From: an uncultured Tateyamaria sp.
GTDB lineage: Bacteria; Pseudomonadota; Alphaproteobacteria; Rhodobacterales; Rhodobacteraceae
Assembly: GCA_947501275.1 (NCBI GenBank)
Contig: CANMVD010000001.1
Location: forward strand, 496,001 to 560,000
Direction of reading: 5' to 3'
Length of the DNA stretch: 64,000 nt
Under the pieces are notes generated by a model. It saw only the letters and a list, made by a program, of their open reading frames with translations. It was not told the DNA's origin and ran no database searches. Made by a program: the position numbers and the translations under genes. Every line of letters starts with the position of its first letter. Positions within the stretch are counted from its first letter, which is position 1. Shown piece by piece: positions 1 through 64,000 of the stretch.

Positions 1-1
1 G

Positions 2-625
2 TTGCATACGGCGCGGCCCGACTATGGCTGGTTGTCAGAAGAAACCGAGGACAGCGCAGCGAGACTGGCCAATGACACAACGTTCATCATTGATCCGATT
101 GACGGCACGCGCAGCTTTGTCGAGGGGTCCAACACGTGGGCCATCTCCATCGCCACTGCACACCGGGGAAAAGTCACCGCCGCCGCGATCTATCTGCCCT
201 TGCGCGACAAGCTCTATGCCGCCGGTCTTGGGACGGGCGCGACCCTGAACGGCGCGACCCTGCAGGTGTCCGGCCGCAATCTCAAACCAGAGACACGACT
301 GTTGGCAGCACGGCCCAACTTTGCAGACAAGAACTGGACCACAGGCGCGCCGGATGTCGAACGGCACTACCGCCCTTCGCTGGCCTATCGTCTGGCTCTG
401 GTCGGTGAAGGACGGTTCGACGGCATGCTGACGTTGCGGCCCAGTTGGGAGTGGGACATCGCGGCAGGTGCGCTGATCATCAGCGAAGCAGGCGGGCGGA
501 TCACGGATCGCACCGGGGCAGCGCTCAAGTTCAACAACGCCATTCCCAAACTCAACGGCGTGGTGGCCGCTAACCCCACCTTGCACGACGATATCGTTGA
601 ACGGCTGGACCCTTCCGCCGCTTGA
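2..625 (+). CDS. Inositol monophosphatase family phosphatase, CysQ-like (5' end cut)
   Basis: A Mg-dependent phosphatase of the inositol monophosphatase/CysQ family, truncated by the window start, so the first helices are missing. Seen in the sequence are the metal-binding Glu pair in WLSEETED, the signature DPIDGTRSF and the late WDIAAG motif, in family order. CysQ members hydrolyse 3'-phosphoadenosine 5'-phosphate; others act on inositol phosphates, and the residues visible here do not decide between them. It is followed co-directionally by DUF4170, waaA and lpxK, an arrangement I recall from Rhodobacterales. The frame is open from base 2, so the real start lies upstream of the window. Confidence 0.85.
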   Translation: MHTARPDYGWLSEETEDSAARLANDTTFIIDPIDGTRSFVEGSNTWAISIATAHRGKVTAAAIYLPLRDKLYAAGLGTGATLNGATLQVSGRNLKPETRLLAARPNFADKNWTTGAPDVERHYRPSLAYRLALVGEGRFDGMLTLRPSWEWDIAAGALIISEAGGRITDRTGAALKFNNAIPKLNGVVAANPTLHDDIVERLDPSAA

Positions 626-688
626 CCCGCCCTGCCATATAAGCAAACTGCCGCTGACCGCGATACGCGCAACACAAAGGATCCAGCC

Positions 689-931
689 ATGACCCAACGC
701 CTGCACCTCGTCTTCGGTGGCGAGCTTGTCGATCCAACCCAAAACGTTTTCAAGAACGTGGATGATCTGCATGTTGTCGGCATCTTCCCCGACTACGATA
801 CCGCCTATAACGCCTGGAAATCCGAAGCGCAGCGGACTGTAGACAATGCCCATATGCGCTATTTCATTGCGCACCTGCACCGCCTGCGGGACGAAGAGAA
901 TGCTGCGGCGGCAACGGAGGAACTGGGCTGA
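689..931 (+). CDS. DUF4170 family small protein
   Basis: An 80-residue soluble protein matching the DUF4170 family, which has no known function. Features are the opening LHLVFGGEL, a central VVGIFPDYDTAYNAWKS and an MRYFIAHLHRL segment. ATG is preceded by AAAGGA. There is no signal peptide or membrane segment. It sits between the CysQ-like gene and waaA, and its stop codon overlaps the likely non-ATG start of waaA, so it is probably co-transcribed and translationally coupled with lipid A genes. A role in Kdo/lipid A synthesis is only a guess from context. Confidence 0.8.
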   Translation: MTQRLHLVFGGELVDPTQNVFKNVDDLHVVGIFPDYDTAYNAWKSEAQRTVDNAHMRYFIAHLHRLRDEENAAAATEELG

Positions 932-1035
932 CCTCATCCACCCGAGGCTCACTGGGGCTTGCGGCCTATCGCACCCTGTCAGGACGCCGGGCGGCTCCGG
1001 CCTTTCATCCGGTCGCAGCACGTCCCGAGGGCGAA

Positions 1036-2160
1036 GTGATCTGGATTCATGTCGGTGAAGCCGCCAATACGCGTGCGGTGGTCGACCTTGCACATCGTAT
1101 GGTGTCCGCACGCCAAGGATGCACAGTGGTTCTGACAGATGTTGATGGACTGGCGTCCATTGAAGGCGATCCCGGGCTGATTGCAGAAGCCCTTCCCGTC
1201 GACCACCCCGATCTGACCGAGGCATTTGTGCAGCATTGGAAACCCGATGTGGTTGTCTGGACGTGGGGCGGATTGCGGCCCAACCTGATCCTGTCGGCAG
1301 CAGATAGCGGGGCGTACATGATGCTGGTCGATGCTGCCCGCAATGGTTTTGAACGTCGCCGCGACAGGTGGCTACCCGAGGTGCCGCGCCGTCTGCTTGC
1401 CCGATTTGAAACAGTAATAGCGCGCTCTCAGCCCGCACATATGCGGCTTGCCCAGCTGGGACGCCCCCTGTCTGACATCGAGATCGCAGCCCCACTGCGC
1501 CCATTCGGACGCACCCTACCTGCAGCAGACACTGACCTGACGGACATGGCCGAAGCCCTGGGTGGGCGGGCGACGTGGTTGGCCGCAAATGTGCAACAGG
1601 GCGAACTGACAACCGTTATTGCGGCACATCGCCAAGCCCTCAAAACCTCGCACCGCCTGTTACTCATCCTGCAGATTCCGGACAGCAACCATCTGACAAC
1701 AACCACGGCTGTGCTGCGCAAACGCGGATTGCGCTTTGCCCTCTGGGCAGATGGCGAAATGCCTGATGACAATACCCAAGTGCTGATCGCTGAAACGGAT
1801 GACGACCTTGGGCTTTGGTTGCGCATAGCCCCTGTCGTGCTGATCGGTGGAACGCTTTTGCCCGGCGACATCATTTGCGATCCCTACACGGTTGCCGCGC
1901 ATGGGGCCGCAATCCTCTATGGAAACCATGTCGGCCAGCATGGTGATGCCCTAAACCGCCTGCTCAACGCGGGGGCAGCGCGCCTCGCACGGGATGCAAG
2001 CGACCTCGGCACTGCCGTCACCGAAATGACGGCCCCGGATCGCGCTGCACAAATGGCCATCGCCGGATGGGATGTCACGACACAAGGCGCAGAAAGCCTT
2101 GACCGTGTTATTGGACTGATCCAGACCAAACTGGATGCAAAGCTGAAAGGGGCCACCTGA
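1036..2160 (+). CDS. waaA: 3-deoxy-D-manno-octulosonic acid transferase (Kdo transferase)
   Basis: Transfers Kdo from CMP-Kdo onto lipid IVA at the inner membrane, a core step of LPS synthesis. The translation carries [21 protein letters not shown], the family's early block with its catalytic Glu, and a late glycosyltransferase-B part with [32 protein letters not shown]. The coordinates use a GTG start, but the same frame stays open upstream and encodes LGLAAYRTLSGRR, which resembles the family's membrane-associated N-terminus. The true start is therefore probably CTG at 928, overlapping the DUF4170 stop. The 3' end overlaps lpxK by one base (TGATG). Confidence 0.88.
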
Positions 2161-3152
2161 TGCGCCCGCCTGCCTTCTGGACAAGTCAGCAAGGCGCACG
2201 GGATGTTCGGGCGCGCTTGCTGGCTCCCTTGGGCCGTATTTACGGCGCAGCAACGGCGCGGCGACTGGCCAAGGGCGCACATTCCCGCGTTGGTGTACCG
2301 GTGATTTGCGTTGGCAACATCAATGCAGGTGGCACCGGCAAGACACCCACCGTCATGGCGCTCGTCGAACGGTTGCGGGATCTTTATCACACACCTCATA
2401 TCGTCAGCCGCGGATACGGCGGCGCAGAAAAAGGACCACTTGAAGTCGACCCGGGCAAACACAGTGCAGCTCAGATGGGTGATGAACCGCTGTTGCTGTC
2501 CGCATTTGCACGCACATGGGTGGCGCATGATCGACTGGCCGGAGCCCAGGCAGCCATCGCCGAAGGCGCCAGCGTCATTGTGCTGGATGACGGTTTCCAG
2601 AACCCCAGCTTGGCCAAGGATTTATCCATAGTGGCGGTGGATGCAGAAACCGGGTTCGGCAATGGGCTTTGCTTACCTGCGGGGCCATTGAGGGAACCTG
2701 TAGAAACCGGTCTGGCACGAGCAGATCTGTTGCTCAGCATCGGGCCAGCTACGGCACAAGCCAAATTCGACGCGCAACCACTGCCAGCCGAACTGCCAAG
2801 GCTCAAGGCAGAGCTGACCCCCCTGCAAACCGGGATGGACTGGACAGACACGCCCCTGTTCGCCTTTGCAGGGATCGGGCGTCCCGATAAATTTTTCGCC
2901 ACGCTCCGAGGCTTGGGCGCAACTCTAGTGCACACCGAAGCCCTCGGCGATCACCAAAAACTCTCGCCTGCATTGCTGTCGCGATTGGAAAAAAGCGCTC
3001 GGATGCAACGGGCACAACTGGTCACCACGGAAAAAGACGCGGTGCGCTTGCCACCATCCTATCGTAGCAAGGTGATTACCTTGCCGGTCAGGCTCAACTT
3101 TCACGACACAAGCGCGCTGGACAGCGCCCTTGCCGCACTGCCCAAACCCTAG
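2160..3152 (+). CDS. lpxK: Tetraacyldisaccharide 4'-kinase
   Basis: Phosphorylates the 4' position of tetraacyldisaccharide-1-phosphate to make lipid IVA at the cytoplasmic face of the inner membrane. Residues about 45-62 hold a Walker A motif, [12 protein letters not shown], as expected. [15 protein letters not shown] is the family's Walker B/DDGFQ block, and [10 protein letters not shown] near the C-terminus is also typical. Length 330 fits. Its ATG overlaps the waaA stop, so the two are coupled; the product of LpxK is the substrate of WaaA. After its stop come two GC-rich hairpins and then the convergent dsbA-like gene. Confidence 0.95.
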
Positions 3153-3195
3153 CCTGTCTTTGGGTGCCAAACACCTTGGGGGAGGCCGCAAGGCC

Positions 3196-3291
3196 GGGGG
3201 CAAAGCCCCCTGAAATCAAAACCGACCTGTGACAGAGCACAAAGGCCCGTATTCCGTACATCCTTTCGGTGTCCGGGGGGCAACGCCCCCC
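3196..3291. repeat. Two GC-rich hairpins between convergent lpxK and dsbA-like genes
   Basis: GGGGG-CAAAG-CCCCC lies at 3196-3210, and a 7-bp stem GGGGGGC-AAC-GCCCCCC lies at 3275-3291. They share a G-run/CAA(A/C)G/C-run design and lie in the 175-bp gap between two convergent genes. Neither has a clear T-run, although AAAACAA follows the second. They are probably transcript-end or REP-like elements. Confidence 0.6.
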
Positions 3292-3327
3292 AAAACAATA
3301 GTGTGGCGCGCAAGCGCCTCAATTGGA

Positions 3328-4026
3328 TCAGCTGCCCGAGGCGTCGTCGATGATCTGGGACATCTCTGCAAAGGACATGTTGTTATATGTCGTTCCATTG
3401 ATGACAAAACTGGGGGTCGAGCGAATGCCATCTTCCTCGGCATTCTTCTGATACCATGCCACCAAGGTGCGCAGGCTGTCACCGTCCTGCAAACAGGCTT
3501 CAAGGCGATCATTGTCGAGGCCAGCCAGGCGACCAATCTTGCGGATCTCCTCAACGATCACCGATGGATCGCCACCACCGGCACGGCTCCATTCCGCCTG
3601 CGTCGCATAAAGCATATCGGTAATGCCGAAGAAGCTCTCAGGCGTCCCTGCACAGCGCGCGATCGCCGAGGCCCAGAGGCCAAAGCGGTCAAAATACACT
3701 TCGCGGTAGATGAAGTTGATTTTGCCTGTGTCGATGTAATCCGACTTCAGCTGCTTGAAGGGACCCTGATGGAAACGACCGCAATGCGGGCATGTGTAGC
3801 TGGCATATTCGATGACAGTCACGGCCGCGTCCGGGTTGCCGATCCGCATTTCGGCCACCGAAGACGTGTCGATATCGTCACCGGAAGCCTGTGCGTTCGC
3901 CGCCCCCAGCAGGTTCTCGGCTTGCGCCTGTTGCTGTGGCGTTGGACCGAACTGAGACCCGCTCCACCAGACATAACCGCCAACACCAATGGCAAAGGCG
4001 ATAATCGCCGGAAGAAAACGTTTCAT
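3328..4026 (-). CDS. DsbA-family thiol:disulfide oxidoreductase, membrane-anchored
   Basis: A thioredoxin-fold periplasmic oxidoreductase of 232 residues. The N-terminus has one hydrophobic segment (about residues 4-21) acting as signal or anchor, then a Gln/Ala-rich linker. The active site is CPHC at residues 79-82 in YASYTCPHCGRFH, and the cis-Pro loop STPSFVING lies near residue 205. This is the Com1/DsbA-like type with a long helical insertion. It follows the DciA-like gene with an ATGA overlap, so the two are cotranslated. The natural substrates are not evident. Confidence 0.88.
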   Translation of the reverse strand: MKRFLPAIIAFAIGVGGYVWWSGSQFGPTPQQQAQAENLLGAANAQASGDDIDTSSVAEMRIGNPDAAVTVIEYASYTCPHCGRFHQGPFKQLKSDYIDTGKINFIYREVYFDRFGLWASAIARCAGTPESFFGITDMLYATQAEWSRAGGGDPSVIVEEIRKIGRLAGLDNDRLEACLQDGDSLRTLVAWYQKNAEEDGIRSTPSFVINGTTYNNMSFAEMSQIIDDASGS

Positions 4027-4544
4027 GTGCGTGTTCCTTGTTTCTCTTTTGTCAGGATATGCGTGCCGAGCCGTTCCAGGGCTGCACGCAGACTATCATC
4101 TTGAACCGGGGCGGTGGCGGTACTGGCCGCCGCCCTGACGGACGGATCGGGGGGCACGACACCCGCAGATTTCGGCGCGGCACCAAAGGCGACACGCCCT
4201 TCGGAAAAACCGGTGGCCGCGGTCTGGGTAATTCGAATGCGCGCAATGGCATTGTAACCGTAAACCGCATTCACTTTCGCGCGCAGTTGATCTTTCTGCA
4301 TCTCAAGCATCGGGGCCTGCGCTCCGGTCGTCAGCAGGGTCAGGGTCGCGCCCATGCCACCACGACCATAGCTGACCTCGACGGGGCGGGCGACGGCGGC
4401 AACATCGGGGCCTGCCACTTCTGCCCAGTCCGTCAGCAACCGGCTCTGGGCAAAACCGCGGGATTCGCTGGCACGCCGGATTTGCCCGGTCAGCAGCGTC
4501 GCTGTCCGTTTGAACCCTTTTGTACTGGCGCGGCGCGGGGCCAT
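4023..4544 (-). CDS. DUF721/DciA-like protein
   Basis: A DUF721 family protein, related to the DciA helicase loader. I chose ATG at 4544 (MAPRRASTKGFKR) because AGGAA lies just upstream; a longer frame to 4634 has no supported start. The DUF721 core is GFAQSRLLTDWAEVAGPDVAAVARPVEVSYG, followed by a strand-rich segment and VYGYNAIARIRITQT. The C-terminal 60 residues are Ala/Pro-rich and end in a predicted amphipathic helix (DSLRAALERLGTHIL). It is divergent from mutY by under 100 bp and overlaps the dsbA-like gene by four bases. Confidence 0.78.
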   Translation of the reverse strand: MAPRRASTKGFKRTATLLTGQIRRASESRGFAQSRLLTDWAEVAGPDVAAVARPVEVSYGRGGMGATLTLLTTGAQAPMLEMQKDQLRAKVNAVYGYNAIARIRITQTAATGFSEGRVAFGAAPKSAGVVPPDPSVRAAASTATAPVQDDSLRAALERLGTHILTKEKQGTRT

Positions 4545-4639
4545 GGCTATGTTCCTGTTCAATCGTAAGATCAACTGCCCGTGATCATAGCGGAGACGGG
4601 CGTGATCACCAGCCACCACGATACAAGGATTCATAACTC

Positions 4640-5683
4640 TTGCGTGACCTAAGCGATGAATTGCTGAACTGGTACGATGTGCATGCGCGCGACATGCTGT
4701 GGCGGGTGGCCCCGGCCGACAAAAAGGCAGGCATACAACCCGACGCGTATGCCGTTTGGATGTCTGAAATCATGTTGCAACAAACCACCGTCGCAGCCGT
4801 CACCGCCTATTTTCAGCGATTCATTGCGCGCTGGCCCACCGTCCGCGATCTGGCAGCCGCCGAAGATGCGGACGTGATGGGTGAATGGGCCGGGCTCGGA
4901 TACTACGCGCGGGCGCGCAACTTGCTGAAATGTGCACGCACCGTTGTGGCCGATCATGGCGGCCAGTTTCCTGCTGATCATGCGGCGTTGCTGAAATTGC
5001 CGGGGATCGGCCCTTATACTGCAGCCGCGATCTCATCCATCGCGTTTGATCTGCCCCACACGGTGGTGGACGGCAACGTCGAAAGGGTCATGGCGCGGAT
5101 GTTTGACGAACACATGCCGCTGCCCGCGTCCAAGCCAGTGCTGACCGCCCACGCCGACACGTTGACACCGAATGCGCGCCCCGGCGACTACGCCCAAGCG
5201 GTGATGGACCTTGGCGCCACTATTTGCACACCTAAAAACCCGGCTTGCGGTATCTGCCCATGGCGCGACCCCTGTCAGGCGCGCATCAACGGCACCGCCG
5301 CAGAATTGCCCAGGAAGCTGGCGAAAAAAGCCAAGCCGGTCCGCCACGGCACTGTGTATCTGGCGCAGCGCAGCGATGGCGCATGGTTACTGGAAACACG
5401 CCCCGACAAGGGATTGTTGGGCGGAATGTTGGGCTGGCCGAGTTCAGACTGGGTGGATGTCAGCGCACCTCGCCCCCAAAATGCGCCCTTTGAGGCCGAC
5501 TGGCACAAAAGCGGCGGCGAAGTGCGCCACACGTTTACCCATTTCCACCTGATCCTTGATGTGATGACAGCCCAGGTATCGGATGCGGACCCCCGCACAG
5601 GCTCCTTTCTCGCGCGCGATCAGTTCCGCCCATCCGACCTGCCCACAGTCATGCGCAAAGCCTTTGATCTGGTGAACAAATAA
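4640..5683 (+). CDS. mutY: A/G-specific adenine glycosylase
   Basis: Removes adenine mispaired with 8-oxoguanine in base excision repair. Visible are the catalytic Glu43 in MSEIMLQQT, the helix-hairpin-helix LPGIGPYTAAAI, catalytic Asp144 in VVDGNVERV, and the [4Fe-4S] cluster cysteines at 196, 203, 206 and 212 (C-x6-C-x2-C-x5-C). The C-terminal third is a MutT-like domain that reads the oxidised guanine. The start is TTG at 4640. Length 347 is normal. It is divergent from the DciA-like gene. Confidence 0.96.
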   Translation: MRDLSDELLNWYDVHARDMLWRVAPADKKAGIQPDAYAVWMSEIMLQQTTVAAVTAYFQRFIARWPTVRDLAAAEDADVMGEWAGLGYYARARNLLKCARTVVADHGGQFPADHAALLKLPGIGPYTAAAISSIAFDLPHTVVDGNVERVMARMFDEHMPLPASKPVLTAHADTLTPNARPGDYAQAVMDLGATICTPKNPACGICPWRDPCQARINGTAAELPRKLAKKAKPVRHGTVYLAQRSDGAWLLETRPDKGLLGGMLGWPSSDWVDVSAPRPQNAPFEADWHKSGGEVRHTFTHFHLILDVMTAQVSDADPRTGSFLARDQFRPSDLPTVMRKAFDLVNK

Positions 5684-5767
5684 AACGCGGCGCAGCGTTA
5701 CGCTTGGCAGAAACCAGTCGCATCCTTTAGGGTAAAAACGTGCGCAAAAACCCAAGGATACCGCTCC

Positions 5768-6904
5768 ATGATCCTGCCTCCGACAACTGTAGCCAAAGCC
5801 CAAAACGCCTTGCCCTTTGCCCTGTCCTTCCTGCTGATCCCGCTTGGGATCATCAGCGCTGTATACGGCGGATGGACGGTACTGCTGTTGCCAGTGATTA
5901 CATGGTATCTGTTCTCGGCCCTGGACTTTGCCGTCGGGCTGAACACGGACAACGCCGATCTGGAAACAACAGATGCGCAGATGTTCTGGTACACGGCGAT
6001 TACAATCCTTTGGGTGCCTGCACAGTTCGTCTTTCTCTTCGGACTGATCTGGTACGTAGCTCCGGCAGATCACCTCAACACACTCGAAAAAATAGTCATT
6101 TTCTTCGGTGTCGGGGTGATAACCGGAACGGTCGGGATCAATTACTCTCACGAACTCATGCACCAGAAAAACAAGCTGGAACGCTGGCTGGCTGACGCGC
6201 TGCTGGCCATGGTGCTGTATTCGCACTTCCGATCTGAGCACCTGCTGGTGCATCACCGCTACGTCGCCACACCCAAGGACCCGGTGACAGCGCGGATGGG
6301 GGAAAGCTTCTACCGCTTTTACCCCCGCGTCTTGCGGCAATGCTTTCATTCCGCGTGGAACGCTGAAAAGGCGATGCTGGCGCGCAAGAACCTGCCTGCA
6401 TCCGATTTCTCAAACCCGTTTTGGAAATATTACACAATGCAGGCCATCTGCTTTGTGCTGGCCTTTGCGCTTGGGGGATGGGCTGGCGTGGGTCTGTTCC
6501 TTGTCCAAGCCGGAGTTGCAATCTGGCAATTGGAGCTGGTCAACTACATCGAACATTACGGACTCACGCGCAAACATCTGGGCGAGGGCAAATACGAACA
6601 CGTCCAACCGCGCCATTCGTGGAACGCGGCGCACAAGGCCTCCAACTGGTTGTTGATCAATTTGCAACGCCATTCCGATCACCACTACAAACCCGATCGC
6701 CGCTTCCCCGTGTTGCAAACCTACACCGAGACCGACGCACCACAACTGCCCTACGGCTATCCGGTAATGACGATCACGGCGATGATGCCCAGCATCTGGC
6801 GGCGTGTTATGAATCCAAGGGTCAAGAAGTGGCGGGATATGTATTACCCGGAAATCACGGATTGGAGCGCCTATAACAAGGCCACCAATCCACTGCCGCG
6901 CTGA
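5768..6904 (+). CDS. alkB: Alkane 1-monooxygenase, integral membrane di-iron enzyme
   Basis: Hydroxylates the terminal carbon of alkanes in the inner membrane using electrons from rubredoxin. The eight-histidine signature is present: HELMH at 128-132, EHLLVHH at 157-163 and HSDHH at 302-306, plus the AlkB-specific NYIEHYG at 259-265. About six membrane helices precede and separate the boxes. Length 378 is typical. There is no rubredoxin, alcohol dehydrogenase or regulator beside it, so electrons must come from genes elsewhere. A small cytochrome c gene is convergent at its 3' end. Confidence 0.93.
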   Translation: MILPPTTVAKAQNALPFALSFLLIPLGIISAVYGGWTVLLLPVITWYLFSALDFAVGLNTDNADLETTDAQMFWYTAITILWVPAQFVFLFGLIWYVAPADHLNTLEKIVIFFGVGVITGTVGINYSHELMHQKNKLERWLADALLAMVLYSHFRSEHLLVHHRYVATPKDPVTARMGESFYRFYPRVLRQCFHSAWNAEKAMLARKNLPASDFSNPFWKYYTMQAICFVLAFALGGWAGVGLFLVQAGVAIWQLELVNYIEHYGLTRKHLGEGKYEHVQPRHSWNAAHKASNWLLINLQRHSDHHYKPDRRFPVLQTYTETDAPQLPYGYPVMTITAMMPSIWRRVMNPRVKKWRDMYYPEITDWSAYNKATNPLPR

Positions 6905-6906
6905 GA

Positions 6907-7305
6907 TCAGTCCTGCAAAGTTTCCAGATAGGACACCAGATCGACAATCGGTGAACTGGTCAGGATCGGCTGACCGGTTTCGGCCTGCATCATCTCTTCA
7001 TCCACCTGAAAGAACGAGCCGTAAACCGGCATGGGCGACCCATGACTGACCAGTGGGTCGCGCCCATCAATCCGCATGACAACGCGGGTCACTGGGAATT
7101 TGCCCCCATTGCGCGTCGCCAAGTCACGCAAATTCGGCGGCTGCACCACGAGGGCAGGCCCCATCGGGCCGTCGCCGTGTGCCTCAATCCCGTGGCAGGT
7201 GGCGCAATGCATGTGAAACAGGGCCTCACCTCGCTCAAGATCCTGTGCGGCTGCGCACATTGGGGTGATGGCAAGAAGAATGGTCAAAACAGTGACGCGT
7301 GGCAT
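6907..7305 (-). CDS. Small periplasmic c-type cytochrome
   Basis: A 132-residue secreted protein with a Sec signal peptide (cleavage near CAAA-QD, residue 20) and one haem c motif, CATCH, at residues 34-38. Met92 in HGSPMPVYG is a reasonable distal ligand. The fold is class I cytochrome c. It ends two bases after alkB on the opposite strand, which suggests position rather than function. The electron partner is unknown. Confidence 0.85.
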   Translation of the reverse strand: MPRVTVLTILLAITPMCAAAQDLERGEALFHMHCATCHGIEAHGDGPMGPALVVQPPNLRDLATRNGGKFPVTRVVMRIDGRDPLVSHGSPMPVYGSFFQVDEEMMQAETGQPILTSSPIVDLVSYLETLQD

Positions 7306-7397
7306 GGTGCAAGGACTCCTCTATGATCCTTGTCCATTTTATCCTCTCAAAACGGGCCCGCCCTGATCTTGGTCAAACTGGCGCGGAATAATACACC

Positions 7398-8750
7398 CTA
7401 ATCTACAACCCACACGGCCAAGGGCGCAGCCACGCCGCGTACCTGCTGATCTGGCGCTTTGAGCAAGCCCTCTGGACGACCCGCTGCGATCATCGCCGCA
7501 TCACTGACAATGGCACGGACGTCAAGCGCACGGGTCATCGCCTCAAGGCGACTGGCCACGTTTACAGAGTCTCCCAATACCGCAAACTCCAACCGGTTCG
7601 CACCGATGTCGCCAAGAACGACCGGCCCAAAGTGCAGCCCGAAACGGGCGTCAATCTCGATCAATCCTTCTGCGCGTCGGACCGCATTCCATGCCTCCAT
7701 GCGATTCACCATGGCCTGCACACATGCCACAGACCGTGCCGCATCATCCGCAAGCGGCAACGGCGTGCCAAAGGTCGCCATCAAACCGTCGCCCAGATAC
7801 TTGTCCAAGGTCCCGCCATGGGCGAATACCTCGCTCTCCATGCGGGCGTGAAAGGCGCGCAAGGTCTCGATCACCTCTTGCGGCGGACGGCCATCGGCAT
7901 AGGCCGTGAAACCGACAATATCGACAAACAGGATGGCCGCGTCATGACTGCGGATCTGACCCAGTGGCTCATCTTTGTGGGAAAGTTCTTCAACCATCGT
8001 GGGAGAGAAATAGCGCGACAGATTGGTGCGCTCGCGGGCCATCTCGGCACTGTCGAGCACCAGCGCCTGATAGCGGCGCACCACCACCGCCAAAATTGCT
8101 GATACAAGGAAAAAAACGACAACTTCCTGAATGCGCAAATCCCAGTGGACAAGGTTGGGATCAGCTACGAGCCCAATGTCAGGCGCGTAGGATTGCATCT
8201 GGCTTGCGGCATCCGAAATGCGCGGGTCGCTCCAGCCGAACCACCACACACACGCCGCGCCCAACATCCACAGCATCAGTGTCCAGTTGCCGATCGCGAT
8301 GATCGTGCGCCACGAATAACTCAGCACACCCGCTGCGAGGATGACGTAGAAATACTGAAAGACATCATACTGATAGATCAGTGCGGTTGGCGCCAACTCC
8401 CTTTGCAACGGATTGGGAACCAGCAAGGCAACGGTCAGCAGCAGCAGATCGGCAAACAACAGCGCCAATTCTGCCCGCGATTGACCGACACGTCCCACCC
8501 GCCGCTGCCACACGCCAAGCATGGCAAGGCAAAACAGCAAGAAAAGATACCACAGAACGTCCCAACTGGAATTGAGGTAGATCAGCAGCAGACCAGTGAT
8601 CGACAAAGCAGCAATGCGCGCCTTTACCGCCAGATCCATGCCTTGGCGCTTGTTGCGGGCCAAGGCCTCCTCGGCATAGCGGTGTTGGGGCGTATCTTCG
8701 GGTATTCGACTGCGCCGGAACGACTCCAATGCGCTGCTCAAATCCACCAT
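7398..8750 (-). CDS. Membrane class III adenylate/guanylate cyclase
   Basis: A 450-residue signalling enzyme making a cyclic nucleotide. Residues about 45-225 hold around six hydrophobic helices forming a membrane sensor domain, followed by a short coiled linker and the catalytic domain (about 265-430). AILFVDIVGFT supplies the first metal-binding Asp, GTLDKYLGDGLMATFG the second, and LHFGPVVLGDIGANRLEFAVLGDSVNVASRLEA is the conserved C-terminal block. Lys in DKYLGDG favours ATP as substrate. A stand-alone gene whose input signal is not evident. Confidence 0.9.
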   Translation of the reverse strand: MVDLSSALESFRRSRIPEDTPQHRYAEEALARNKRQGMDLAVKARIAALSITGLLLIYLNSSWDVLWYLFLLFCLAMLGVWQRRVGRVGQSRAELALLFADLLLLTVALLVPNPLQRELAPTALIYQYDVFQYFYVILAAGVLSYSWRTIIAIGNWTLMLWMLGAACVWWFGWSDPRISDAASQMQSYAPDIGLVADPNLVHWDLRIQEVVVFFLVSAILAVVVRRYQALVLDSAEMARERTNLSRYFSPTMVEELSHKDEPLGQIRSHDAAILFVDIVGFTAYADGRPPQEVIETLRAFHARMESEVFAHGGTLDKYLGDGLMATFGTPLPLADDAARSVACVQAMVNRMEAWNAVRRAEGLIEIDARFGLHFGPVVLGDIGANRLEFAVLGDSVNVASRLEAMTRALDVRAIVSDAAMIAAGRPEGLLKAPDQQVRGVAAPLAVWVVD

Positions 8751-8815
8751 GTGACATGCCTCCTGCAGTTCATGAGTGCAATGTAAGACCGATCACCGCA
8801 ATTTTGAGAAGCACC

Positions 8816-8843
8816 AAAAAAAACCCCGCCAGAAGAGGCGGGG
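8816..8843 (-). terminator. Rho-independent terminator of ccrM
   Basis: Read on the minus strand, a perfect 7-bp GC stem (CCCCGCC/GGCGGGG, 6-nt loop) is followed directly by a run of eight T. It lies 67 bp past the ccrM stop codon. Confidence 0.85.
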
Positions 8844-8909
8844 CATAGGTGTGGTGCCGTTGGTAAAGCCTTGGGTAAAGGCCGCAGGCACCAGGCGGTG
8901 TAGGTAAAA

Positions 8910-10100
<1,191 letters not shown>

Positions 10101-10122
10101 AAAGCGTTAAGAAAAAACCTTG

Positions 10123-10713
10123 TCACAACATGTTGTGGACGGGCTTGAAGGTACGTCTATGGTGTGGGGTTGGGCCGAGATTTCGAAGCGCGGCCATGTG
10201 GCTTTTCGATCCATATCCCATGTTGGTTTCCCAGCCATAGCCGGGATGCTGTTGCGCCAAATCCACCATGATCCGGTCGCGACATATTTTGGCCACAATT
10301 GAAGCCGCCGCAATCGACAGGGAACGTCCATCGCCACGCACAATCGGAGTCGCAGGAATGGTCAAACCACGTGGCACCATCGTGCCATCGACCAACACAT
10401 GATCAGGGCGGCACATCAAACCCGCTACCGCCCGCTCCATCGCGAGATGTGAGGCGCGCAAAATATTGAGCTGTTCGATCTCATCCAAAGAGGCATGCGC
10501 CACCGACACATCCGCACTGGCGACAATTTCCAACCACAACGCCTCGCGCCTACGCATTGTCAATTTCTTTGAATCGTCCAACCCCTCGGGAATGCACGCG
10601 AGGTCCAATACTACGGCCGCCGCTGTGACGGGGCCCGCCAAAGGACCCCGGCCCACCTCATCCACCCCCGCAACACGGCCGCCCACCTGGTGCTCAAAGT
10701 CAAGATCAGGCAC
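10123..10713 (-). CDS. rnhB: Ribonuclease HII
   Basis: Cleaves the RNA strand of RNA/DNA hybrids and removes misincorporated ribonucleotides. The family motifs are VAGVDEVGRGPLAGPV, with catalytic Asp and Glu, LDDSKKL, and the mid-protein VLVDGTMVPRG. The frame is open to 10785, but GTG at 10713 has a strong AGGAGG seven bases upstream and gives a normal 196-residue enzyme, so I prefer it. The gene is followed by ccrM on the same strand. Confidence 0.92.
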   Translation of the reverse strand: MPDLDFEHQVGGRVAGVDEVGRGPLAGPVTAAAVVLDLACIPEGLDDSKKLTMRRREALWLEIVASADVSVAHASLDEIEQLNILRASHLAMERAVAGLMCRPDHVLVDGTMVPRGLTIPATPIVRGDGRSLSIAAASIVAKICRDRIMVDLAQQHPGYGWETNMGYGSKSHMAALRNLGPTPHHRRTFKPVHNML

Positions 10714-10848
10714 CCAAGGCCCTCCTTCTCTGTTCCCAAAAATCCCCACCAGAGGCAAAAACGCACGTTCCGCAGGAATGTGCAAATATCACGTGTCGCC
10801 GCAAGGCGACCCATTTACGACACGCCCACGCAAGCGCAAAGACCAAAT

Positions 10849-10874
10849 AAAAAAGAGCGGTGCCCGAACACCGC
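10849..10874 (-). terminator. Rho-independent terminator for the 10929-11414 gene
   Basis: On the minus strand a perfect 6-bp stem (GCGGTG/CACCGC, 6-nt loop) is followed, after CT, by six T. Confidence 0.75.
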
Positions 10875-10928
10875 CCCTTCAGTTTGGAGCCGCCACTGGG
10901 GGTCGCAGCGGCTCCGGTCGGAACGTTC

Positions 10929-11414
10929 TTAACGACGCGCCAACTGGTAACCATGACCGCTCAGGCAGCGGGCACTGTAGCCATGGCGCTTGCCACTGCG
11001 GGAATTGAGGTGACGAACGCACTCACGAGGAAGGCTGCGCACATGGGCATATGTCTGGTTCAAACACCCCGCGCCAAAGATCCGGGCACTCTTGCCGCCC
11101 GTGGTGCGGAAACTGTGCAGACACTGCTGCGGCAACAGCTTGCGGTTGACGCGTGGTGGCAGGGGGCGCGGTTTGTGAATGGGCTGTCGGTGAATGTGGC
11201 CATGGTTGTAAGTCCTGTCCACATGAACCCGGGCCTTGTCATCCCGACGCTGATCCGCAATGACCGCACCAACAATGGCCAATCCAAGAAGAGCCGCCAC
11301 AGCACGACCAACATCATCGTCGCCAGCCCGGGCCGGGGCAGCAGACAGGCCGGTCACGGCGATGGCAATGGCAGCAATAGTTGCAATGAACTGTTTGTGG
11401 GGGCGCAGGGGCAT
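10929..11414 (-). CDS. Secreted or membrane-anchored hypothetical protein
   Basis: A 161-residue protein not recognised as a named family. It has a Sec-type signal (TIAAIAIAVTGLSAAPARA), then a small-residue hydrophobic stretch (VGRAVAALLGLAIVGAVIA) that could be a membrane helix. A basic, His/Pro/Arg-rich remainder contains three Cys. The basic linker QRRDDKARVHVDRTYNHGHIH suggests an envelope location with nucleic acid or surface contact, but that is weak. A dedicated terminator follows. It stands alone between rnhB and the small secreted gene at 11584. Confidence 0.6.
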   Translation of the reverse strand: MPLRPHKQFIATIAAIAIAVTGLSAAPARAGDDDVGRAVAALLGLAIVGAVIADQRRDDKARVHVDRTYNHGHIHRQPIHKPRPLPPRVNRKLLPQQCLHSFRTTGGKSARIFGAGCLNQTYAHVRSLPRECVRHLNSRSGKRHGYSARCLSGHGYQLARR

Positions 11415-11583
11415 ATCTATTTCCTTCTTAAGGGTTCAAGTGGCAGACCGAGTGTTCGGCTCTGTCACCAATCTGGGTCGACCCCGTTCAGACAGGCAAT
11501 AACGCCACCTTGTTATCGCATATCACACCCCTCAAACCCCTTATGCTATTGAATATCAGCGCCGTTCCCCGCACCTTGGCGAC

Positions 11584-11865
11584 ATGAAACACATCCTCCT
11601 CTCCCTCGCCTGCGTGCTTGCCCTGACCGGGGCTGCACAGGCGCAATGCTTTGCCGACTACAAAGCCAAAAAAGATGGTCCGCTCAGGCTGCACTACGGT
11701 GTTGCCCAAATCAGCGGGACATGCAGTGCAAGCGCCGCACAACAAGAACTCGCACCCCGTTTATCTACAAAAGGGTGGACACTCCTGCAGGTTCAGTCCG
11801 TATTTGGCCCGGAGGGGCTCGACCAAAGGAAAGCCAGTGCCGGAAAATTCTACCTCCGCTTCTGA
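11584..11865 (+). CDS. Small secreted hypothetical protein
   Basis: 93 residues with a clear Sec signal peptide (MKHILLSLACVLALTGAAQA, cleavage before Q) and a mature part of about 72 residues with two Cys. It reads like a periplasmic protein, but no family name is recalled with certainty. Its stop is one base from the ATG of the next gene at 11867, so the two form a coupled pair. Confidence 0.65.
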   Translation: MKHILLSLACVLALTGAAQAQCFADYKAKKDGPLRLHYGVAQISGTCSASAAQQELAPRLSTKGWTLLQVQSVFGPEGLDQRKASAGKFYLRF

Positions 11866-11866
11866 T

Positions 11867-12541
11867 ATGCGGCGCACAGGCGGGCGTCTCGTGGCACTTG
11901 GGGTGGGGGGAATCCTGCTGCTGCTCGCCGCTGCCGCGCTCCTGTTGTTCCTTACGTTGCCAGACGCTGGCGCATTCGATGCACGCGTCGAACGCATGTT
12001 TATCGAAAACGCTGACCTCACAGATCAGGCCAATATCAAACTGCTCGAAATCCTCGCGCAATCCGGCACCGCCTTCGCGGACACACTCGCCAGCTATCGG
12101 CTGGTGATCTTCGTGCTGCTGGTCTTTGCCACAGGGATGATGATCGCAGCTCTAGTCTTCCTGATCTTGCTCGTTGGCTTCAACCGCCGCATGGCCCAAA
12201 TCGAACGGGTCGGGATTCAGGTCAATTCGCTGCTGATCAGCCGCGAGGAAAATACGGTCTACCTCAACAATCTCGGGTTCAAACTGACGGATGCAGCAAT
12301 GGAAACCATGTCCGTTCTTGCCGAAGCCCGCATGGACGACGACGTCATGTCCGGCACCGAAATCGAAAGCGTGATCTCAGGGCGCGACGCGTCTGATTGC
12401 GAAGAGGCCGCCGGTGCTACACGTATCAAACGACTGCGGGACACGCTGGGCAACCAGATCGTCAGCGAACTGCTGGTCAAAAACATCGCGCGACGGGGTT
12501 ACATGCTCGCTGTAGAAAAAGACGTGATCAAAGTCCTCTAA
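11867..12541 (+). CDS. Inner-membrane protein with a C-terminal winged-helix-like segment
   Basis: A 224-residue protein of unknown role. ATG at 11867 is chosen over a frame open from 11651 because the upstream part overlaps the secreted gene and reads as noise. Two membrane helices lie at about residues 10-30 and 78-103, with a helical loop between. The soluble C-terminal part (about 105-224) ends in RIKRLRDTLGNQIVSELLVKNIARRGYMLA, resembling the last helix and wing of OmpR/PhoB-type DNA-binding domains. If real, this would be a membrane-tethered regulator. The resemblance is by eye only. It follows the small secreted gene with a one-base gap. Confidence 0.6.
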   Translation: MRRTGGRLVALGVGGILLLLAAAALLLFLTLPDAGAFDARVERMFIENADLTDQANIKLLEILAQSGTAFADTLASYRLVIFVLLVFATGMMIAALVFLILLVGFNRRMAQIERVGIQVNSLLISREENTVYLNNLGFKLTDAAMETMSVLAEARMDDDVMSGTEIESVISGRDASDCEEAAGATRIKRLRDTLGNQIVSELLVKNIARRGYMLAVEKDVIKVL

Positions 12542-12566
12542 GGTTTCTTCTGACCCTAAATACCAC
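12542..12566 (+). repeat. Dispersed intergenic repeat, copy 1
   Basis: One of three copies in the window of a unit built as TTTCTTCTGAC, five variable bases, then AATACCAC (others at 18445-18469 and 22652-22675). It sits right after the stop of the membrane protein gene. The rest of the 158-bp gap before the aldolase gene shows no other feature. Confidence 0.65.
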
Positions 12567-12699
12567 CGCCGGAGGCACAAACGCAGCTGCCGCAGGCAGA
12601 TGCAGAACATCGCGTGGCGCGGCACGCGCCTCATTTCGACAGTGGCCACGCAAGGCAAAGCATGGCTAGGGTGCGCCAAACACGAAAAGGAATCGCACC

Positions 12700-13479
12700 A
12701 TGCCAGCCCCCACCAACCCGTTCAAAGCTGCTCTGAAAAACGGCGACACCGTTGTCGGTTGCTGGTTGTCACTGGGCGATCCGCTGTCGACCGAAATCGC
12801 AGGCACCGCCGGGTTCGACTGGCTGCTCATCGACAGCGAACACACACCCTACGACATCTCGCGCATCCGCATGCAGCTGATGGCGCTGGAAAGCTCGGAC
12901 AGCCACGCTGCCGTCCGGGTGCCCGCCTCCGAAACATGGATGTTGAAACAAGTGCTGGATGCGGGCGCACAAACCGTGCTGGTGCCGATGGTCGAAAGCG
13001 CCGAGCAAGCCCGACAACTGGTGCACGATGTACGCTACCCACCCACAGGCGGCCGTGGTGTCGGGTATTCCGGTGCGCGCTGTTCCCGGTTCGGTGCGAT
13101 CAAAGATTATGGCCAAACCGCCGACGATCAGATCTGCCTGCTGGTGCAGGTCGAAAACATGGCCGGTCTCGCTGCCCTTGATGATATCCTCGCGGTTGAG
13201 GGCATTGACGGCGTCTTTATCGGGCCTGCGGACCTGTCCGCGGATATGGGATATATGGGGCAACTCACCCACCCGGAAGTTCAGGCCACTATGAAAGACG
13301 CCTTTGCCAAGATCGCTGCAAGCGACAAAGCGCCCGGCGTGTTGTGCACCACACCCGAATTCACCCAAGACTGTCTGGACTGGGGTGCTCAATTCGTCGC
13401 CACAGGAATTGACCTGCTGATGCTGGCAAACTCATTGCGTAGCCTGTCTGAGACATGGAAAGGAGCCAAAGGACGCTAG
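12700..13479 (+). CDS. HpcH/HpaI family aldolase
   Basis: A class II pyruvate aldolase of 259 residues, related to 4-hydroxy-2-oxoheptanedioate aldolase. Landmarks are the early VVGCWLSLGDPLSTEIAGTAGFDWLLIDSEHTPYD, the metal-site region VLVPMVESAEQARQLV, the arginine/glycine loop GGRGVG, and DGVFIGPADLSADMGYMG. Substrate cannot be told from sequence; no homoprotocatechuate pathway genes lie next to it. It ends two bases before the convergent DUF3095 gene. Confidence 0.9.
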   Translation: MPAPTNPFKAALKNGDTVVGCWLSLGDPLSTEIAGTAGFDWLLIDSEHTPYDISRIRMQLMALESSDSHAAVRVPASETWMLKQVLDAGAQTVLVPMVESAEQARQLVHDVRYPPTGGRGVGYSGARCSRFGAIKDYGQTADDQICLLVQVENMAGLAALDDILAVEGIDGVFIGPADLSADMGYMGQLTHPEVQATMKDAFAKIAASDKAPGVLCTTPEFTQDCLDWGAQFVATGIDLLMLANSLRSLSETWKGAKGR

Positions 13480-13481
13480 GC

Positions 13482-14609
13482 TCAACCGCCCTTGATGCCC
13501 ATCGCCGCCTGCGTATAGCCTCCCGCAGCACCGTCAATGAAATGCACATGGGTGTCATCCATGATGGACGGCACAATACAGGTCATCATTGCTTCATCCT
13601 GCGTGTGCATCCCGAAACTGACAATGCCTGCGTCGCGCGCTGTCTCCAGCAGCGCGCGCAGACGTTCAATCGTTTCCGGATCGCAGTCCAATGTCATCTT
13701 CAACCCATCATCAAATTTGCGAAAATCCGCATTGCCACCGACGGTGCGCTGGTAATGCGCCGGATCAAACCCACCCAACTTTATCTTGGTCTTCAACAAG
13801 ACCCAGGCGATGGCCGTCTCAAACAGGATCTGGCGGCGACGCTTGGCCAAAGGCATGGACCCGCGCGAGGCATGGGCCTCCAACACGGCGCCCGGTGGCG
13901 GCCACCCGGTGCCCGGCCCCTCGGGTGGCGATGGATGGCCGCCTCGCTCAAGGTGAGACACCGCCTCCAAAACCTGAGCCGCAACGGTCGCAAAGGCCCC
14001 AGGATCGACTCCCGCAACGGGCTGTACCAGCAATGACAGGATCGTGCCGTTGCGCGCCTGCATATGACTCCAGCGGCAACTCAAACCGGTCAGATCAGGC
14101 TGAGTCCCAGCGGCAGCGGCAGGCACCGTTTCTTGCCCGTTCTTCATCTCTCCTTCGGCCCAGCTGACGCCGCCACCGGAAAACATCGCATAGTCGACGC
14201 CGTCCGACACTCGGTAGCGTGCCACCGCAACTTCGTGGCCGGCATTCCGGATATGAGCCACCGGATAAAGCCCCACACGCAAACCCATATCAAATTCTTC
14301 ACGTGCCCAGACCTGAACCGCCGCCAAAGCCGCAGCCGCCTGTTCGGCAAATTCGGGTGGATGGGCAAAGGCGGCCCCGTCTCCGCCAAACACATAAGGA
14401 AAGGCGCGTCCCCCCGCCGTATTGATCTGGGCCGAAATAACCGCCGCCCCGATCATATTCACAACCTTGTATTTGCCCGCCGCAATCGCCGCCGTAGATC
14501 CGACGATGTCAGATGTCCCCACGACCCAGTCATCGGGCAAGGGGGTGTATTCGTCCGGAGCCGCAAGAGCGTCAAACTTGTCGCGCAAAGGAAGCGTATC
14601 ATAAAACAT
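13482..14609 (-). CDS. DUF3095 protein, nucleotide-cyclase-like
   Basis: A 375-residue protein of the DUF3095 family, whose function is not established. The N-terminal part resembles a class III cyclase core: GTSDIVGSTAAIAAGKYKVVN and PYVFGGDGAAF carry the Asp residues used for metal in true cyclases. The C-terminal half (about 210 onward) is family-specific. I set the start at 14609 (MFYDTLPLRD), preceded by AGAGG; the frame is open to 14678. It converges with the aldolase gene and diverges from the MFS gene. Confidence 0.8.
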   Translation of the reverse strand: MFYDTLPLRDKFDALAAPDEYTPLPDDWVVGTSDIVGSTAAIAAGKYKVVNMIGAAVISAQINTAGGRAFPYVFGGDGAAFAHPPEFAEQAAAALAAVQVWAREEFDMGLRVGLYPVAHIRNAGHEVAVARYRVSDGVDYAMFSGGGVSWAEGEMKNGQETVPAAAAGTQPDLTGLSCRWSHMQARNGTILSLLVQPVAGVDPGAFATVAAQVLEAVSHLERGGHPSPPEGPGTGWPPPGAVLEAHASRGSMPLAKRRRQILFETAIAWVLLKTKIKLGGFDPAHYQRTVGGNADFRKFDDGLKMTLDCDPETIERLRALLETARDAGIVSFGMHTQDEAMMTCIVPSIMDDTHVHFIDGAAGGYTQAAMGIKGG

Positions 14610-14736
14610 CGCCCAACCTCTCTGGTGTGACGTGACCCTAGCATGCGGTGCGCTGCTGTCACCTCTGCGGCACGACATCTGACTTGCGCAGGTGACCTCA
14701 ACCTGTCACGCCCCGACAAAAGGCACGAGGGTCACC

Positions 14737-15909
14737 ATGACATACGGACTGGCAATATTGGCGCTGAGCTACGTGCTCAGCCAGTTCTTTCGCGCCTTTC
14801 TCGCCGTTCTTACAACACCGCTGGGCGACGAGCTTGGGATTGGCCCGGACGTACTGGCCACGGCGTCGGGTTACTGGTTCCTTGTCTTTGCTGCCATGCA
14901 AATCCCGGTCGGCTGGGCGCTTGATACGCTGGGGCCCAGACGGACAGCAGGCTGGCTGTTCCTTGCGGGCGGCGGAGGCGGCGCCGTGCTATTTGCGTTG
15001 GCTCAGGCGCCGTTGCATATCCATTTGGCCATGGGGCTGATCGGGATGGGTTGTGCACCTGTGCTCATGGCCAGCTTCTATATTTTTGCGCGTGAATTTG
15101 ACGGAGCAAAATTTGCCACGTTGGCCGCACTGATGATTGGCATTGGCACCATCGGCAACCTGATCTCATCATACCCGCTGGCACTGGCTGTCGAAACAAT
15201 CGGATGGCGCAATGCGATGTGGGGGCTTGCAGGCCTGTCCAGCCTCGTCGCTTTGGGCGTTCTGGCCACTGTCAGGGATCCTGCGAAAATCACAGACAAC
15301 CCGGGAGGATCGTTTCTGGATGTGCTGCGCATCCCGGCACTATGGCTGCTGTTCCCGATCATGTTCGTGAATTACACGCCGGTCGCGGCAATCCGCGGAA
15401 TGTGGATCTCACCTTACCTACGAGACGTATTTGACATGCCCCTGACACAGGTCGGGCTCGGCATTCTTGTGATGAGCCTTGCCATGATCGTCGGAACCCT
15501 CACCTACGGACCGCTCGATCGCCTGCTGGGAACCCGCAAATGGGTTGTCGTTGGCGGCAACGGGATGACGCTGGCGCTGCTGTTTGTGCTGATCTGGCAG
15601 GTAGATGGCGGGGCGTGGACGTCTGTGGCTCTCATGGCTGGCATCGGATTTTTCGGGGCGACCTTCCCCGTGATCATCGCCCACGCCCGCAGCTTTGTGC
15701 CGCCCCACCTGGTCGGACGCGGTGTGACGCTGATGAACCTCTTTGGAATTGGTGGTGTCGGCGTGATGCAATTCGCCTCGAGCAAAATCTACGGCATAAC
15801 ATCGGGACCAAACACAACCACACCCTACATCGCCATTTTCAGCTTCTTTGCCGCGGCTTTGTTGGCCGGAGTGTTGATCTACGCCCTCAGTCGGGACAGC
15901 CGGGACTAA
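14737..15909 (+). CDS. MFS transporter
   Basis: A 390-residue major facilitator with about twelve membrane helices. The loop between helices 2 and 3 reads GWALDTLGPRRTAG, the family signature, and the fold repeats after a central linker near residue 190. The start at 14737 has GAGGGT upstream; the frame extends to 14692 without support. Substrate unknown; neighbours (DUF3095, asd) give no hint. Confidence 0.88.
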   Translation: MTYGLAILALSYVLSQFFRAFLAVLTTPLGDELGIGPDVLATASGYWFLVFAAMQIPVGWALDTLGPRRTAGWLFLAGGGGGAVLFALAQAPLHIHLAMGLIGMGCAPVLMASFYIFAREFDGAKFATLAALMIGIGTIGNLISSYPLALAVETIGWRNAMWGLAGLSSLVALGVLATVRDPAKITDNPGGSFLDVLRIPALWLLFPIMFVNYTPVAAIRGMWISPYLRDVFDMPLTQVGLGILVMSLAMIVGTLTYGPLDRLLGTRKWVVVGGNGMTLALLFVLIWQVDGGAWTSVALMAGIGFFGATFPVIIAHARSFVPPHLVGRGVTLMNLFGIGGVGVMQFASSKIYGITSGPNTTTPYIAIFSFFAAALLAGVLIYALSRDSRD

Positions 15910-15975
15910 CGCCCCCTTTCGCACACGCGCCAATGGGTATAAGGGCTGCCCACCTATCGCTAAAAGGAGTCGATT

Positions 15976-16998
15976 ATGGGGTATCGTGTCGTCGTCGCGG
16001 GTGCCACCGGTAACGTGGGCCGCGAAATGCTGAACATTCTGGACGAGCGCCAGTTTCCAATCGATGAGATTGCCGTGTTGGCAAGCCGTCGGTCCCTGGG
16101 AACGGAAGTGTCGTTTGGGGACAAGACGCTGAAGACGAAGGACCTCGATACGTTTGACTTCACGGGCTGGGACATGGCGCTGTTTGCCATCGGGTCCGAC
16201 GCGACCAAAAAATATGCCCCCGTCGCAGCCAAAGCCGGCTGTGTGGTCATCGATAACTCATCGCTCTATCGCTATGATCCTGACGTGCCGCTGATCGTGC
16301 CCGAAGTAAATGCGGATGCAATCGAGGGCTACGCCAAGAAGAACATCATCGCCAACCCCAACTGCTCGACCGCGCAGATGGTTGTGGCCCTGAAACCCCT
16401 GCATGATCGCGCCACGATCAAGCGGGTTGTCGTTTCAACGTATCAATCCGTGTCTGGCGCGGGCAAGGAAGGGATGGACGAGCTGTGGGACCAGACCAAA
16501 GCTGTCTACAACCCGACATCGGAAGTGCCACCCAAGAAGTTTCAAAAACAGATCGCGTTCAATGTGATTCCGCAGATTGACGTCTTCATGGAAGACGGCA
16601 GCACCAAGGAAGAATGGAAGATGGTGGTCGAGACGAAGAAGATCGTTGACCCCTCCATCAAGGTCACAGCGACCTGCGTGCGGGTACCTGTTTTTGTCGG
16701 TCACAGCGAAGCGGTGAACATCGAAACCGAGGATTTTCTCGATGAGGACGAAGCGCGCGATATCCTGCGCGAGGCGCCCGGCATTATGGTGATCGATAAG
16801 CGCGAAGACGGGGGCTATGTGTCGCCGATTGAGTGCGCAGGCGACTATGCCACGTTCATCAGCCGCATCCGGCAGGACAGCACAATTGACAACGGGCTGA
16901 ACTTCTGGTGCGTCAGTGACAACCTGCGCAAGGGCGCGGCCCTCAACGCAGTCCAGATCGCGGAACTGCTGGGCCAGCGGGTCCTGAAAAAGGGCTAA
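15976..16998 (+). CDS. asd: Aspartate-semialdehyde dehydrogenase
   Basis: Reduces beta-aspartyl phosphate to aspartate semialdehyde with NADPH, feeding lysine, threonine, methionine and diaminopimelate. Residues 5-15 hold the nucleotide-binding VVAGATGNVGREM, Cys in NPNCSTAQM is the catalytic nucleophile, and the active-site QSVSGAGKEGMDEL follows. Length 340 is typical. AAAGGAG precedes the ATG. The gene stands alone, with the convergent puuD gene downstream. Confidence 0.97.
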   Translation: MGYRVVVAGATGNVGREMLNILDERQFPIDEIAVLASRRSLGTEVSFGDKTLKTKDLDTFDFTGWDMALFAIGSDATKKYAPVAAKAGCVVIDNSSLYRYDPDVPLIVPEVNADAIEGYAKKNIIANPNCSTAQMVVALKPLHDRATIKRVVVSTYQSVSGAGKEGMDELWDQTKAVYNPTSEVPPKKFQKQIAFNVIPQIDVFMEDGSTKEEWKMVVETKKIVDPSIKVTATCVRVPVFVGHSEAVNIETEDFLDEDEARDILREAPGIMVIDKREDGGYVSPIECAGDYATFISRIRQDSTIDNGLNFWCVSDNLRKGAALNAVQIAELLGQRVLKKG

Positions 16999-17055
16999 AG
17001 AAAACAGCGGCGGGGCAGGCAATATGTCTGCCCTACTTGCCCGCCCGAACGAAGC

Positions 17056-18267
17056 CTATGGCGCGGCCATTGCGCTTTGATACCACGCAACGATCAGTGC
17101 TCGCTCGTCCTCTTGCATATAGGACAGATTGGCTGGCGGCATGGCGTGACTGATACCTGATTGCAGATAAACGGCGCGTGCGTTGCGCGTCAGGTCCGCC
17201 TGTGTTTCCAGAACCACCCCTTTGGGTGCCCAGTGCAGCCCAGACCACACCGGCTCGGCTGCGTGGCACATGCTGCAACGGCCCAGAACGATGTCGTGGA
17301 CATCTTCAAACCCCTCGGCCTCGGCAAAGCGGGTCACGACACTGGCCTCGCGTTGTGCGCCCGGGGCCACGCTGAGCCACGCGATCAGGATGAACAACAA
17401 CACCGTCACCCCCCACGTCCAGTGTGGGTTCCCCTTGCGGGCGTGATGCGTGTTGAACCAATGCCGGATTGTGACTCCCATCAGGAACACGAGGGCCGCA
17501 ATCACCCAGTTCCACTCCGACGCAAAGGCCAGCGGGTAGTGATTGGAGAGCATCAGGAAAATGACCGGCAACGTGAGATAGTTGTTGTGGGTCGAGCGTT
17601 GCTTGGCGATCTTGCCGTAGATGCTGTCTGGCGTGCGCCCAGCCATGAGGTCAGCCACTACGATCTTCTGGTTGGGGATGATCACGAAGAACACGTTGCC
17701 TGACATGATCGTCGCGGTAAAAGCCCCCAGATGCAGCAACGCGGCGCGTCCTGTGAAGACATGCGCATAAAACCACGACATCCCGATCAGAACCACAAAC
17801 AGGGCGATCATCAAAACGGTTTGATCCGCGTTTACAAAAACCTTGCACAGCCCGTGATAGACAGCCCAGCCAAAGGCAAGCGAGGCCAGTGAAATCCCGA
17901 TGGCCTGCCAAGTGGCAAGCTCCAGCACGTTGGGGTCAATCAGGTAAAATTCCGCCCCGAGATAGTAGACCAACACCAACAGGATGAAGCCGCTGATCCA
18001 CGTCCAATAGCTTTGCCATTTATGCCAGATCAGCCCATCGGGCATACCTGCGGGGGCGACCAGATACTTTTGAATGTGGTAAAATCCGCCGCCGTGGACC
18101 TGCCATTCTTCTCCATCGGCACCCGAGGCGAGGTTGCGATCACGGTGCAGGCCAAGATCAAGAGCGATGAAGTAAAATGACGATCCAATCCACGCGATAC
18201 CCGTGATCACGTGCAGCCAACGCACCGCAAATTCCAGCCACGCGCCCATAGCGGCAAAGTCGTACAT
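17056..18267 (-). CDS. puuD: Membrane urate oxidase with C-terminal cytochrome c domain
   Basis: Oxidises urate to 5-hydroxyisourate in the inner membrane, passing electrons to a c-type haem rather than to oxygen directly. The first about 300 residues hold around eight membrane helices, with the family segment RWLHVITGIAWIGSSFYFIALDLGL. The last about 100 residues contain one haem c motif, CSMCH, and a Met-rich end (ISHAMPPANLSYM). This PuuD type was characterised in Agrobacterium. Its product is the substrate of UraH (26851). It lies downstream of cydB on the same strand, separated by about 250 bp with a dispersed repeat. Confidence 0.92.
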   Translation of the reverse strand: MYDFAAMGAWLEFAVRWLHVITGIAWIGSSFYFIALDLGLHRDRNLASGADGEEWQVHGGGFYHIQKYLVAPAGMPDGLIWHKWQSYWTWISGFILLVLVYYLGAEFYLIDPNVLELATWQAIGISLASLAFGWAVYHGLCKVFVNADQTVLMIALFVVLIGMSWFYAHVFTGRAALLHLGAFTATIMSGNVFFVIIPNQKIVVADLMAGRTPDSIYGKIAKQRSTHNNYLTLPVIFLMLSNHYPLAFASEWNWVIAALVFLMGVTIRHWFNTHHARKGNPHWTWGVTVLLFILIAWLSVAPGAQREASVVTRFAEAEGFEDVHDIVLGRCSMCHAAEPVWSGLHWAPKGVVLETQADLTRNARAVYLQSGISHAMPPANLSYMQEDERALIVAWYQSAMAAP

Positions 18268-18444
18268 GTCGGCATCCCTGTCGTTGCGCCGGTCAGATTA
18301 GACAGCGCGGTACAGATCCGAAAGGGGAGAAGTGGCATTGCTGTTCTGTCAGGCCACTGGACTATCTCGCCGGCGGCTGTGTCAGCTGGCTGAAGGTGGG
18401 GTTTCCTACTTGGGGGGCTCTGCTCCCGGCCCTTGGCCTTCCCC

Positions 18445-18469
18445 GTGGTATTTTTCGTCAGAAGAAACC
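18445..18469 (-). repeat. Dispersed intergenic repeat, copy 2
   Basis: The minus strand reads TTTCTTCTGACGAAAAATAC followed by CAC, then a GC-rich arm toward 18410. It lies 48 bp past the cydB stop, in the cydB-puuD gap. It matches copies at 12542 and 22652. Confidence 0.65.
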
Positions 18470-18516
18470 GGGAAAACGCCCCGCATCCAAACGAGCAGAT
18501 GCGGGATGTCGTGGAT

Positions 18517-19527
18517 TTAGTCGTAACGCAATTCTGCGGCCTTGCCTTTGAACACAGTGTAAGCCAACGCAGTGTACCCACCGATCATGGGCAGAACAAA
18601 GATCGTCCCCACAAGGATAATCATCAGACTTTCCGGTGCGCTTGCCGCTTCGTAGATCGTCAGCTTCTCCGGCACCACATAGGGGTAGAACGAATAAGCC
18701 AACCCGCCAAAAGCAAGCGTGAACAGAGTGATAGCACAAATGAACGGAAGGATCGCACCTTTGTCTGTGGCGTTTGGCAAGGCGTTCAGCGACCGCCACA
18801 GCAAATAGAACACGACCCCTGACAGGATCGGCAGCGGTGCGAGCCACAGGATTTCCGGCAGTGAGAACCACTTGTCAAAGATCCGTGGGCTGACCAATGG
18901 CGTGGCAAGGGAAATGGCCCCGAACCCGATGACGACACCCCAGATGCCGCCCTTGGCCCAGTCCACCGCTTTGGCCTGCAACGTGTACTCCGTTTTCAGG
19001 ATCAGCCAACAGGCCCCGATAAAGGAATAGGCCACCGTCAGGAACACAGCCGTGATGGCAGAAAACGCCCATGTGCCGAGCGTGAATTCCAGACCCATCA
19101 CGTATTTGCCCAACATGTACCCCTGGGCCAAGGAGGTCAGTAGGGACCCTCCGAAAAAAGCCCAGTTCCACAGTCTTTTGTGCGGAGTCGGTGCCTTGAC
19201 CCGGAATTCAAAGGCCACTCCGCGCAGGATCAACCCAATCAGCATGATGGCCACCGGCAGATACAGCGCTGTCAGAATTGTCCCATGCGCTGAGGGGAAC
19301 GCAACAAGCAACAAGCCAATCGCCAGCACCAGCCACGTTTCATTTGCATCCCAGAACGGCCCGATGGACGCGACCATCGTGTCCTTTTCCTCGTCCGTGG
19401 CGAAGGGGAACAAGACCCCTACGCCCAAGTCGAACCCATCAAGGATCACGTAGATCAGGATCGACACGCCCATCAAGGCTGCAAAGGTAAAGGGCAGCCA
19501 ACGGGCGGGATCGTCAAACATTTCCAT
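18517..19527 (-). CDS. cydB: Cytochrome bd-type quinol oxidase subunit II
   Basis: Membrane subunit of a bd-family quinol oxidase. It is 336 residues long with about eight helices; the opening LIYVILDGFDLGVGVLFPF and GPFWDANETWLVLAIG are family hallmarks. The start at 19527 follows the CydA stop by five bases; a longer frame to 19695 overlaps cydA and is not supported. Downstream is a dispersed repeat and then puuD. Together with cydA it forms a two-gene operon of the cyanide-insensitive (CioAB-like) kind, judged from the short Q-loop of the partner. Confidence 0.94.
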   Translation of the reverse strand: MEMFDDPARWLPFTFAALMGVSILIYVILDGFDLGVGVLFPFATDEEKDTMVASIGPFWDANETWLVLAIGLLLVAFPSAHGTILTALYLPVAIMLIGLILRGVAFEFRVKAPTPHKRLWNWAFFGGSLLTSLAQGYMLGKYVMGLEFTLGTWAFSAITAVFLTVAYSFIGACWLILKTEYTLQAKAVDWAKGGIWGVVIGFGAISLATPLVSPRIFDKWFSLPEILWLAPLPILSGVVFYLLWRSLNALPNATDKGAILPFICAITLFTLAFGGLAYSFYPYVVPEKLTIYEAASAPESLMIILVGTIFVLPMIGGYTALAYTVFKGKAAELRYD

Positions 19528-19532
19528 CACGT

Positions 19533-20921
19533 CTACTCCGCCGGAACGCTGCGATTGAGGGCTTGGCCCGCAAGCGGCGTACGTGGTTTGGGCAATTCTC
19601 CGTCTACACCTTTGCGCGCGAGATAGAAAAGCACGTAGATGTAGGCAACCAGCAACAGCGCATAGATCGCCAGATAGGCAGCCAGCGTTGTCCACACCAG
19701 TGGCGCTGGCACATCAGCCACGGCCTGCTTGGTGGTCAGCACGCCTTGCACAAGCCATGGCTGGCGACCGATTTCGGTTGTATACCAGCCCGCCAGTGTC
19801 GCAACCCAGCCCGAAAAGGCCATGGGCACCATCGCAACCAACAGGACCTTGGGCAGCCCTTCAGGTCCACGTCCCTTGCGCAGCATCAGCAACGACGCAG
19901 CCCAGCTTAGGAACAGCATGGCAAATCCTGTGCCCACCATGATCCGGAACGACCAGAACACGGGCGCAACGGGCGGGTGAAGGACATCGCCATCCGCCGT
20001 CACAAAGTCGTTCAATCCCGGCACAACCCCGTCCGCTTTGTGCTTGAGGATGATCGACGCCATATTTGGAATGCCAATCTCCATCCGGTTCTCGCGCGCC
20101 TGTTCATCGGGAATGGCAAACAGCAGCAATGGCACATTTGGCCCGGTCTCCCAGTTGCCTTCCATCGCGGCGACCTTTTGGGGCTGATGTTCGAGCGTGT
20201 TGAGGCCATGCAAGTCGCCCATCAGGATCTGCACGGGGATCAACAACGCCGCAAGGTACACACCGGTCTTGAGCGCGGCCCGCACTCCGTTGGAACGATC
20301 CCCGATCAGCCAGCGGAAGGCACTGAGACCTGCAATCAGAAAGGCCACCGTCAGGCCGGACGCCAGCAACATGTGGGTAAAGCGGTAAGGCATCGATGGG
20401 TTGAAAATGATGGCAAACCAGTCCGTTGCAAAGGCAACGCCATCGCGTATTTCATATCCTGCGGGTGTGTGCATCCAACTGTTCAGAACGATAATCCAGA
20501 AGGCGGACATCGTTGTGCCAAAGGCCACGAGAAACGTTGCCGTCGTGTGCAACCACCCCGGCACGCGGGAAAATCCGAACAACATGATTCCAAGGAAAAC
20601 CGCCTCAAGGAAAAAGGCTGTCAGAACCTCGTAAGCCAGCAACGGGCCCGCGATATTGCCAACAGTTTCCATAAAGCCGGGCCAGTTGGTGCCAAACTGG
20701 AAGGACATGGTGATGCCCGAAACAACGCCCATGGCAAAGCTGAGAGCAAACACCTTGACCCAGAACCGATAGGCTTCCATCCATTTCATGTCCCCCGTCC
20801 AGTTAAAACGAAGCTTGAAGAACAAAAGCACCCAGCCCAGTGCGATCGTGATCGTCGGGAACAGGATATGAAACGAGATGTTCGCCCCGAATTGGATGCG
20901 AGATAGAATGAGCGTGTCCAT
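19533..20921 (-). CDS. cydA: Cytochrome bd-type quinol oxidase subunit I
   Basis: Haem-carrying, quinol-oxidising subunit, 462 residues, about nine helices. His in FHILFPTITIALGW and in RFTHMLLASGLTVAF match the known haem ligands, and GRQPW is the conserved motif. The quinol loop (GDLHGLNTLEHQPQK onward) is short, as in CioA rather than E. coli CydA. The start MDTLILSRIQFG at 20921 is the family start; the frame is open to 21035. Upstream is a 300-bp gene-free stretch with a perfect inverted repeat that may be an operator. Confidence 0.94.
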   Translation of the reverse strand: MDTLILSRIQFGANISFHILFPTITIALGWVLLFFKLRFNWTGDMKWMEAYRFWVKVFALSFAMGVVSGITMSFQFGTNWPGFMETVGNIAGPLLAYEVLTAFFLEAVFLGIMLFGFSRVPGWLHTTATFLVAFGTTMSAFWIIVLNSWMHTPAGYEIRDGVAFATDWFAIIFNPSMPYRFTHMLLASGLTVAFLIAGLSAFRWLIGDRSNGVRAALKTGVYLAALLIPVQILMGDLHGLNTLEHQPQKVAAMEGNWETGPNVPLLLFAIPDEQARENRMEIGIPNMASIILKHKADGVVPGLNDFVTADGDVLHPPVAPVFWSFRIMVGTGFAMLFLSWAASLLMLRKGRGPEGLPKVLLVAMVPMAFSGWVATLAGWYTTEIGRQPWLVQGVLTTKQAVADVPAPLVWTTLAAYLAIYALLLVAYIYVLFYLARKGVDGELPKPRTPLAGQALNRSVPAE

Positions 20922-21043
20922 AGTACGAGTCTCCGCTGAAATCTCAGGGGTTTGTTGCTGTCTTGAAGCTGATATAGGCCGTCGCCGTACTTGGTCATTA
21001 CAGGTGCGACAGGGTGCGCAGGCGCGTTTTGTCACAGGGGATT

Positions 21044-21062
21044 GATAGGTGTTCTACCTATC
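21044..21062. promoter_or_regulatory. Perfect inverted repeat upstream of cydAB
   Basis: GATAGGT-N5-ACCTATC, 123 bp before the cydA start, with no T-run on either side. The arms are perfect and the spacing (12 bp centre to centre) suits a dimeric regulator. It does not match the FNR consensus. The rest of 20922-21192 shows nothing else. Confidence 0.5.
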
Positions 21063-21192
21063 GTCGCGCCTCGGGTACGTCGTTTGATGAGGCGTCGCCG
21101 CAAAACGACACAACCAGTAGAATGACAGCAGCTCACCGTTCGGCGGAGAGCGTACTCTTCCAGTAGATACCCGATGTCACATTCGAGTGTGC

Positions 21193-21212
21193 CGAGGCTC
21201 GAAGCAGCCTCG
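21193..21212 (-). terminator. Stem-loop after the aminotransferase gene
   Basis: A perfect 7-bp stem CGAGGCT/AGCCTCG with 6-nt loop lies nine bases past the stop of the minus-strand aminotransferase. There is no clear T-run, so intrinsic termination is uncertain. Confidence 0.45.
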
Positions 21213-21220
21213 ACCAAGAC

Positions 21221-22570
21221 TTATGCCGCCCTCAACCCAGCCTCCAATGCCACCAGTACCTGTGTCACTTCATCCTCGGTGATGACCAAAGGCGGGGACA
21301 TCATGACATTGTTGCCGCCAATGCGAACCATTGCCCCTGCCTCGTACGTCGCCTTGTGAATACGTTTCAACGTTTCCATATCCAACGGTGTCTTGCTCGC
21401 GCGGTCACTGACAAACTCGACCCCTGTCATCAGGCCGTGGCCACCCCGCACATCCCCGATGATGTCATAGCGTTCCATCAGCGCAACGCAGCCATCATAG
21501 AGTTGAGTGCCCCGCGGCGCGGCATTCGCCTTGGTATCCAAGCGCAATGTCTCGGACAGGCAAGCGGTCACAGCGGCAGAGCCCACAGGATGTGCTGAGT
21601 AGGTATAGCCGTGGAAAATCGCGCCATCGGCATCCGCGTTTTCAAATACCTCCGCCACAGCCTCACTCATCAGGGCAGCGCCGACAGGGAAATAGCCCGA
21701 CGTAATGCCCTTGGCACAACTCATCATGTCCGGCTTTGCACCCCAATGACGTGATCCTGACCAATCGCCGGTACGGCCAAAACCGGTGATCACCTCATCC
21801 GCGATCATCAGAATGCCGTGGCGATCACAAATCTCGCGGATCAGAGGCATGAATGTCTCATGTGGAACGATCACCCCACCAGCGCCCTGAATAGGCTCCA
21901 TAATAAAGGCGGCAATGCTGCCCGCGCCCTGAAACGCAATCTCATCCTCCATCGCGGCAGCAATATTCTGGGCCAGCACGGCCGGATCGGTCTCGTCGAA
22001 TGGATTGCGGTAGGGATACGGCGACGGCAAATGAAAACAACCCGACATCAACGGCTCGTAGTTGATGCGAAAGCGGCTGTTGCCGTTGACCGAAGCGCCA
22101 CCGAAATGGGTGCCATGATAGCCCTTCTTCAAGGACAGGAATTTGGTGCGACCCGGCTCACCCCGCAAGCGATGGTACTGACGCGCCAATCGCAAACAAG
22201 TCTCCACCGAATCCGATCCACCAGAGGTGAAAAACACGCGCGCCATTCCGTCCTCGGCAAAGAACTCGCGCACAGCATAAGAGGCTTCAATCGCCGCCGG
22301 GTTTGATGTGCCAGCAAACGCCGAATAATAGGGCAGATCATAAAGTTGCTTTGCAATGGCGTCTTTGACCACATCGTTGGAATAGCCAAGGTTCACGCAC
22401 CACAACCCGCCCACAGCATCGACAGTCTTGTGCCCGTCAATATCCTTGATGACCGACCCCTCCGCCCCGGAAATGATCGTGGGGGCATGGGCCATCGCCT
22501 CCCCCGGATGACCCATGGGATGCCACATGTGCCGCGCATTGTTGGCGCGCAGGAAATTGTCATCTTTCAT
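21221..22570 (-). CDS. Class III pyridoxal-phosphate aminotransferase
   Basis: A 449-residue omega-amino acid:pyruvate-type transaminase. Seen are FFTSGGSDSVETCLRLARQY (cofactor phosphate site), KKGYHGTHFGGASVNG, the Asp in LMIADEVITGFGRTG, the Schiff-base Lys in CAKGITSGYFPVG, and THR-like TYSAHPVGSAA. The start at 22570 (MKDDNFLRAN) is the family start. The amine substrate is unknown. It is not a ureidoglycine-glyoxylate aminotransferase, which has a different fold type. It lies within the purine block between cydAB and the NCS2 permease, so an amine or beta-alanine from nucleobase breakdown is possible. Confidence 0.88.
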   Translation of the reverse strand: MKDDNFLRANNARHMWHPMGHPGEAMAHAPTIISGAEGSVIKDIDGHKTVDAVGGLWCVNLGYSNDVVKDAIAKQLYDLPYYSAFAGTSNPAAIEASYAVREFFAEDGMARVFFTSGGSDSVETCLRLARQYHRLRGEPGRTKFLSLKKGYHGTHFGGASVNGNSRFRINYEPLMSGCFHLPSPYPYRNPFDETDPAVLAQNIAAAMEDEIAFQGAGSIAAFIMEPIQGAGGVIVPHETFMPLIREICDRHGILMIADEVITGFGRTGDWSGSRHWGAKPDMMSCAKGITSGYFPVGAALMSEAVAEVFENADADGAIFHGYTYSAHPVGSAAVTACLSETLRLDTKANAAPRGTQLYDGCVALMERYDIIGDVRGGHGLMTGVEFVSDRASKTPLDMETLKRIHKATYEAGAMVRIGGNNVMMSPPLVITEDEVTQVLVALEAGLRAA

Positions 22571-22624
22571 ATCAGATCTCCCAAATGGACCACGAAGACT
22601 CCGGAACACAGACCCACCGGGCCA

Positions 22625-22699
22625 CAAAAAAAGAAGCAGGGCAAGCGCCCCGCTTCTTCTGACCGAAAATACCACGGGGGCGCGGGGGCTGGCCCCCGC
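22625..22699. repeat. Terminator of the NCS2 permease gene fused to dispersed repeat copy 3
   Basis: 22632-22657 forms a stem (AGAAGC-x-GGGC ... GCCC-x-GCTTCT) followed on the minus strand by a T-run at 22625-22631, a good terminator for the permease gene. Its right arm overlaps the third copy of the dispersed unit, TTCTTCTGAC...AATACCAC at 22652-22675. A perfect 8-bp hairpin GCGGGGGC-TG-GCCCCCGC follows at 22682-22699. Confidence 0.7.
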
Positions 22700-22720
22700 A
22701 TCCAACCGCAGTCACATGCG

Positions 22721-24040
22721 CTAGACTTCTTCTGGCAGCAGCAGGTTCAGGACAATGGCAACCAGAGCTGTGGGTGCCACAGCCGATGTCATCAAGGTCT
22801 TGGCCACACCGGGCAGATACTGAACGGCAGATGGGACAAGGTTCAAACCCAGGCCAGCCGCAAGTGATACCGCAATGATGACCATGTTGCGGCGGTTCAT
22901 GTTGACCTCGGTCAGTACATTCAGACCAGCCGCGGCCACCATTCCGAACATCACGATCACACCGCCACCCAGCACAGGCAACGGCATAGAAGCAATGACA
23001 GCACCAATCTTGGGGATCAGCCCGCACAGGATCAGAAACAAAGCACCAATTGTGACAACATGACGGCTCATGATGCCCGTCATGCCAACAATGCCGACGT
23101 TCTGGGAAAACGACGTGTTAGGCAAACCACCAAAGACAGCGGCAACAGCCGTGCCCAGACCATCGGCATAGGTCGCGCCAGCGATCTCCTTGTCCGTCGC
23201 CTCGCGGCCTGCTCCGGCCTTTGTCGTGGCTGACGCATCCCCCACCGTCTCGATAGCTGACACGATCGACACCAGCGTCACCGCAATGACCGCGCCGAGG
23301 CTGAATTCAAAACCGTACGGCAATGGCGTTGGTGTGATCAGCCAGCTTGCGTTACTGACAGCGCCGAAATTCACCATGCCAAAGGCGAAGGCCAGAATGT
23401 AGCCAACCACAAGGCCAATCAGAATGGCGGCATTGCTGATGATACCCTTGGTAAAGAATTTGAGCAGCAGTGCGACAACAACCACGCTCAGGGCCACCGA
23501 CCAGTGCATAAGCGATCCAAAGCTCTCGGCCTCCATTTGGAAACTCGCCGCGCCGCCTGCCGCGTATTTGATGGCCACGGGGATCAGGTACAGACCAATC
23601 GCCAGAATGACCAAGCCCGTCACAAGTGGCGGAAACAGAAACCGCAAGTGCTGGATCACGAAGCCTAGGAAAAAGTGGATGACGCCGCCGATGAGGCAGG
23701 CACTAAGGGCCACGCCCAGACCTTGTGTCGCCGCAATCCCGGCCAACACACCCACAAAAGCAAAGCTGGTGCCCTGCATGATCGGCAACCGTGCCCCAAT
23801 CGGGCCCAATCCGATCGTTTGGAACAGTGTCGCGATACCCGCAAACAGCATCGCCATCTGGATCAGGTAGACCTGTTCGGCCCCGCCAAAGGCAAGGCCC
23901 GCAGCCCCCGCGACGATAATGGACGGCGTCACATTGGACGCGAACATCGCCAGCACGTGCTGCAGGCCCAAAGGCACTGCCTGTGCAATCGGTGGCGTGT
24001 CATTGGGGTCCGCATATTCCCCATAAGAAGCGTTTGTCAT
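22721..24040 (-). CDS. NCS2 family nucleobase (probably urate/xanthine) permease
   Basis: A 439-residue membrane carrier of the nucleobase-ascorbate (NCS2) family, about fourteen segments. Family residues are in LFAGIATLFQTIGLGPIGARLPIMQGTSFAFVG and in GLPNTSFSQNVGIVGMTGIMSRHV, the latter a known substrate-site region in bacterial urate and xanthine carriers. Start at 24040 (MTNASYGEY). The position beside allA, allE, puuE-uraD and uraH favours urate or xanthine as the substrate. It is followed by an intrinsic terminator. Confidence 0.9.
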   Translation of the reverse strand: MTNASYGEYADPNDTPPIAQAVPLGLQHVLAMFASNVTPSIIVAGAAGLAFGGAEQVYLIQMAMLFAGIATLFQTIGLGPIGARLPIMQGTSFAFVGVLAGIAATQGLGVALSACLIGGVIHFFLGFVIQHLRFLFPPLVTGLVILAIGLYLIPVAIKYAAGGAASFQMEAESFGSLMHWSVALSVVVVALLLKFFTKGIISNAAILIGLVVGYILAFAFGMVNFGAVSNASWLITPTPLPYGFEFSLGAVIAVTLVSIVSAIETVGDASATTKAGAGREATDKEIAGATYADGLGTAVAAVFGGLPNTSFSQNVGIVGMTGIMSRHVVTIGALFLILCGLIPKIGAVIASMPLPVLGGGVIVMFGMVAAAGLNVLTEVNMNRRNMVIIAVSLAAGLGLNLVPSAVQYLPGVAKTLMTSAVAPTALVAIVLNLLLPEEV

Positions 24041-24085
24041 TTGTTTAGTCCCCGTAGTCAGCCGTCTTGGCGCGGCCAAGCGGGA

Positions 24086-24574
24086 CTATGAGATCACTAC
24101 ACATGCTGGATCAAGCGAAAACTCTTCCAGATTTGCGCCCGTGCCAATCCGGTCCACAACTGCAAACAAACCGGGCAAATGCAGTGGGGTCAGCACCCCA
24201 TGCCACGTGCCTTTGTGAAAATTCACGCCCTGCCCTGGCGCCGTCAGAAAGGCCAATGGCGCGCCAGGACGACCATTTTCGTCAGCGGCGACTGTGACCA
24301 GAAAGGGATGCTCGGTCATCGGGACAAAGGCTTGGGAGCCGTCTGGGTGACGCTCCAACAGTTCCAGCGTGTAAGGCAAGGAGCGCGGTATCGCACGAAA
24401 CAGGCTCAACCCCGCGCGCCCGTCGCCAAAGTCCATCACAGCACGGTCATGAAAGCGCCCGCACATGCCTGCGTTGATCACTTTGTCCGGATCGCCCGCA
24501 CACTCCAACACATCGCCATATGGTGCGAAGGCCTCAGCTGTCAGGGGCTGCGCAGTGATCTCAAAGCGCGACAT
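24086..24574 (-). CDS. allA: Ureidoglycolate lyase
   Basis: Splits (S)-ureidoglycolate into glyoxylate and urea, the last step of the ureide pathway. Length 162 and motifs LTAEAFAPYGDVLE, FHDRAVMDFGDGRAGLSLFRA, LLERHPDGSQAFVPM and NFHKGTWHGVLTPL are all typical of AllA. The start overlaps the end of allE by 14 bases, so the pair is coupled. Its neighbours supply its substrate. Confidence 0.95.
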   Translation of the reverse strand: MSRFEITAQPLTAEAFAPYGDVLECAGDPDKVINAGMCGRFHDRAVMDFGDGRAGLSLFRAIPRSLPYTLELLERHPDGSQAFVPMTEHPFLVTVAADENGRPGAPLAFLTAPGQGVNFHKGTWHGVLTPLHLPGLFAVVDRIGTGANLEEFSLDPACVVIS

Positions 24575-25370
24575 GCCGGTTCACATCTTTGTAGAGCAAG
24601 TAGCGAAACGGCCCGTCTCCGGTTGCAATACAGGCCTGCGGGCAAAAGGCGCGCAACCACATGAAGTCCCCCGGACCAACGTTGACCCAATCCTTGTTCA
24701 ACAGATATTTTGCCGTGCCTTCAAGGACATACAAACCATGCTCCATCACGTGTGTTTCGGCAAAGGGGATGCGTCCCCCGGGTTGAAAATTCACGATGTT
24801 GACGTGGCAATCATGGCGCAGATCAAGCGGATCCATAAAGCGCTGCGTTGCCCATGCACCGTCGCAACCGGGCATAGGCACAGGCGGCACGTCTGCGTCA
24901 TGGGTCACATACGGCTCGGGCATCGACTGGCCCATGCCTTGCACGTATTTCTTGCGCACCCAATGGACGCCGCACATTTCCTCGGTCCGATTCCACAGGC
25001 TCCACCGGGCGCCGGGCGGGATATATGCGAAACTGCCCGCACGCAGCTCGTGCAGATCCGCCCCCAAGGTCAAGTGCGCCGTGCCATGGGCCACAAACAT
25101 GATAGCTTGGGCGTCGATATCGGGCTCGGGCTCGTTGCTGCCGCCTTCCGGGGCCAATTCAACTGCGTATTGCGCAAATGTTTCGGCAAAACCGGATAGC
25201 GGACGGGCCAGAATCCAAACCCGCGTGTTTGTCCATCCGGGCAGGAATGACGTCACAATATCGCGCTGCACTGACGCAGGTATCACAGCGTAGGCTTCGG
25301 TAAAGATCGCAGTGCTTTCGGGATTCTCACTCTGGGCAGGCAAGCCGCCGGGCGGAAAGGCGTAATTCAA
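24561..25370 (-). CDS. allE: (S)-ureidoglycine aminohydrolase
   Basis: Converts (S)-ureidoglycine to (S)-ureidoglycolate and ammonia. It is a bicupin of about 269 residues; the second cupin carries the Mn ligands in IPFAETHVMEHGLYVLEGTAKYLLN, and the N-terminal cupin has AGSFAYIPPGARW. The puuE-uraD stop TGA overlaps a TTG at 25370 (LNYAFPPGG), which I take as the start; the frame extends to 25418 without a better start. It overlaps allA by 14 bases downstream. Confidence 0.92.
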   Translation of the reverse strand: MNYAFPPGGLPAQSENPESTAIFTEAYAVIPASVQRDIVTSFLPGWTNTRVWILARPLSGFAETFAQYAVELAPEGGSNEPEPDIDAQAIMFVAHGTAHLTLGADLHELRAGSFAYIPPGARWSLWNRTEEMCGVHWVRKKYVQGMGQSMPEPYVTHDADVPPVPMPGCDGAWATQRFMDPLDLRHDCHVNIVNFQPGGRIPFAETHVMEHGLYVLEGTAKYLLNKDWVNVGPGDFMWLRAFCPQACIATGDGPFRYLLYKDVNRHVAL

Positions 25371-26788
25371 AACATGGCCTCCAACCGCAGGCGTGCAATG
25401 CGTTCCACCTGACGACACGCCTCATTGAATTCAGCCTCGGTTTCGGCCTCCAAGCGACGCGAAAAGGCACGCAATATCCCTGCCTTGTCATGATCGCGCG
25501 CCGCGATAATGAAAGGAAAGCCGTGCTTGTCCGTGTACTTTTTGTTCAGCGCTTGAAACTGGGCACGCTCCGCATCCGTCAGCGCATTCAACCCGGCACT
25601 TTCCTGCTCGGACGTGCTGTCGCGGGTCAACCGCTTGGCCGTGGCCAGTTTGCCTGCCAGATCGGGATGAGCCTTGAGAACGCCAAAGCGTTCCGTCGGC
25701 GTGGCGGCACGAAACACGCGACACAAAGCCGAGTGCATTCCCACAGCACTGTCATGGGCCCGACCCAACTCAAGTTGCCACGCACGCTCAGCCACCCAAG
25801 GGGAGTGTTCAAACACACCACCGTAGGCCGCGACAAAGGTCTCGGCATCCATCTCGGACGGGCGCATCCTGCGTTGGTGGGGATGTTGGGCCGCCCAGTG
25901 ACGGGCAATATCAATGCGACGGGCACACCAGACTCCCTCATAGCCCTGCACATAGTCGATAAAGCGACGCAATGCCTGCACACGGCCCGGACGCCCAATC
26001 AGTCGACAGTGCAAGCCAATGCTCATCATTGCAGGCTTGCCCGTGGCTCCTTCGGCGTAAAGCGCATCAAAGCTGTCACGCAGATAGGCATAAAACTGGT
26101 CGCCCGAGTTGAAGCCCTGCGGCGTGGCAAAACGCATGTCGTTACAATCAAGCGTATAGGGCAGGATCAGCTGATCGCGATCACCTGCTTCGGCCCAATA
26201 GGGCAGATCGTCATCATAGGTGTCACTGATCCAGTCGAATCCGCGCTGCGCTGCCAATCCCACTGTGTTGACTGAACAGCGCCCCGTATACCACCCCATG
26301 GGGCGGGTGCCTGTCACCTCGGTATGAAGCTTAATGGCCGCGTCCATTTCCGCTGCCTCTGCCTCAGGTGTATGATCCTTGTAATCGATCCATTTCAACC
26401 CGTGGCTCGCAATCTCCCACTGGGCGGCTTGCATCGCCTCAACCTGGGCCGGGCTACGGGCAAGGGCCGTGGCCACACCATAGACCGTCACAGGAATGCG
26501 GGTTTCCTCGAACAGACTATGCAGCCGCCAGAATCCAGCGCGCGCGCCATAGTCATAAATGCTCTCCATGTTCCAGTGACGCTGTCCGGGCCATGGCGCG
26601 GCCCCTACGATCTCGGACAAGAACGCCTCGGACGCAGCATCGCCATGAAGCAGGCTATTCTCGCCACCTTCTTCATAGTTCAGCACAAAAGAAACGGCGA
26701 TCCGTGCACCACCGGGCCAAGCCGCATTGGGGCGCTCCGCCCCGTGGCCATGAAAATCGCGCGGATAACGTGGTGGCATCTCAGCCAT
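25367..26788 (-). CDS. puuE: Fused allantoinase (PuuE type) and OHCU decarboxylase
   Basis: A bifunctional 473-residue protein. The first about 305 residues are a polysaccharide-deacetylase-fold allantoinase (FHGHGAERPNAAWPGGARIAVSFVLNYEEGGENS, with GWYTGRCSVNT later). The last about 165 residues are a 2-oxo-4-hydroxy-4-carboxy-5-ureidoimidazoline decarboxylase (UraD type) with the signature AHPDLAGKLA. It thus covers steps four and three of urate breakdown, making and opening (S)-allantoin. The start at 26788 (MAEMPPRYPRDF) is the family start. It is divergent from uraH across 62 bp and overlaps allE. Confidence 0.95.
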   Translation of the reverse strand: MAEMPPRYPRDFHGHGAERPNAAWPGGARIAVSFVLNYEEGGENSLLHGDAASEAFLSEIVGAAPWPGQRHWNMESIYDYGARAGFWRLHSLFEETRIPVTVYGVATALARSPAQVEAMQAAQWEIASHGLKWIDYKDHTPEAEAAEMDAAIKLHTEVTGTRPMGWYTGRCSVNTVGLAAQRGFDWISDTYDDDLPYWAEAGDRDQLILPYTLDCNDMRFATPQGFNSGDQFYAYLRDSFDALYAEGATGKPAMMSIGLHCRLIGRPGRVQALRRFIDYVQGYEGVWCARRIDIARHWAAQHPHQRRMRPSEMDAETFVAAYGGVFEHSPWVAERAWQLELGRAHDSAVGMHSALCRVFRAATPTERFGVLKAHPDLAGKLATAKRLTRDSTSEQESAGLNALTDAERAQFQALNKKYTDKHGFPFIIAARDHDKAGILRAFSRRLEAETEAEFNEACRQVERIARLRLEAMF

Positions 26789-26850
26789 GGACTTCCCTTC
26801 GCAATCGGAGTGAGATGGCGGCAATCTGAGGGGAAAAAGGGCGGGATGCA

Positions 26851-27207
26851 ATGGCGGGCGGATATCTGACGACACATGTGCTGGACACCGGCAAGGGTAT
26901 TCCCGCAGCCGGGATCAAAATAGCGCTCTACCGGGTGTCGGGTAACTCGCATCGTAAAATCGCCGAAGCCGAGACAAATGCAGACGGGCGCACAGACGCG
27001 CCTATCCTGCCTGCGGACAAGTTCAAAGCCGGGCAATATGAGCTGATCTTCTTCTGCGGACCCTACCTTGAGGCACAAGGGGTGAAGGACGAAATCAAAT
27101 TCCTGGACCAAATCCCCATCCGCTTTGGCATCTCGGACGAAGAGGCCCACTACCACGTCCCCCTACTGCTCTCACCGTTTGGGTATTCGACATATCGGGG
27201 GAGTTAA
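26851..27207 (+). CDS. uraH: 5-Hydroxyisourate hydrolase
   Basis: A transthyretin-like enzyme opening 5-hydroxyisourate to OHCU, which the neighbouring UraD domain then decarboxylates. 118 residues, with LTTHVLDTGKGIPAAG at the start, the central histidine/arginine region, and the diagnostic C-terminal tetrapeptide YRGS. It diverges from puuE-uraD, so the two transcripts probably share a control region at 26789-26850. It is the last intact purine gene before the decayed zone. Confidence 0.96.
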   Translation: MAGGYLTTHVLDTGKGIPAAGIKIALYRVSGNSHRKIAEAETNADGRTDAPILPADKFKAGQYELIFFCGPYLEAQGVKDEIKFLDQIPIRFGISDEEAHYHVPLLLSPFGYSTYRGS

Positions 27208-27354
27208 CTGGGGCTGCGGGCTTGGACACAGGTCGACTGGAGCTAAACACAAAGGCTTGTATACAAAACGTCCGATCCAGACGTGAACCAAGCGCAGGAA
27301 GCGAACTTTGCAAAGGTCTGAGTGCGGCCCGTCATTGGAGACATTCGCTGCAAC

Positions 27355-27846
27355 TCAAACAACCGCTCCTGTGCGCAGAGGCAAGCAACACAGCGTTTCG
27401 ACGTGCCCATCTAACCTGTCACAGTCGAGAGTAAGGCGTGCGACAAGTTTTCGATGATATGGAACAGAAATCGCCATTTCGATCCGGGTTCGCGACTGGA
27501 GCATCTGGCGCCAGCTCTCCCCTTCGTTCGGCAGCTTCGAAGATGGACATCATACCTCTTTTACGATCTGCGATGAAGCCGTTGATGGCTGACCTCACGT
27601 CCTCGTTAGTCGCTGCCGTTGCAATCATCTGTGGGGCAATTTTCCCCCCAAAACGTTTTTTTCAGAGCGGCCATCAAGAGCCCTAGCATCCAATTCAGAT
27701 TAGCTTTGAGTGGTCCATTTGTCCTCGGCGCAACACCTTGCGGTCGGGCGACGCGCAGGATCGCGTCTTTGCGAAATTTGTTCGACATGCGTCCAGTGAC
27801 GAAACAGCGTGCTGCGGGAAATCCCCGTTTCCGCGTACTGAGGCAT
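27355..27846 (-). pseudogene. Decayed TetR-family regulator
   Basis: Three frames together give a TetR protein. One frame from 27846 reads MPQYAETGISRSTLFRHWTH, a TetR helix-turn-helix. A second reads ATNEDVRSAINGFIADRKRG followed by a helix ending ERRGELAPDAPV, typical of the ligand domain. A third reads RIEMAISVPYHRKLVARLTL up to a stop at 27355. At least two frameshifts and missing N-terminal residues make it non-functional. No close target gene is obvious. It starts a decayed stretch running to 28.5 kb. 27208-27354 holds only a CATTCGCTGC motif (27342-27351). Confidence 0.65.
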
Positions 27847-28096
27847 GGGTAACCGCAAGGGCGCTTTCGAAACAATTTATTTGAAAGCTGGATCCAAAGC
27901 CGGAACTCGGACTGCGATGTAACGCGATCTTCAGTGGTTTTCGTTGGTCAAGACTTATAGGACACTTTGCTGCACAGTTGCGACTGCCGTACTTGCAGAC
28001 AAGCTATGGCAACAAGCGCCGCACAATGCGCTGTCAATCCCCCAGCAATCGGGTTGTCCACTTTGCCAACAGTAGTTTTCGACCCGAGGGTTTCCC

Positions 28097-28510
28097 ATGA
28101 AGAAACTCGCCTTTGTCCTGTTCTTGGCAACGTTGGCTACACTAGCACTTTAGCAAGTGGCAACGAATAATGATCGAGACGAACACTTGCTGGATGGCGT
28201 GAGTTTCACGATCCAAAATCAATATGCAGACGCCGCCGATATCGCCTTTGCGGATGGTGAGTTAATCTATCGCTGGGCCGTGGTGCGGCAGGCGGGCAAT
28301 CCACGGTAACTGTCCCGTACAAGTCGCGGAAGATCGACGCAGACATCTACCTTGTAGGTTGGAGCGAACCAGCGAGCCAAACCCTTGTCACCAGGGTCTA
28401 CAACTTCAAATCCAACACCAGCCCAGTCTCAGTTCTTGCAAGATACTGTGCAAAGACCCCCCTACTTCGGTTTACGGGGCGGCGTCATCGAACACGTGGT
28501 AGAGAACTGA
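28097..28510 (+). pseudogene. Decayed secreted MoaF-like protein
   Basis: A signal peptide (MKKLAFVLFLATLATLAL) runs into TAG, then the same frame continues with LLDGVSFTIQNQYADA and IAFADGELIYRWAVVRQAG. The next frame gives QSTVTVPYKSRKIDADIYLV and GWSEPASQTLVTRVYNFKS. A last frame ends LRGGVIEHVVEN. This resembles the small beta-barrel MoaF-like/DUF family, whose members bind a small ligand; the assignment is by memory of VPYK(S/A)RKI and the NFK block. One stop and two frameshifts. 28511-28785 shows nothing recognisable. Confidence 0.6.
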
Positions 28511-28785
28511 TATGAGCCCGGGTTTCAAAATTTGAAGATACACGCGGCCGCAGCGCTGTCATCGGGCGGAAGGTCCGTAGCCATTGCTCAAGAAACTGCG
28601 GACGAACACATTGAAACCATCATGGCGTAGACGGGGCTGACCGGATACGGAACCGACGACCAAAGGAACCTGTTTCAAGACTGCATCGTCGAGAGTGTAG
28701 AATGCTGGTGTCTTTGGCTGGGCGAACATTGAGTTCACCTAGTCGTTGCCTTAAGCGCGTTTGCCAATCGTGGCCTGAGACGCCT

Positions 28786-29670
28786 TCACGCTTTTCCATT
28801 GCCGACCATAAATCGCACAAACAACGTCGTCAGATTCTCACGACGAGACTGGTTCGGCCACACGGCGTAGAGCCCCAATGGTTGAAGCTTCCAGTCGGGG
28901 AGAACGTGCACGAGGTCGCCCCGGTCAAACCCGCGGCACGCAAGATGCTCAGGGATCGCGGTAACGCCCAGGCCCCGCGCCGCAAACTCGTAAAGAGCTT
29001 CGGCAGAATTTACCGTAACGTTTGATTTTCCGGCAACGGATGCGACGTCGCCGTTCTCAGACGTCAAATCGGTCTGATTGGCCCGCATGGCAAACCTGAT
29101 CCAGTCCCAGTCTTCAAGGTCTCTCGGTTTCGTGGGAACGGTTCTGGATCCCGCATATTCTGGGCTGGCCACCAAAAACCTTTCAGTGTGCCCGATGGTA
29201 CGCGACATCAGTTCGCTATCTTCCAGCCAACCAGCTCTAATGGCGACATCAAACCCATCTTTGATGATATCTGCGCGCCGATCCGAAAATTGAAAATCTA
29301 TGTCCACGTGAGGATGTTCACGCGTGAATTTGGCAAAGGTTTCCATCAGCTTTGTTTGAGATATGAAAGCAGGGGCAGATACTCTCAAAGACCCGGTTGG
29401 AACCCGAGCTGTTGGGCTGATCTGATCAAGTCCCAATTCGGCCGCCGCCAACATGTCTTGTGCTTTTTGATGCAGAAGGCGCCCTTCGTGGGTGAGCGAC
29501 AATTGCCGTGTTGTCCGATAGAGCAGCGTCACACCAAGCTCCGCCTCAAGCTGCGACACAACTTCGCTGACGCGCGACGGCGCAAGGCCAAGATGCTGCG
29601 CTGCGCTGCGGAACGACCCCTGATCCACTACCGTTGCAAAGATCGCGATACTGCGGAGTTTCTCAATCAT
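28786..29670 (-). CDS. LysR-family transcriptional regulator
   Basis: 294 residues. The N-terminal winged HTH is FRSAAQHLGLAPSRVSEVVSQLEAELGVTLLYRTTRQ; the rest is a substrate-binding-like effector domain. It is divergent from two secreted SnoaL/NTF2-fold genes beginning at 29793, and the 120-bp gap between them is the likely binding region. This arrangement suggests the SnoaL-like genes as targets. Effector unknown. Confidence 0.9.
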   Translation of the reverse strand: MIEKLRSIAIFATVVDQGSFRSAAQHLGLAPSRVSEVVSQLEAELGVTLLYRTTRQLSLTHEGRLLHQKAQDMLAAAELGLDQISPTARVPTGSLRVSAPAFISQTKLMETFAKFTREHPHVDIDFQFSDRRADIIKDGFDVAIRAGWLEDSELMSRTIGHTERFLVASPEYAGSRTVPTKPRDLEDWDWIRFAMRANQTDLTSENGDVASVAGKSNVTVNSAEALYEFAARGLGVTAIPEHLACRGFDRGDLVHVLPDWKLQPLGLYAVWPNQSRRENLTTLFVRFMVGNGKA

Positions 29671-29792
29671 TGTTCACCTCAGCCGATCAGTGCCGTCTGC
29701 AATTACCCAATTATTGAGAACAGACTCAAGCGATATGTGATTTGTGTGGGGCCGTGATGTGGCCTCGGAACCAGATTTTTGGAGGACCAATC

Positions 29793-30272
29793 ATGACCAT
29801 TAAAAACCTCATCAGCGCTGCATCTCTGGCCATTGTCGTGACATCCGGTACAGCTGCACTTGCAGACAACAAGGAAACTGTTTCCGTATTCTATGACTTG
29901 CTCAGCGACCCGGGAAATTCGGAGCTGGCGGAAGCATTTCGTGATGCGACGTCGGAGAACTGGGAGAGCGTCGGCAACTATTCCGGTAAAAACAAAGGCC
30001 GCGACGGCTTTCTCGGCCAGATGGGTGGATTTGCCCAACTCATGCCTGATCTGGACTGGGCTGTTCAAGAAATGCACGTAGACGGCGACACGGTGATTGT
30101 GCGCAGTCGCGCGACCGGCACACCTGTTGCCCCCTTCTTTGGGGTCGATGGCCAAGGCCGAAGCTTTGACATCATGACAATCGACATTCACCAGCTCGAG
30201 GACGGCAAGATCGTTCGCACCTACCACGTTGAGGACTGGGCCACCGGATTGCAGCAGCTCTCGGGCAAATAG
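29793..30272 (+). CDS. Secreted SnoaL-like (NTF2-fold) protein
   Basis: 159 residues: a Sec signal (ISAASLAIVVTSGTAALA), then a SnoaL/ester-cyclase-type NTF2 fold with GRDGFLGQMGGFAQLMPDLDW and a C-terminal HVEDWATGLQQL. Family members bind or transform small hydrophobic compounds; polyketide cyclases are one branch. ATG at 29793 has GGAGG upstream. It is followed 53 bases on by a second NTF2-fold gene and is divergent from a LysR gene. Periplasmic location is predicted; reaction unknown. Confidence 0.8.
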   Translation: MTIKNLISAASLAIVVTSGTAALADNKETVSVFYDLLSDPGNSELAEAFRDATSENWESVGNYSGKNKGRDGFLGQMGGFAQLMPDLDWAVQEMHVDGDTVIVRSRATGTPVAPFFGVDGQGRSFDIMTIDIHQLEDGKIVRTYHVEDWATGLQQLSGK

Positions 30273-30325
30273 CCACACACTCGGCGCATCGTAATCGGTG
30301 CGCCGTCTCATTTGAGGAGGACGAC

Positions 30326-30817
30326 ATGCAACGTAGGACTGTTTTGAAGGCATCTGTCGCGGGTGCAATCGCCATGACCTTGGCGAACCACGCGAGCGCG
30401 CAGGAACTTGACGGCACAAGCCAGGCGACACTGGATACTGTCATGGCCCTTATGGGTGCAATGGGAGCTGGCGATATGGACACACTCATTGCGTTGATGG
30501 ACGACAATATGGTCTGGCACAACGAGGGAGACAGCAACCTCCCTTGGATCGGGCCATGGAACGGGAAAGATGAAATTCTTACGTTTCTTGGAATCTTTGG
30601 TCATAACTTCCAAACGACGAAGTGGGAAAACACCGACGTCTTGGCGTCTGGCGAAACCGTCGCGGTCTTTGGCGAAATGAACGGCATCACGACCCATTCG
30701 GGCAAAGAGATCGGTGATTTCACCTTTGCTCTGCGAGCTAAGGTGCGGGACGGCAAGGTCGTTCTGTGGAACTGGTTCGAAGACAGCTATGCCGTCAGCA
30801 AAGCCTACAACGGCTGA
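30326..30817 (+). CDS. Tat-exported SnoaL-like (NTF2-fold) protein
   Basis: 163 residues with a twin-arginine signal (MQRRTVLKASVAGAIAMTLA...ASA), unlike its Sec-exported neighbour. The mature part is an NTF2/SnoaL fold: MGAMGAGDMDTLIALMDDNMVWHNEG and WNGKDEILTFLGIF. Tat export implies folding or cofactor loading in the cytoplasm. GAGGA precedes the ATG. It is probably cotranscribed with the gene at 29793. Function unknown. Confidence 0.8.
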   Translation: MQRRTVLKASVAGAIAMTLANHASAQELDGTSQATLDTVMALMGAMGAGDMDTLIALMDDNMVWHNEGDSNLPWIGPWNGKDEILTFLGIFGHNFQTTKWENTDVLASGETVAVFGEMNGITTHSGKEIGDFTFALRAKVRDGKVVLWNWFEDSYAVSKAYNG

Positions 30818-30896
30818 TTGCCACTGCGTTTTTTGGGACAGAGGGACGGCATAGGCCGTCCCGCGCCATGAGCATCAACACTAAAATAGGAAACCA

Positions 30897-31124
30897 ATGC
30901 CCACGCTTTCGAAAGTTTCAGCCGCAATATACTTTGTGCTGGTTTGTACGTCGGCTGTCGCGAATGTGTGCATTTGCATCCTGATGGCAATCTACATGCA
31001 TTATTGGAACCAGCTCTTGCTCGGGCCGCAGTCGCTGCGGGTTGGACAACGACACAGCCCTGGACCGAACAGCGTAAGAGTTTTGCCGGTTTTGTCTGAT
31101 TTACACGCCACAAACGCGAAATGA
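30897..31124 (+). CDS. Short possible membrane protein, doubtful
   Basis: A 75-codon frame with AGGAAA before its ATG and one hydrophobic segment (IYFVLVCTSAVANVCICILMAI, split here as a single helix). The second half, rich in basic and polar residues, reads like non-coding sequence, so this may be the N-terminal stub of a lost membrane protein. No family recognised. Confidence 0.25.
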   Translation: MPTLSKVSAAIYFVLVCTSAVANVCICILMAIYMHYWNQLLLGPQSLRVGQRHSPGPNSVRVLPVLSDLHATNAK

Positions 31125-31392
31125 GTTGGACGTCGTGATCGCGTTGGTGCGGGCGTCCTGCTCCTATGTCACCGGCCAGGTCGCGCAAGGCCAAACTCTG
31201 TAAGGTTCGGCGGATCACGTAATTGATTGGACTGGCGCGACGGGAAGACCTGACTGGCCCGTTCAATTTTCGTCGCTCGATTCGGCGCGCTATATTTCGG
31301 AAAGAGTTCTCCCGTGTCTCGTCTATGGTCGGATCCGAAGATGCTGCAGTGCGGCCGGTCAAAGCAGCCATTCGCTGCGCCCGAACTCGCCT
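31125..31392. other. Gene-free stretch in decayed zone
   Basis: No convincing gene. A short plus-strand piece, RASCSYVTGQV near 31155-31187, recalls the end of a short-chain dehydrogenase but is too short to claim. A CCATTCGCTGC motif lies at 31369-31379. Confidence 0.3.
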
Positions 31393-32052
31393 CTATGCTA
31401 GCTGCGAGAGCAGTCGAAATACGGGCATGAGTTGTTCAAAAAGTTTGGTAGTTCGCCTTACCAGGTTTCGTTCGATTGCAAAGGACGGGTCCGGCATATC
31501 AATCCAGGCGGCAAAGCCTTTTCGGCGCAGCGCTGCAGCGTGCGGATGGTCTTTGTCAAAGCCGGTCGGCACGCGTTTTAGGTCTGGCCCTCCAATTCGA
31601 ATACCAGCCGCGCGCAGTTCGGTTGTGAGCTGGATTAACTCTGCCCCTTTCGGTCCAGCCATCGCAGAACGGAATTCGACCAGCGCATCCTTGTCATATT
31701 GAAAAACGCCGCAGCCGAAGAATAGCTTGTCGGGAGACAGTCCAAAGAACCACATAGGCGGTTGGCCCACCTGTCCCAGCGGCGTAAACGCCATGTGCAC
31801 GTGCGTGTTGTAAGGCGTCTTGTCCTTTGAGAAACGAACGTCGCGATGAATCCGAAATATCTTGCTGCTATGGTCACAGCCGGTGAGATCCCGGAGTGCG
31901 AGCGCCGTGGCATCAACAAATTGTTTGCCTGGCTCCTTCACATGATCTTCGTAGATTGCCTTGTTTGCTGCAAACCAGTCTTTCGTGTTGTTGGCCTTCA
32001 GATCACTCAGAAAGCTCAATGTTTCCGGTGAGAAGCTGTTAAATGATGCCAT
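31393..32052 (-). CDS. DUF2461 (TIGR02453) family protein
   Basis: 219 residues of the DUF2461 family, role unknown. Conserved blocks are FLSDLKANNTKDWFAANKAIYEDHVKEP, KIFRIHRDVRFSKDKTPYNTHVHMAF and the central GVFQYDKDALVEFRSAM. ATG at 32052 is preferred over GTG at 32055. It lies in a minus-strand run with TfoX-like, MAPEG, VOC, an ECF42 sigma factor and YciI-like genes. Confidence 0.88.
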   Translation of the reverse strand: MASFNSFSPETLSFLSDLKANNTKDWFAANKAIYEDHVKEPGKQFVDATALALRDLTGCDHSSKIFRIHRDVRFSKDKTPYNTHVHMAFTPLGQVGQPPMWFFGLSPDKLFFGCGVFQYDKDALVEFRSAMAGPKGAELIQLTTELRAAGIRIGGPDLKRVPTGFDKDHPHAAALRRKGFAAWIDMPDPSFAIERNLVRRTTKLFEQLMPVFRLLSQLA

Positions 32053-32064
32053 CACATGCTCCCT

Positions 32065-32409
32065 TCAATCCTTGGCGGGCAAAGCCGCAGCGTGTGCAAG
32101 GCAAAGCTGCAACCATCGCAGCAAAGCACCATCGTCGCACGCGTCCTCATCCACATGGACAAACCCACCCAGTTTGCGCGTACCATGGATCACTGCCTCG
32201 GCGGTCGGATCGGCGAGCGCCGCAGTTTCTTGCGCTTTGCCAACCCGAAACATGAACCGGCCGACACCGTCTTTGTGACGTCGCGCGCCACTCAGCATGT
32301 TGCCACTCAAAAAGAAGCACGTCCCACCCATCATCCGTTTTTCAGATATACCCGCATGTGCGGCCAAAGCGTCGCGCATCCGGGCCTCAAGGGCCTCGTC
32401 CACGGGCAT
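32065..32409 (-). CDS. TfoX N-terminal domain protein
   Basis: A 114-residue stand-alone TfoX/Sxy N-terminal domain. MRDALAAHAGISEKRMMGGTCFFLSGNMLSG is the family core, with FMFRVGKAQETAAL and the C-terminal GGFVHVDEDAC. The start at 32409 overlaps the MAPEG stop (TGATG), showing coupling. TfoX proteins in gammaproteobacteria promote competence; the role of the single domain here is unknown. Confidence 0.87.
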   Translation of the reverse strand: MPVDEALEARMRDALAAHAGISEKRMMGGTCFFLSGNMLSGARRHKDGVGRFMFRVGKAQETAALADPTAEAVIHGTRKLGGFVHVDEDACDDGALLRWLQLCLAHAAALPAKD

Positions 32410-32807
32410 CAGGCGACCGTGCCCAACTTCCAGAGGATCGCAAGCGCAAGGACCAACATCGTCGCGTTTGTCAGCCCAGCGCCGATTGGTCTGCCTTTGC
32501 TGCCAGCAGCCGCGCGCAATCCGAAAAAGTGAATAACGCGGGCAAGAAGCAATACACCGCCGCAGCCGGCAACAAGCCAAGTGGGCGCTCCGGCAATCTC
32601 GGCCCCAGCCAGAGCCAGAATGGCAAGCGGGACATATTCGATGAAGTTCCCATGCGCCCGTATCAAGCGCAGCAGATCTTCATCCTCGCCATGCAGCAAT
32701 AAGATCCCTGTTTTGGCCCGGCGCACACCAACGGAAATAGCCATTGGAATGCTCATCAGTACAAACACTGCCGTCACCGCCAGCGAGATTTGGGGAAGCT
32801 GTTCCAT
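32409..32807 (-). CDS. MAPEG family membrane protein
   Basis: 132 residues with four predicted helices. The MAPEG hallmark RAHGNFIEYVPLAILALAGAE is present, along with RVIHFFGLRA. Eukaryotic relatives handle glutathione and eicosanoids; bacterial ones are mostly uncharacterised. It is coupled to the TfoX-like gene downstream and lies 23 bp after the VOC gene. Confidence 0.88.
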   Translation of the reverse strand: MEQLPQISLAVTAVFVLMSIPMAISVGVRRAKTGILLLHGEDEDLLRLIRAHGNFIEYVPLAILALAGAEIAGAPTWLVAGCGGVLLLARVIHFFGLRAAAGSKGRPIGAGLTNATMLVLALAILWKLGTVA

Positions 32808-32830
32808 CTGATCCCTCCTGTCGCAGGCGT

Positions 32831-33217
32831 CTAAGACGCCATGCTTTCATAGGTGATCAGAGCAAAGCGTGCGCCCTGTGGATCCGTGAGTGTCGCCATA
32901 CGCCCAACCCCCGGCATGTCCATCGCCGGTTGGATCACGCTGGCTCCTTTCGCCGTCGCAGTTGCCACACTTGCGTCGACATCCGTCACGGTGAAGAAAA
33001 TCGTCCAACTACCGGTATCTTCAGGAACCGGGGAAAAGCCACCAATCGCAGTTTCGCCGATCACGGCCGCTGAATAACTGGAACCGTCCTGCATCGGCAT
33101 GTCATTGATCGCCCAGCCCAGCACATCCTCGTAAAAGGCTTTAGCTTTGATTTGATCCGGGCCGGAATGTCCAATCCAACCTGAATTTCCGACAGTGGTC
33201 ATTTCAAGAATACTCAT
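32831..33217 (-). CDS. VOC family (glyoxalase/bleomycin-resistance fold) protein
   Basis: 128 residues, two beta-alpha-beta-beta-beta modules. KAKAFYEDVLGW and IFFTVTDVDASVATATAKGASV with TDPQGARFALI are family features. Metal ligands are not clear, so it may bind rather than transform its ligand. It is the first gene after the ECF42 sigma factor. VOC, YciI and DUF proteins are common companions and probable targets of ECF42. Confidence 0.87.
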   Translation of the reverse strand: MSILEMTTVGNSGWIGHSGPDQIKAKAFYEDVLGWAINDMPMQDGSSYSAAVIGETAIGGFSPVPEDTGSWTIFFTVTDVDASVATATAKGASVIQPAMDMPGVGRMATLTDPQGARFALITYESMAS

Positions 33218-33285
33218 GGGTCTCTCCCTTGGTTGCGCCCGTCATTTGCGGGTCTGATCCAAGGACGCATGAGATGTGGGTATCC

Positions 33286-34521
33286 CTACATGTCGCCCAA
33301 TTCTTTTTTACTGATGTCGATTTTCTCGGCGATCGTCGCCCGTTCAGGTGTTGTCGGGGATAGGCTCAATACGGCTTCAAATGCCTTTATGGCTGCCTTG
33401 TGATCGCCTACCTCTTGCAACAGCCCACCTCGCATCGCGTGAAACCAGCGATAGGACGCCAGATCGTCCGCAAGGCCCTCCGTCGCTTTCAGAGCATGGT
33501 GCGGCCCGTACAGTTTTGCTTGCGCCGCAATTAGGTTGAGCCGCACAACTGCGGTCGGTTGCAACGCATAAAGCGCAGCGTAGTGGCTTTCAATCAAGGC
33601 CCAATCGGTTTCATTGGCAGAACTCGCACGTGCATGGGCCGCAGCAATCGCTGCTTGGATAATGTAGGGGCCGCGATGCCCGATCCGCTCAGCCTTTTGC
33701 AAAAGAGCTGTCGCTTCGGCGATATTGGCGTGGTCCCACAGATTTCGGTCCTGATCATCGAGCGTAACAAGCTTTCCATCCGCATCCATCCGCGCACGTC
33801 GTCTAGCATGCTGAAGCAACAAAAGCGCAAGCAAGGCTGCCTGTTCCCCCATCGAGGGGAAGAGGACCACAAGAAGGCGGGACAGGCGGATCGCCTCTTC
33901 ACACAGTGTTAGGTTCATCTGCGTGGGCCCGGCGGAGGTCGACCAACCTTCGCTGAACATCAGGTAGATCATCAAGGACACCTCGCCCAAACGCGCGCCC
34001 CGCTCTGCAGGGCTGGGCGTTTCAAAGGCAACAGGATTGTTTGCGATCTTCTTCTTGGCGCGCGTAATGCGTTGTTCCATTGTCTTGAACTTCACCAGAA
34101 AGGCGCTGGCAATCTCCTGCACGCTCAATCCCACCACCACACGCAGGGCAATGGCGATCTGGTCGCGGCGATCAAGTTCCGGGTGGCAGCAGATGAACAG
34201 GAGCCGCAGAACATCGTCACGCATCTCGTCCGAGTCAGGCGTTTCGGCGGGCATTGGCTGAAACTCCTCGGTATGGCGCGACAGGATTGCCGCGCGGCGT
34301 TGCGATTTGCGCAACTGGTCAAGACCCGCGTTTCGGGCGGTGGCCAGCAGCCACGCCAAAGGATCGCGCGGGGCCCCGTCTTTCGACCAGACCGTCAGCG
34401 CCTTCAGGCAGGCATCGGCAAATGCCTCTTCCGCGGTGTCAATGTCGCGAAACACCCGCGTGAGCGCAGCGATGGCGCGCGGGCGTTGTTGGGCAAATGT
34501 GGCTTCCAGCCAGTCCGACAT
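33286..34521 (-). CDS. ECF42-type RNA polymerase sigma factor with C-terminal TPR extension
   Basis: 411 residues. Sigma region 2 is IDTAEEAFADACLKALTVWSKDGAPRDPLAWLLATARNAGLDQLRKSQRR; region 4 is IAIALRVVVGLSVQEIASAFLVKFKTMEQRITRAKKKI. A long C-terminal extension (about 185-411, DUF6596 and TPR-like, e.g. HKAAIKAFEAVLSLSP) replaces an anti-sigma factor as regulator in this group. The gene directly follows a YciI/DGPF gene, the defining partner of ECF42. It probably controls its own locus. Confidence 0.92.
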   Translation of the reverse strand: MSDWLEATFAQQRPRAIAALTRVFRDIDTAEEAFADACLKALTVWSKDGAPRDPLAWLLATARNAGLDQLRKSQRRAAILSRHTEEFQPMPAETPDSDEMRDDVLRLLFICCHPELDRRDQIAIALRVVVGLSVQEIASAFLVKFKTMEQRITRAKKKIANNPVAFETPSPAERGARLGEVSLMIYLMFSEGWSTSAGPTQMNLTLCEEAIRLSRLLVVLFPSMGEQAALLALLLLQHARRRARMDADGKLVTLDDQDRNLWDHANIAEATALLQKAERIGHRGPYIIQAAIAAAHARASSANETDWALIESHYAALYALQPTAVVRLNLIAAQAKLYGPHHALKATEGLADDLASYRWFHAMRGGLLQEVGDHKAAIKAFEAVLSLSPTTPERATIAEKIDISKKELGDM

Positions 34522-34524
34522 GTC

Positions 34525-34896
34525 CTATTCCGATGAAATAGCGCCCCCAGCCCAGGATACAGGCCGCACCTCAAGTCGCGCAATCGGGGAGGAGATCATC
34601 TTTGCATGTTCCAATGCCTCATCAAGATCTTTGAAGTCTGCCGCATAGAAGCCCAAAAAGTTCTCTTTGGTGTCAGCGAAAGGGCCGTCGGTGATTAACG
34701 GCGCGGCGCCTTCGATCTTGGCCGGCTCAACCATCACAGCAGAGGTAGGTGGCATCAGTTTCATCGACACAAACTCCCCCCTGGCCTTAAGGGCCTCTTG
34801 TAGAGCGCCATGGCCCGTCATCACTTCGTCCCGGCGCTCCTTCGGCAACGCTTCAAAGACACCGGGCTCCCCATAAATCGTGATTGCATAGATCAT
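34525..34896 (-). CDS. YciI family (DGPF) protein, ECF42 partner
   Basis: 123 residues with a ferredoxin-like fold and the hallmark ITDGPFADTKENFLGF. The start at 34896 (MIYAITIYGEP) has GGAGG upstream; the longer frame to 34974 is not supported. It is the first gene of the sigma-factor transcript, three bases before it. Members are small-molecule or peroxide-response proteins of uncertain activity. Confidence 0.9.
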   Translation of the reverse strand: MIYAITIYGEPGVFEALPKERRDEVMTGHGALQEALKARGEFVSMKLMPPTSAVMVEPAKIEGAAPLITDGPFADTKENFLGFYAADFKDLDEALEHAKMISSPIARLEVRPVSWAGGAISSE

Positions 34897-35253
34897 TTGA
34901 TCACCTCCGCGGTATGTTCCCATGCTGCAAGGACGCGCGAAAACATGCAAATCCGACAAACGGTCCTTGGCCAACCTCCACTACGAGGTCTCGATGCTGC
35001 GACGCGGCCTGTCAGAGCCGCCATTCGCTTCAAGTGCAAAAACTCGAACGAACGGATTCACAGTCTGCGGGACAAAGCGCCAATTCGCTGCGGTAGTGCC
35101 AAGGTCTGCTTTCGTACATCGGGATGGGAGCCAATGCTACGCCCCGGTCCATCCAATCCGTTTTTGGCGACAACGGTAAAGCAGGGTCCTGTTCAAAGTC
35201 AGCAGCGCGGGGCAGAGCGCGCAGATGGGTTCTCATGCACAGCGGGCTTTGCG
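34897..35253. other. Gene-free stretch upstream of yciI/ECF42
   Basis: It holds the control region of the sigma-factor operon near 34897-34960 and two variants of a short motif found elsewhere (CCATTCGCTT at 35021-35030 and CAATTCGCTGC at 35081-35091). No gene is supported. Confidence 0.4.
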
Positions 35254-36080
35254 CTAATAGCCTTCAGCATCGAAGGGCCTTAGCGCATCTCTGAGCCATG
35301 CAAGAACGGCCTGAACCTCCGAGCGCGCGCGCACACGGCGCGGTGTGATCGTCCGCAGCTTGCGGATTAGATCGGGTGGTCCCTTGGTCAAACGTTTGAG
35401 GTTTGCGTCCGCTTCCCCCAGGAGTTCCGGCACTATGCCCCTATACTTTCGCGTCCTGACTGCTGCGCGCACAAGTTGCGCGTCATTGGCCAGTACGCCG
35501 ACCTGCTCGGGAGAGACCCCCACGTTTTCGGGCCAAGACGTTGTGCGCATGCGAATGTGGCCGCCGCTAACCGAGGCCCAATGCAGCACCTTAGGGTCCA
35601 CATCCCGGCGGTGATATACGGAGAACGGAAACTGCGCGATTTCGGCCTCAACCTCATTGCGCTTAGCCATGACGTCAAAGCGCAAGGACAAGCTGAGCGT
35701 TGTGGTTTCTGCAATCGTGTCAACGACATCTCCAACAAAAAACAGCTGCAGCTTCGAGTATTTGGATTGGAACACGCGGACTCAACACGTGTTCGATCAG
35801 CCAGGCCGCGGTATGGATACGTACAGCACCCTCTGGCTCAATGGTTTCAATGGCGGCGGTCAGCGAAGTATGCTGGACCTGTTGTTCGATGCTTTCCGCG
35901 GTCGGCACAGTCTGCTTGCAGATGTCGGTCGGCTCGGCCCCGTCGCGTGTGCGCTTAAACAGCGGCTGACCCAAATCCCGTCCAACGTCTTGATCCGTCG
36001 CCCCACCGTGGTGTGGGTCACTTCTAACAGATAGGCGGCGCCAAGAAACGACCCCGTTGTTGAAACGGCCAGCACGTAGA
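35254..36080 (-). pseudogene. Decayed LysR-family regulator
   Basis: Pieces in shifting frames rebuild a full LysR protein: FYVLAVSTTGSFLGAAYLL then EVTHTTVGRRIKTLDG (HTH); LFKRTRDGAEPTDICKQTVP running into PEGAVRIHTAAWLIEHVLSP; and a long last frame from 35775 carrying the effector domain, FDVMAKRNEVEAEIAQFPFS onward to a stop at 35254. Frameshifts lie near 35.97 kb and 35.78 kb. It is head-to-head with the broken VPLPA-tail gene, suggesting a former regulator/target pair. Confidence 0.68.
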
Positions 36081-36091
36081 AAGGTATTGAT

Positions 36092-36815
36092 ATGAAACGG
36101 TTGCTTTTTGGGAATGACGCTTGGCCTGCTGCCACTATCGGTGGGCGCTGCAACTGTATCAAACACGTATTTCGTGGATCGTGAAATCTCGCTTGCGGAC
36201 GGGTCGCTGGGTTCCATTTTTTCGGTGTCACCGCGGTTCAACATCATCGATGTAGATGAATTTGACGCCAATTTTGGGGACACTCACTAACGTCACCGTG
36301 GATTTCGAGATTGCCTATTTGCTGAGTATCACCGCATTTGAAGACCCTGGGATTTTTGGCTCGGCCGAAGTGGAGGCGGATGCAAGAGGTCAGGTGCAGT
36401 TACGGGCGGGTTCAAACGCGACGGGTCACTCCTGGGCAACGCCTCGCGTACGTTGTCTGTCGAATGTGGTGACAGCTTCCTGGGAACGCCATGCGACAAC
36501 GATGCGGTATCCGAGTCTGTGCGCGTTTCAAGTTCCGACAGCTTGGCATATGCACCAACTGCCTTCTTTGACGCGTTCGGAACTGCGCCCAAGATTCGGG
36601 TGGACTCGACACTAAGTGTGCGGCTGCGAGACGGTGAAGAAGCGACCGGATTCATTGACTTGATGCCAGCATCGGGCGCGCGTTTTAACGTAACTGTCAG
36701 CTACGAATACGACGCGACACCGATCTCACCGGTTCCTCTTCCGGCGGCAGCTTGGGCCTTATTGGCGGCTCTTGGATTACTGTTCGGTCTAAGCAGACGG
36801 CGTCGGGCAGCCTGA
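36092..36815 (+). pseudogene. Decayed secreted protein with VPLPA-type sorting tail
   Basis: MKRLLFG at 36092 shifts into MTLGLLPLSVGAATVSNTYF (signal and mature start), then another frame with NVTVDFEIAYLLSITAFEDP, then a third from about 36440 to the stop. The end is diagnostic: ISPVPLPAAAWALLAALGLL FGLSRRRRAA, i.e. VPLPA motif, helix and basic tail, as in PEP-CTERM-like exopolysaccharide-linked export. At least three frameshifts. 36816-37353 shows no recognised gene. Confidence 0.68.
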
Positions 36816-37353
36816 CATCGCTGGTTACGTGCAAAGCTGCCGATTTTGCTTTTCCTGGCGTCCAAAACCGGTTCTCCGCCACCGCCAAGTTTATCTCGTA
36901 GCGGTCAAAGAAGGCGGTGCAGTATTGCCCCCTGCTCCAATTTAGCGGGATCTCGCGGACGGCTCAAAGGAGCCTTCCAACCAGTCTGTTTCATGCTGCA
37001 TACGCAGTCCGCTTGGCGGCCATGTGCTGTGCGAGTGAAAATGGACGCAAGTCGAGCTCACAGGTCGCGAAACTTTCAGGCCACTCGATATTTTATCTAC
37101 GTGGAAAAGGTTTCAGATGTGGTGCGAAGCGCGGTCAGCGCCGCAATGCCATGCGCTACCTGTGAAGCGCTATGGAAACACCAGTGTGCCCAACTTCGTT
37201 ATCGTCTTTTTGAGCGGGTTGGGAACTAGCCAGCAAAATGCAAAGAACGACCACTTTCGCGACTGTCGCAGCGCGACCCACTCATTGGGGTTATTTTATG
37301 AATAATCCGCCCAAAGTTGGGTTTGAGGGCAATCAGAAGTCTCTGCTGAAGTG
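36816..37353. other. Gene-free stretch before the BCCT terminator
   Basis: No frame resembles a known protein. Several short overlapping frames with no codon bias are present, consistent with eroded sequence. Confidence 0.4.
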
Positions 37354-37380
37354 ATAGGCCGCGTATTTGCCGCGGCCTAT
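37354..37380 (-). terminator. Strong 10-bp hairpin after the BCCT gene
   Basis: ATAGGCCGCG-N7-CGCGGCCTAT, a perfect 10-bp stem, lies 12 bases past the minus-strand BCCT stop. There is no T-run; it is a transcript-end hairpin by position. Confidence 0.6.
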
Positions 37381-37391
37381 GCGATGACGGT

Positions 37392-39206
37392 CTAGGTGTT
37401 TTTTGCCCGGATACTGTCGCGATACAGTGCTTTCACCAGAGAAATCATCATGAACACCATGACAATCGTGAAGGGCAACGCACCGATGATCATCGCGTTT
37501 TGCAGTGCCCCAAAGGGATTTGCCTGCGCGCCACTATTGCCAGCGATGATCAATGCACCGATCACGGCGGTCAGGATCACCCCCCAGATGATCCGATGCT
37601 TGATGCCCGTTTCCTGTTCGCCGCCCGACATGATGGTATTCATGACCAAGATGCCCGAGTCAGCTGATGTGACAAGGAAGGTCATGATGAGGACAACGCA
37701 CATGATGGTGATGGCGGAAAGGAACCCACCTGAGATCATTTGCTCAAGCGTTGCAAACAGTTTGGCCGTGTTGGTTGCACCGATCAGGGAACCGGCAGCG
37801 TCGCCGTTCAATTCCAGATCAATCGCTGTGCCTCCCAGAATAGTCATCCACAAAAAGCAGACGATGGCAGGGGCAATCACGCAACCAAGAATGAACTCAC
37901 GCACTGTGCGCCCTTTGGAGATACGAGCCAGGAACAGCCCGACAAAGGGTGAGAAAGCGATCCACCACGCCCAGTAGAACGTCGTCCACCCGGCCTGCCA
38001 ACCGAACTGACGGCCTTGCTCACCCGCGGCATAGATGGCTGCCGCATCGAGCTCGGCTGCAGATGCAGGCAATCCTTCGGTGAATCCGGACAGTGACCCC
38101 CAGGGCGATGTGGCAGACCCGTAGATTGCCGTGACGTCTTCGGCGGGCAAGGCCTGCGCGGCTTCGGGAATGGCCGCTGCAAAGGCCTCTGCCGATTGCG
38201 GGCCATATGCTCCGAAAGACATCTGAACAAAGTGCAGGATGTAGTCGACCAGACCCACACCAAACGTTGTCATCGCAAAGAAGAATGAGCCAAAGATCAC
38301 GAAGGTCAAAAGCAGAATGACCGAAAGGACCAGATTAAGGTTCGACAAATACTTGATCCCCCGACCCACGCCTGACACCGCTGACAGGATCGACAGACCC
38401 ATGATCACCAGCAATGCTGCGATCAGACCAACCGTGCTGGGTTTCGGCGCTTCCGCGTCACCATTCATCAGCCACTCCATGCCCGACACGGCATAGACCC
38501 CATCCACAAATTGGCTCACACCGAACCCGATGGTGACCGAAACGCCCAATATCGTTGCCACGACGCCAAGCACATCAACCAGATGACCCAAGAAGCCGTT
38601 GGCCGTCTTACCCAGCAATGGGGTCAGCGCCGACCGGATGGTGAGCGGCATTTCACGGGTATAGGCATAATAGGCCAATGACAGGCCGGTCAGCACATAA
38701 ATCGCCCAAGCGTGGAAGCCGTAGTGCAGAAACGTGTAGCGATAGGCGGACTGCACTGCTTCTTGCGAATTTGCGGCCACTTCGCCTGACAAGATCACGG
38801 GGTTTGATCCCCAAAGGCCAAGCGGTTCTGCGGTCGCAAAGACCATCAGCCCGACACCCAGACCAGCCCCGAACATCATCGAAAACCAGGAAAAATTCGA
38901 AAACTCCGGCACGGTTTCTGCAGTTCCAAGCTTCTTGCTACCGGTTGCAGGCAGGATGGCCAGCACAAACAGGAAGAACGCGAACAAGCCGACCGAGATG
39001 ATGTAGAAGCTGTTGAACCCGTTCAACAGACTGCCATTCACCGCCGACAACACGCTACTGGCATTGCCGGGCCAGACCAGTGCCCAGACAACCAGCGCGA
39101 CCATGATCGCCTTACTGATCAAGGCAATAGGCAGGCTATAGCCTTCGTAGAAACCGGATGGAGCCTTTTCGATCTCCAGCTCGGTAAAGGGTGGTTTAAT
39201 AGACAT
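37392..39206 (-). CDS. BCCT family betaine/choline/carnitine-type transporter
   Basis: A 604-residue secondary carrier for zwitterionic, usually quaternary-ammonium solutes. About twelve helices; the family signature TTFYWAWWIAFSPFVGLFLA continues into RISKGRT, and FGAGLGVGLMVFATAEPLG with the YTFLHYGFHAWAIY block is typical. An unusual Ala-rich insertion (about residues 345-400) lies in an external loop. It is the last gene of a minus-strand set with DUF3726, a 567-residue protein, an M19-like hydrolase and an aldehyde dehydrogenase, so it probably imports their substrate. Confidence 0.92.
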   Translation of the reverse strand: MSIKPPFTELEIEKAPSGFYEGYSLPIALISKAIMVALVVWALVWPGNASSVLSAVNGSLLNGFNSFYIISVGLFAFFLFVLAILPATGSKKLGTAETVPEFSNFSWFSMMFGAGLGVGLMVFATAEPLGLWGSNPVILSGEVAANSQEAVQSAYRYTFLHYGFHAWAIYVLTGLSLAYYAYTREMPLTIRSALTPLLGKTANGFLGHLVDVLGVVATILGVSVTIGFGVSQFVDGVYAVSGMEWLMNGDAEAPKPSTVGLIAALLVIMGLSILSAVSGVGRGIKYLSNLNLVLSVILLLTFVIFGSFFFAMTTFGVGLVDYILHFVQMSFGAYGPQSAEAFAAAIPEAAQALPAEDVTAIYGSATSPWGSLSGFTEGLPASAAELDAAAIYAAGEQGRQFGWQAGWTTFYWAWWIAFSPFVGLFLARISKGRTVREFILGCVIAPAIVCFLWMTILGGTAIDLELNGDAAGSLIGATNTAKLFATLEQMISGGFLSAITIMCVVLIMTFLVTSADSGILVMNTIMSGGEQETGIKHRIIWGVILTAVIGALIIAGNSGAQANPFGALQNAMIIGALPFTIVMVFMMISLVKALYRDSIRAKNT

Positions 39207-39292
39207 TGTGAGTCCCCTGTTTCCTTGCGTGCGCCGTTATTCGATATCCCGCGGATCGTTGGCGCAGCCGCCGCAGGGTTGTCTGTATCGCC

Positions 39293-39943
39293 CTAATCAT
39301 TGTCAGAGGCCCCGGTCCCCGCGCCCAGTAGGCGTGACGCTTCAGTCGCGGGGGCAAATGTGCGTTGTGCAAACCTGTCGAGTTTGTCCCAGACCTGCGG
39401 AGGGACATCACCACGCAACCCGGGCACTGCAGCGGCGTCCTTGCGTCTCTTCGCAGTTACGCAGACCAATTCATTGGCTTTACTCGTCTCGATTTCGTGC
39501 TGTTGATCGTCGAGCCACACCCGCTCACCATCGGTGTCGATCAGCAAGTTCTGCCAACGCACCTGCACGGGCGCATTGAGGTGGATCGCAGCCCAAGCGG
39601 CAAAAGGCACCACCAACAACGGGTATGAAACCTCCGCCATCTGAACTGGTTGCCCTTCGGCAAGGCGGTCAGCGCAATCGTTCAGCGCAGCACCAGCAGC
39701 AAGAGGGCATAGTTCTTGCGCAGGTGCATGCCATACCCCATCCAACGAGACAGGCGCGACTTGCGCGTGGGACACCCCGTCATTTTGTGCAAGCACGTCA
39801 GCCAAAAGCGCAGGACCCCCAAAGCCATGCGCGGCAAGCCACCGCGCCGCACGTGCAGCCTCCTCGGCCAAACCCCATGCCAATCCTGCCCCGCGCGCGG
39901 CCCGTTTTGCATGAGCCTCAATTTCGTTCAGAGACCGGTTCAT
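39293..39943 (-). CDS. DUF3726 family protein
   Basis: 216 residues matching DUF3726, function unknown. The start reads SLNEIEAHAKRAARGAGLAW GLAEEAARAARWLA, the family's conserved N-terminus. It is soluble, without signal peptide. Its ATG overlaps the stop of the 567-residue gene (ATGA), so they are translated together, and it precedes the BCCT transporter. A two-subunit enzyme with the 567-residue protein is possible. Confidence 0.85.
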   Translation of the reverse strand: MNRSLNEIEAHAKRAARGAGLAWGLAEEAARAARWLAAHGFGGPALLADVLAQNDGVSHAQVAPVSLDGVWHAPAQELCPLAAGAALNDCADRLAEGQPVQMAEVSYPLLVVPFAAWAAIHLNAPVQVRWQNLLIDTDGERVWLDDQQHEIETSKANELVCVTAKRRKDAAAVPGLRGDVPPQVWDKLDRFAQRTFAPATEASRLLGAGTGASDND

Positions 39944-41643
39944 TTCACCCCATCCGCGAGAGGTGGATAGGACCAGTCATGATCTGGGTCGTCCTGCAAC
40001 TCTTCCGGATAAGGCGCGTTGCCAAACATGCAGATGCGCACCCACCGATCAGATCGCGGGTCGAATTGGGTGGCACCAAAAAACGAGAGTTTGCAACGCA
40101 ACATATCAATTGGGACGAGATCGGAACCGATGGTGTTGTCGCGAATTTCGGCATAGGGCGCGCGATCTACGATCTGGGCACGTCTGACGCTGTGGCGGTG
40201 TTCAGGATGGGCCAAGAGGAAAGCTGCGAGGTGTCCGTCGCCATCCTCTTGTTTCAATGCCGCATACAGGGTCGCCGCGTCCCGCCCGGGTGCCAAAGGC
40301 TGCTCATATGCCGCAATCGGTTCTTCAAAACGTTCCCCGAGGCGGGGTTCCAGCTTCTCTTGTGAAACGTACCAGGCCCGTGCGCATTGGGATCTATCTG
40401 ACCAGTCAATCTCAAGCGCCCAACCGTAAACCCGCTCAAGCACGGCGCGCAGGTCAGCCACCCGCATTGTGCCATCAATGCGAAACGCATTCCGGTCTGT
40501 ATCTGACATCTGATCGGTCAGATGATCAACGAGCCTGCCGTAGGGTTCCAGCATCAGCGATGCCAGACATTCCTGTGCGTCCTCGCCCAAGGTGTTTTCG
40601 GCCCAAGCATGGAGCCGGTCCCAGGGATGCGGACCGCAGATAGCCGCCTCGGCCACGTGGGTCGTCACAACAGACAGATCTTCGCGCAACCGGTTCAACT
40701 TCTCTACCTGGATCGGATGTTCCGAGTGCCACAGGTCAGCGGAATAGACCGCGCGGATGAGCAATCTGCGAAACGTCTCAACCTCGGCCTCGGTTGCGGC
40801 AGGTACCGAACGTACAATCGCAATCGCCTCTTCCCGCGCCGATATCCAATTGTTGAGCAGTTTGGGGTGATTGATCAGAAACGGGGCCATGCCCAACCCC
40901 GTGGAATTGCCAATGCCGAGGCTGCGGGCAATGCCCGCGTCCAGCCTGACAGCCGCATCACCCCCTTTGAGATCAGCGATGTGCTGTACCAGATCACGCA
41001 CGTAGGTGCGGGTCAGAAAAACCGACAGCATCTCGATCTGGAAGGGGGCAGCGCATTCGGGCCGGTCCGCAATCATCTCGCGATCCGCAGCCCCCAGTTT
41101 GCCCGATCCGTAGACCGCCGTGGTGCGCATCAGATAGCCAACCTTGGCAATTTCGGCGGGGTCGGGCTGCATGCCCTCAGCAAGGCAAGAGACAACATGG
41201 TCCCACAACCGCACAGACCGGTTAGCGCGCGAGACGGACAGTTCTTTTTCACTTACCCGTCCTGCTTCCTGCAAAGGCACGTTTCGACGCAAACGCTCAA
41301 GATCGCTTGGCTCTGGCACACCATCAAACAACGTGAATGTGCTGTCCCAACGCATTGCTATCACCCGGTCGGAGCGTTCTTCAGGGGGCAGATCATGGCC
41401 AAAAGCAATCAAGGAATAGGTACGGTCCGGCGTATGCGCACAATAAACGGCGTGACCGACACCATTGGCGTCAAACTCAAAAACCGGCCGAGAAAACGTC
41501 CAGTTCTCGCGGATCATCCGACGGGTAAGGATCCGCATGAAGGACAGGCGGGACTGGTGGAAAGCCCCCAGACGCGACAACCGCATGACCAGCGCGGGGT
41601 CACGTTTGGCTATCGTCTGTGATGTATTCGCCTTTGGCCGCAT
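39940..41643 (-). CDS. Conserved protein of unknown function, 567 residues
   Basis: I do not recognise a named domain. It is a soluble protein without signal or membrane segment, rich in Arg/Glu/Asp, with a probable helical middle and no classical nucleotide-binding or metal motif that I can point to. Notable segments are YLMRTTAVYGSGKLGAADRE (about 170-190), SLGIGNSTGLGMAPFLINHP, and a final RIC MFGNAPYPEELQDDPDHDW. The Gly/Ser-rich block IGNSTGLGMAPF with the preceding GSGKLG recalls a phosphate- or cofactor-binding surface, but no more can be said. It is coupled by overlap to DUF3726 and follows the M19-like gene by 15 bases. Confidence 0.75.
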   Translation of the reverse strand: MRPKANTSQTIAKRDPALVMRLSRLGAFHQSRLSFMRILTRRMIRENWTFSRPVFEFDANGVGHAVYCAHTPDRTYSLIAFGHDLPPEERSDRVIAMRWDSTFTLFDGVPEPSDLERLRRNVPLQEAGRVSEKELSVSRANRSVRLWDHVVSCLAEGMQPDPAEIAKVGYLMRTTAVYGSGKLGAADREMIADRPECAAPFQIEMLSVFLTRTYVRDLVQHIADLKGGDAAVRLDAGIARSLGIGNSTGLGMAPFLINHPKLLNNWISAREEAIAIVRSVPAATEAEVETFRRLLIRAVYSADLWHSEHPIQVEKLNRLREDLSVVTTHVAEAAICGPHPWDRLHAWAENTLGEDAQECLASLMLEPYGRLVDHLTDQMSDTDRNAFRIDGTMRVADLRAVLERVYGWALEIDWSDRSQCARAWYVSQEKLEPRLGERFEEPIAAYEQPLAPGRDAATLYAALKQEDGDGHLAAFLLAHPEHRHSVRRAQIVDRAPYAEIRDNTIGSDLVPIDMLRCKLSFFGATQFDPRSDRWVRICMFGNAPYPEELQDDPDHDWSYPPLADGVK

Positions 41644-41657
41644 GACCTGCCCTCCCC

Positions 41658-42635
41658 TTAGATCAATGGTGTGAAATTTTCGGCGTAAAACCTGTGCCAG
41701 TTGTCGCCCATGATGCCCGCGACCTCCGTCTCGCTCAGCCCAGTGGCGCGCAGGCCAGTTTCGATTTTTCCAAAATCACGATTGTCGTTGAACCACCGCG
41801 GCATGGGCGGAAAACCAGGGGCGGCGGCTGAGCCCTCGCCATAGTCAATCTCTTTGCTCCAGCGGCCCACGCGCATCCATTCAACCACTGAGTCAGGGTG
41901 GTCCTGACACAGGTCGGTTCCGATCCCTAGGTTTTGCGCGCCATATTTTTCAGATGTCCGTGCGATCATTTCGCAAAAGTTTTCCAGCGTGCAGTCGGAC
42001 TTGCCCTTCAGGTGATGCGGATACACCGAGAAACCCATCATCCCCCCGTTCTCGACTACCGCACGGATCACATTGTCCTTCTTGTTGCGCAGCGCGGGCG
42101 ACCACTCATGAGGGTTGGCGTGGGTGATCGCGATGGGCCGTTCGGACAGCTCTGCCGCTTCGATGGTCGAGCGATCCGCAGAATGGCTCATGTCCACCAC
42201 CAGCCCCACGCGGTTCATTTCCTTGATTACCTGACGACCCATCCGCGTGATGCCGGTGTCTTCGGCCTCGTAACAGCCCGTCGCTAACAAGGACTGGTTG
42301 TTGTAGCTCAACTGCATGAAACGCGCGCCAAGAGTGTGCACGATCTCGACCAGGCCAATGTCGTCTTCGATCGGGCTGGGGTTTTGGAAACCGAAGAAGA
42401 TCGCCGTTTTGCCCTCGGCCTTGGCGCGGTTCACGTCCTGCGCCCACTCGCCCTTGAGGATGAGATCAGGAAACTGCTCGAACCAGCGGTTCCATTGCTC
42501 AAAATTCAGTACCGTTTCGCGGAAATTCTCATGATAGGCGATGGTGACATGTACGGCATCAACACCCCCCTCACGCATCTGGCGAAAGATTTTTTCCGAC
42601 CAGTTGGCATATTGCAGATTGTCGATCCGCATCAT
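41658..42635 (-). CDS. M19 (renal dipeptidase) family protein with an altered metal motif
   Basis: A TIM-barrel amidohydrolase of 325 residues in the membrane dipeptidase family. Present are GFQNPSPIEDD, the Asn-rich RFMQLSYNNQSLLATGCYE, VVDMSHSADRSTIEAAELSE, RPIAITHANPHEWSPALRNK and GTDLCQDHP, with C-terminal EVAGIMGDNWHRFY. The usual N-terminal HxD zinc motif is not seen: the protein begins MMRIDNLQYANWSEK. It may therefore bind one metal or none at that site. Its ATG overlaps the aldehyde dehydrogenase stop. The substrate is probably an amide or dipeptide-like zwitterion imported by the BCCT carrier. Confidence 0.85.
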   Translation of the reverse strand: MMRIDNLQYANWSEKIFRQMREGGVDAVHVTIAYHENFRETVLNFEQWNRWFEQFPDLILKGEWAQDVNRAKAEGKTAIFFGFQNPSPIEDDIGLVEIVHTLGARFMQLSYNNQSLLATGCYEAEDTGITRMGRQVIKEMNRVGLVVDMSHSADRSTIEAAELSERPIAITHANPHEWSPALRNKKDNVIRAVVENGGMMGFSVYPHHLKGKSDCTLENFCEMIARTSEKYGAQNLGIGTDLCQDHPDSVVEWMRVGRWSKEIDYGEGSAAAPGFPPMPRWFNDNRDFGKIETGLRATGLSETEVAGIMGDNWHRFYAENFTPLI

Positions 42636-44083
42636 TGCGGCGCGCCGGAAGCGATATAGGCCGTCTTTACGATCGTATAGAACTCCGCCGCCGTGCGACC
42701 CTGTTCGCGTGGTCCGTAAGAGCTGTCACTACGTCCGCCAAACGGCACATGATAATCGGTTCCAGCAGTGGGTAGATTGACCATCACGCAGCCCGATTTT
42801 GCGTTACGGCGGAAGTGTGTAGCACGGGCCAGATTGGTTGTGACGATCCCCGCCGTCAGGCCGAAGTTCGTGTCATTGACGACATGCAGCGCCTCGTCAT
42901 AGCTGGCCACAGGGATAACGCAGGCAAGCGGCGCGAACATCTCTTCGCGATTGATCCTCATGTCATTGGTGGTGCCAACAAAAACACCGGGCGACATGTA
43001 GTATCCATCCGTGGCCATCTCTAACCGCTGACCACCACACAAAAGCTCTGCCCCCTCAGAGGCCGCAAGGTCGACATAGGCAAGGTTCTCTTTCAATTGC
43101 TGCTCGGATACGACTGGACCCATCTGCGTGCCAGACTCAAGCGCATGACCCACTTTCATCGCCATTGCGCCCGCAACCAGCTTGTCGACGAATTGGTCAT
43201 GCACCGATTGGTGCACCACCAACCGAGACGACGCGGTGCACTTCTGACCCGAGCCGCCGAACGCACCGCCCAAAGCAAGGGTCACAGCCAGGTCCAGATC
43301 GGCGTCATCCATCACGGCCAGGGCGTTCTTGGATCCCATTTCCATCTGCACCCGCGTAAGGTTCTGGATTGCACTTGCCGCGATCCCCTTGCCCACTGGC
43401 ACCGAGCCGGTGAAACTGATGGCATCAACTTTGGAACTCTCGACCAACCGCTGACCAATGGCACTACCCGCACCCATCACCAGAGAGACAAGCCCCTTGG
43501 GAATATCTTGCCGCGAGATGATTTCAACCAGCGCAACTGCCGAGGCCGGGGTCACATTCGCCGGCTTCCAAACCACCGCATTGCCATAGCAAAGCGCGGG
43601 CGCAATCTTCCAAGATGCCGTCGCGGTGGGGAAGTTCCACGGGGAGATGACCGCCACAACGCCTACAGGCTCTCGGCGCACATCAATCTCGATCCCGTCC
43701 CGCACGCTATCGGCGGTATCGCCCATCTGGCGCAGGGTCTCAGCCGCATAGTAGGTAAAGAATTGCCCGGCGCGGTATACCTCACCTTTCCCTTCGGCGA
43801 GCGGCTTACCCTCTTCCCGCGCCAGCAAGATGCCGAGCTCTTCCGCGCGTTGCATCATTTCGGTGCCGATGGCCATCAGCACATTGTACTTCCGCTCGAT
43901 CCCGTAAGCGGCCCACTCGGCCTGCGCCTTTTGGGCCTGCATGAGAGTTGCATCCAACTGATCTGTCGATGCCTGCGCAAACATCCCGATCAAATCGCTC
44001 AGATCTGAAGGATTGCGATTTTCTATCTCAGAAACACCCGCCACCCATTCGCCAGCGATGTAGTTCAATTTGGTGTCCTGCAT
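42632..44083 (-). CDS. NAD(P)-dependent aldehyde dehydrogenase
   Basis: A 483-residue aldehyde dehydrogenase. Seen are VISPWNFPTATASWKIAPAL (cofactor), FTGSVPVGKGIA, the catalytic Glu in VQMEMGSKNALAVMDD and Cys in GSGQKCTASSRLV, and a late FGGRSDSSYGPREQG. It is closest in style to semialdehyde dehydrogenases such as alpha-ketoglutarate semialdehyde dehydrogenase. The start at 44083 has AAGGGA upstream. It follows a LysR gene by 94 bp and is coupled to the M19-like gene. Confidence 0.9.
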   Translation of the reverse strand: MQDTKLNYIAGEWVAGVSEIENRNPSDLSDLIGMFAQASTDQLDATLMQAQKAQAEWAAYGIERKYNVLMAIGTEMMQRAEELGILLAREEGKPLAEGKGEVYRAGQFFTYYAAETLRQMGDTADSVRDGIEIDVRREPVGVVAVISPWNFPTATASWKIAPALCYGNAVVWKPANVTPASAVALVEIISRQDIPKGLVSLVMGAGSAIGQRLVESSKVDAISFTGSVPVGKGIAASAIQNLTRVQMEMGSKNALAVMDDADLDLAVTLALGGAFGGSGQKCTASSRLVVHQSVHDQFVDKLVAGAMAMKVGHALESGTQMGPVVSEQQLKENLAYVDLAASEGAELLCGGQRLEMATDGYYMSPGVFVGTTNDMRINREEMFAPLACVIPVASYDEALHVVNDTNFGLTAGIVTTNLARATHFRRNAKSGCVMVNLPTAGTDYHVPFGGRSDSSYGPREQGRTAAEFYTIVKTAYIASGAPQ

Positions 44084-44176
44084 GGTGTATCCCTTCAATC
44101 CGGCGGCTCAGGCGCGCGCATGGAAAGGTTACTCCTTCAAGAAGATTCAGGCTTTCAGAATAAATTGTAATTTTCT

Positions 44177-45082
44177 TCAGAGTTTCTGAAACTCCGCCTG
44201 AGGCACCAAACTGCCATCCCGCTTCATCTCGTTGATCAGTTTCAGGAACTCCCGAGCAGCTGGCATCAATAGGTTGTTGGGACGGGACATCAGATGCACG
44301 GTCCGCCGAGCGGTCACATCGGCCAGCGGCAAAAACGCAAATTCATCGAGCAGGTTGGCAACAACCAGACGCGGCAACACGGTTATCCCGACGCCTTGCC
44401 GGACCAGCCCCAGAAGCGAAGCCGTATTTGGAACCATCAGCCGCGACCGGGCAAGGATGGGCGCAAAATCCGGATCCGTGATTTGCTTGCACAAACCATT
44501 TGCGATGATGGTCTGGTCGCCGATGGTGCGCCAGTCAAGCTGGGTCCAGCGCTCGACAAGGGGGTGGTCCTTGCGACACACCATACCGAACGCATCGCTG
44601 AACAATTCTATGCGGCGCATACCCTCAACGACGGGAAGTGACCCAATGCCAACATCGGCCCGCTCCCGATCCAGTTCACGCGCGATTGCATCCGAGTCCA
44701 TATCCCGCAAATCGATCTGAACTTTCGGGAACTTCTCAGCGAATTTGAAAATCACCGGCGGCAGCACCGTTGTCGCCACCGATGGCGTTGCCGCCAGTCT
44801 TAGAAAGCCCAGCTCTGAGCGTGCCAACCCTTCGATTACAGATACGGTGTTTTCGAAATGCGCCACCTCGCGGCGGGCTTCGGCCAAAATAAGTTCACCA
44901 ACTGGTGTCAATCGGGATTTCCGGGCCGTTTCGAACAGGGCAGAGCCGACATGGTCTTCAAATTGTTTGAGCATCATGGACACCGCCGACGGCGTCCGCC
45001 CAAGCGCATCTGCGGCCTCAGCCAAACTACCGTGTGTGGCAACCATTGTGAAACATCTGAGCATGTCGATCTTGATTGCCAA
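44177..45082 (-). CDS. LysR-family regulator of the BCCT/M19/aldehyde dehydrogenase set
   Basis: 301 residues. HTH is MLRCFTMVATHGSLAEAADALGRTPSAVSMMLKQFEDHVGSALFE; the effector domain follows. I chose TTG at 45082 (preceded by AGGAAG at good spacing) over the ATG inside the HTH; the frame continues to 45253 without support. It is head-to-head with ridA and just upstream of the catabolic genes, so it probably controls both, as is usual for the family. Confidence 0.88.
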   Translation of the reverse strand: MAIKIDMLRCFTMVATHGSLAEAADALGRTPSAVSMMLKQFEDHVGSALFETARKSRLTPVGELILAEARREVAHFENTVSVIEGLARSELGFLRLAATPSVATTVLPPVIFKFAEKFPKVQIDLRDMDSDAIARELDRERADVGIGSLPVVEGMRRIELFSDAFGMVCRKDHPLVERWTQLDWRTIGDQTIIANGLCKQITDPDFAPILARSRLMVPNTASLLGLVRQGVGITVLPRLVVANLLDEFAFLPLADVTARRTVHLMSRPNNLLMPAAREFLKLINEMKRDGSLVPQAEFQKL

Positions 45083-45200
45083 CTTAAGACTTCCTGAAGT
45101 TGATTCAATGAAATCGAGTTTGCCTGAATTTCTTTCTCGTGACCATATGGCAATCACAGTATCCTGCTGAGGATGCATAATGACATCACAAGGAAACGCC

Positions 45201-45542
45201 ATGATCGAACGCATCGACACAGGCATACGCTCTTCGAAAATCGTGAAACACAACGGCGTCGTTTATCTGACCGGTCAAGTCGCTGACGGAGATACAATTC
45301 AGGAGCAGGTCCGGACCTGTTTGGGCAACATTGATGCCCTGCTGGAGCAAGCTGGATCGTCCCGGGACAAGATGTTGCGCGTAACGATTTGGTTGGCTGA
45401 CATGAAGGACTTCGACGGCTTGAACGAGGTCTGGAACGACTGGGTGCCGACAGGTCACGCCCCTGCCCGCGCCTGCGGTGAAGCCAAACTGGCCCGCCCC
45501 GAACTGAAGGTCGAATTCATCGTGGATGCGGCCTATTCCTGA
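45201..45542 (+). CDS. RidA family protein
   Basis: 113 residues of the Rid/YjgF superfamily, enamine/imine deaminases or their relatives. [18 protein letters not shown], the active-site region ending in [20 protein letters not shown], and the Arg in [20 protein letters not shown] (as Arg before the strand) are present. ATG at 45201 has AAGGA upstream. It is divergent from the LysR gene of the BCCT set, implying an enamine or imine intermediate in that pathway. Confidence 0.88.
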
Positions 45543-46046
45543 AGAACGGATGCCTACCATAGTCGTATTCGACGCTTGAACGGAAACACAGAGACCGGAG
45601 CGCTATAGACTGGCCTAAACGGCACCCACGCCACAACCGGATTGGACGACCTTGACCGTGAGTACAATCAGATACAACCCTAGTTCGGCTATGAGTTTCC
45701 TCTTGGCGTTTTAGGCGCCGCTGCAACTGGAACAGCGCTAGGTTAAAAAGTTTCAAGAGCCTAGAAGCAGACATCGATCTTCGACCGCTTTGGGCATCGA
45801 ACGCTGAAGTTCCTTCATCAATTGCTGCCAGGTCCCGCAAGTTTCTTGTGCGCCCCAACGCTTGTTTGAGTGCACTTCGCAAACCTGGCCGCTCAAAAAG
45901 ACCAGTTGATGTTCACTACAATTTCTACGCCCTTGAGTGCTCCACCAGATTGCAAACTTGACCCCTTGAGCCATTCGGTAAACTGTTCTGGCAAACTGGG
46001 TGAACACGCACCCAGACAAACTGTCCAACGGGGGGCTACAACAGTC
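45543..46046. other. Gene-free stretch
   Basis: 504 bp without a supported gene on either strand. It holds the promoter region of the membrane [2Fe-2S] gene. No repeat or mobile-element end was recognised. Confidence 0.4.
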
Positions 46047-47207
46047 ATGTCGGATATCGCCGTTTCCAAACCATGGCTCGCGTCCATGCGCCTGCGCGCC
46101 ATGATTGTGACGGGCATGATCATGTTCCTGTTCATCAGCATGCATTTGGCGAACCTGGCGCTTGGATTGATTTCCGTTCAGGTCATGGAAGACTGGCGTT
46201 GGACTCTCACCGGGGTCTGGACGTCGTTCCCGCCGCTGAAAATGGCATTATCGGTGTCACTGGCGGTGCATTTTCTTTTGGCGCTGCTGTCACTCTTTCT
46301 CCGCAACACATTGCGTGTGCCTGCCTATGACATGGCGCAGATGGTTGCCGGGGTGATGATCATCCCCCTCTTGGCGCCGCATGTTTTTGGCGTCATGGCC
46401 GCAGAGGAGCTTGGGCTGCGCACCAATTATGCACTGGTGCTGAACCATTTCTGGGTCGTTTCGCCAGCCGCCGGATTGATGCAGATTGTGATGCTCGTAG
46501 TTGCCTGGATACACGGGGCAATTGGCGTGTTCACATGGTTGCAGTCCCGCGACGGGTCCGCCCGTGTCATGCGGGTGTTTTACCCGTTCGTCGTTGCATT
46601 GCCGATCCTTGCGATGCTGGGATATGTCGAGGCTGGACGGCAGGTCATCCCCGTTGACGAAGGTGGGGCGGGATTTGTTTTGCAAGATGACCCAAACGCT
46701 GATGGCCCAGCGGTTGCTGCCGAAGACATTCCGGGCATTATAGCAAAGGCGGAGGATCGCGCAGAGATCGCTACGCGCGTATCTCTGGGCCTCGTGCTGC
46801 TGGCGCTTGCTGCCCGTTGGGTGCGTCTGCGCCGAATTCCGTCTGGCCGGGTGCGCGTGACCTACATAGGCGCGCGTGCAGCGACATTCGAGGCCGATCC
46901 GGGTATGAGTTTGCTGGAAATGGCCCGCGCGCATGACGTGCCACATGCAAGCGTTTGCCGTGGACGCGGCAGATGCGGTACCTGTCGGGTGCGCGTCCTG
47001 TCTGGAGATGCACATTTGCCCGATCCGACGGACATTGAGGCGCAGGTATTGCAGCGGTGGAACGCTGGTCCGGACGAGCGTTTGGCCTGCCAAATCAAGC
47101 CAACTGACGGCACGCTTGAAGTGGCCCGGGTGATTGAGGCGGACTACTCCAATCTGGACTACTCAGAAACCAAGCGGGCGACCAACGCGCCTGCGGGGGT
47201 TGCCTGA
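46047..47207 (+). CDS. Membrane protein with C-terminal [2Fe-2S] ferredoxin domain
   Basis: 386 residues. About five helices in the first 200 residues carry several membrane histidines (e.g. SMHLANLA, AVHFLLALL, WIHGAIGV), as in di-haem cytochrome b or SdhC-like bundles, and a sixth helix lies at about 240-258. The last 120 residues are a plant-type ferredoxin: CRGRGRCGTC (C-x5-C-x2-C) and a fourth Cys in RLACQIKP. In relatives I recall, this head is fused to a class III cyclase; here it ends without one. It overlaps the MscS gene by four bases. Redox sensing linked to channel function is a guess. Confidence 0.75.
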   Translation: MSDIAVSKPWLASMRLRAMIVTGMIMFLFISMHLANLALGLISVQVMEDWRWTLTGVWTSFPPLKMALSVSLAVHFLLALLSLFLRNTLRVPAYDMAQMVAGVMIIPLLAPHVFGVMAAEELGLRTNYALVLNHFWVVSPAAGLMQIVMLVVAWIHGAIGVFTWLQSRDGSARVMRVFYPFVVALPILAMLGYVEAGRQVIPVDEGGAGFVLQDDPNADGPAVAAEDIPGIIAKAEDRAEIATRVSLGLVLLALAARWVRLRRIPSGRVRVTYIGARAATFEADPGMSLLEMARAHDVPHASVCRGRGRCGTCRVRVLSGDAHLPDPTDIEAQVLQRWNAGPDERLACQIKPTDGTLEVARVIEADYSNLDYSETKRATNAPAGVA

Positions 47208-49510
47208 TGGACTGGTTGCGCCGGTTCGCTCTCATTCTGGCAGTGCTGGTGAGCGCAGGCACCGCGTCAGCGCAATTTGTGCCTACAACAGGCAACTCTA
47301 ACGCGCCAACCACGGCCGCACCCTCACCAAATGACGTCCGTGAGTTTCTGCGCTTGCTAGGCGATCCGACCATTCAGGCGTGGATCGCTGATAGTGCCAA
47401 TCCCGATGGAACGCTCGACAGCGGACCTGCCCTGACGCTGCGCGAACAGATGGATGCGCAACTTGCTCGGATCGGTGAACGCGCTCGGTCGCTGGCGCTG
47501 GCATGGCAGGTGCTGCCACAAATGCCATCGGTTCTGAGCGACGTTTGGGTCACCGAACTGACACATGCGCAAAAGGTGCGATCGGTCACCTATATCCTGA
47601 TCTTCCTTCTGATCGGTTTTGGCCTTGAATGGTTGTACCGACAGACGCTGCGATACCCGCTGTTGCGCATCGAACAAGCCCCTAAGGACGCACCATCGCA
47701 AAAGCTGCTGGGTGCGTTGTTGCGCGCGGCAATTATCTTTGCGGGACTTGGCATCTTTGCCATTGGCAGCATCGGAGCCTTTGACAGCTTCGACTGGCAT
47801 CCGCTGGTCGAAAGCCTCGTTCTGGACCTCTTGGTTTCGGTTCTTCTGTTTCGTGTGCTGACCACGATTTCGCTCTTTTTTCAGGCACCTCGAGCGCCTG
47901 AGTTGCGGCTTGTCCCTTATGGAACAGCGGCCGCGCAATTCCTGCACCGGATTGTACAGGTCATGGCGTTTGCGATCGTGGCAGCCTTTGCCTTGTCCTA
48001 CATGCTGAGCCGCGTTGTCGAAGAACATGAAGTGGACCTCGACAGCAGCCTCGCCACGGTTGCTCTTGCCCAAACGGTTGTCCTGGCGCTTTTTGTCGTG
48101 CTCGTGAGCTGGGTTTGCATTTGGATCACCTTCCGGCGACTTCCTTCGCTGTGCAACATAGAGGGCTCATCCAAAGCGCTCCTGATCTGGCGCAACTTTC
48201 TGATTATCCTAGTAGGTGTTGTGTTCGCGCTATGGCTGACGGGTCTCTTTGGGGTGATGTGGGCCGTCCTGATCGTCGGGCTGGCTGTACCCGGACTGCG
48301 GCTGATGCGGGCATGGATCGATCACTTCTTTGACCAATCAACAACTGCCCTGCATGACGCGCACATGGCCGAAGCACAGGCGGCGTTGGATGCATTTGAT
48401 CGCGCAGAGGGCTTTGGCGAACTCGAAGACGGCGAACCGCAACCCGAAACGCCCGAATTTGCCGACCCTTACGCGGCGACGCGGCCCATCGTTCAACGCG
48501 GTGCTCGGTTTTTGTTCCTCATTTCGGCTGTGCTGATGCTGTCATGGGCGTGGGGCGTCAGTGTGTTGGATCTATCATCGGACCAATCGATCATGGGCCG
48601 GGTGCTTGAGGTTCTGATCGACAGCATTGTCGCACTGCTTTTGGCGGACCTCGTTTGGACATGGGCCAAAACGGTGATCGACAAGCGAATTGCGGATTAT
48701 GAACCCCCAGTGGACGGACAGGCACCGGGTCCCGAAGCTCGGATGATCACGTTGCTGCCTCTTTTGCGTACAATCCTATTGGTGACGCTGCTGATTATGG
48801 TTGTGCTCAGTGTCTTGGCAGCGGCAGGTGTAAACATCGCGCCGATCCTTGCAGGTGCGGGCATTGTCGGGATTGCCATCGGCTTTGGCACGCAATCGTT
48901 GGTGCGGGATATCGTGGCGGGCATCTTCTTTCTTATCGACGACGCGTTCCGCCTTGGGGAATACATCGAGGTGGGTGACCTCATGGGCACTGTCGAAAGC
49001 ATTTCGATCCGGTCCATGCGTATCCGTCACCATCGCGGCAAGGTGCACACCGTCCCATACGGAGAACTCAAGAGCCTAACCAACCACAGCCGTGACTGGG
49101 TGATCATGAAGCTCGAATTCCGCGTGCCGTTCGATACCGACCTGCAGTTGGTCAAGAAATTGGTGAAGAAAGTGGGCGCGGAGCTTCAGGCGAACGAGCA
49201 TTACGGCCAATCCATCTTGAGTACCTTGAAGTCGCAAGGTGTAAGGCGGATGGAAGAATTCAATATGGTTGTTGGCGTCAAGTTCATGACCAAGCCGGGC
49301 GAACAATGGCTCGTGCGGCGCGACGCCTACCAAAAGGTACGTGACGCTTTCGAAGCGAATGGTATTCGAATGGCCGAACGCAATGTGAAGGTCGAAATAG
49401 ACGGCGGGGACTACCTGACCGATGCGCAACGCAACGCGGTCGCTGGTGCGGCTCAAGAGGCGGTACAGGGACCAACTGGGCCAAAAGCAGCGATTCCGGA
49501 CGAACCTTGA
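47207..49510 (+). CDS. Large MscS-family mechanosensitive channel
   Basis: 767 residues. A signal peptide (ILAVLVSAGTASA), then a periplasmic helical domain, about ten helices, and a C-terminal MscS core. The pore region is IAPILAGAGIVGIAIGFGTQSLVRDIVAGIF with the Gly/Ala-packing pattern, followed by IEVGDLMGTVESISIRSMRIR HHRGKVHTVPYGELKSLTNH. It is much longer than MscS itself and resembles the MscK/YbiO type. It is coupled to the ferredoxin-membrane gene by ATGA. It should release solutes on hypo-osmotic shock. Confidence 0.9.
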   Translation: MDWLRRFALILAVLVSAGTASAQFVPTTGNSNAPTTAAPSPNDVREFLRLLGDPTIQAWIADSANPDGTLDSGPALTLREQMDAQLARIGERARSLALAWQVLPQMPSVLSDVWVTELTHAQKVRSVTYILIFLLIGFGLEWLYRQTLRYPLLRIEQAPKDAPSQKLLGALLRAAIIFAGLGIFAIGSIGAFDSFDWHPLVESLVLDLLVSVLLFRVLTTISLFFQAPRAPELRLVPYGTAAAQFLHRIVQVMAFAIVAAFALSYMLSRVVEEHEVDLDSSLATVALAQTVVLALFVVLVSWVCIWITFRRLPSLCNIEGSSKALLIWRNFLIILVGVVFALWLTGLFGVMWAVLIVGLAVPGLRLMRAWIDHFFDQSTTALHDAHMAEAQAALDAFDRAEGFGELEDGEPQPETPEFADPYAATRPIVQRGARFLFLISAVLMLSWAWGVSVLDLSSDQSIMGRVLEVLIDSIVALLLADLVWTWAKTVIDKRIADYEPPVDGQAPGPEARMITLLPLLRTILLVTLLIMVVLSVLAAAGVNIAPILAGAGIVGIAIGFGTQSLVRDIVAGIFFLIDDAFRLGEYIEVGDLMGTVESISIRSMRIRHHRGKVHTVPYGELKSLTNHSRDWVIMKLEFRVPFDTDLQLVKKLVKKVGAELQANEHYGQSILSTLKSQGVRRMEEFNMVVGVKFMTKPGEQWLVRRDAYQKVRDAFEANGIRMAERNVKVEIDGGDYLTDAQRNAVAGAAQEAVQGPTGPKAAIPDEP

Positions 49511-49807
49511 TCTGCAGGCGAAGCCAAAATTGCAATGAATTCATGCTGCTCATCGCTCTAAGACAAAAACCAACTGCGCCATTGGCATTCTGGCGCAACA
49601 AACTCACCTTTGTCATGCAAACCATCAGTTCGCGACCAACCGTGGTTCGCAGGCGCGGCGAATACCTCTTTCGGCGGGCCGCATGAAGCCTACACTGTCT
49701 GGTCATCGACGAAATCGGAGGTCCCCCGACAAGCTTGCGGGCAATGAGCTATGACGTCGCCTTCCTCCGGGGTCCGAAGCTAGTCTATTCATACTCCTGA
49801 CTTCGTC
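49511..49807. other. Gene-free stretch between mscS-like gene and FAD pseudogene
   Basis: Nothing recognised; no terminator-like hairpin with T-run stands out. Confidence 0.35.
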
Positions 49808-51031
49808 TCACACATCCTCACCGTAGAGATAGAGCTTGTCACCTGACAGGATCACGGAGTGTAAATTCTCGAAGTCTTTTGGCGACATATGCCCCCAATT
49901 TGGCGTTTCAACGACCTGCATCTGGCCGATGCGGCGGCCAATTTGACTGAGTGTTTTTGCTTGCCCGCAACGTTGAGCGTCGTAGCTTTTCAGCAGGTCA
50001 GGTAAATCAGCGGCTGTGGCCGCCAGCATTTCCAAAGCCAGTGCGTCTTCCAATGCCTTTGTGGCCCCACTTGCAGTGTGTGGTCGTGTCATTGTTCCCG
50101 CATCGCCAATCAGCAGCGTGCGGTCGCTGACATACGTTTCGACAATGCTGTCGTAGATCGGTTGTATCGACACATCTTCGTGGCGGGTGTGAGCGAGGAG
50201 GTCGCGGATAGCGGGGGGGAAGTGATCGTTCAGCAGCTTCTGAAATTCGGCAAAGGCCGCTACAGTTAACACCACTTGGGGGAATGGATTCGACTCCGTT
50301 CAGCGGTTGGGCAGCAGGCCGAGGTGCGTACACCGCCCAGTTCACACGGCGTTGCCCGGGCTTGGTGCTCCCGTCAAAATTCGGGATCATGTATAGAACG
50401 CCGTGCCCGCCTTGAAAGGGGACGGTCAGCCAGGCCGTTTCTTTGTCGATCGCCTTGATCAAATGCGTGTCGGCAAGCTCGGCCTCAGGATAGTTCCCGC
50501 GCCAAAGGACATAGACTGCGTATTCCGGTTTGACGTCAGGATGCATCCGTTGGCGCACCGCAGAGTTGTATCCGTCAGCGCCTATCAGGAGATCAAATTC
50601 TCGCACCTCACCGTCTTGGAAGGTCGCAGTGACACCATTCATCGCCTCTGTGAATTCCAAGAGCATCTTGCCCTCGTAATAGATGTCATCGGAGACTGTT
50701 TCCCGCAGCGCGCGCCACAAGTTCCCCCAGTTGTTGGCAAAAGCGGGGGTTGCCTGTGTCCACAGGCGGTTTTCCTCACGACTTCCATCGGGAAACTGCC
50801 ACCAACGTAATTTCATCTCACAACTTGGAAAGTCTTTAGGGAGGTATCCCCTTTTCATCAGCGTCGCGCGCAGAGAGCCCGGAATGCCGATGCCGGACCC
50901 ACGGTCCGTCAGCCCATTTGAGATCTTTCGAATACGTTAACATCGCAGCCTGCGCGGGTCAGCGCTGTTGCTGTGGCACAGCCTGCGATGCTGCCGCCGA
51001 TAACTCCAACTCTAAAACCTTCCAGACTCAT
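49808..51031 (-). pseudogene. Frameshifted FAD-dependent monooxygenase
   Basis: Three pieces make one flavoprotein hydroxylase. From 51031: MSLEGFRVGVIGGSIAGCAT (FAD-binding GxGxxG-like). The second frame from about 50.9 kb runs LTDRGSGIGIPGSL and later REFDLLIGADGYNSAVRQRM. The third, ending at 49808, has DRTLLIGDAGTMTRPHTASG, the FAD-phosphate motif, and RGIGQM-like helices. Frameshifts lie near 50.92 kb and 50.28 kb, restoring frame. It is divergent from an intact TetR gene with tandem operators, so it was probably that regulator's target. Confidence 0.8.
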
Positions 51032-51059
51032 GCCAGCCTCCGTCGCTGAGCGTACTAAC

Positions 51060-51091
51060 TTTACCTTGTAAAAATAAATATACGCTGTAAA
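51060..51091. promoter_or_regulatory. Tandem TetR-type operators
   Basis: TTTAC-CTT-GTAAA (51060-51072, perfect) and TATAC-GCT-GTAAA (51079-51091, one mismatch) lie 19 bp apart in the 68-bp gap between the tetR-like gene and the divergent broken monooxygenase. The arrangement fits repression of both genes. Confidence 0.65.
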
Positions 51092-51099
51092 GTAAAAAG

Positions 51100-51768
51100 A
51101 TGTCCAAGCCAACGATGCGATCCAAAAAAACCAATCAACGTCGCGACTTAACGGTCGAGAAAATTGTTGAGGCGTCGCTTGTTGTTCTCAAGTCCAGCGA
51201 CCCATCCGCCCTCACAATGCGGCGGGTGGCGGACGAATGCGGTGTTTCGGCCATGGCAATTTATCATCACGTCAACGATAAGAACCAGCTCGCAACCCTC
51301 GCTGTCGACAGCCTCTTTCTTGCAGCCGCGCACGGTCCGCGTGACGGACAGAATTGGAGAGACCGCTTACTCGACTTTCTAAAGGATGTTCGGCGCCGAC
51401 TTTTGGAAACACCGGGCGCGGGCATGATATTTGTCCGTCAGGCCATCATCGGCCGCGGGACCGCCACAACAACAGAGCTGATGTTTGAATGCCTGCAAGA
51501 AGGCGGGCTTAGCGGTAGGGCTATCGCCGAAGCAAGTGATGCAATTACCATGCTGCTCATAGGATCGATTGCCAACGAACTCACCCGTCCACCGCAGATA
51601 CGTGAGGAATTGGGCAAGCAACTCGCACCCGAGGAAACCCCAATCTTACAGAAGAACATGCAGACCTATGCAACCCGAGACGGCGGCGAACGGTTCATGC
51701 TTGCGCTAGGCTGGATTCTTGATGGGGTTGTTGAAACAGTTGCAACACGATCCGACGCCAAAACCTAG
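51100..51768 (+). CDS. TetR-family regulator
   Basis: 222 residues. HTH region LTMRRVADECGVSAMAIYHHVNDKNQLATLAVDSLF; the C-terminal ligand domain follows (TetR_C-like). It diverges from the frameshifted FAD monooxygenase, with tandem palindromes in between. The regulator stays intact although its target is broken. Ligand unknown, possibly an aromatic or antibiotic-like compound given the flavoprotein. Confidence 0.9.
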   Translation: MSKPTMRSKKTNQRRDLTVEKIVEASLVVLKSSDPSALTMRRVADECGVSAMAIYHHVNDKNQLATLAVDSLFLAAAHGPRDGQNWRDRLLDFLKDVRRRLLETPGAGMIFVRQAIIGRGTATTTELMFECLQEGGLSGRAIAEASDAITMLLIGSIANELTRPPQIREELGKQLAPEETPILQKNMQTYATRDGGERFMLALGWILDGVVETVATRSDAKT

Positions 51769-52047
51769 CAGTTCATGTTGAACATTGGTGGATGGTTCGC
51801 AACTCCGTCCTTCACAGAAGACCTGCTTGGACATGCATTCTACACGCATCTTGCGAATGCCCGGAATACGGGCTGCAACTGCAGCTTCATGAAAGGTAGG
51901 TCAATGGCCGCGTTGGGCGGTAGGCGCTCCAATATGGACCCGTCGAATTGCGTCAGCATCCATGCTGGTTGAATGTAGTGATTGAGGGAAGTTAATATCA
52001 AACGGCGATGAGTTTGCGTTTTGTAATGAAATTTGCTAATCACAATC
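51769..52047. other. Stretch between TetR and LysR genes
   Basis: No gene supported. A minus-strand frame (IQPAWMLTQFDGSILERLPP near 51.9 kb) reads protein-like but is short and lacks a family match; it could be the stub of a gene lost to rearrangement. Confidence 0.3.
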
Positions 52048-52941
52048 ATGCAAAGAGACTTGGAAGTTGACCTCCTTAGATCTTTTGTTTCTGTTGCGGA
52101 ACATGAGAATTTCACGCGCGCTGCGGCCGCCATTGGCCGGACCCAAAGTGCAGTCAGTTTGCAAATCAAACGTTTGGAGGAGATCGCGGGTTGTCGCCTT
52201 TTTGATCGCAGTCGGCAATCTGTAAAAATCACCCAAAGCGGCGAAATCCTCCTTGTGCATGCCCATCGCATACTCGCGATGAATGATGTGGCCTTGGCTC
52301 AGTTGATGCAGCCTGAAGCCGCAGGTTTGGTTCGGATTGGCGCGCCCGATGACTATGCCACCTATCTCTTGCCTGACGTGTTGGAGGCGTTCTCCAATGC
52401 GAACCCACGCATACGGTTTGAAGTGACTTGCGACAACGGTGTCGACCTGTTGAAAATGCAGCATCAGGGGCAGTTGGATATCGTGATTGCTACACATCCG
52501 GTTGATGATCTGTCAGGTGAGGTTGCCCGATACGAACCTCTGCACTGGGTCGCGGGTCAGGTGCCGTATCTTGATCCTGTCGAACCCCTTTCACTGGTCT
52601 TGTTCCCGCAAGGCTGCGTTTGCCGACATGTCGCATTGAGGGCTTTGAGCGGCACCGGTCGTGAATGGAACATTGCATATTCCACGCGCAGCATTGGGTT
52701 GATGGAAAACGCACTTCTAAAGGGATCAGGGGTTTCGGTGATGGAACGTGCTATCATCCCAAATTCGCTAACAATTGTTGATGGAACAAATGGCCTACCA
52801 CCGTTGGGGCAAGTTGCCATATGCGTCCATCGAAGTCAGAAAACTGCCCAAGCACATGTAAGTCTGGCTGCTGATTTCATCCTCTCAAGACTGCAACAAG
52901 GGCCCGTAGACCTGCGAACGCCAAGGAAGTTGGCTTCATAG
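52048..52941 (+). CDS. LysR-family regulator
   Basis: 297 residues. HTH: LLRSFVSVAEHENFTRAAAAIGRTQSAVSLQIKRLEEIAGCRLFDR. ATG at 52048 is preferred over TTG at 52033. The C-terminal effector domain is shorter than usual, and ends in a basic RTPRKL. It lies upstream of a small ORF and a LysE-type exporter on the same strand, 260 bp away. Confidence 0.88.
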   Translation: MQRDLEVDLLRSFVSVAEHENFTRAAAAIGRTQSAVSLQIKRLEEIAGCRLFDRSRQSVKITQSGEILLVHAHRILAMNDVALAQLMQPEAAGLVRIGAPDDYATYLLPDVLEAFSNANPRIRFEVTCDNGVDLLKMQHQGQLDIVIATHPVDDLSGEVARYEPLHWVAGQVPYLDPVEPLSLVLFPQGCVCRHVALRALSGTGREWNIAYSTRSIGLMENALLKGSGVSVMERAIIPNSLTIVDGTNGLPPLGQVAICVHRSQKTAQAHVSLAADFILSRLQQGPVDLRTPRKLAS

Positions 52942-53201
52942 GGTTTTATACGGCTCTAGGAGTGAGGGACTTTGCCTTTACGCAATGGCAGCGATGCGCA
53001 GCCCATAGATCTCCAAAGGATCACTGCTCCGACGACTTCCCACTGACCGTGGCATCCACGGTGTGTGAAACCGGGTGTCTTTAGCGTGACGCTCTTCCTA
53101 GATGCGTGACGGTATATTCGGTATACTCATCAAACGCATAAACATAACTCGTTTTTCGAATGACAAGTGGCTTCCTAGACTGTGGTTAGGAGGACTACCC
53201 G

Positions 53202-53369
53202 ATGATCCAGATACTTGCAGGCGCGATGATGGTCGCGGCACGTGTAAAAGAACCTGACCCTGACTTTGCAGAAGTGGATATGCCTGGCCCTACCCAATCT
53301 GATCTGTCGAACAAGCGACCCCGTAAGCGAAAACTCTGGCGCTTTGGGAGGCAAGACAATGATGTATGA
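53202..53369 (+). CDS. Small ORF with strong RBS, overlapping the LysE gene start
   Basis: 55 codons with AGGAGG eight bases before the ATG. The product has a short hydrophobic start (MIQILAGAMMVAARV), an acidic middle and a basic end (KRPRKRKLWRFGRQDND). It overlaps the LysE-type gene start by 11 bases in another frame, so the two are probably coupled. No family recognised. It may be a leader peptide or a short regulatory protein. Confidence 0.45.
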   Translation: MIQILAGAMMVAARVKEPDPDFAEVDMPGPTQSDLSNKRPRKRKLWRFGRQDNDV

Positions 53370-53988
53370 GACACTCTCGACATTCGCCTTGGCCTGGGGG
53401 GCCTTCGCTATCGCAGCTCTCTCGCCCGGGCCGAATATGCTCGCAGTGGCATCAAGGTCACTCGGAGCAGGCCGGCTTTCGGGGCAGTTTGTTGCCCTCG
53501 GAATAGCTTTTGGCGCGTTTGTTTGGGCGATGTTTGCGGTGATCGGGCTTGATCAAGTGTTTACCCGATTTCCGAAACTTCCTGTGGTTCTGGGCACGGT
53601 TGGCGGCGCTTACTTGATCTATTTAGGTGTAAAGGGGATTAGGTCCGCTCTAATTCACAAGAGAACAACCGTTGGCGAGGCCAAGACCGCGAGCCGGACG
53701 GAGGACCTCCGTCATGGGTTGCTGGTGACATTGACCAATCCCAAAGTTGGATTGCTGTGGATTTCATTGTCGCTGCTCGTGACTTCAGCGGCGAACACGG
53801 CAGGTTCAAAGCTTGTCTTTGCCGGTGGCGCTGCAGTGCTGGCCTACATAATCTACGGCGGCTACGGCATATTCTTTTCGAGCGGGATTGCCCGAACGGC
53901 ATTTCACCGGTTCAGTCGAATTGCCGATGCGGCATTTGGGCTAACGTTCTGTGCGTTTGGCGTCGGGATGATCTGGACCTTGATGTGA
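53359..53988 (+). CDS. LysE/RhtB family exporter
   Basis: 209 residues, about six helices. FAIAALSPGPNMLAVASRSLGAGR is the family signature, and VTLTNPKVGLLWISL follows. These proteins export amino acids or derivatives. ATG at 53359 has GGGAGG upstream; it overlaps the small ORF at 53202. A LysR gene lies upstream and may control it. Confidence 0.9.
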   Translation: MMYETLSTFALAWGAFAIAALSPGPNMLAVASRSLGAGRLSGQFVALGIAFGAFVWAMFAVIGLDQVFTRFPKLPVVLGTVGGAYLIYLGVKGIRSALIHKRTTVGEAKTASRTEDLRHGLLVTLTNPKVGLLWISLSLLVTSAANTAGSKLVFAGGAAVLAYIIYGGYGIFFSSGIARTAFHRFSRIADAAFGLTFCAFGVGMIWTLM

Positions 53989-54002
53989 AGTCTGACGGGA
54001 CC

Positions 54003-54875
54003 TCAGTCATGTGGCCTTTGCCTCACGGATAGAGCACCGCAGGCGAGGATCCCTCCGATCCCCAACGCCGTCCAAAAGTTCGGCGGATCGCCGAACCACA
54101 TTATGTCGATCAAAACGGTGTATACCAGTGAGGAGAAAAAGAACGGTGCCAAAATCGGGGTCGATACCAAGCCTGCCGCCGTCAGGAAACAGATCTGGCC
54201 GAGGACAGCAGCAGCAGCCAGAACCAGCAATAGGCTTACTTGCTGCAGGTTTGGAATGGCCAGGTCGTTGACGATCAAAAGGATCGTGCCCGACAACACC
54301 GCGCCCAAAAGATTGCTGACGAACAAGACAGCTGTCTTACTGTCCTGCCCTTTAGCAAGGTAACGCAGCAAAACCAGCTCCAGCCCCATGCAGGCTGCTG
54401 ACGCTAGGCCCATGAGGGTACCGAGAAGAGATGCGCCTGATGCCGGTTGCAAAATGGACCAAACCCCGCCCAGCCCGAAGACGAGTGCGACCTTGAGCCG
54501 TCCATCCGCGCGCTCGTGCAACAGCAGGGCAGACAAGATCATTGCGAACGCTGGAGCAAGCAATCCCAGAGCGCTTGCCAGCGTCAACGGGATCAACTGA
54601 ACCGCGGCAAACATCAGGAAAATTCCGCCAAATCCTGCTGAGGTGCGCACCAAATAGGGTGTGAACGACGTGATCGGCAACCGCCCCCGCGTGAAACGTA
54701 CAAAGGGCAAGATCAGAAGCACCGCAATAGCATAGCGCGAAAAGGTGATCTGCATCGCTTGCAGGCCCTCAATTGCTCCGGGTGCGTGCCCCACCTGCTT
54801 TGCGAATGCGTTCATCAAGGTGAAGCAAAGTGTTCCCGCTAGCATCAAACCGGCTGCAAACAACGTTTGTGACAC
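54003..54875 (-). CDS. DMT-superfamily (EamA) transporter
   Basis: 290 residues with two EamA repeats, about ten helices. Start GTG at 54875, two bases after the stop of the preceding EamA gene, with GAAGGG upstream; the frame continues to 54905 without support. The first repeat includes FGGIFLMFAAVQLIPLTLASALGLLAP, the second GLVSTPILAPFFFSSLVYTVLID. Substrate unknown; likely the second half of a coupled pair. Confidence 0.85.
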   Translation of the reverse strand: MSQTLFAAGLMLAGTLCFTLMNAFAKQVGHAPGAIEGLQAMQITFSRYAIAVLLILPFVRFTRGRLPITSFTPYLVRTSAGFGGIFLMFAAVQLIPLTLASALGLLAPAFAMILSALLLHERADGRLKVALVFGLGGVWSILQPASGASLLGTLMGLASAACMGLELVLLRYLAKGQDSKTAVLFVSNLLGAVLSGTILLIVNDLAIPNLQQVSLLLVLAAAAVLGQICFLTAAGLVSTPILAPFFFSSLVYTVLIDIMWFGDPPNFWTALGIGGILACGALSVRQRPHD

Positions 54876-54876
54876 G

Positions 54877-55818
54877 TTAGCCCTTCGCTTCGGCAGCCGG
54901 TGCACTGCTTCGGCTGACCCGCAAGGATATCAACCCGGCAAGCACGATCAGGCCCAAGCCCAGACAGGTCAGACCCCTTGGCCAATCATCGAAAAGCACG
55001 ATACTCAGCAACGCCGCAAAGAGTAGGTAGCAGTAGTCAAATGCGGCGATAACTTCTGTTCGCTTGGACTGATATGCCCGGGCAAGCCCCACACTGACGC
55101 AAAGGAAGAGCGCAGCCAACAGGATCACCAAAAGCAGGTTTGCGAGCGAAAGTTCCGACCATCGTCCAAACAGAAATGGATAATCAGGCAAGGAGGTGCT
55201 GGGCATCCAGGCGACGAAAATGCTGGCGAGACCGCCGCACCCCAACAGAGTGACATTCAGCGCAAAACCCAACACTACAGGGTGTTCGTTTGCGCACTTG
55301 GCAGATGTGACAGTTGCCGCAAGCGCATAGAGCAGGGCCGCGGAAAGAGGGATCAAGCTAAACCAGTCAAAGCCGTCCGCATTGGGTTGCAGAACGAACC
55401 CGACGCCGATCAGTCCAAGCAAAATTGCGCCCCACTGAGCTGCGCTGACGCCGCGTTTCAAAATCAGCGCTGACAGGGCCGTAATGAAGAATGGGCCAGT
55501 GTACAAAGCGGCGGCAAGAACAGACAGGCTCAGCATTGGAATTGCGATGTAGATCGCAAGATACATCGCCATCAGCAGCAATCCGCGTAGATAAGCCCAG
55601 AATGTAGTTTGAGGCCGCAGACGCCCACGGCGGATGATCATCAGAACCGGCAGCACAAAGAGTGACCGAAGCACATATACCTGCCACAGCGACATGTCCG
55701 AGGACATCAGCTTGATCAAGGCATCGGTCAGGGCCATGGCAAACACGGTGACGATAATCACAAGGATTGAGACGACTTCGAATTTGTCAGACCAGGGCGA
55801 GGCATTTGAACGGATCAT
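54877..55818 (-). CDS. DMT-superfamily (EamA) transporter
   Basis: 313 residues, two EamA repeats, about ten helices (e.g. YIAIPMLSLSVLAAALYTGPFFITALSALIL in the first). It is coupled to the EamA gene downstream (54003) and divergent from a LysR gene across 75 bp. Two adjacent EamA genes may act as a heteromeric pair, or as separate carriers of related metabolites. Confidence 0.87.
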   Translation of the reverse strand: MIRSNASPWSDKFEVVSILVIIVTVFAMALTDALIKLMSSDMSLWQVYVLRSLFVLPVLMIIRRGRLRPQTTFWAYLRGLLLMAMYLAIYIAIPMLSLSVLAAALYTGPFFITALSALILKRGVSAAQWGAILLGLIGVGFVLQPNADGFDWFSLIPLSAALLYALAATVTSAKCANEHPVVLGFALNVTLLGCGGLASIFVAWMPSTSLPDYPFLFGRWSELSLANLLLVILLAALFLCVSVGLARAYQSKRTEVIAAFDYCYLLFAALLSIVLFDDWPRGLTCLGLGLIVLAGLISLRVSRSSAPAAEAKG

Positions 55819-55893
55819 GTCCAGATCATCGCACTGGAAAATTTAATCGATAAGGTATAATAAAAGAACTAAATTATTCGAAATGAACGAACA

Positions 55894-56781
55894 ATGAACC
55901 GCAACGTCTTTCATGGTCTTTCTGTATTCCTTGCCATTGCCAAGTGCGGGACACAGCGGGAAGCAGCTCGCTCCTTGAACGTCAAACCGCCCGTTGTGTC
56001 CTATCAGCTGAAGGTATTTGAGGACTGGATCGGCACGCCGCTTTTCGTGCGCAGCACACGGTCAATGTCCCTTACAGATGCGGGAAGGGAATTGTTACGA
56101 GGTAGCCAGCCATTGGTCAAAAGCCTCGAAGATGTTCTGCAGTCCACTAGAAGCATTGGCACCGCCACCGGGGGCAGGTTGCGGATCAATCTGCCATACC
56201 GAGCCTGGCAATTGGCCATAGCTCCGAACCTAGAAAATTTCCGGGCTGCCTTTCCAAACATCCAGCTTGAATTCTCAATTGAAGAAAAGTTGACCGACAT
56301 TGTGGAAGAGGGATTCCACGCTGGTGTCCGGTTGGGCGATCATCTGCAAGATGGCATGCTCCGTCGTAAGCTGACCGATCCCCTGCGCGTGGCCATCGTT
56401 GGCTCACCAGACTACCTCGATGCCAAAGGCGCTCCGCTACGCGTGGAAGACCTGACAGACCATACGTGTATTGTTTATCGTGGCGGTACTTCGGGACAGG
56501 TACAACCGTGGCCCTTTTCGAAGGATGGAGAAGAAATTTCTTTCACGCCTAAGGCTCCGCTGATCTTCAATGATATGAGGACCGCGGTGGAGGCAGCAGA
56601 GCAAGGCTTCGGTCTGGCGTGGAGTCTGCTCAGGGGTGTCGACGAAAAGATCCGCGCGGGCACCTTGCGCGAAGTTTTGAAACCTCTGGCCGCAGAAAGA
56701 CCGGGCTTCTACATCTACTACCCGCGCCAGATCAAAACTCTGCCCATCCTGAAGGCGTTTCTGGATCACTTTGCAAAATGA
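55894..56781 (+). CDS. LysR-family regulator
   Basis: 295 residues. HTH: GLSVFLAIAKCGTQREAARSLNVKPPVVSYQLKVFEDWIGTPLFVRSTRS. The effector domain is complete. It diverges from the EamA pair; an AT-rich gap of 75 bp lies between. It is followed by a phosphotransferase gene. Confidence 0.9.
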   Translation: MNRNVFHGLSVFLAIAKCGTQREAARSLNVKPPVVSYQLKVFEDWIGTPLFVRSTRSMSLTDAGRELLRGSQPLVKSLEDVLQSTRSIGTATGGRLRINLPYRAWQLAIAPNLENFRAAFPNIQLEFSIEEKLTDIVEEGFHAGVRLGDHLQDGMLRRKLTDPLRVAIVGSPDYLDAKGAPLRVEDLTDHTCIVYRGGTSGQVQPWPFSKDGEEISFTPKAPLIFNDMRTAVEAAEQGFGLAWSLLRGVDEKIRAGTLREVLKPLAAERPGFYIYYPRQIKTLPILKAFLDHFAK

Positions 56782-56833
56782 GGAAGACGCACTGTTGTCG
56801 CCACAATAACCGGGAAACTGATTGCGAGGTCCC

Positions 56834-57913
56834 ATGCAGCTGCCATCCAGCCTAGAAGCCATCAGCCAAGAGTGGCTTGAGAGCGTTCTGACAGGCGGGA
56901 CAAGTCTGCCGGCATTCGATGTGCATCCACTTGATGCCAACAACAGCACCACAGCGCGGTTGGTGTTTCGAGAAAAGCCGGAAGGTGCGACCTTTCCGCA
57001 ATCGCTGTTCCTTAAGCTGTGTCCGAAGGGGCATCAGTTTCTTGGGGCGTCGGAGCCAAACTACTACCTGCGCGACTATGTCGGGCTAAAAGCAGCCCCA
57101 ATACTAAAGTGTTTCGCAGCGGCAGGTGAAACATCGAAGACTGCAGCGAGCCTTGGCGAAGGCTATGCCTTGGTCCTTGAGGATGTGTCGTTGAACTATG
57201 TCGACAACAAAATGATCGAGCCCACGCCATGCCATGCAGCAAGGCTTGGCGCCGCGCTTGGTCGCCTACATTCATTTCGATGGGGCCTAGCCGCCGACCC
57301 GGATGGTGTTCATGATCTGTCGAGCGTGTTTGATCGCTATTTGAATCACGTATCGCGCGGGATCGGCCCGATTTTTGATACCCTCGGGGATAGCCTCGAT
57401 GGTGTTGCTCGAAACAGGCTCGTTCGGACGTTTGAAGTTGACGGGCCCGAAATGCTCAACCGTACTTTGCGCGGTGAGGGCATCGCGCTTCTCCATGGCG
57501 ACGCAAATCCAACAAACGTACTGACGCAGGTCGAAAGTGGGGCCGGCGGTGCGCCACTTTATCTGGTAGATCGCCAGCCTTTCGAGTGGTCATTGCGCCT
57601 TTGGCTCGGAGCGTCAGATCTTGTCTACGCGATAGTTCCGTTCTGGCCGGTGGAGCATCGCAGACGTCTGCAAGCAAATGTCCTGCAGGAATATCACCGC
57701 GCGTTGGTTGAGACCGGAACCGGCGGCTACACGTTGGATGCCTTGGAGGAAGACTGGCGCGCTTGCGCCTGCATCGCCGCCTTCACAGCGATCGAATGGG
57801 GAACTGATCCAAGTTTGTTAAAGGATATGAAGTGGCTTTGGGAACGACAATTGGAGCGAGCAGTGAGCTTCCTTCTTGACTGTGATGCTGCGGGCACCGT
57901 CCTTCGAGAGTGA
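56834..57913 (+). CDS. APH/EcKinase-like phosphotransferase
   Basis: 359 residues of the protein-kinase-like phosphotransferase fold. The catalytic loop is ALLHGDANPTNVL (HGDxxxxN) and the metal-binding Asp follows in YLVDRQPFEW. EGYALVLEDVS supplies the hinge region. It is similar to aminoglycoside or choline-type kinases and the ecdysteroid-kinase-like group; the substrate cannot be told. ATG at 56834 is preferred. It lies 53 bp after the LysR gene and may be cotranscribed with it. Confidence 0.85.
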   Translation: MQLPSSLEAISQEWLESVLTGGTSLPAFDVHPLDANNSTTARLVFREKPEGATFPQSLFLKLCPKGHQFLGASEPNYYLRDYVGLKAAPILKCFAAAGETSKTAASLGEGYALVLEDVSLNYVDNKMIEPTPCHAARLGAALGRLHSFRWGLAADPDGVHDLSSVFDRYLNHVSRGIGPIFDTLGDSLDGVARNRLVRTFEVDGPEMLNRTLRGEGIALLHGDANPTNVLTQVESGAGGAPLYLVDRQPFEWSLRLWLGASDLVYAIVPFWPVEHRRRLQANVLQEYHRALVETGTGGYTLDALEEDWRACACIAAFTAIEWGTDPSLLKDMKWLWERQLERAVSFLLDCDAAGTVLRE

Positions 57914-58217
57914 AGGCAAGTAAATGGCCATCGGGCCATGCCTGACGCCTGAGAGAATGAGTGGCAAAGTTTGCAAGTTCAATTTGGGCTCCGAAGCGGC
58001 CAGCTCACTCAACACAACGGGAACGCCCGTTTGTCACTGAATGTGCAGACATGAGAATGCAGATGCGGCGCTGTGAGGGTGTTTCCAATGCTTGCTATCG
58101 CGCTTCACTGCCAAGTGGAGCTATAGATGCGGGAACAAGGCACATCCTATTTGTCGGCTGGATGCCAGAAGTGACAAACGCGGCTGCGCGCACTTATGGC
58201 AGAGTTCAACTCGCGCC
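57914..58217. other. Gene-free stretch
   Basis: An 86-codon plus-strand frame is present but has no family resemblance and overlaps the convergent LysR stop. I see no hairpin with T-run. It probably contains the ends of both transcripts. Confidence 0.35.
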
Positions 58218-59090
58218 CTAAACCCAGTTCAGATTGGTTAGCCAGTCTTTGGCTGCAGTGACTGATAGCCTCGATGCCTGATCAACATGAGACAACAGCC
58301 AGACCTCTCTGGTGGGGAGTTTCGCGCCATCATTTGGTTCGATTGCGCGAATTCGCGGATCGCCAGAAGCAACGACACGTGGCAAAAGTGTCTTGCCAAC
58401 CCCCGCCGCAACGGCCTGCATACCCGTCTCTGCATCCGCGACCCTGAGGTTGGCGCGCATTTCGGGAAACTTGACGGCGTTTTCTAGCCAATTCGCCTGC
58501 GGTAGGTTCAAATGTGTCTCGTCATACGTGATCCATCTCAGCTTTTCATATTGATCTGGAGATATGGAACGAGCGGCGTATGTCGCAAACGACAACTCCC
58601 CCAGCTTTTGCGCTCTCGTCCGCAAACCGCCGTCAGATGGACACGATAATCGCACCGCGAGATCCGCCTCTCGTTTGGAAAGATCGAGGTTGTCAGAGCC
58701 AGGGACCAGTTCGACGGCAAGTCTTGGATGCAAACGTTCCAAAGAGGCAAGGTTAGGAACTAGGAATCTGTTTACGATAATGGGCACCGAGCTTATTCGA
58801 ACACTGCCCGTGACGCGATGAGCGTTCTCGCCAGATACTTCTGATATCGCTAGATTCCCAGCCTCTATAGTTTCAGCGTGTGCCAGGACTTCACGCGCTG
58901 CGTCTGTTGGTTCGTAGCGTCCATTGGCACTGCGCACGAACAGTGTGGTTTCCAATGACCGCTCAAGCTCCCTGATCCGGCGGGCCACCGTCGTTTCGCT
59001 GACCCCAAGCGTTCGTCCTGCTGGAGACAGCTTTCCGTCGCGGTGAAGTGCCAGGAAATACTTTAGATCATTCCAATTGTGACTCTGCAT
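58218..59090 (-). CDS. LysR-family regulator
   Basis: 290 residues if ATG at 59090 (MQSHNWNDLKYFLALHRDGK) is used; ATG at 59111 is also possible, and neither has a clear Shine-Dalgarno. HTH: LSPAGRTLGVSETTVARRIRELERSLETTLFVRS. It is divergent from a YciI-like gene at 59181, its likely target. A palindrome CTCTGCA-N4-TGCAGAG covers the preferred start codon. Confidence 0.85.
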   Translation of the reverse strand: MQSHNWNDLKYFLALHRDGKLSPAGRTLGVSETTVARRIRELERSLETTLFVRSANGRYEPTDAAREVLAHAETIEAGNLAISEVSGENAHRVTGSVRISSVPIIVNRFLVPNLASLERLHPRLAVELVPGSDNLDLSKREADLAVRLSCPSDGGLRTRAQKLGELSFATYAARSISPDQYEKLRWITYDETHLNLPQANWLENAVKFPEMRANLRVADAETGMQAVAAGVGKTLLPRVVASGDPRIRAIEPNDGAKLPTREVWLLSHVDQASRLSVTAAKDWLTNLNWV

Positions 59091-59100
59091 TCTTGCAGAG
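59083..59100. promoter_or_regulatory. Palindrome across the LysR start codon
   Basis: CTCTGCA-TTCT-TGCAGAG, perfect 7-bp arms. If translation starts at 59090 the palindrome overlaps the start codon, which fits autorepression; if it starts at 59111 the palindrome is coding. Confidence 0.4.
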
Positions 59101-59180
59101 TAGGTCGGCATATTTATAAGAACAATCTTCGGTTTTGATGTGGCAGTTGTGTTGGCAGACGACACTGTGGAGGCAAGACC

Positions 59181-59486
59181 ATGAAATTCATTATCCTGTT
59201 CGAAGATGCACCAGATGCGGATCCAGACATCCGCAAAACTCATATGAAGAAGCACCTCAATTTCCTTGAGCAGAACTCGAATATGATAGAGGCCGCGGGC
59301 CCTTTGTCAGATGACGCAGGACAAGGACGCGACGGTTTGTGGATTGTTGAAGCCGGGTCAGAGGATGAAGTTGATCGACTGGTGCATCAAGATCCATTTT
59401 TGCCGACGGGCCTCAGGCAGTCGTATTCGATCATTAAATGGAGACAAGTCTATCTGAACGGGGTGCGATTGATTGACCCAAGTTGA
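59181..59486 (+). CDS. YciI family protein
   Basis: 101 residues, a ferredoxin-like YciI domain: RKTHMKKHLNFLEQNSNMIEAAGPL and DPFLPTGLRQSYSIIKW. ATG has GAGGCAAG upstream. It is divergent from a LysR gene and followed, after a perfect 20-bp palindrome, by an IS3 remnant. The catalytic His/Asp pair of hydrolase-type YciI is partly visible (H in KTHMKKH; D in SDDAG). Confidence 0.85.
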   Translation: MKFIILFEDAPDADPDIRKTHMKKHLNFLEQNSNMIEAAGPLSDDAGQGRDGLWIVEAGSEDEVDRLVHQDPFLPTGLRQSYSIIKWRQVYLNGVRLIDPS

Positions 59487-59530
59487 GGTATCAGCGTTTC
59501 AATAAGTGAGCAGAACGTCGACGCAAGCGC

Positions 59531-59550
59531 GACGAAAGTTAACTTTCGTC
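59531..59550. repeat. Perfect 20-bp palindrome
   Basis: GACGAAAGTT followed at once by its reverse complement AACTTTCGTC. It has no spacer, so it reads as an operator or element end rather than a hairpin. It lies 44 bp after the YciI-like gene and about 165 bp before the IS3 remnant. Confidence 0.7.
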
Positions 59551-59715
59551 ATATGATCAGACACTGGTTTCCGGCCATCTCTTGTGCGCCTCAAACAATC
59601 CTTTCGGTCGGTGATTGAGACGGCTGAATTTTTTGGCAAATCATGCGTTGCAGAGAAACCCCATGAAGAACGCGACCAGCAAGCATGTCATGACGCAACA
59701 AATGGCCGGAATTCA

Positions 59716-59955
59716 TATATCGCGGCATCCCGTAAATCGATGCAAAACGGCTTGGTCGAAAGCTGCACCGCAAGGATGAGCGAGGAATGCCGACACAAAC
59801 ACCTGTTCCCGTGTCTGCGCCCTGCCTGCCGCACGATTACGGCATGGCGCACCGAATACACTCACCACCGGCCTCACTCCAACCTCGCTGGTTTGACGCC
59901 ACACGGACATGCGAACCGGTCAAAGGACGGCCAAAACCTAAACAGAGCGAACCTA
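59716..59955 (+). mobile_element. IS3-family transposase OrfB remnant
   Basis: An open stretch reads MQNGLVESCTARMSEECRHK then HLFPCLRPACRTITAWRTEY and THHRPHSNLAGLTP, ending LNRANL. This is the C-terminal DDE part of an IS3-family (IS407-like) integrase, keeping the catalytic Glu in NGLVES. The aspartates and OrfA are absent, and no full terminal repeat was found. The frame then runs on into the tetR-like gene by chance. Only about 80 codons of the element survive. Confidence 0.8.
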
Positions 59956-60163
59956 AGTTGGCGGATACAAAGGGGAGCGGGTCAACCATTGGTCCTTGGT
60001 GCTACGGCTGCAGCCTGCATTGCGGACATTGTCTATAGAGCAAAGCGACAGGCGCAACGGACGCATCTTTTGGAACTGCGCAACAAGTCGACGCACAGTC
60101 CTGAAATTGAAACTTCGTACCGTTTTTTGTCGGAACTCATCTTCAGTTGCCTTGAGAATTGCC

Positions 60164-60181
60164 CTACCTACATCCACGTAG
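60164..60181. promoter_or_regulatory. TetR operator upstream of the tetR-like gene at 60193
   Basis: CTACCTACATCCACGTAG, an imperfect inverted repeat (CTAC...GTAG) ending 11 bases before the ATG, overlapping the ribosome binding region. It matches the reverse complement of the site at 60752-60769 in 15 of 18 positions. Confidence 0.6.
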
Positions 60182-60192
60182 GCGAAGGGGGA

Positions 60193-60732
60193 ATGAACAT
60201 GACCGACACGCGCACGCGGATATTAGATGTTGCAGAGAACCTTACTCAAGCAAAAGGCTTCAGCAATTTCAGTTACCTCGATCTCGCCGCAGAGATTGGC
60301 GTGAAAAACTCCAGTATTCACTATCACTTCAAAGCCAAGAAGGATCTAGCCTTGGCACTCGTTGAGCGTATCAGGAAGGTTCACGGCGAGGCCTTTCAGG
60401 ACATCAATCTTCGTTTGGATACCCCGCAAGAACGACTAAATGCCCTGATCAACCATTTCAGACAGTACATTCAGAATGAGAAGATCTGCATGTGTGGGAT
60501 GATGGCCGCCGAGTTTCAAACTGTGAGCCCGGAAGTTCGCAAGGCGCTGGTGCTTTACTTTGATGACATGCGCAAGTGGCTCACCAATCAGTTTTTCCAA
60601 ATGAACGTACCCAACCCTGAAGATCGCGCTCTTCAGTTTCTAAGTGGTCTCGAAGGATCGTTGTTGCTGGCCAGGCTTGAGGCCGATCCAACAATGGTTG
60701 ATCGGTCACTTGACGTTTTTGTGAACCACTAA
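60193..60732 (+). CDS. TetR-family regulator
   Basis: 179 residues. HTH: FSYLDLAAEIGVKNSSIHYHFKAKKDLALALVERI; a TetR_C-like ligand domain follows, with Cys in KICMCGMMAAEF, which may sense thiol-reactive agents. ATG at 60193 has AAGGGGGA upstream. It is followed by an NTF2-like gene whose promoter carries the same operator as its own, so it probably represses both. Confidence 0.9.
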   Translation: MNMTDTRTRILDVAENLTQAKGFSNFSYLDLAAEIGVKNSSIHYHFKAKKDLALALVERIRKVHGEAFQDINLRLDTPQERLNALINHFRQYIQNEKICMCGMMAAEFQTVSPEVRKALVLYFDDMRKWLTNQFFQMNVPNPEDRALQFLSGLEGSLLLARLEADPTMVDRSLDVFVNH

Positions 60733-60751
60733 GACTTTTTTTGCTTAGTAT

Positions 60752-60769
60752 CTACATACATGTAGGTAG
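60752..60769. promoter_or_regulatory. TetR operator upstream of the NTF2-like gene
   Basis: CTACATACATGTAGGTAG, containing a perfect CTACAT-AC-ATGTAG dyad. It is the same operator, inverted, as at 60164-60181, 42 bp before the ATG at 60811. Confidence 0.65.
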
Positions 60770-60810
60770 ACACGAATTGTATGACTTAACAACCTTGATG
60801 GAGATTCAAC

Positions 60811-61227
60811 ATGTCTAACTCGTCCCCCGACCTGAGCGTCGAAAACACGGCGAACGAAGCTCATAGCTTCGAAGAATACAAAGCAATCGAGAGGGCTCTG
60901 AAGCCTTACATCGACGCTGCAAAAACAGGTGACGGTACTTTGGCCCGCACCGCATTCCTTGATCACGCCTACGTCACTGGCTCGATCAATGGAAATCACT
61001 ATGACATGGCCGCAGATACATTCGCAGGGGCCGTTTCCGAAGCCGGTCCTGCACCTGATGTTCAACACCATATCGCATGGGTAAACGTTTCAGGCCCCGC
61101 CGCTGCTGCGCGCGTCGAATTCATACATTGGGGTGAAAACCGGTTCACTGATTTCTTTGTGCTCTACAAAAAAGAGGGTGCATGGAAGATCAGCGGCAAA
61201 GTCTACGATTCTCACTCAAAGAACTAA
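60811..61227 (+). CDS. NTF2-like (lumazine-binding type) protein
   Basis: 138 residues of the NTF2-like superfamily, close to the Lumazine_bd_2 group: EYKAIERALKPYIDAAKTGDGTLARTAFLDHAYVTGSING and FFVLYKKEGAWKISGKVYDSH. No signal peptide, so cytoplasmic. It lies behind the TetR gene with a shared operator and before a decayed CMD-family gene. Possible roles are small-molecule binding or detoxification. Confidence 0.85.
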   Translation: MSNSSPDLSVENTANEAHSFEEYKAIERALKPYIDAAKTGDGTLARTAFLDHAYVTGSINGNHYDMAADTFAGAVSEAGPAPDVQHHIAWVNVSGPAAAARVEFIHWGENRFTDFFVLYKKEGAWKISGKVYDSHSKN

Positions 61228-61369
61228 TCCCAAAAATCTTCAGTCCAGAGAACCGCTCGCAACGAGGGCTTTCGGAGCACCACACGGCCACCTGTCGCAT
61301 GAGAGTCCAATCTTCTGTCCGCTTGGGCAACAGCGTCTTCTCATGCGGCCCATTCAAGGCAAAAGAGTC

Positions 61370-61910
61370 TCATCTTCCCGTACACATCATCGAAATTGCA
61401 CCCAAAGCCGGTAAAGCAGCTCTTGAAGGCGCGTAAAAAGCCTACGGCTTTCTGCCAAACCTCACCTCTATTACTCATAGAATGCCCGGCAATGGTCGAC
61501 GTATATGGTGGTCTCACCGGTCACTTCCAAAAGACTGACCTGACACCGACCGAGCGTCAGGTCGTTCTCATGGCGAAAAGCCTGGAAACGGCTGCGCTTA
61601 CTGGATGGCAGATCACGCGACAGTCGCACAATTGCAGAATGTCTCGGCGGGCGTGCTCGAAGCGGTTCGCAAAGGCGCCCAGTTCGCCGACCCAGAACTG
61701 AAGGCTTGCACTGCCTGCATCCAGGAAACCCGGGTCGACGTGATGGACGCTGATCTGGATGCATTCCACGCGGCGGGTTACACCAAAGGCAATATCCTTG
61801 ATGTTGTCTTGGGCGCAGATTTGAAGACATTGTCCAATAACACCAATCGCATCGCTGAAAGGCAGTTGACCAAGCGAATGCCTCGGCGGAAAAAATCTGT
61901 TGCAGTGTAG
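61370..61910 (+). pseudogene. Decayed carboxymuconolactone decarboxylase/AhpD-like gene
   Basis: Pieces in three frames: HIIEIAPKAGKAALEGA, then TAA, then KAYGFLPNLTSI; MVDVYGGLTGHFQKTDLTPT and ERQVVLMAKSLE; YWMADHATVAQLQNVSAGVL, later GYTKGNILDVVLGADLKTLS and NNTNRIAE. The blocks are in family order (AhpD-like peroxidase reductase). The usual CxxC site reads CAYW here in the frame before the shift, so the second Cys is also lost. One stop and two frameshifts. Confidence 0.72.
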
Positions 61911-61951
61911 GCAACCAGATCATGCTCAACGGTCTTTCCGCTCAAGACATT

Positions 61952-61989
61952 AGTTGATCCACCGGCTTTCGAAAGCCGAAGGATCAACT
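61952..61989. repeat. 38-bp near-perfect palindrome
   Basis: Outer arms AGTTGATCC/GGATCAACT flank a perfect 16-bp inner palindrome CGGCTTTCGAAAGCCG; only the bases AC/AA between arms and core mismatch. It lies between two broken genes, 18 bp before the start of the second. Confidence 0.7.
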
Positions 61990-62007
61990 CTGCAAAGGAA
62001 TAAAGAC

Positions 62008-62414
62008 ATGACCTTTAACGCAGCCTTGCCGCACATGACCCAACATGGGTCGCCATCTGGATCAACATCCTGCTTTTAGGCGCAGTGGTATTACCACTTG
62101 CTTTGGCTTTCTGGAAAGCCACTCACCAAACCGCACTCTTGTCCTTAACAGCCAGCGTCATCATCATCAGTGGCATCATACTGCTCTATCAACAACTAGG
62201 ATGCGCGCAGTTGCTTTGACTGGCGCATTTCTTCGCGTGGACTCCACTTGCCATCCATCTCTGGATCAAAATGCGTTCGTCCGATGTCTCCAGCGCCCCG
62301 CGTTATCTGCGCGATCTGTTCACGACGATTCCGAAAACACTCGTCGTCGATTACGGGGGCGCCTCCCGCTACCTTGCCGGCGATCGCACAGCGCTTCTAG
62401 TCGCAGCGCAATGA
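62008..62414 (+). pseudogene. Decayed small integral membrane protein
   Basis: MTFNAALPH at 62008 (AAAGGA upstream) shifts frame into DPTWVAIWINILLLGAVVLP, then LSLTASVIIISGIILLYQQLG, then a TGA, then LAHFFAWTPLAIHLWIKMRS and a C-terminal DYGGASRYLAGDR. It has three predicted helices. It resembles a small conserved membrane protein I know from roseobacters but cannot name. One frameshift and one nonsense codon. Confidence 0.6.
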
Positions 62415-63175
62415 ATTTATCCCCCCCGTATTCCTAGCCAGCAGCCCGTTGACCCCACAAACTCGGCAATCACACAGCGGCTAGCTTTGACTGACAAGTC
62501 ATAGAGCAATTCCTATGATCAAGATGTTGTTGCTCAGCGGCATCGTATCCGCAGCCGGAATTGGTAACCCCATCATAGCCGCCATTTACGCAAACCTGGG
62601 CGCATGCTTGCTAGCCCGACGTTCGCAACTGCCATTCTGAAGTTTGTCAGCGTGATCATCGCCAGCACAGTTTTGATGATCCAAAAAATTCCGTCCATGC
62701 CGACGACCAAGTCACCACGCTACTCATTCTCTAATGACTTCTTTGTCTTTTTATTTGTCCCCGCCGTGACGGCCATCGCCCCACGGATTTGGTTGGGGGA
62801 CGCGATATCCCTCGTCCTTTTGGCCAAGTCGTACCTACCAGCGCCATCGATCACTTGGGGCTTTTTGGCGCCAACAAAACACCAAATAGTGCACATAAGA
62901 GCCTTGGAATTGCGTTCACGCCACTGGGGATCATTTTTGTGCGGAAGGTGATCTGAACGGGTACGACTCGGCAACAGAGGCAATCTCAACACTTCGTTTA
63001 GCTCATAAGGCGAACGAATGAGCCCGGACCTAAGTATCTATTTTTAAAAAGTTTTTCTGACATTCACGAAACCGTTATTTGAATCTGACGCTTTCCTTGT
63101 TGTCAATCAAGACGACCGGTCATATTCAATTGAAATGCAAAGAATATCACGCAACCAACCAAGATCGGAAACGCC
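62415..63175. other. Gene-poor stretch before the MBL-fold gene
   Basis: A 41-codon frame at 62515-62640 (MIKMLLLSGIVSAAGIGNPI...) has a hydrophobic start and could be the stub of a lost membrane protein that continues in the next frame to 62951, but the later part has no family likeness. An AT-rich promoter-like region lies at 63035-63170. Confidence 0.3.
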
Positions 63176-64000
63176 ATGTCAGACAACTCATCCACTCTAA
63201 TCAATCGTCGCTCGTTCTTGTCGAGCGCTGCAACAGTCGCAGTCAGCAGTGCAGCTGCATCCTCACTGGTCGTTCCAGCCCAAGCGGCAACGCCCATTGT
63301 TGGAACACAAACGCCCCTCATCTACCGCCGCAAGCTTGGAAACTACGAGATCACTGTTCTTGGTGATGGATACGTCGATCTTCCTCACCAAATTTGGGCA
63401 AACGTCACACCCGAACAGGCAGACGGCCACCTTGCCGATGCATTTCAGCCTGCTGGGTCCATTCGTAACGGCGTAAACGCCTATCTGATCAATACTGGTG
63501 AGAAATTGATCCTCGTTGACAGCGGCGCACGCGATCTATTCGGACCAAACGCCGGCTTGCTTCCTGACAACTTGGCGGCGATAGGCGTGAAGCCTGAAGA
63601 CATTGATCAGGTGTTGATCACGCACATACACCCAGACCACATTGCAGGTATGTACAGCGCAGACGGCGACGTGCTCATGACAAACGGCCAAATCTATGTC
63701 GATGAAGCTGATCTCAACTTCTGGACCAGTGAAGCCGCTCAAGCACAAGCCGTCGATATTTCAAAACCATGGTTCGATTTGGCGCGTCAGTGGAAAGGTG
63801 TCTTTGAAGGACGTATCACGACCTTCAAAGGCGAGAAAGACTTGGGCGACGGCATCTCTGCATTCCCACTGCCCGGTCACACGCCTGGTCATACTGGCTA
63901 CCGCATCGAAAGCGGCGGCGAAACACTCTACATTATCGGCGACGCTGTCATCAGCGCGGCTATCCAGTTTGCGAACCCCGACGCGGCGGCAATTTGGGAT
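63176..64000 (+). CDS. Tat-exported MBL-fold metallo-hydrolase (3' end cut)
   Basis: 275 residues up to the window end, open throughout. It has a twin-arginine signal (NRRSFLSSAATVAVSSAAAS...AQA). The metallo-beta-lactamase core shows the zinc motif THIHPDHIAGMY, then GHTPGHTGYRIESGGETLYIIGDAV with the next His and Asp ligands. The N-terminal part before it (GNYEITVLGDGYVDLP) is typical of quorum-quenching lactonases and related periplasmic MBL hydrolases. The C-terminus lies beyond the window. GGAAAC precedes the ATG weakly. Confidence 0.85.
   Translation, partial: MSDNSSTLINRRSFLSSAATVAVSSAAASSLVVPAQAATPIVGTQTPLIYRRKLGNYEITVLGDGYVDLPHQIWANVTPEQADGHLADAFQPAGSIRNGVNAYLINTGEKLILVDSGARDLFGPNAGLLPDNLAAIGVKPEDIDQVLITHIHPDHIAGMYSADGDVLMTNGQIYVDEADLNFWTSEAAQAQAVDISKPWFDLARQWKGVFEGRITTFKGEKDLGDGISAFPLPGHTPGHTGYRIESGGETLYIIGDAVISAAIQFANPDAAAIWD

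Follow-up and report, generated by a model that had tools for sequence, protein, structure and literature searches.

A conserved protein without a recognised domain and its DUF3726 partner, a candidate ring-opening enzyme for an N-methylated pyridinium osmolyte in Rhodobacteraceae

Here, we asked what a long, intact protein that resembles no named domain might do in an uncultured Tateyamaria sp. of the family Rhodobacteraceae. The protein, denoted A, is encoded in a window of 64,000 nucleotides, i.e., the whole stretch of DNA analysed, within the gene order LysR regulator, aldehyde dehydrogenase, atypical M19 'dipeptidase', A, DUF3726, and BCCT transporter, to which relatives often add an Ldh_2 gene. 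The features of the locus are as follows.

37392..39206, minus strand: BCCT (betaine/carnitine/choline) family transporter, assigned by Pfam and NCBIfam
39293..39943, minus strand: DUF3726 protein (PF12525), 216 aa, with a predicted shortened Ldh_2 fold; 4-nt overlap with A
39296..39325, minus strand: C-terminal tail of the DUF3726 protein, residues 207-216, disordered in the lone model
39940..41643, minus strand: protein A, 567 aa, ATG to TGA, proposed catalytic (ring-opening) subunit, without known family or detectable fold match
40336..40374, minus strand: block 424-436 of A, WYVSQEKLEPRLG, conserved; model confidence below 50 at 426-433
40891..40917, minus strand: loop 243-251 of A, GIGNSTGLG, conserved; model confidence below 50 at 249-251
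41092..41109, minus strand: loop 179-184 of A, GSGKLG, conserved; model confidence below 50 at 179-181
41658..42635, minus strand: M19 'membrane dipeptidase' family protein in which the usual H.D and EG.H motifs are missing; 2i5g is the closest solved relative
42632..44098, minus strand: aldehyde dehydrogenase; 4-nt overlap with M19
44177..45253, minus strand: LysR-family regulator, its listed start probably too far upstream (relatives have a median length of 298 aa)
45180..45542, plus strand: RidA-family protein, divergently transcribed, assigned by Pfam

The sequence-only reading of this DNA had described A as an intact 567-residue frame in which no domain or motif could be named, and both statements hold. 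The frame runs from an ATG start to a TGA stop, and the protein matched 0 Pfam families at E≤1, 0 NCBIfam models at E≤0.1, and 0 chains among the PDB sequences at E≤10 (phmmer); a 21-row profile of A compared with the PDB sequences gave 4 weak matches, mostly to coiled-coil chains, with a best E of 0.5. Among 10 homologues compared with Pfam, 8 had no match and 2 had a single match below the cut-off (E 0.16 and 0.58). Nevertheless, A is present, mostly near full length, in 70 of the 149 genomes sampled from the source's bacterial family, its own included (E≤0.001), and thus is not a chance frame; among the matches listed in these genomes, 2 are interrupted by a single in-frame TGA and a small number are fragments at the ends of contigs. 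Copies were also found in 53 of 385 genomes sampled from the class and in 29 of 398 sampled from the phylum, the two samples overlapping in genomes with each other and with the family sample, and a relative is encoded on a haloarchaeal plasmid. The related loci were collected by search, with 80 of 84 matches kept. In the annotated plasmid entries of A relatives that were inspected, the label is 'hypothetical protein'. The source genome carries a second copy of A, which, in a tree of the matches listed, belongs to another clade. A scan of viral contigs with two A peptide patterns retrieved 5 stretches that match one pattern, of which 0 encode a relative.

The Gly/Ser blocks that had appeared conserved to the eye are indeed conserved. 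In an alignment of 202 sequences, which leaves out partial copies and duplicates, G181, G184, G243, G245, N246, and G251 are each present in at least 200, and many residues are invariant throughout, with the conserved residues retained also in the archaeal and rhizobial relatives. The AlphaFold2 model of A (pLDDT 84, pTM 0.89) allowed the structure search for a known enzyme that had been set as a test of novelty, and a confident match is absent: a Foldseek comparison of the full-length model with the PDB produced nothing significant (best E 0.38, probability 0.07), a comparison with viral models produced nothing above noise, and VIA returned a best Z of 3.7 over 106 residues of the full-length model. 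Matches to START-like and argininosuccinate-lyase-like folds, at Z 3.7 and below, were set aside, and a relationship between A and Ldh_2 was rejected, the profile comparison giving E 0.49.

The most constant companion of A is the DUF3726-type gene. Of 173 loci with A, 151 were retained once 11 had been removed for 95% identity and a further 11 for short flanks; in 150 of these 151 dereplicated loci, with neighbours counted by profiles on all six frames, a DUF3726-type gene directly follows A. In the exception, L207, an 868-aa frame has a weakly DUF3726-like tail (E 1.6e-4 over 90 columns), such that, judging by sequence, A and DUF3726 may be fused in one frame. The partner in the window scores 79.8 bits against PF12525 (cut-off 22.1), and all 22 matches to this family across 299 genomes adjoin a copy of A. 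Divergent partners were detected with a profile built from 13 partners chosen as adjoining A, the loci of which are, accordingly, positive by construction. The alignment of divergent partners mixes rhizobial, gamma/archaeal, and other sequences; in profile comparisons with DUF3726, the gamma/archaeal partners gave E 1.2e-13 and the rhizobial partners E 5.5e-5 (probability 66%). Next to the second copies of A in genomes G000, G055, and G399, the adjoining gene has no PF12525 match, these partners having diverged beyond the reach of the Pfam model. Thus, the genetic coupling to DUF3726 described in the sequence-only reading stands, including the ATGA overlap, in which the stop of A and the start of DUF3726 share positions 39943-39940, whereas the constant M19 neighbour, the Ldh_2 fold, and the pathway-like gene row had no place in it. 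The overlap had been taken to argue for a complex of fixed stoichiometry; the gene coupling is compatible with a complex but does not determine its composition.

Structure modelling indicates that DUF3726 is a shortened version of the Ldh_2 (type-2 malate/lactate dehydrogenase) fold that lacks the GTNP motif, a relationship that is new here. The DUF3726 model aligns with 3uoe over 189 residues (Z 13.3, rmsd 3.4), compared with Z 4.2 for the best unrelated fold, and the first 23 rows of the Foldseek search all belong to the Ldh_2 superfamily, with a single row reaching E≤0.001. Profile comparisons point the same way, with E 9.2e-5 (probability 59%) for DUF3726 against the Ldh_2 enzymes of the operon and E 8e-8 (probability 94%) for the divergent DUF3726-type partners against the Ldh_2 profile. 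The predicted fold is common to the superfamily PF02615, which includes YiaK, AllD, and Delta1-piperideine-2-carboxylate reductase, but DUF3726 comprises 216 aa compared with about 335 aa in the superfamily. Counted as string patterns, the GTNP motif, responsible for dinucleotide binding, occurs in 0 of 53 DUF3726 rows and in 21 of 21 rows of the operon Ldh_2 enzymes, and the SHG motif, which contains the catalytic His, in 8 of 53 and 17 of 21, respectively, the latter by string search and not at an aligned position. Given the absence of GTNP from all 53 rows, DUF3726 is an unlikely source of NAD(P)H. An ending of the SR-GAG-DND type, likewise counted as a string pattern, is found in 40 of the 53 aligned rows, and this tail may dock on A. 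Whatever the reaction, the recognition of a reduced Ldh_2 fold accounts for a hitherto unexplained domain and hints at where the contact with A might be sought.

The remainder of the gene row resembles a pathway. An M19 gene lies on the same strand within 2.5 kb of A in 136 of 151 loci and is missing nearby in 15, including that of the second copy of A in the source genome (L132); a nearby aldehyde dehydrogenase is missing in 56 of 129 loci. The M19 protein is an unambiguous family member by score (237.2 bits against PF01244, cut-off 26), but H.D and EG.H, the metal-ligand motifs of M19 dipeptidases, are found, as string patterns, in 6 and 0 of 119 relatives, respectively, and EGGHS of renal dipeptidase aligns with QNPSP, so that the reaction has probably changed. 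Its closest solved relative is 2i5g (E 3.5e-55, residues 4-316 of 325), named just 'amidohydrolase' in the PDB, which we take to be PA5396 of Pseudomonas aeruginosa, from the glycine betaine region of Pseudomonas; its gene setting differs from the row described here. Two NCBIfam models match the aldehyde dehydrogenase best, one for 2,5-dioxovalerate dehydrogenase and the other for alpha-ketoglutaric semialdehyde dehydrogenase; each scores under its own cut-off. The substrates of these two enzyme types are 2-oxo semialdehydes with five carbons, in keeping with a path to the glutamate skeleton. Beside A in relatives, genes for BCCT or betaine-type ABC transporters are found repeatedly, and comparison of the row with Pfam detected no flavin monooxygenase or flavin reductase. 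The neighbours of the distant relatives in Sinorhizobium meliloti are different, namely, a transaminase, succinate-semialdehyde dehydrogenase, and an ABC transporter of another type, so that the substrate may not be the same throughout; in the S. meliloti and Alloyangia loci, IclR, another ABC transporter type, and RidA occur, and genes for the transaminase and succinate-semialdehyde dehydrogenase lie within the row or close to it.

The A rows of two annotated relatives bear the tags TM1040_RS02315-RS02345 and PGA1_RS18990-RS19015. A further clue comes from the surroundings of A in Ruegeria sp. TM1040 and P. porticola, where the gene set adjoins a four-subunit sarcosine-oxidase-like operon with an AraC-type regulator. 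By orthology and synteny, this operon looks like N-methylglutamate dehydrogenase (Mgd). The source genome encodes a 73% identical relative of the alpha subunit in a row of GcvT-like protein, haem-dependent N-demethylase, AraC-type regulator, and alpha and beta subunits, with two small genes filling, by position, the other two subunit places; the AraC-type proteins of both Mgd-like rows are 48% identical, and the dmm-tmaR-mgd order of R. pomeroyi, as given in the accessible part of PMC13390433, agrees with the source-genome row. The enzyme beside A could be a sarcosine oxidase instead: the neighbouring alpha subunit scores above the NCBIfam soxA cut-off, with gamma and delta below theirs. Among the 149 genomes, 30 have both A and the Mgd-like alpha subunit, 14 have Mgd only, 40 have A only, and 65 have neither, a co-occurrence above expectation (p 0.001, phylogeny not controlled). 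At the threshold behind these counts, which was set by eye from the list at ~61% identity, with one partial match of 75% also admitted, 14 of 44 Mgd-like genomes lack A and 40 of 70 A genomes lack the Mgd-like subunit. The two genes lie within 7 kb of each other in 4 of the 30 genomes with both, against about 0.1 expected, the limit having been chosen after the positions were known, and the adjacency is seen in few lineages. According to the same part of PMC13390433, Mgd takes part in homarine catabolism.

We propose that A and DUF3726 form one enzyme and that the operon serves to import an N-methylated pyridinium osmolyte, with homarine as the most likely candidate, and to break it down to N-methylglutamate, a reading to which we give about an even chance. 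We infer the complex, the substrate, and every step of the following route, which is modelled on trigonelline degradation. Homarine (N-methylpicolinate), an abundant metabolite in the sea, would be imported by the BCCT transporter or, in some relatives, by betaine-type ABC transporters. A would be the catalytic subunit, and DUF3726, shrunken from an Ldh_2 dehydrogenase, a structural or active-site-completing one; together, they would spend O2 and reducing power to break the C5-C6 bond of the ring, which would produce an aldehyde at C5 and a formyl group on the nitrogen. C5 would then be oxidised by the aldehyde dehydrogenase, the M19 amidohydrolase would release formate, and the Ldh_2 enzyme, where present, would reduce the N-methyl imine or enamine, unless RidA aids its hydrolysis, with N-methylglutamate dehydrogenase performing the last step. 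Given that A has no recognised cofactor motif, the proposed use of O2 and NAD(P)H is conjectural.

Other readings of the same row have to be weighed. The pathway logic could apply to a different N-methylated osmolyte that ends in N-methylglutamate or sarcosine, e.g., proline betaine via N-methylproline or another betaine, with A-DUF3726 catalysing demethylation, dehydrogenation, or C-N cleavage. BCCT and ProX-type transporters serve betaines in general, genes for a ring-hydroxylating dioxygenase, a VanB-type reductase, and an FAD-dependent oxidoreductase lie nearby in P. porticola, and the adjoining four-subunit enzyme is sarcosine-oxidase-like by NCBIfam. However, the Rieske, flavin, or corrinoid enzymes used by known betaine routes are not constant partners here, and an N-methylproline route would need neither the M19 hydrolase nor A, so we regard such a substrate as unlikely. 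Distinctly improbable, in our assessment, is a scenario in which the atypical M19 protein carries out the first step and A-DUF3726 either has a later role, e.g., processing the opened chain as an unusual lyase or hydrolase, or serves as an accessory. Although M19 is nearly as constant as DUF3726 and, with its canonical motifs lost, probably has an altered reaction, 14 of the 15 loci in which M19 is not nearby retain A together with a DUF3726-type gene, the 15th being the possible fusion in L207, and the invariance of A residues across 202 of 202 sequences appears to exceed what an accessory protein would need.

The substrate might also differ by clade, the pair being a general enzyme for N-heterocycles or amides that acts on homarine in marine lineages, on, e.g., trigonelline or an opine-like amine in rhizobia, and on yet another substrate in the second clade of the source's family. 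The conservation of the M19, A, and DUF3726-like trio in most loci suggests one shared chemistry, but the distinct neighbours in S. meliloti and Alloyangia and the second A copy of the source genome, in another clade and without a nearby M19, fit such a division, the probability of which we place not far below even. This view is compatible with the homarine explanation, and both can hold together. More tentatively, and with somewhat greater reserve, we suggest that A-DUF3726 is the founding pair of a new class of ring-opening enzymes for N-methylpyridinium compounds, with a fold unseen in solved structures, a small subunit that would be a dehydrogenase stripped of its cofactor site, the conserved disordered tail of which completes the active site, and members in rhizobia and haloarchaea that act on other substrates. 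If A-DUF3726 opens the homarine ring, the A gene would mark where the carbon and nitrogen of homarine are turned over, and enzymologists would gain access to what may be a new fold that carries out a difficult reaction.

A preprint abstract on homarine reportedly named an operon of six genes, homABCDER, that occurs in Rhodobacterales, SAR11, and SAR116, and listed N-methylglutamate among the products. Presumably, homABCDER consists of five genes and a regulator, which would match LysR, aldehyde dehydrogenase, M19, A, DUF3726, and Ldh_2 or a transporter. The 2026 paper on homarine catabolism by Ferrer-Gonzalez et al. may already name the genes of the A operon. In the literature searched, the terms 'DUF3726' and 'homABCDER' were not mentioned, and locus tags tentatively assigned to the related S. 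meliloti pSymB cluster had one passing mention. The accessible parts of PMC10041152, PMC9723723, and PMC9038784 name no A-operon genes, and, in the homarine literature searched, as far as its texts were accessible, the only gene-level account is a sentence in PMC13390433, in which N-methylglutamate dehydrogenase participates in homarine catabolism, as proposed for the A operon. The TgnB-type flavin monooxygenase/reductase domain of trigonelline degradation is missing from A (Pfam, E≤1). The trigonelline pathway reportedly includes an N-formyl intermediate, semialdehyde oxidation, and hydrolysis, which would parallel the aldehyde dehydrogenase and M19 protein here. In the available portion of PMC8269262, which cites Perchat et al. 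2018 for TgnA/TgnB, R. pomeroyi grows more poorly on homarine than on trigonelline. Trigonelline is an N-methylpyridinium acid isomeric with homarine, and its ring is opened by an oxygenase system, TgnA/TgnB, that is argued, in the same portion of that paper, to be unlikely to act on homarine.

The 567-residue protein A, which the sequence-only reading had put forward as a candidate novel enzyme, lies in a tight minus-strand row with a RidA gene diverging from it:

44177-45253, minus strand, LysR
42632-44098, minus strand, aldehyde dehydrogenase (ALDH), 4-nt overlap with M19
41658-42635, minus strand, M19 "membrane dipeptidase", 14 nt from A
39940-41643, minus strand, A, ATGA overlap with DUF3726
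39293-39943, minus strand, DUF3726 (PF12525)
37392-39206, minus strand, BCCT transporter
45180-45542, divergent from the minus-strand row, RidA

DUF3726 is a near-obligate neighbour of A. Across 299 genomes of the phylum, all 22 PF12525 matches stand directly beside A, but no PF12525 match adjoins the second A copies of three of these genomes. When wider profiles are used, 150 of the 151 dereplicated loci that extend 1.5 kb or more to both sides show a DUF3726-type gene less than 1 kb after A; the sole exception, locus L207, has a single 868-aa frame with a weakly DUF3726-like tail. This frame (L207:8550-11153) could represent a natural fusion between A and a DUF3726-like tail. M19 lies within 2.5 kb of A, on the same strand, in 136 of the 151 loci. 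Where flanks reach 6 kb in both directions, the genes near A include ALDH (73/129), LysR-type (64/129), BCCT (42/129), type-2 malate/lactate dehydrogenase (Ldh_2; 42/129) and RidA (24/129). The family match of the window's BCCT transporter (37392-39206) is split into two stretches, which suggests an insertion several tens of residues long.

The structural model of DUF3726 (pLDDT 92.4) matches the fold of Ldh_2-type dehydrogenases. All of the best 23 Foldseek rows belong to this superfamily (best E 3.8e-4, the only row at E ≤ 0.001), and VIA, a second structure comparison, aligned 15 Ldh_2-type entries at Z 10.9 to 13.3 over 166 to 191 residues, the next entry scoring Z 4.2. The modelled protein aligns along the full extent of the Ldh_2 chains, yet is about a third shorter, and the GTNP motif, present in 21/21 Ldh_2 sequences, is lost in DUF3726 (0/53). 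Its C-terminal tail is disordered in the model of DUF3726 alone, and 40 of the 53 rows share a single type of tail. Since relatives often have a complete Ldh_2 gene after DUF3726, origin by duplication inside the operon is plausible. On a Natrinema versiforme plasmid (L256:10112-15306), A is accompanied by a BCCT transporter and by the partner closest to full Ldh_2 among those scanned; this partner, which almost reaches the Pfam Ldh_2 cut-off (36.2 versus 38.8 bits), may be an evolutionary intermediate of DUF3726.

Searches with A itself found nothing in Pfam (E ≤ 1), NCBIfam (E ≤ 0.1) or the PDB sequences (E ≤ 10). Its AlphaFold2 model, built from 55 aligned sequences (pLDDT 84, pTM 0.89), falls below a confidence of 50 at both ends and at residues 179-181, 249-251 and 426-433, the inner stretches coinciding with conserved blocks. 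Foldseek against 350,542 PDB chains returned nothing below E 0.38, VIA nothing above Z 3.7 among 712 chains aligned, and the viral models of BFVD nothing below E 0.26. Because the model probably comprises several domains and was compared at full length, we grade the predicted fold as having no detectable match rather than as new. Nineteen residues are present in 202/202 aligned sequences (R93, D100, R129, S143, L154, G157, Y170, R173, G184, R212, G243, G245, N246, G251, W424, S427, R434, R488 and G523). In the same alignment, no cysteine is conserved at 70% or more, and H259 (199/202) is the sole near-invariant histidine, five others reaching 72 to 89%, a pattern that speaks against a metal centre bound by cysteine or by several histidines and makes the arginine/glycine-rich loops a likely site.

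In overlapping samples, A occurs in 70/149 genomes of the bacterial family, 53/385 of the class and 29/398 of the phylum. The named homologues among the 80 loci kept of 84 include those of Roseovarius, Ruegeria, Pseudovibrio, Hoeflea, a gutless-worm gammaproteobacterial symbiont and Acidimicrobiales MAGs. Plasmids carry A in 168 of 72,556 records, including Phaeobacter and Aminobacter, with distant versions in Sinorhizobium meliloti (~30% identity) and the haloarchaeon Natrinema versiforme (32%); among the matches listed (20 and 60 of 168), annotated copies are called "hypothetical protein", and one match also touches the adjoining dipeptidase. A second copy in the window's own genome (G000:C3:38959-40569, locus L132) is 46% identical and falls in another clade; a DUF3726-like gene lies near it, and neither M19 nor ALDH turned up in that locus. 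By eye, several related copies lie beside truA- and ycjX-like genes, as if in a fixed chromosomal region.

The closest solved relative of the window's M19 protein is 2i5g (E 3.5e-55). Two-metal M19 dipeptidases rely on H.D and EG.H motifs. A pattern search found these in only 6/119 and 0/119 operon members, respectively, and a D-x-S/T-H motif in 119/119; EGGHS of renal dipeptidase aligns with QNPSP. Given this loss, the protein is probably not a two-metal dipeptidase of the ordinary kind but a changed hydrolase.

The BCCT and betaine-type ABC transporters, together with RidA, suggest that the operon serves to import and break down a nitrogen compound resembling betaine. The best NCBIfam models for the ALDH are 2,5-dioxovalerate and alpha-ketoglutaric semialdehyde dehydrogenases, both scoring below cut-off. 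Ruegeria sp. TM1040 and Phaeobacter porticola both have, next to the gene set, a sarcosine-oxidase-like operon with the complete beta-delta-alpha-gamma series and an AraC-type regulator, and P. porticola also carries an FAD-dependent oxidoreductase and, likewise close by, a ring-hydroxylating dioxygenase; the incomplete gene tables of these two stretches contain no annotation of methylamine or dimethylamine use. Apparently similar arrangements occur in 8/94 anchored loci, in clusters 14, 10 and 12. In the window's genome, a 73% identical relative of the alpha subunit stands in a row of GcvT-like, haem-dependent N-demethylase, AraC-type regulator, alpha and beta genes, with two small genes at the remaining positions. 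This is the dmm-tmaR-mgd order described for R. pomeroyi (PMC13390433); the authors, citing a 2026 study, also state that N-methylglutamate dehydrogenase (Mgd) participates in homarine catabolism. A and an Mgd-like subunit lie within 7 kb, a limit chosen after the places were seen, in 4/30 genomes with both, against ~0.1 expected.

With homarine (N-methylpicolinate) as the favoured substrate, we propose a scheme that balances on paper and uses each gene once. A-DUF3726, placed first by exclusion because every other part has a known reaction, would open the ring at C5-C6 (homarine + O2 + 2[H] -> C7H9NO4), leaving an N-formyl group and a C5 aldehyde; ALDH would yield the C5 acid and M19 would release formate. 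The resulting N-methyl dehydroglutamate would be reduced by Ldh_2 to N-methylglutamate or, alternatively, hydrolysed to 2-oxoglutarate and methylamine, with Mgd acting last. Counting against the scheme are the 40/70 A-bearing genomes without an Mgd-like subunit at the chosen threshold, the A loci without M19 or without ALDH, and the second A copy of the window's genome.

Substrates probably differ among clades, because the S. meliloti relative has other neighbours: IclR, a transaminase, succinate-semialdehyde dehydrogenase and an ABC transporter with an SBP_bac_8-type binding protein, in our judgement polyamine- or opine-like. The S. meliloti plasmid locus (L255:9220-21165) holds a distant trio of A, DUF3726-like and M19 genes plus two RidA genes, and its row appears to form a separate catabolic unit.

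The name DUF3726 did not occur in the literature searched. A homarine operon has reportedly been named homABCDER in a preprint abstract, and this may be exactly the present gene set. The present analysis yields the predicted Ldh_2 fold of DUF3726, its near-universal pairing with A, the apparent changes in M19 and a distribution that extends to rhizobia and archaea. The proposed homarine scheme parallels the breakdown of trigonelline, whose first step is described in PMC8269262.
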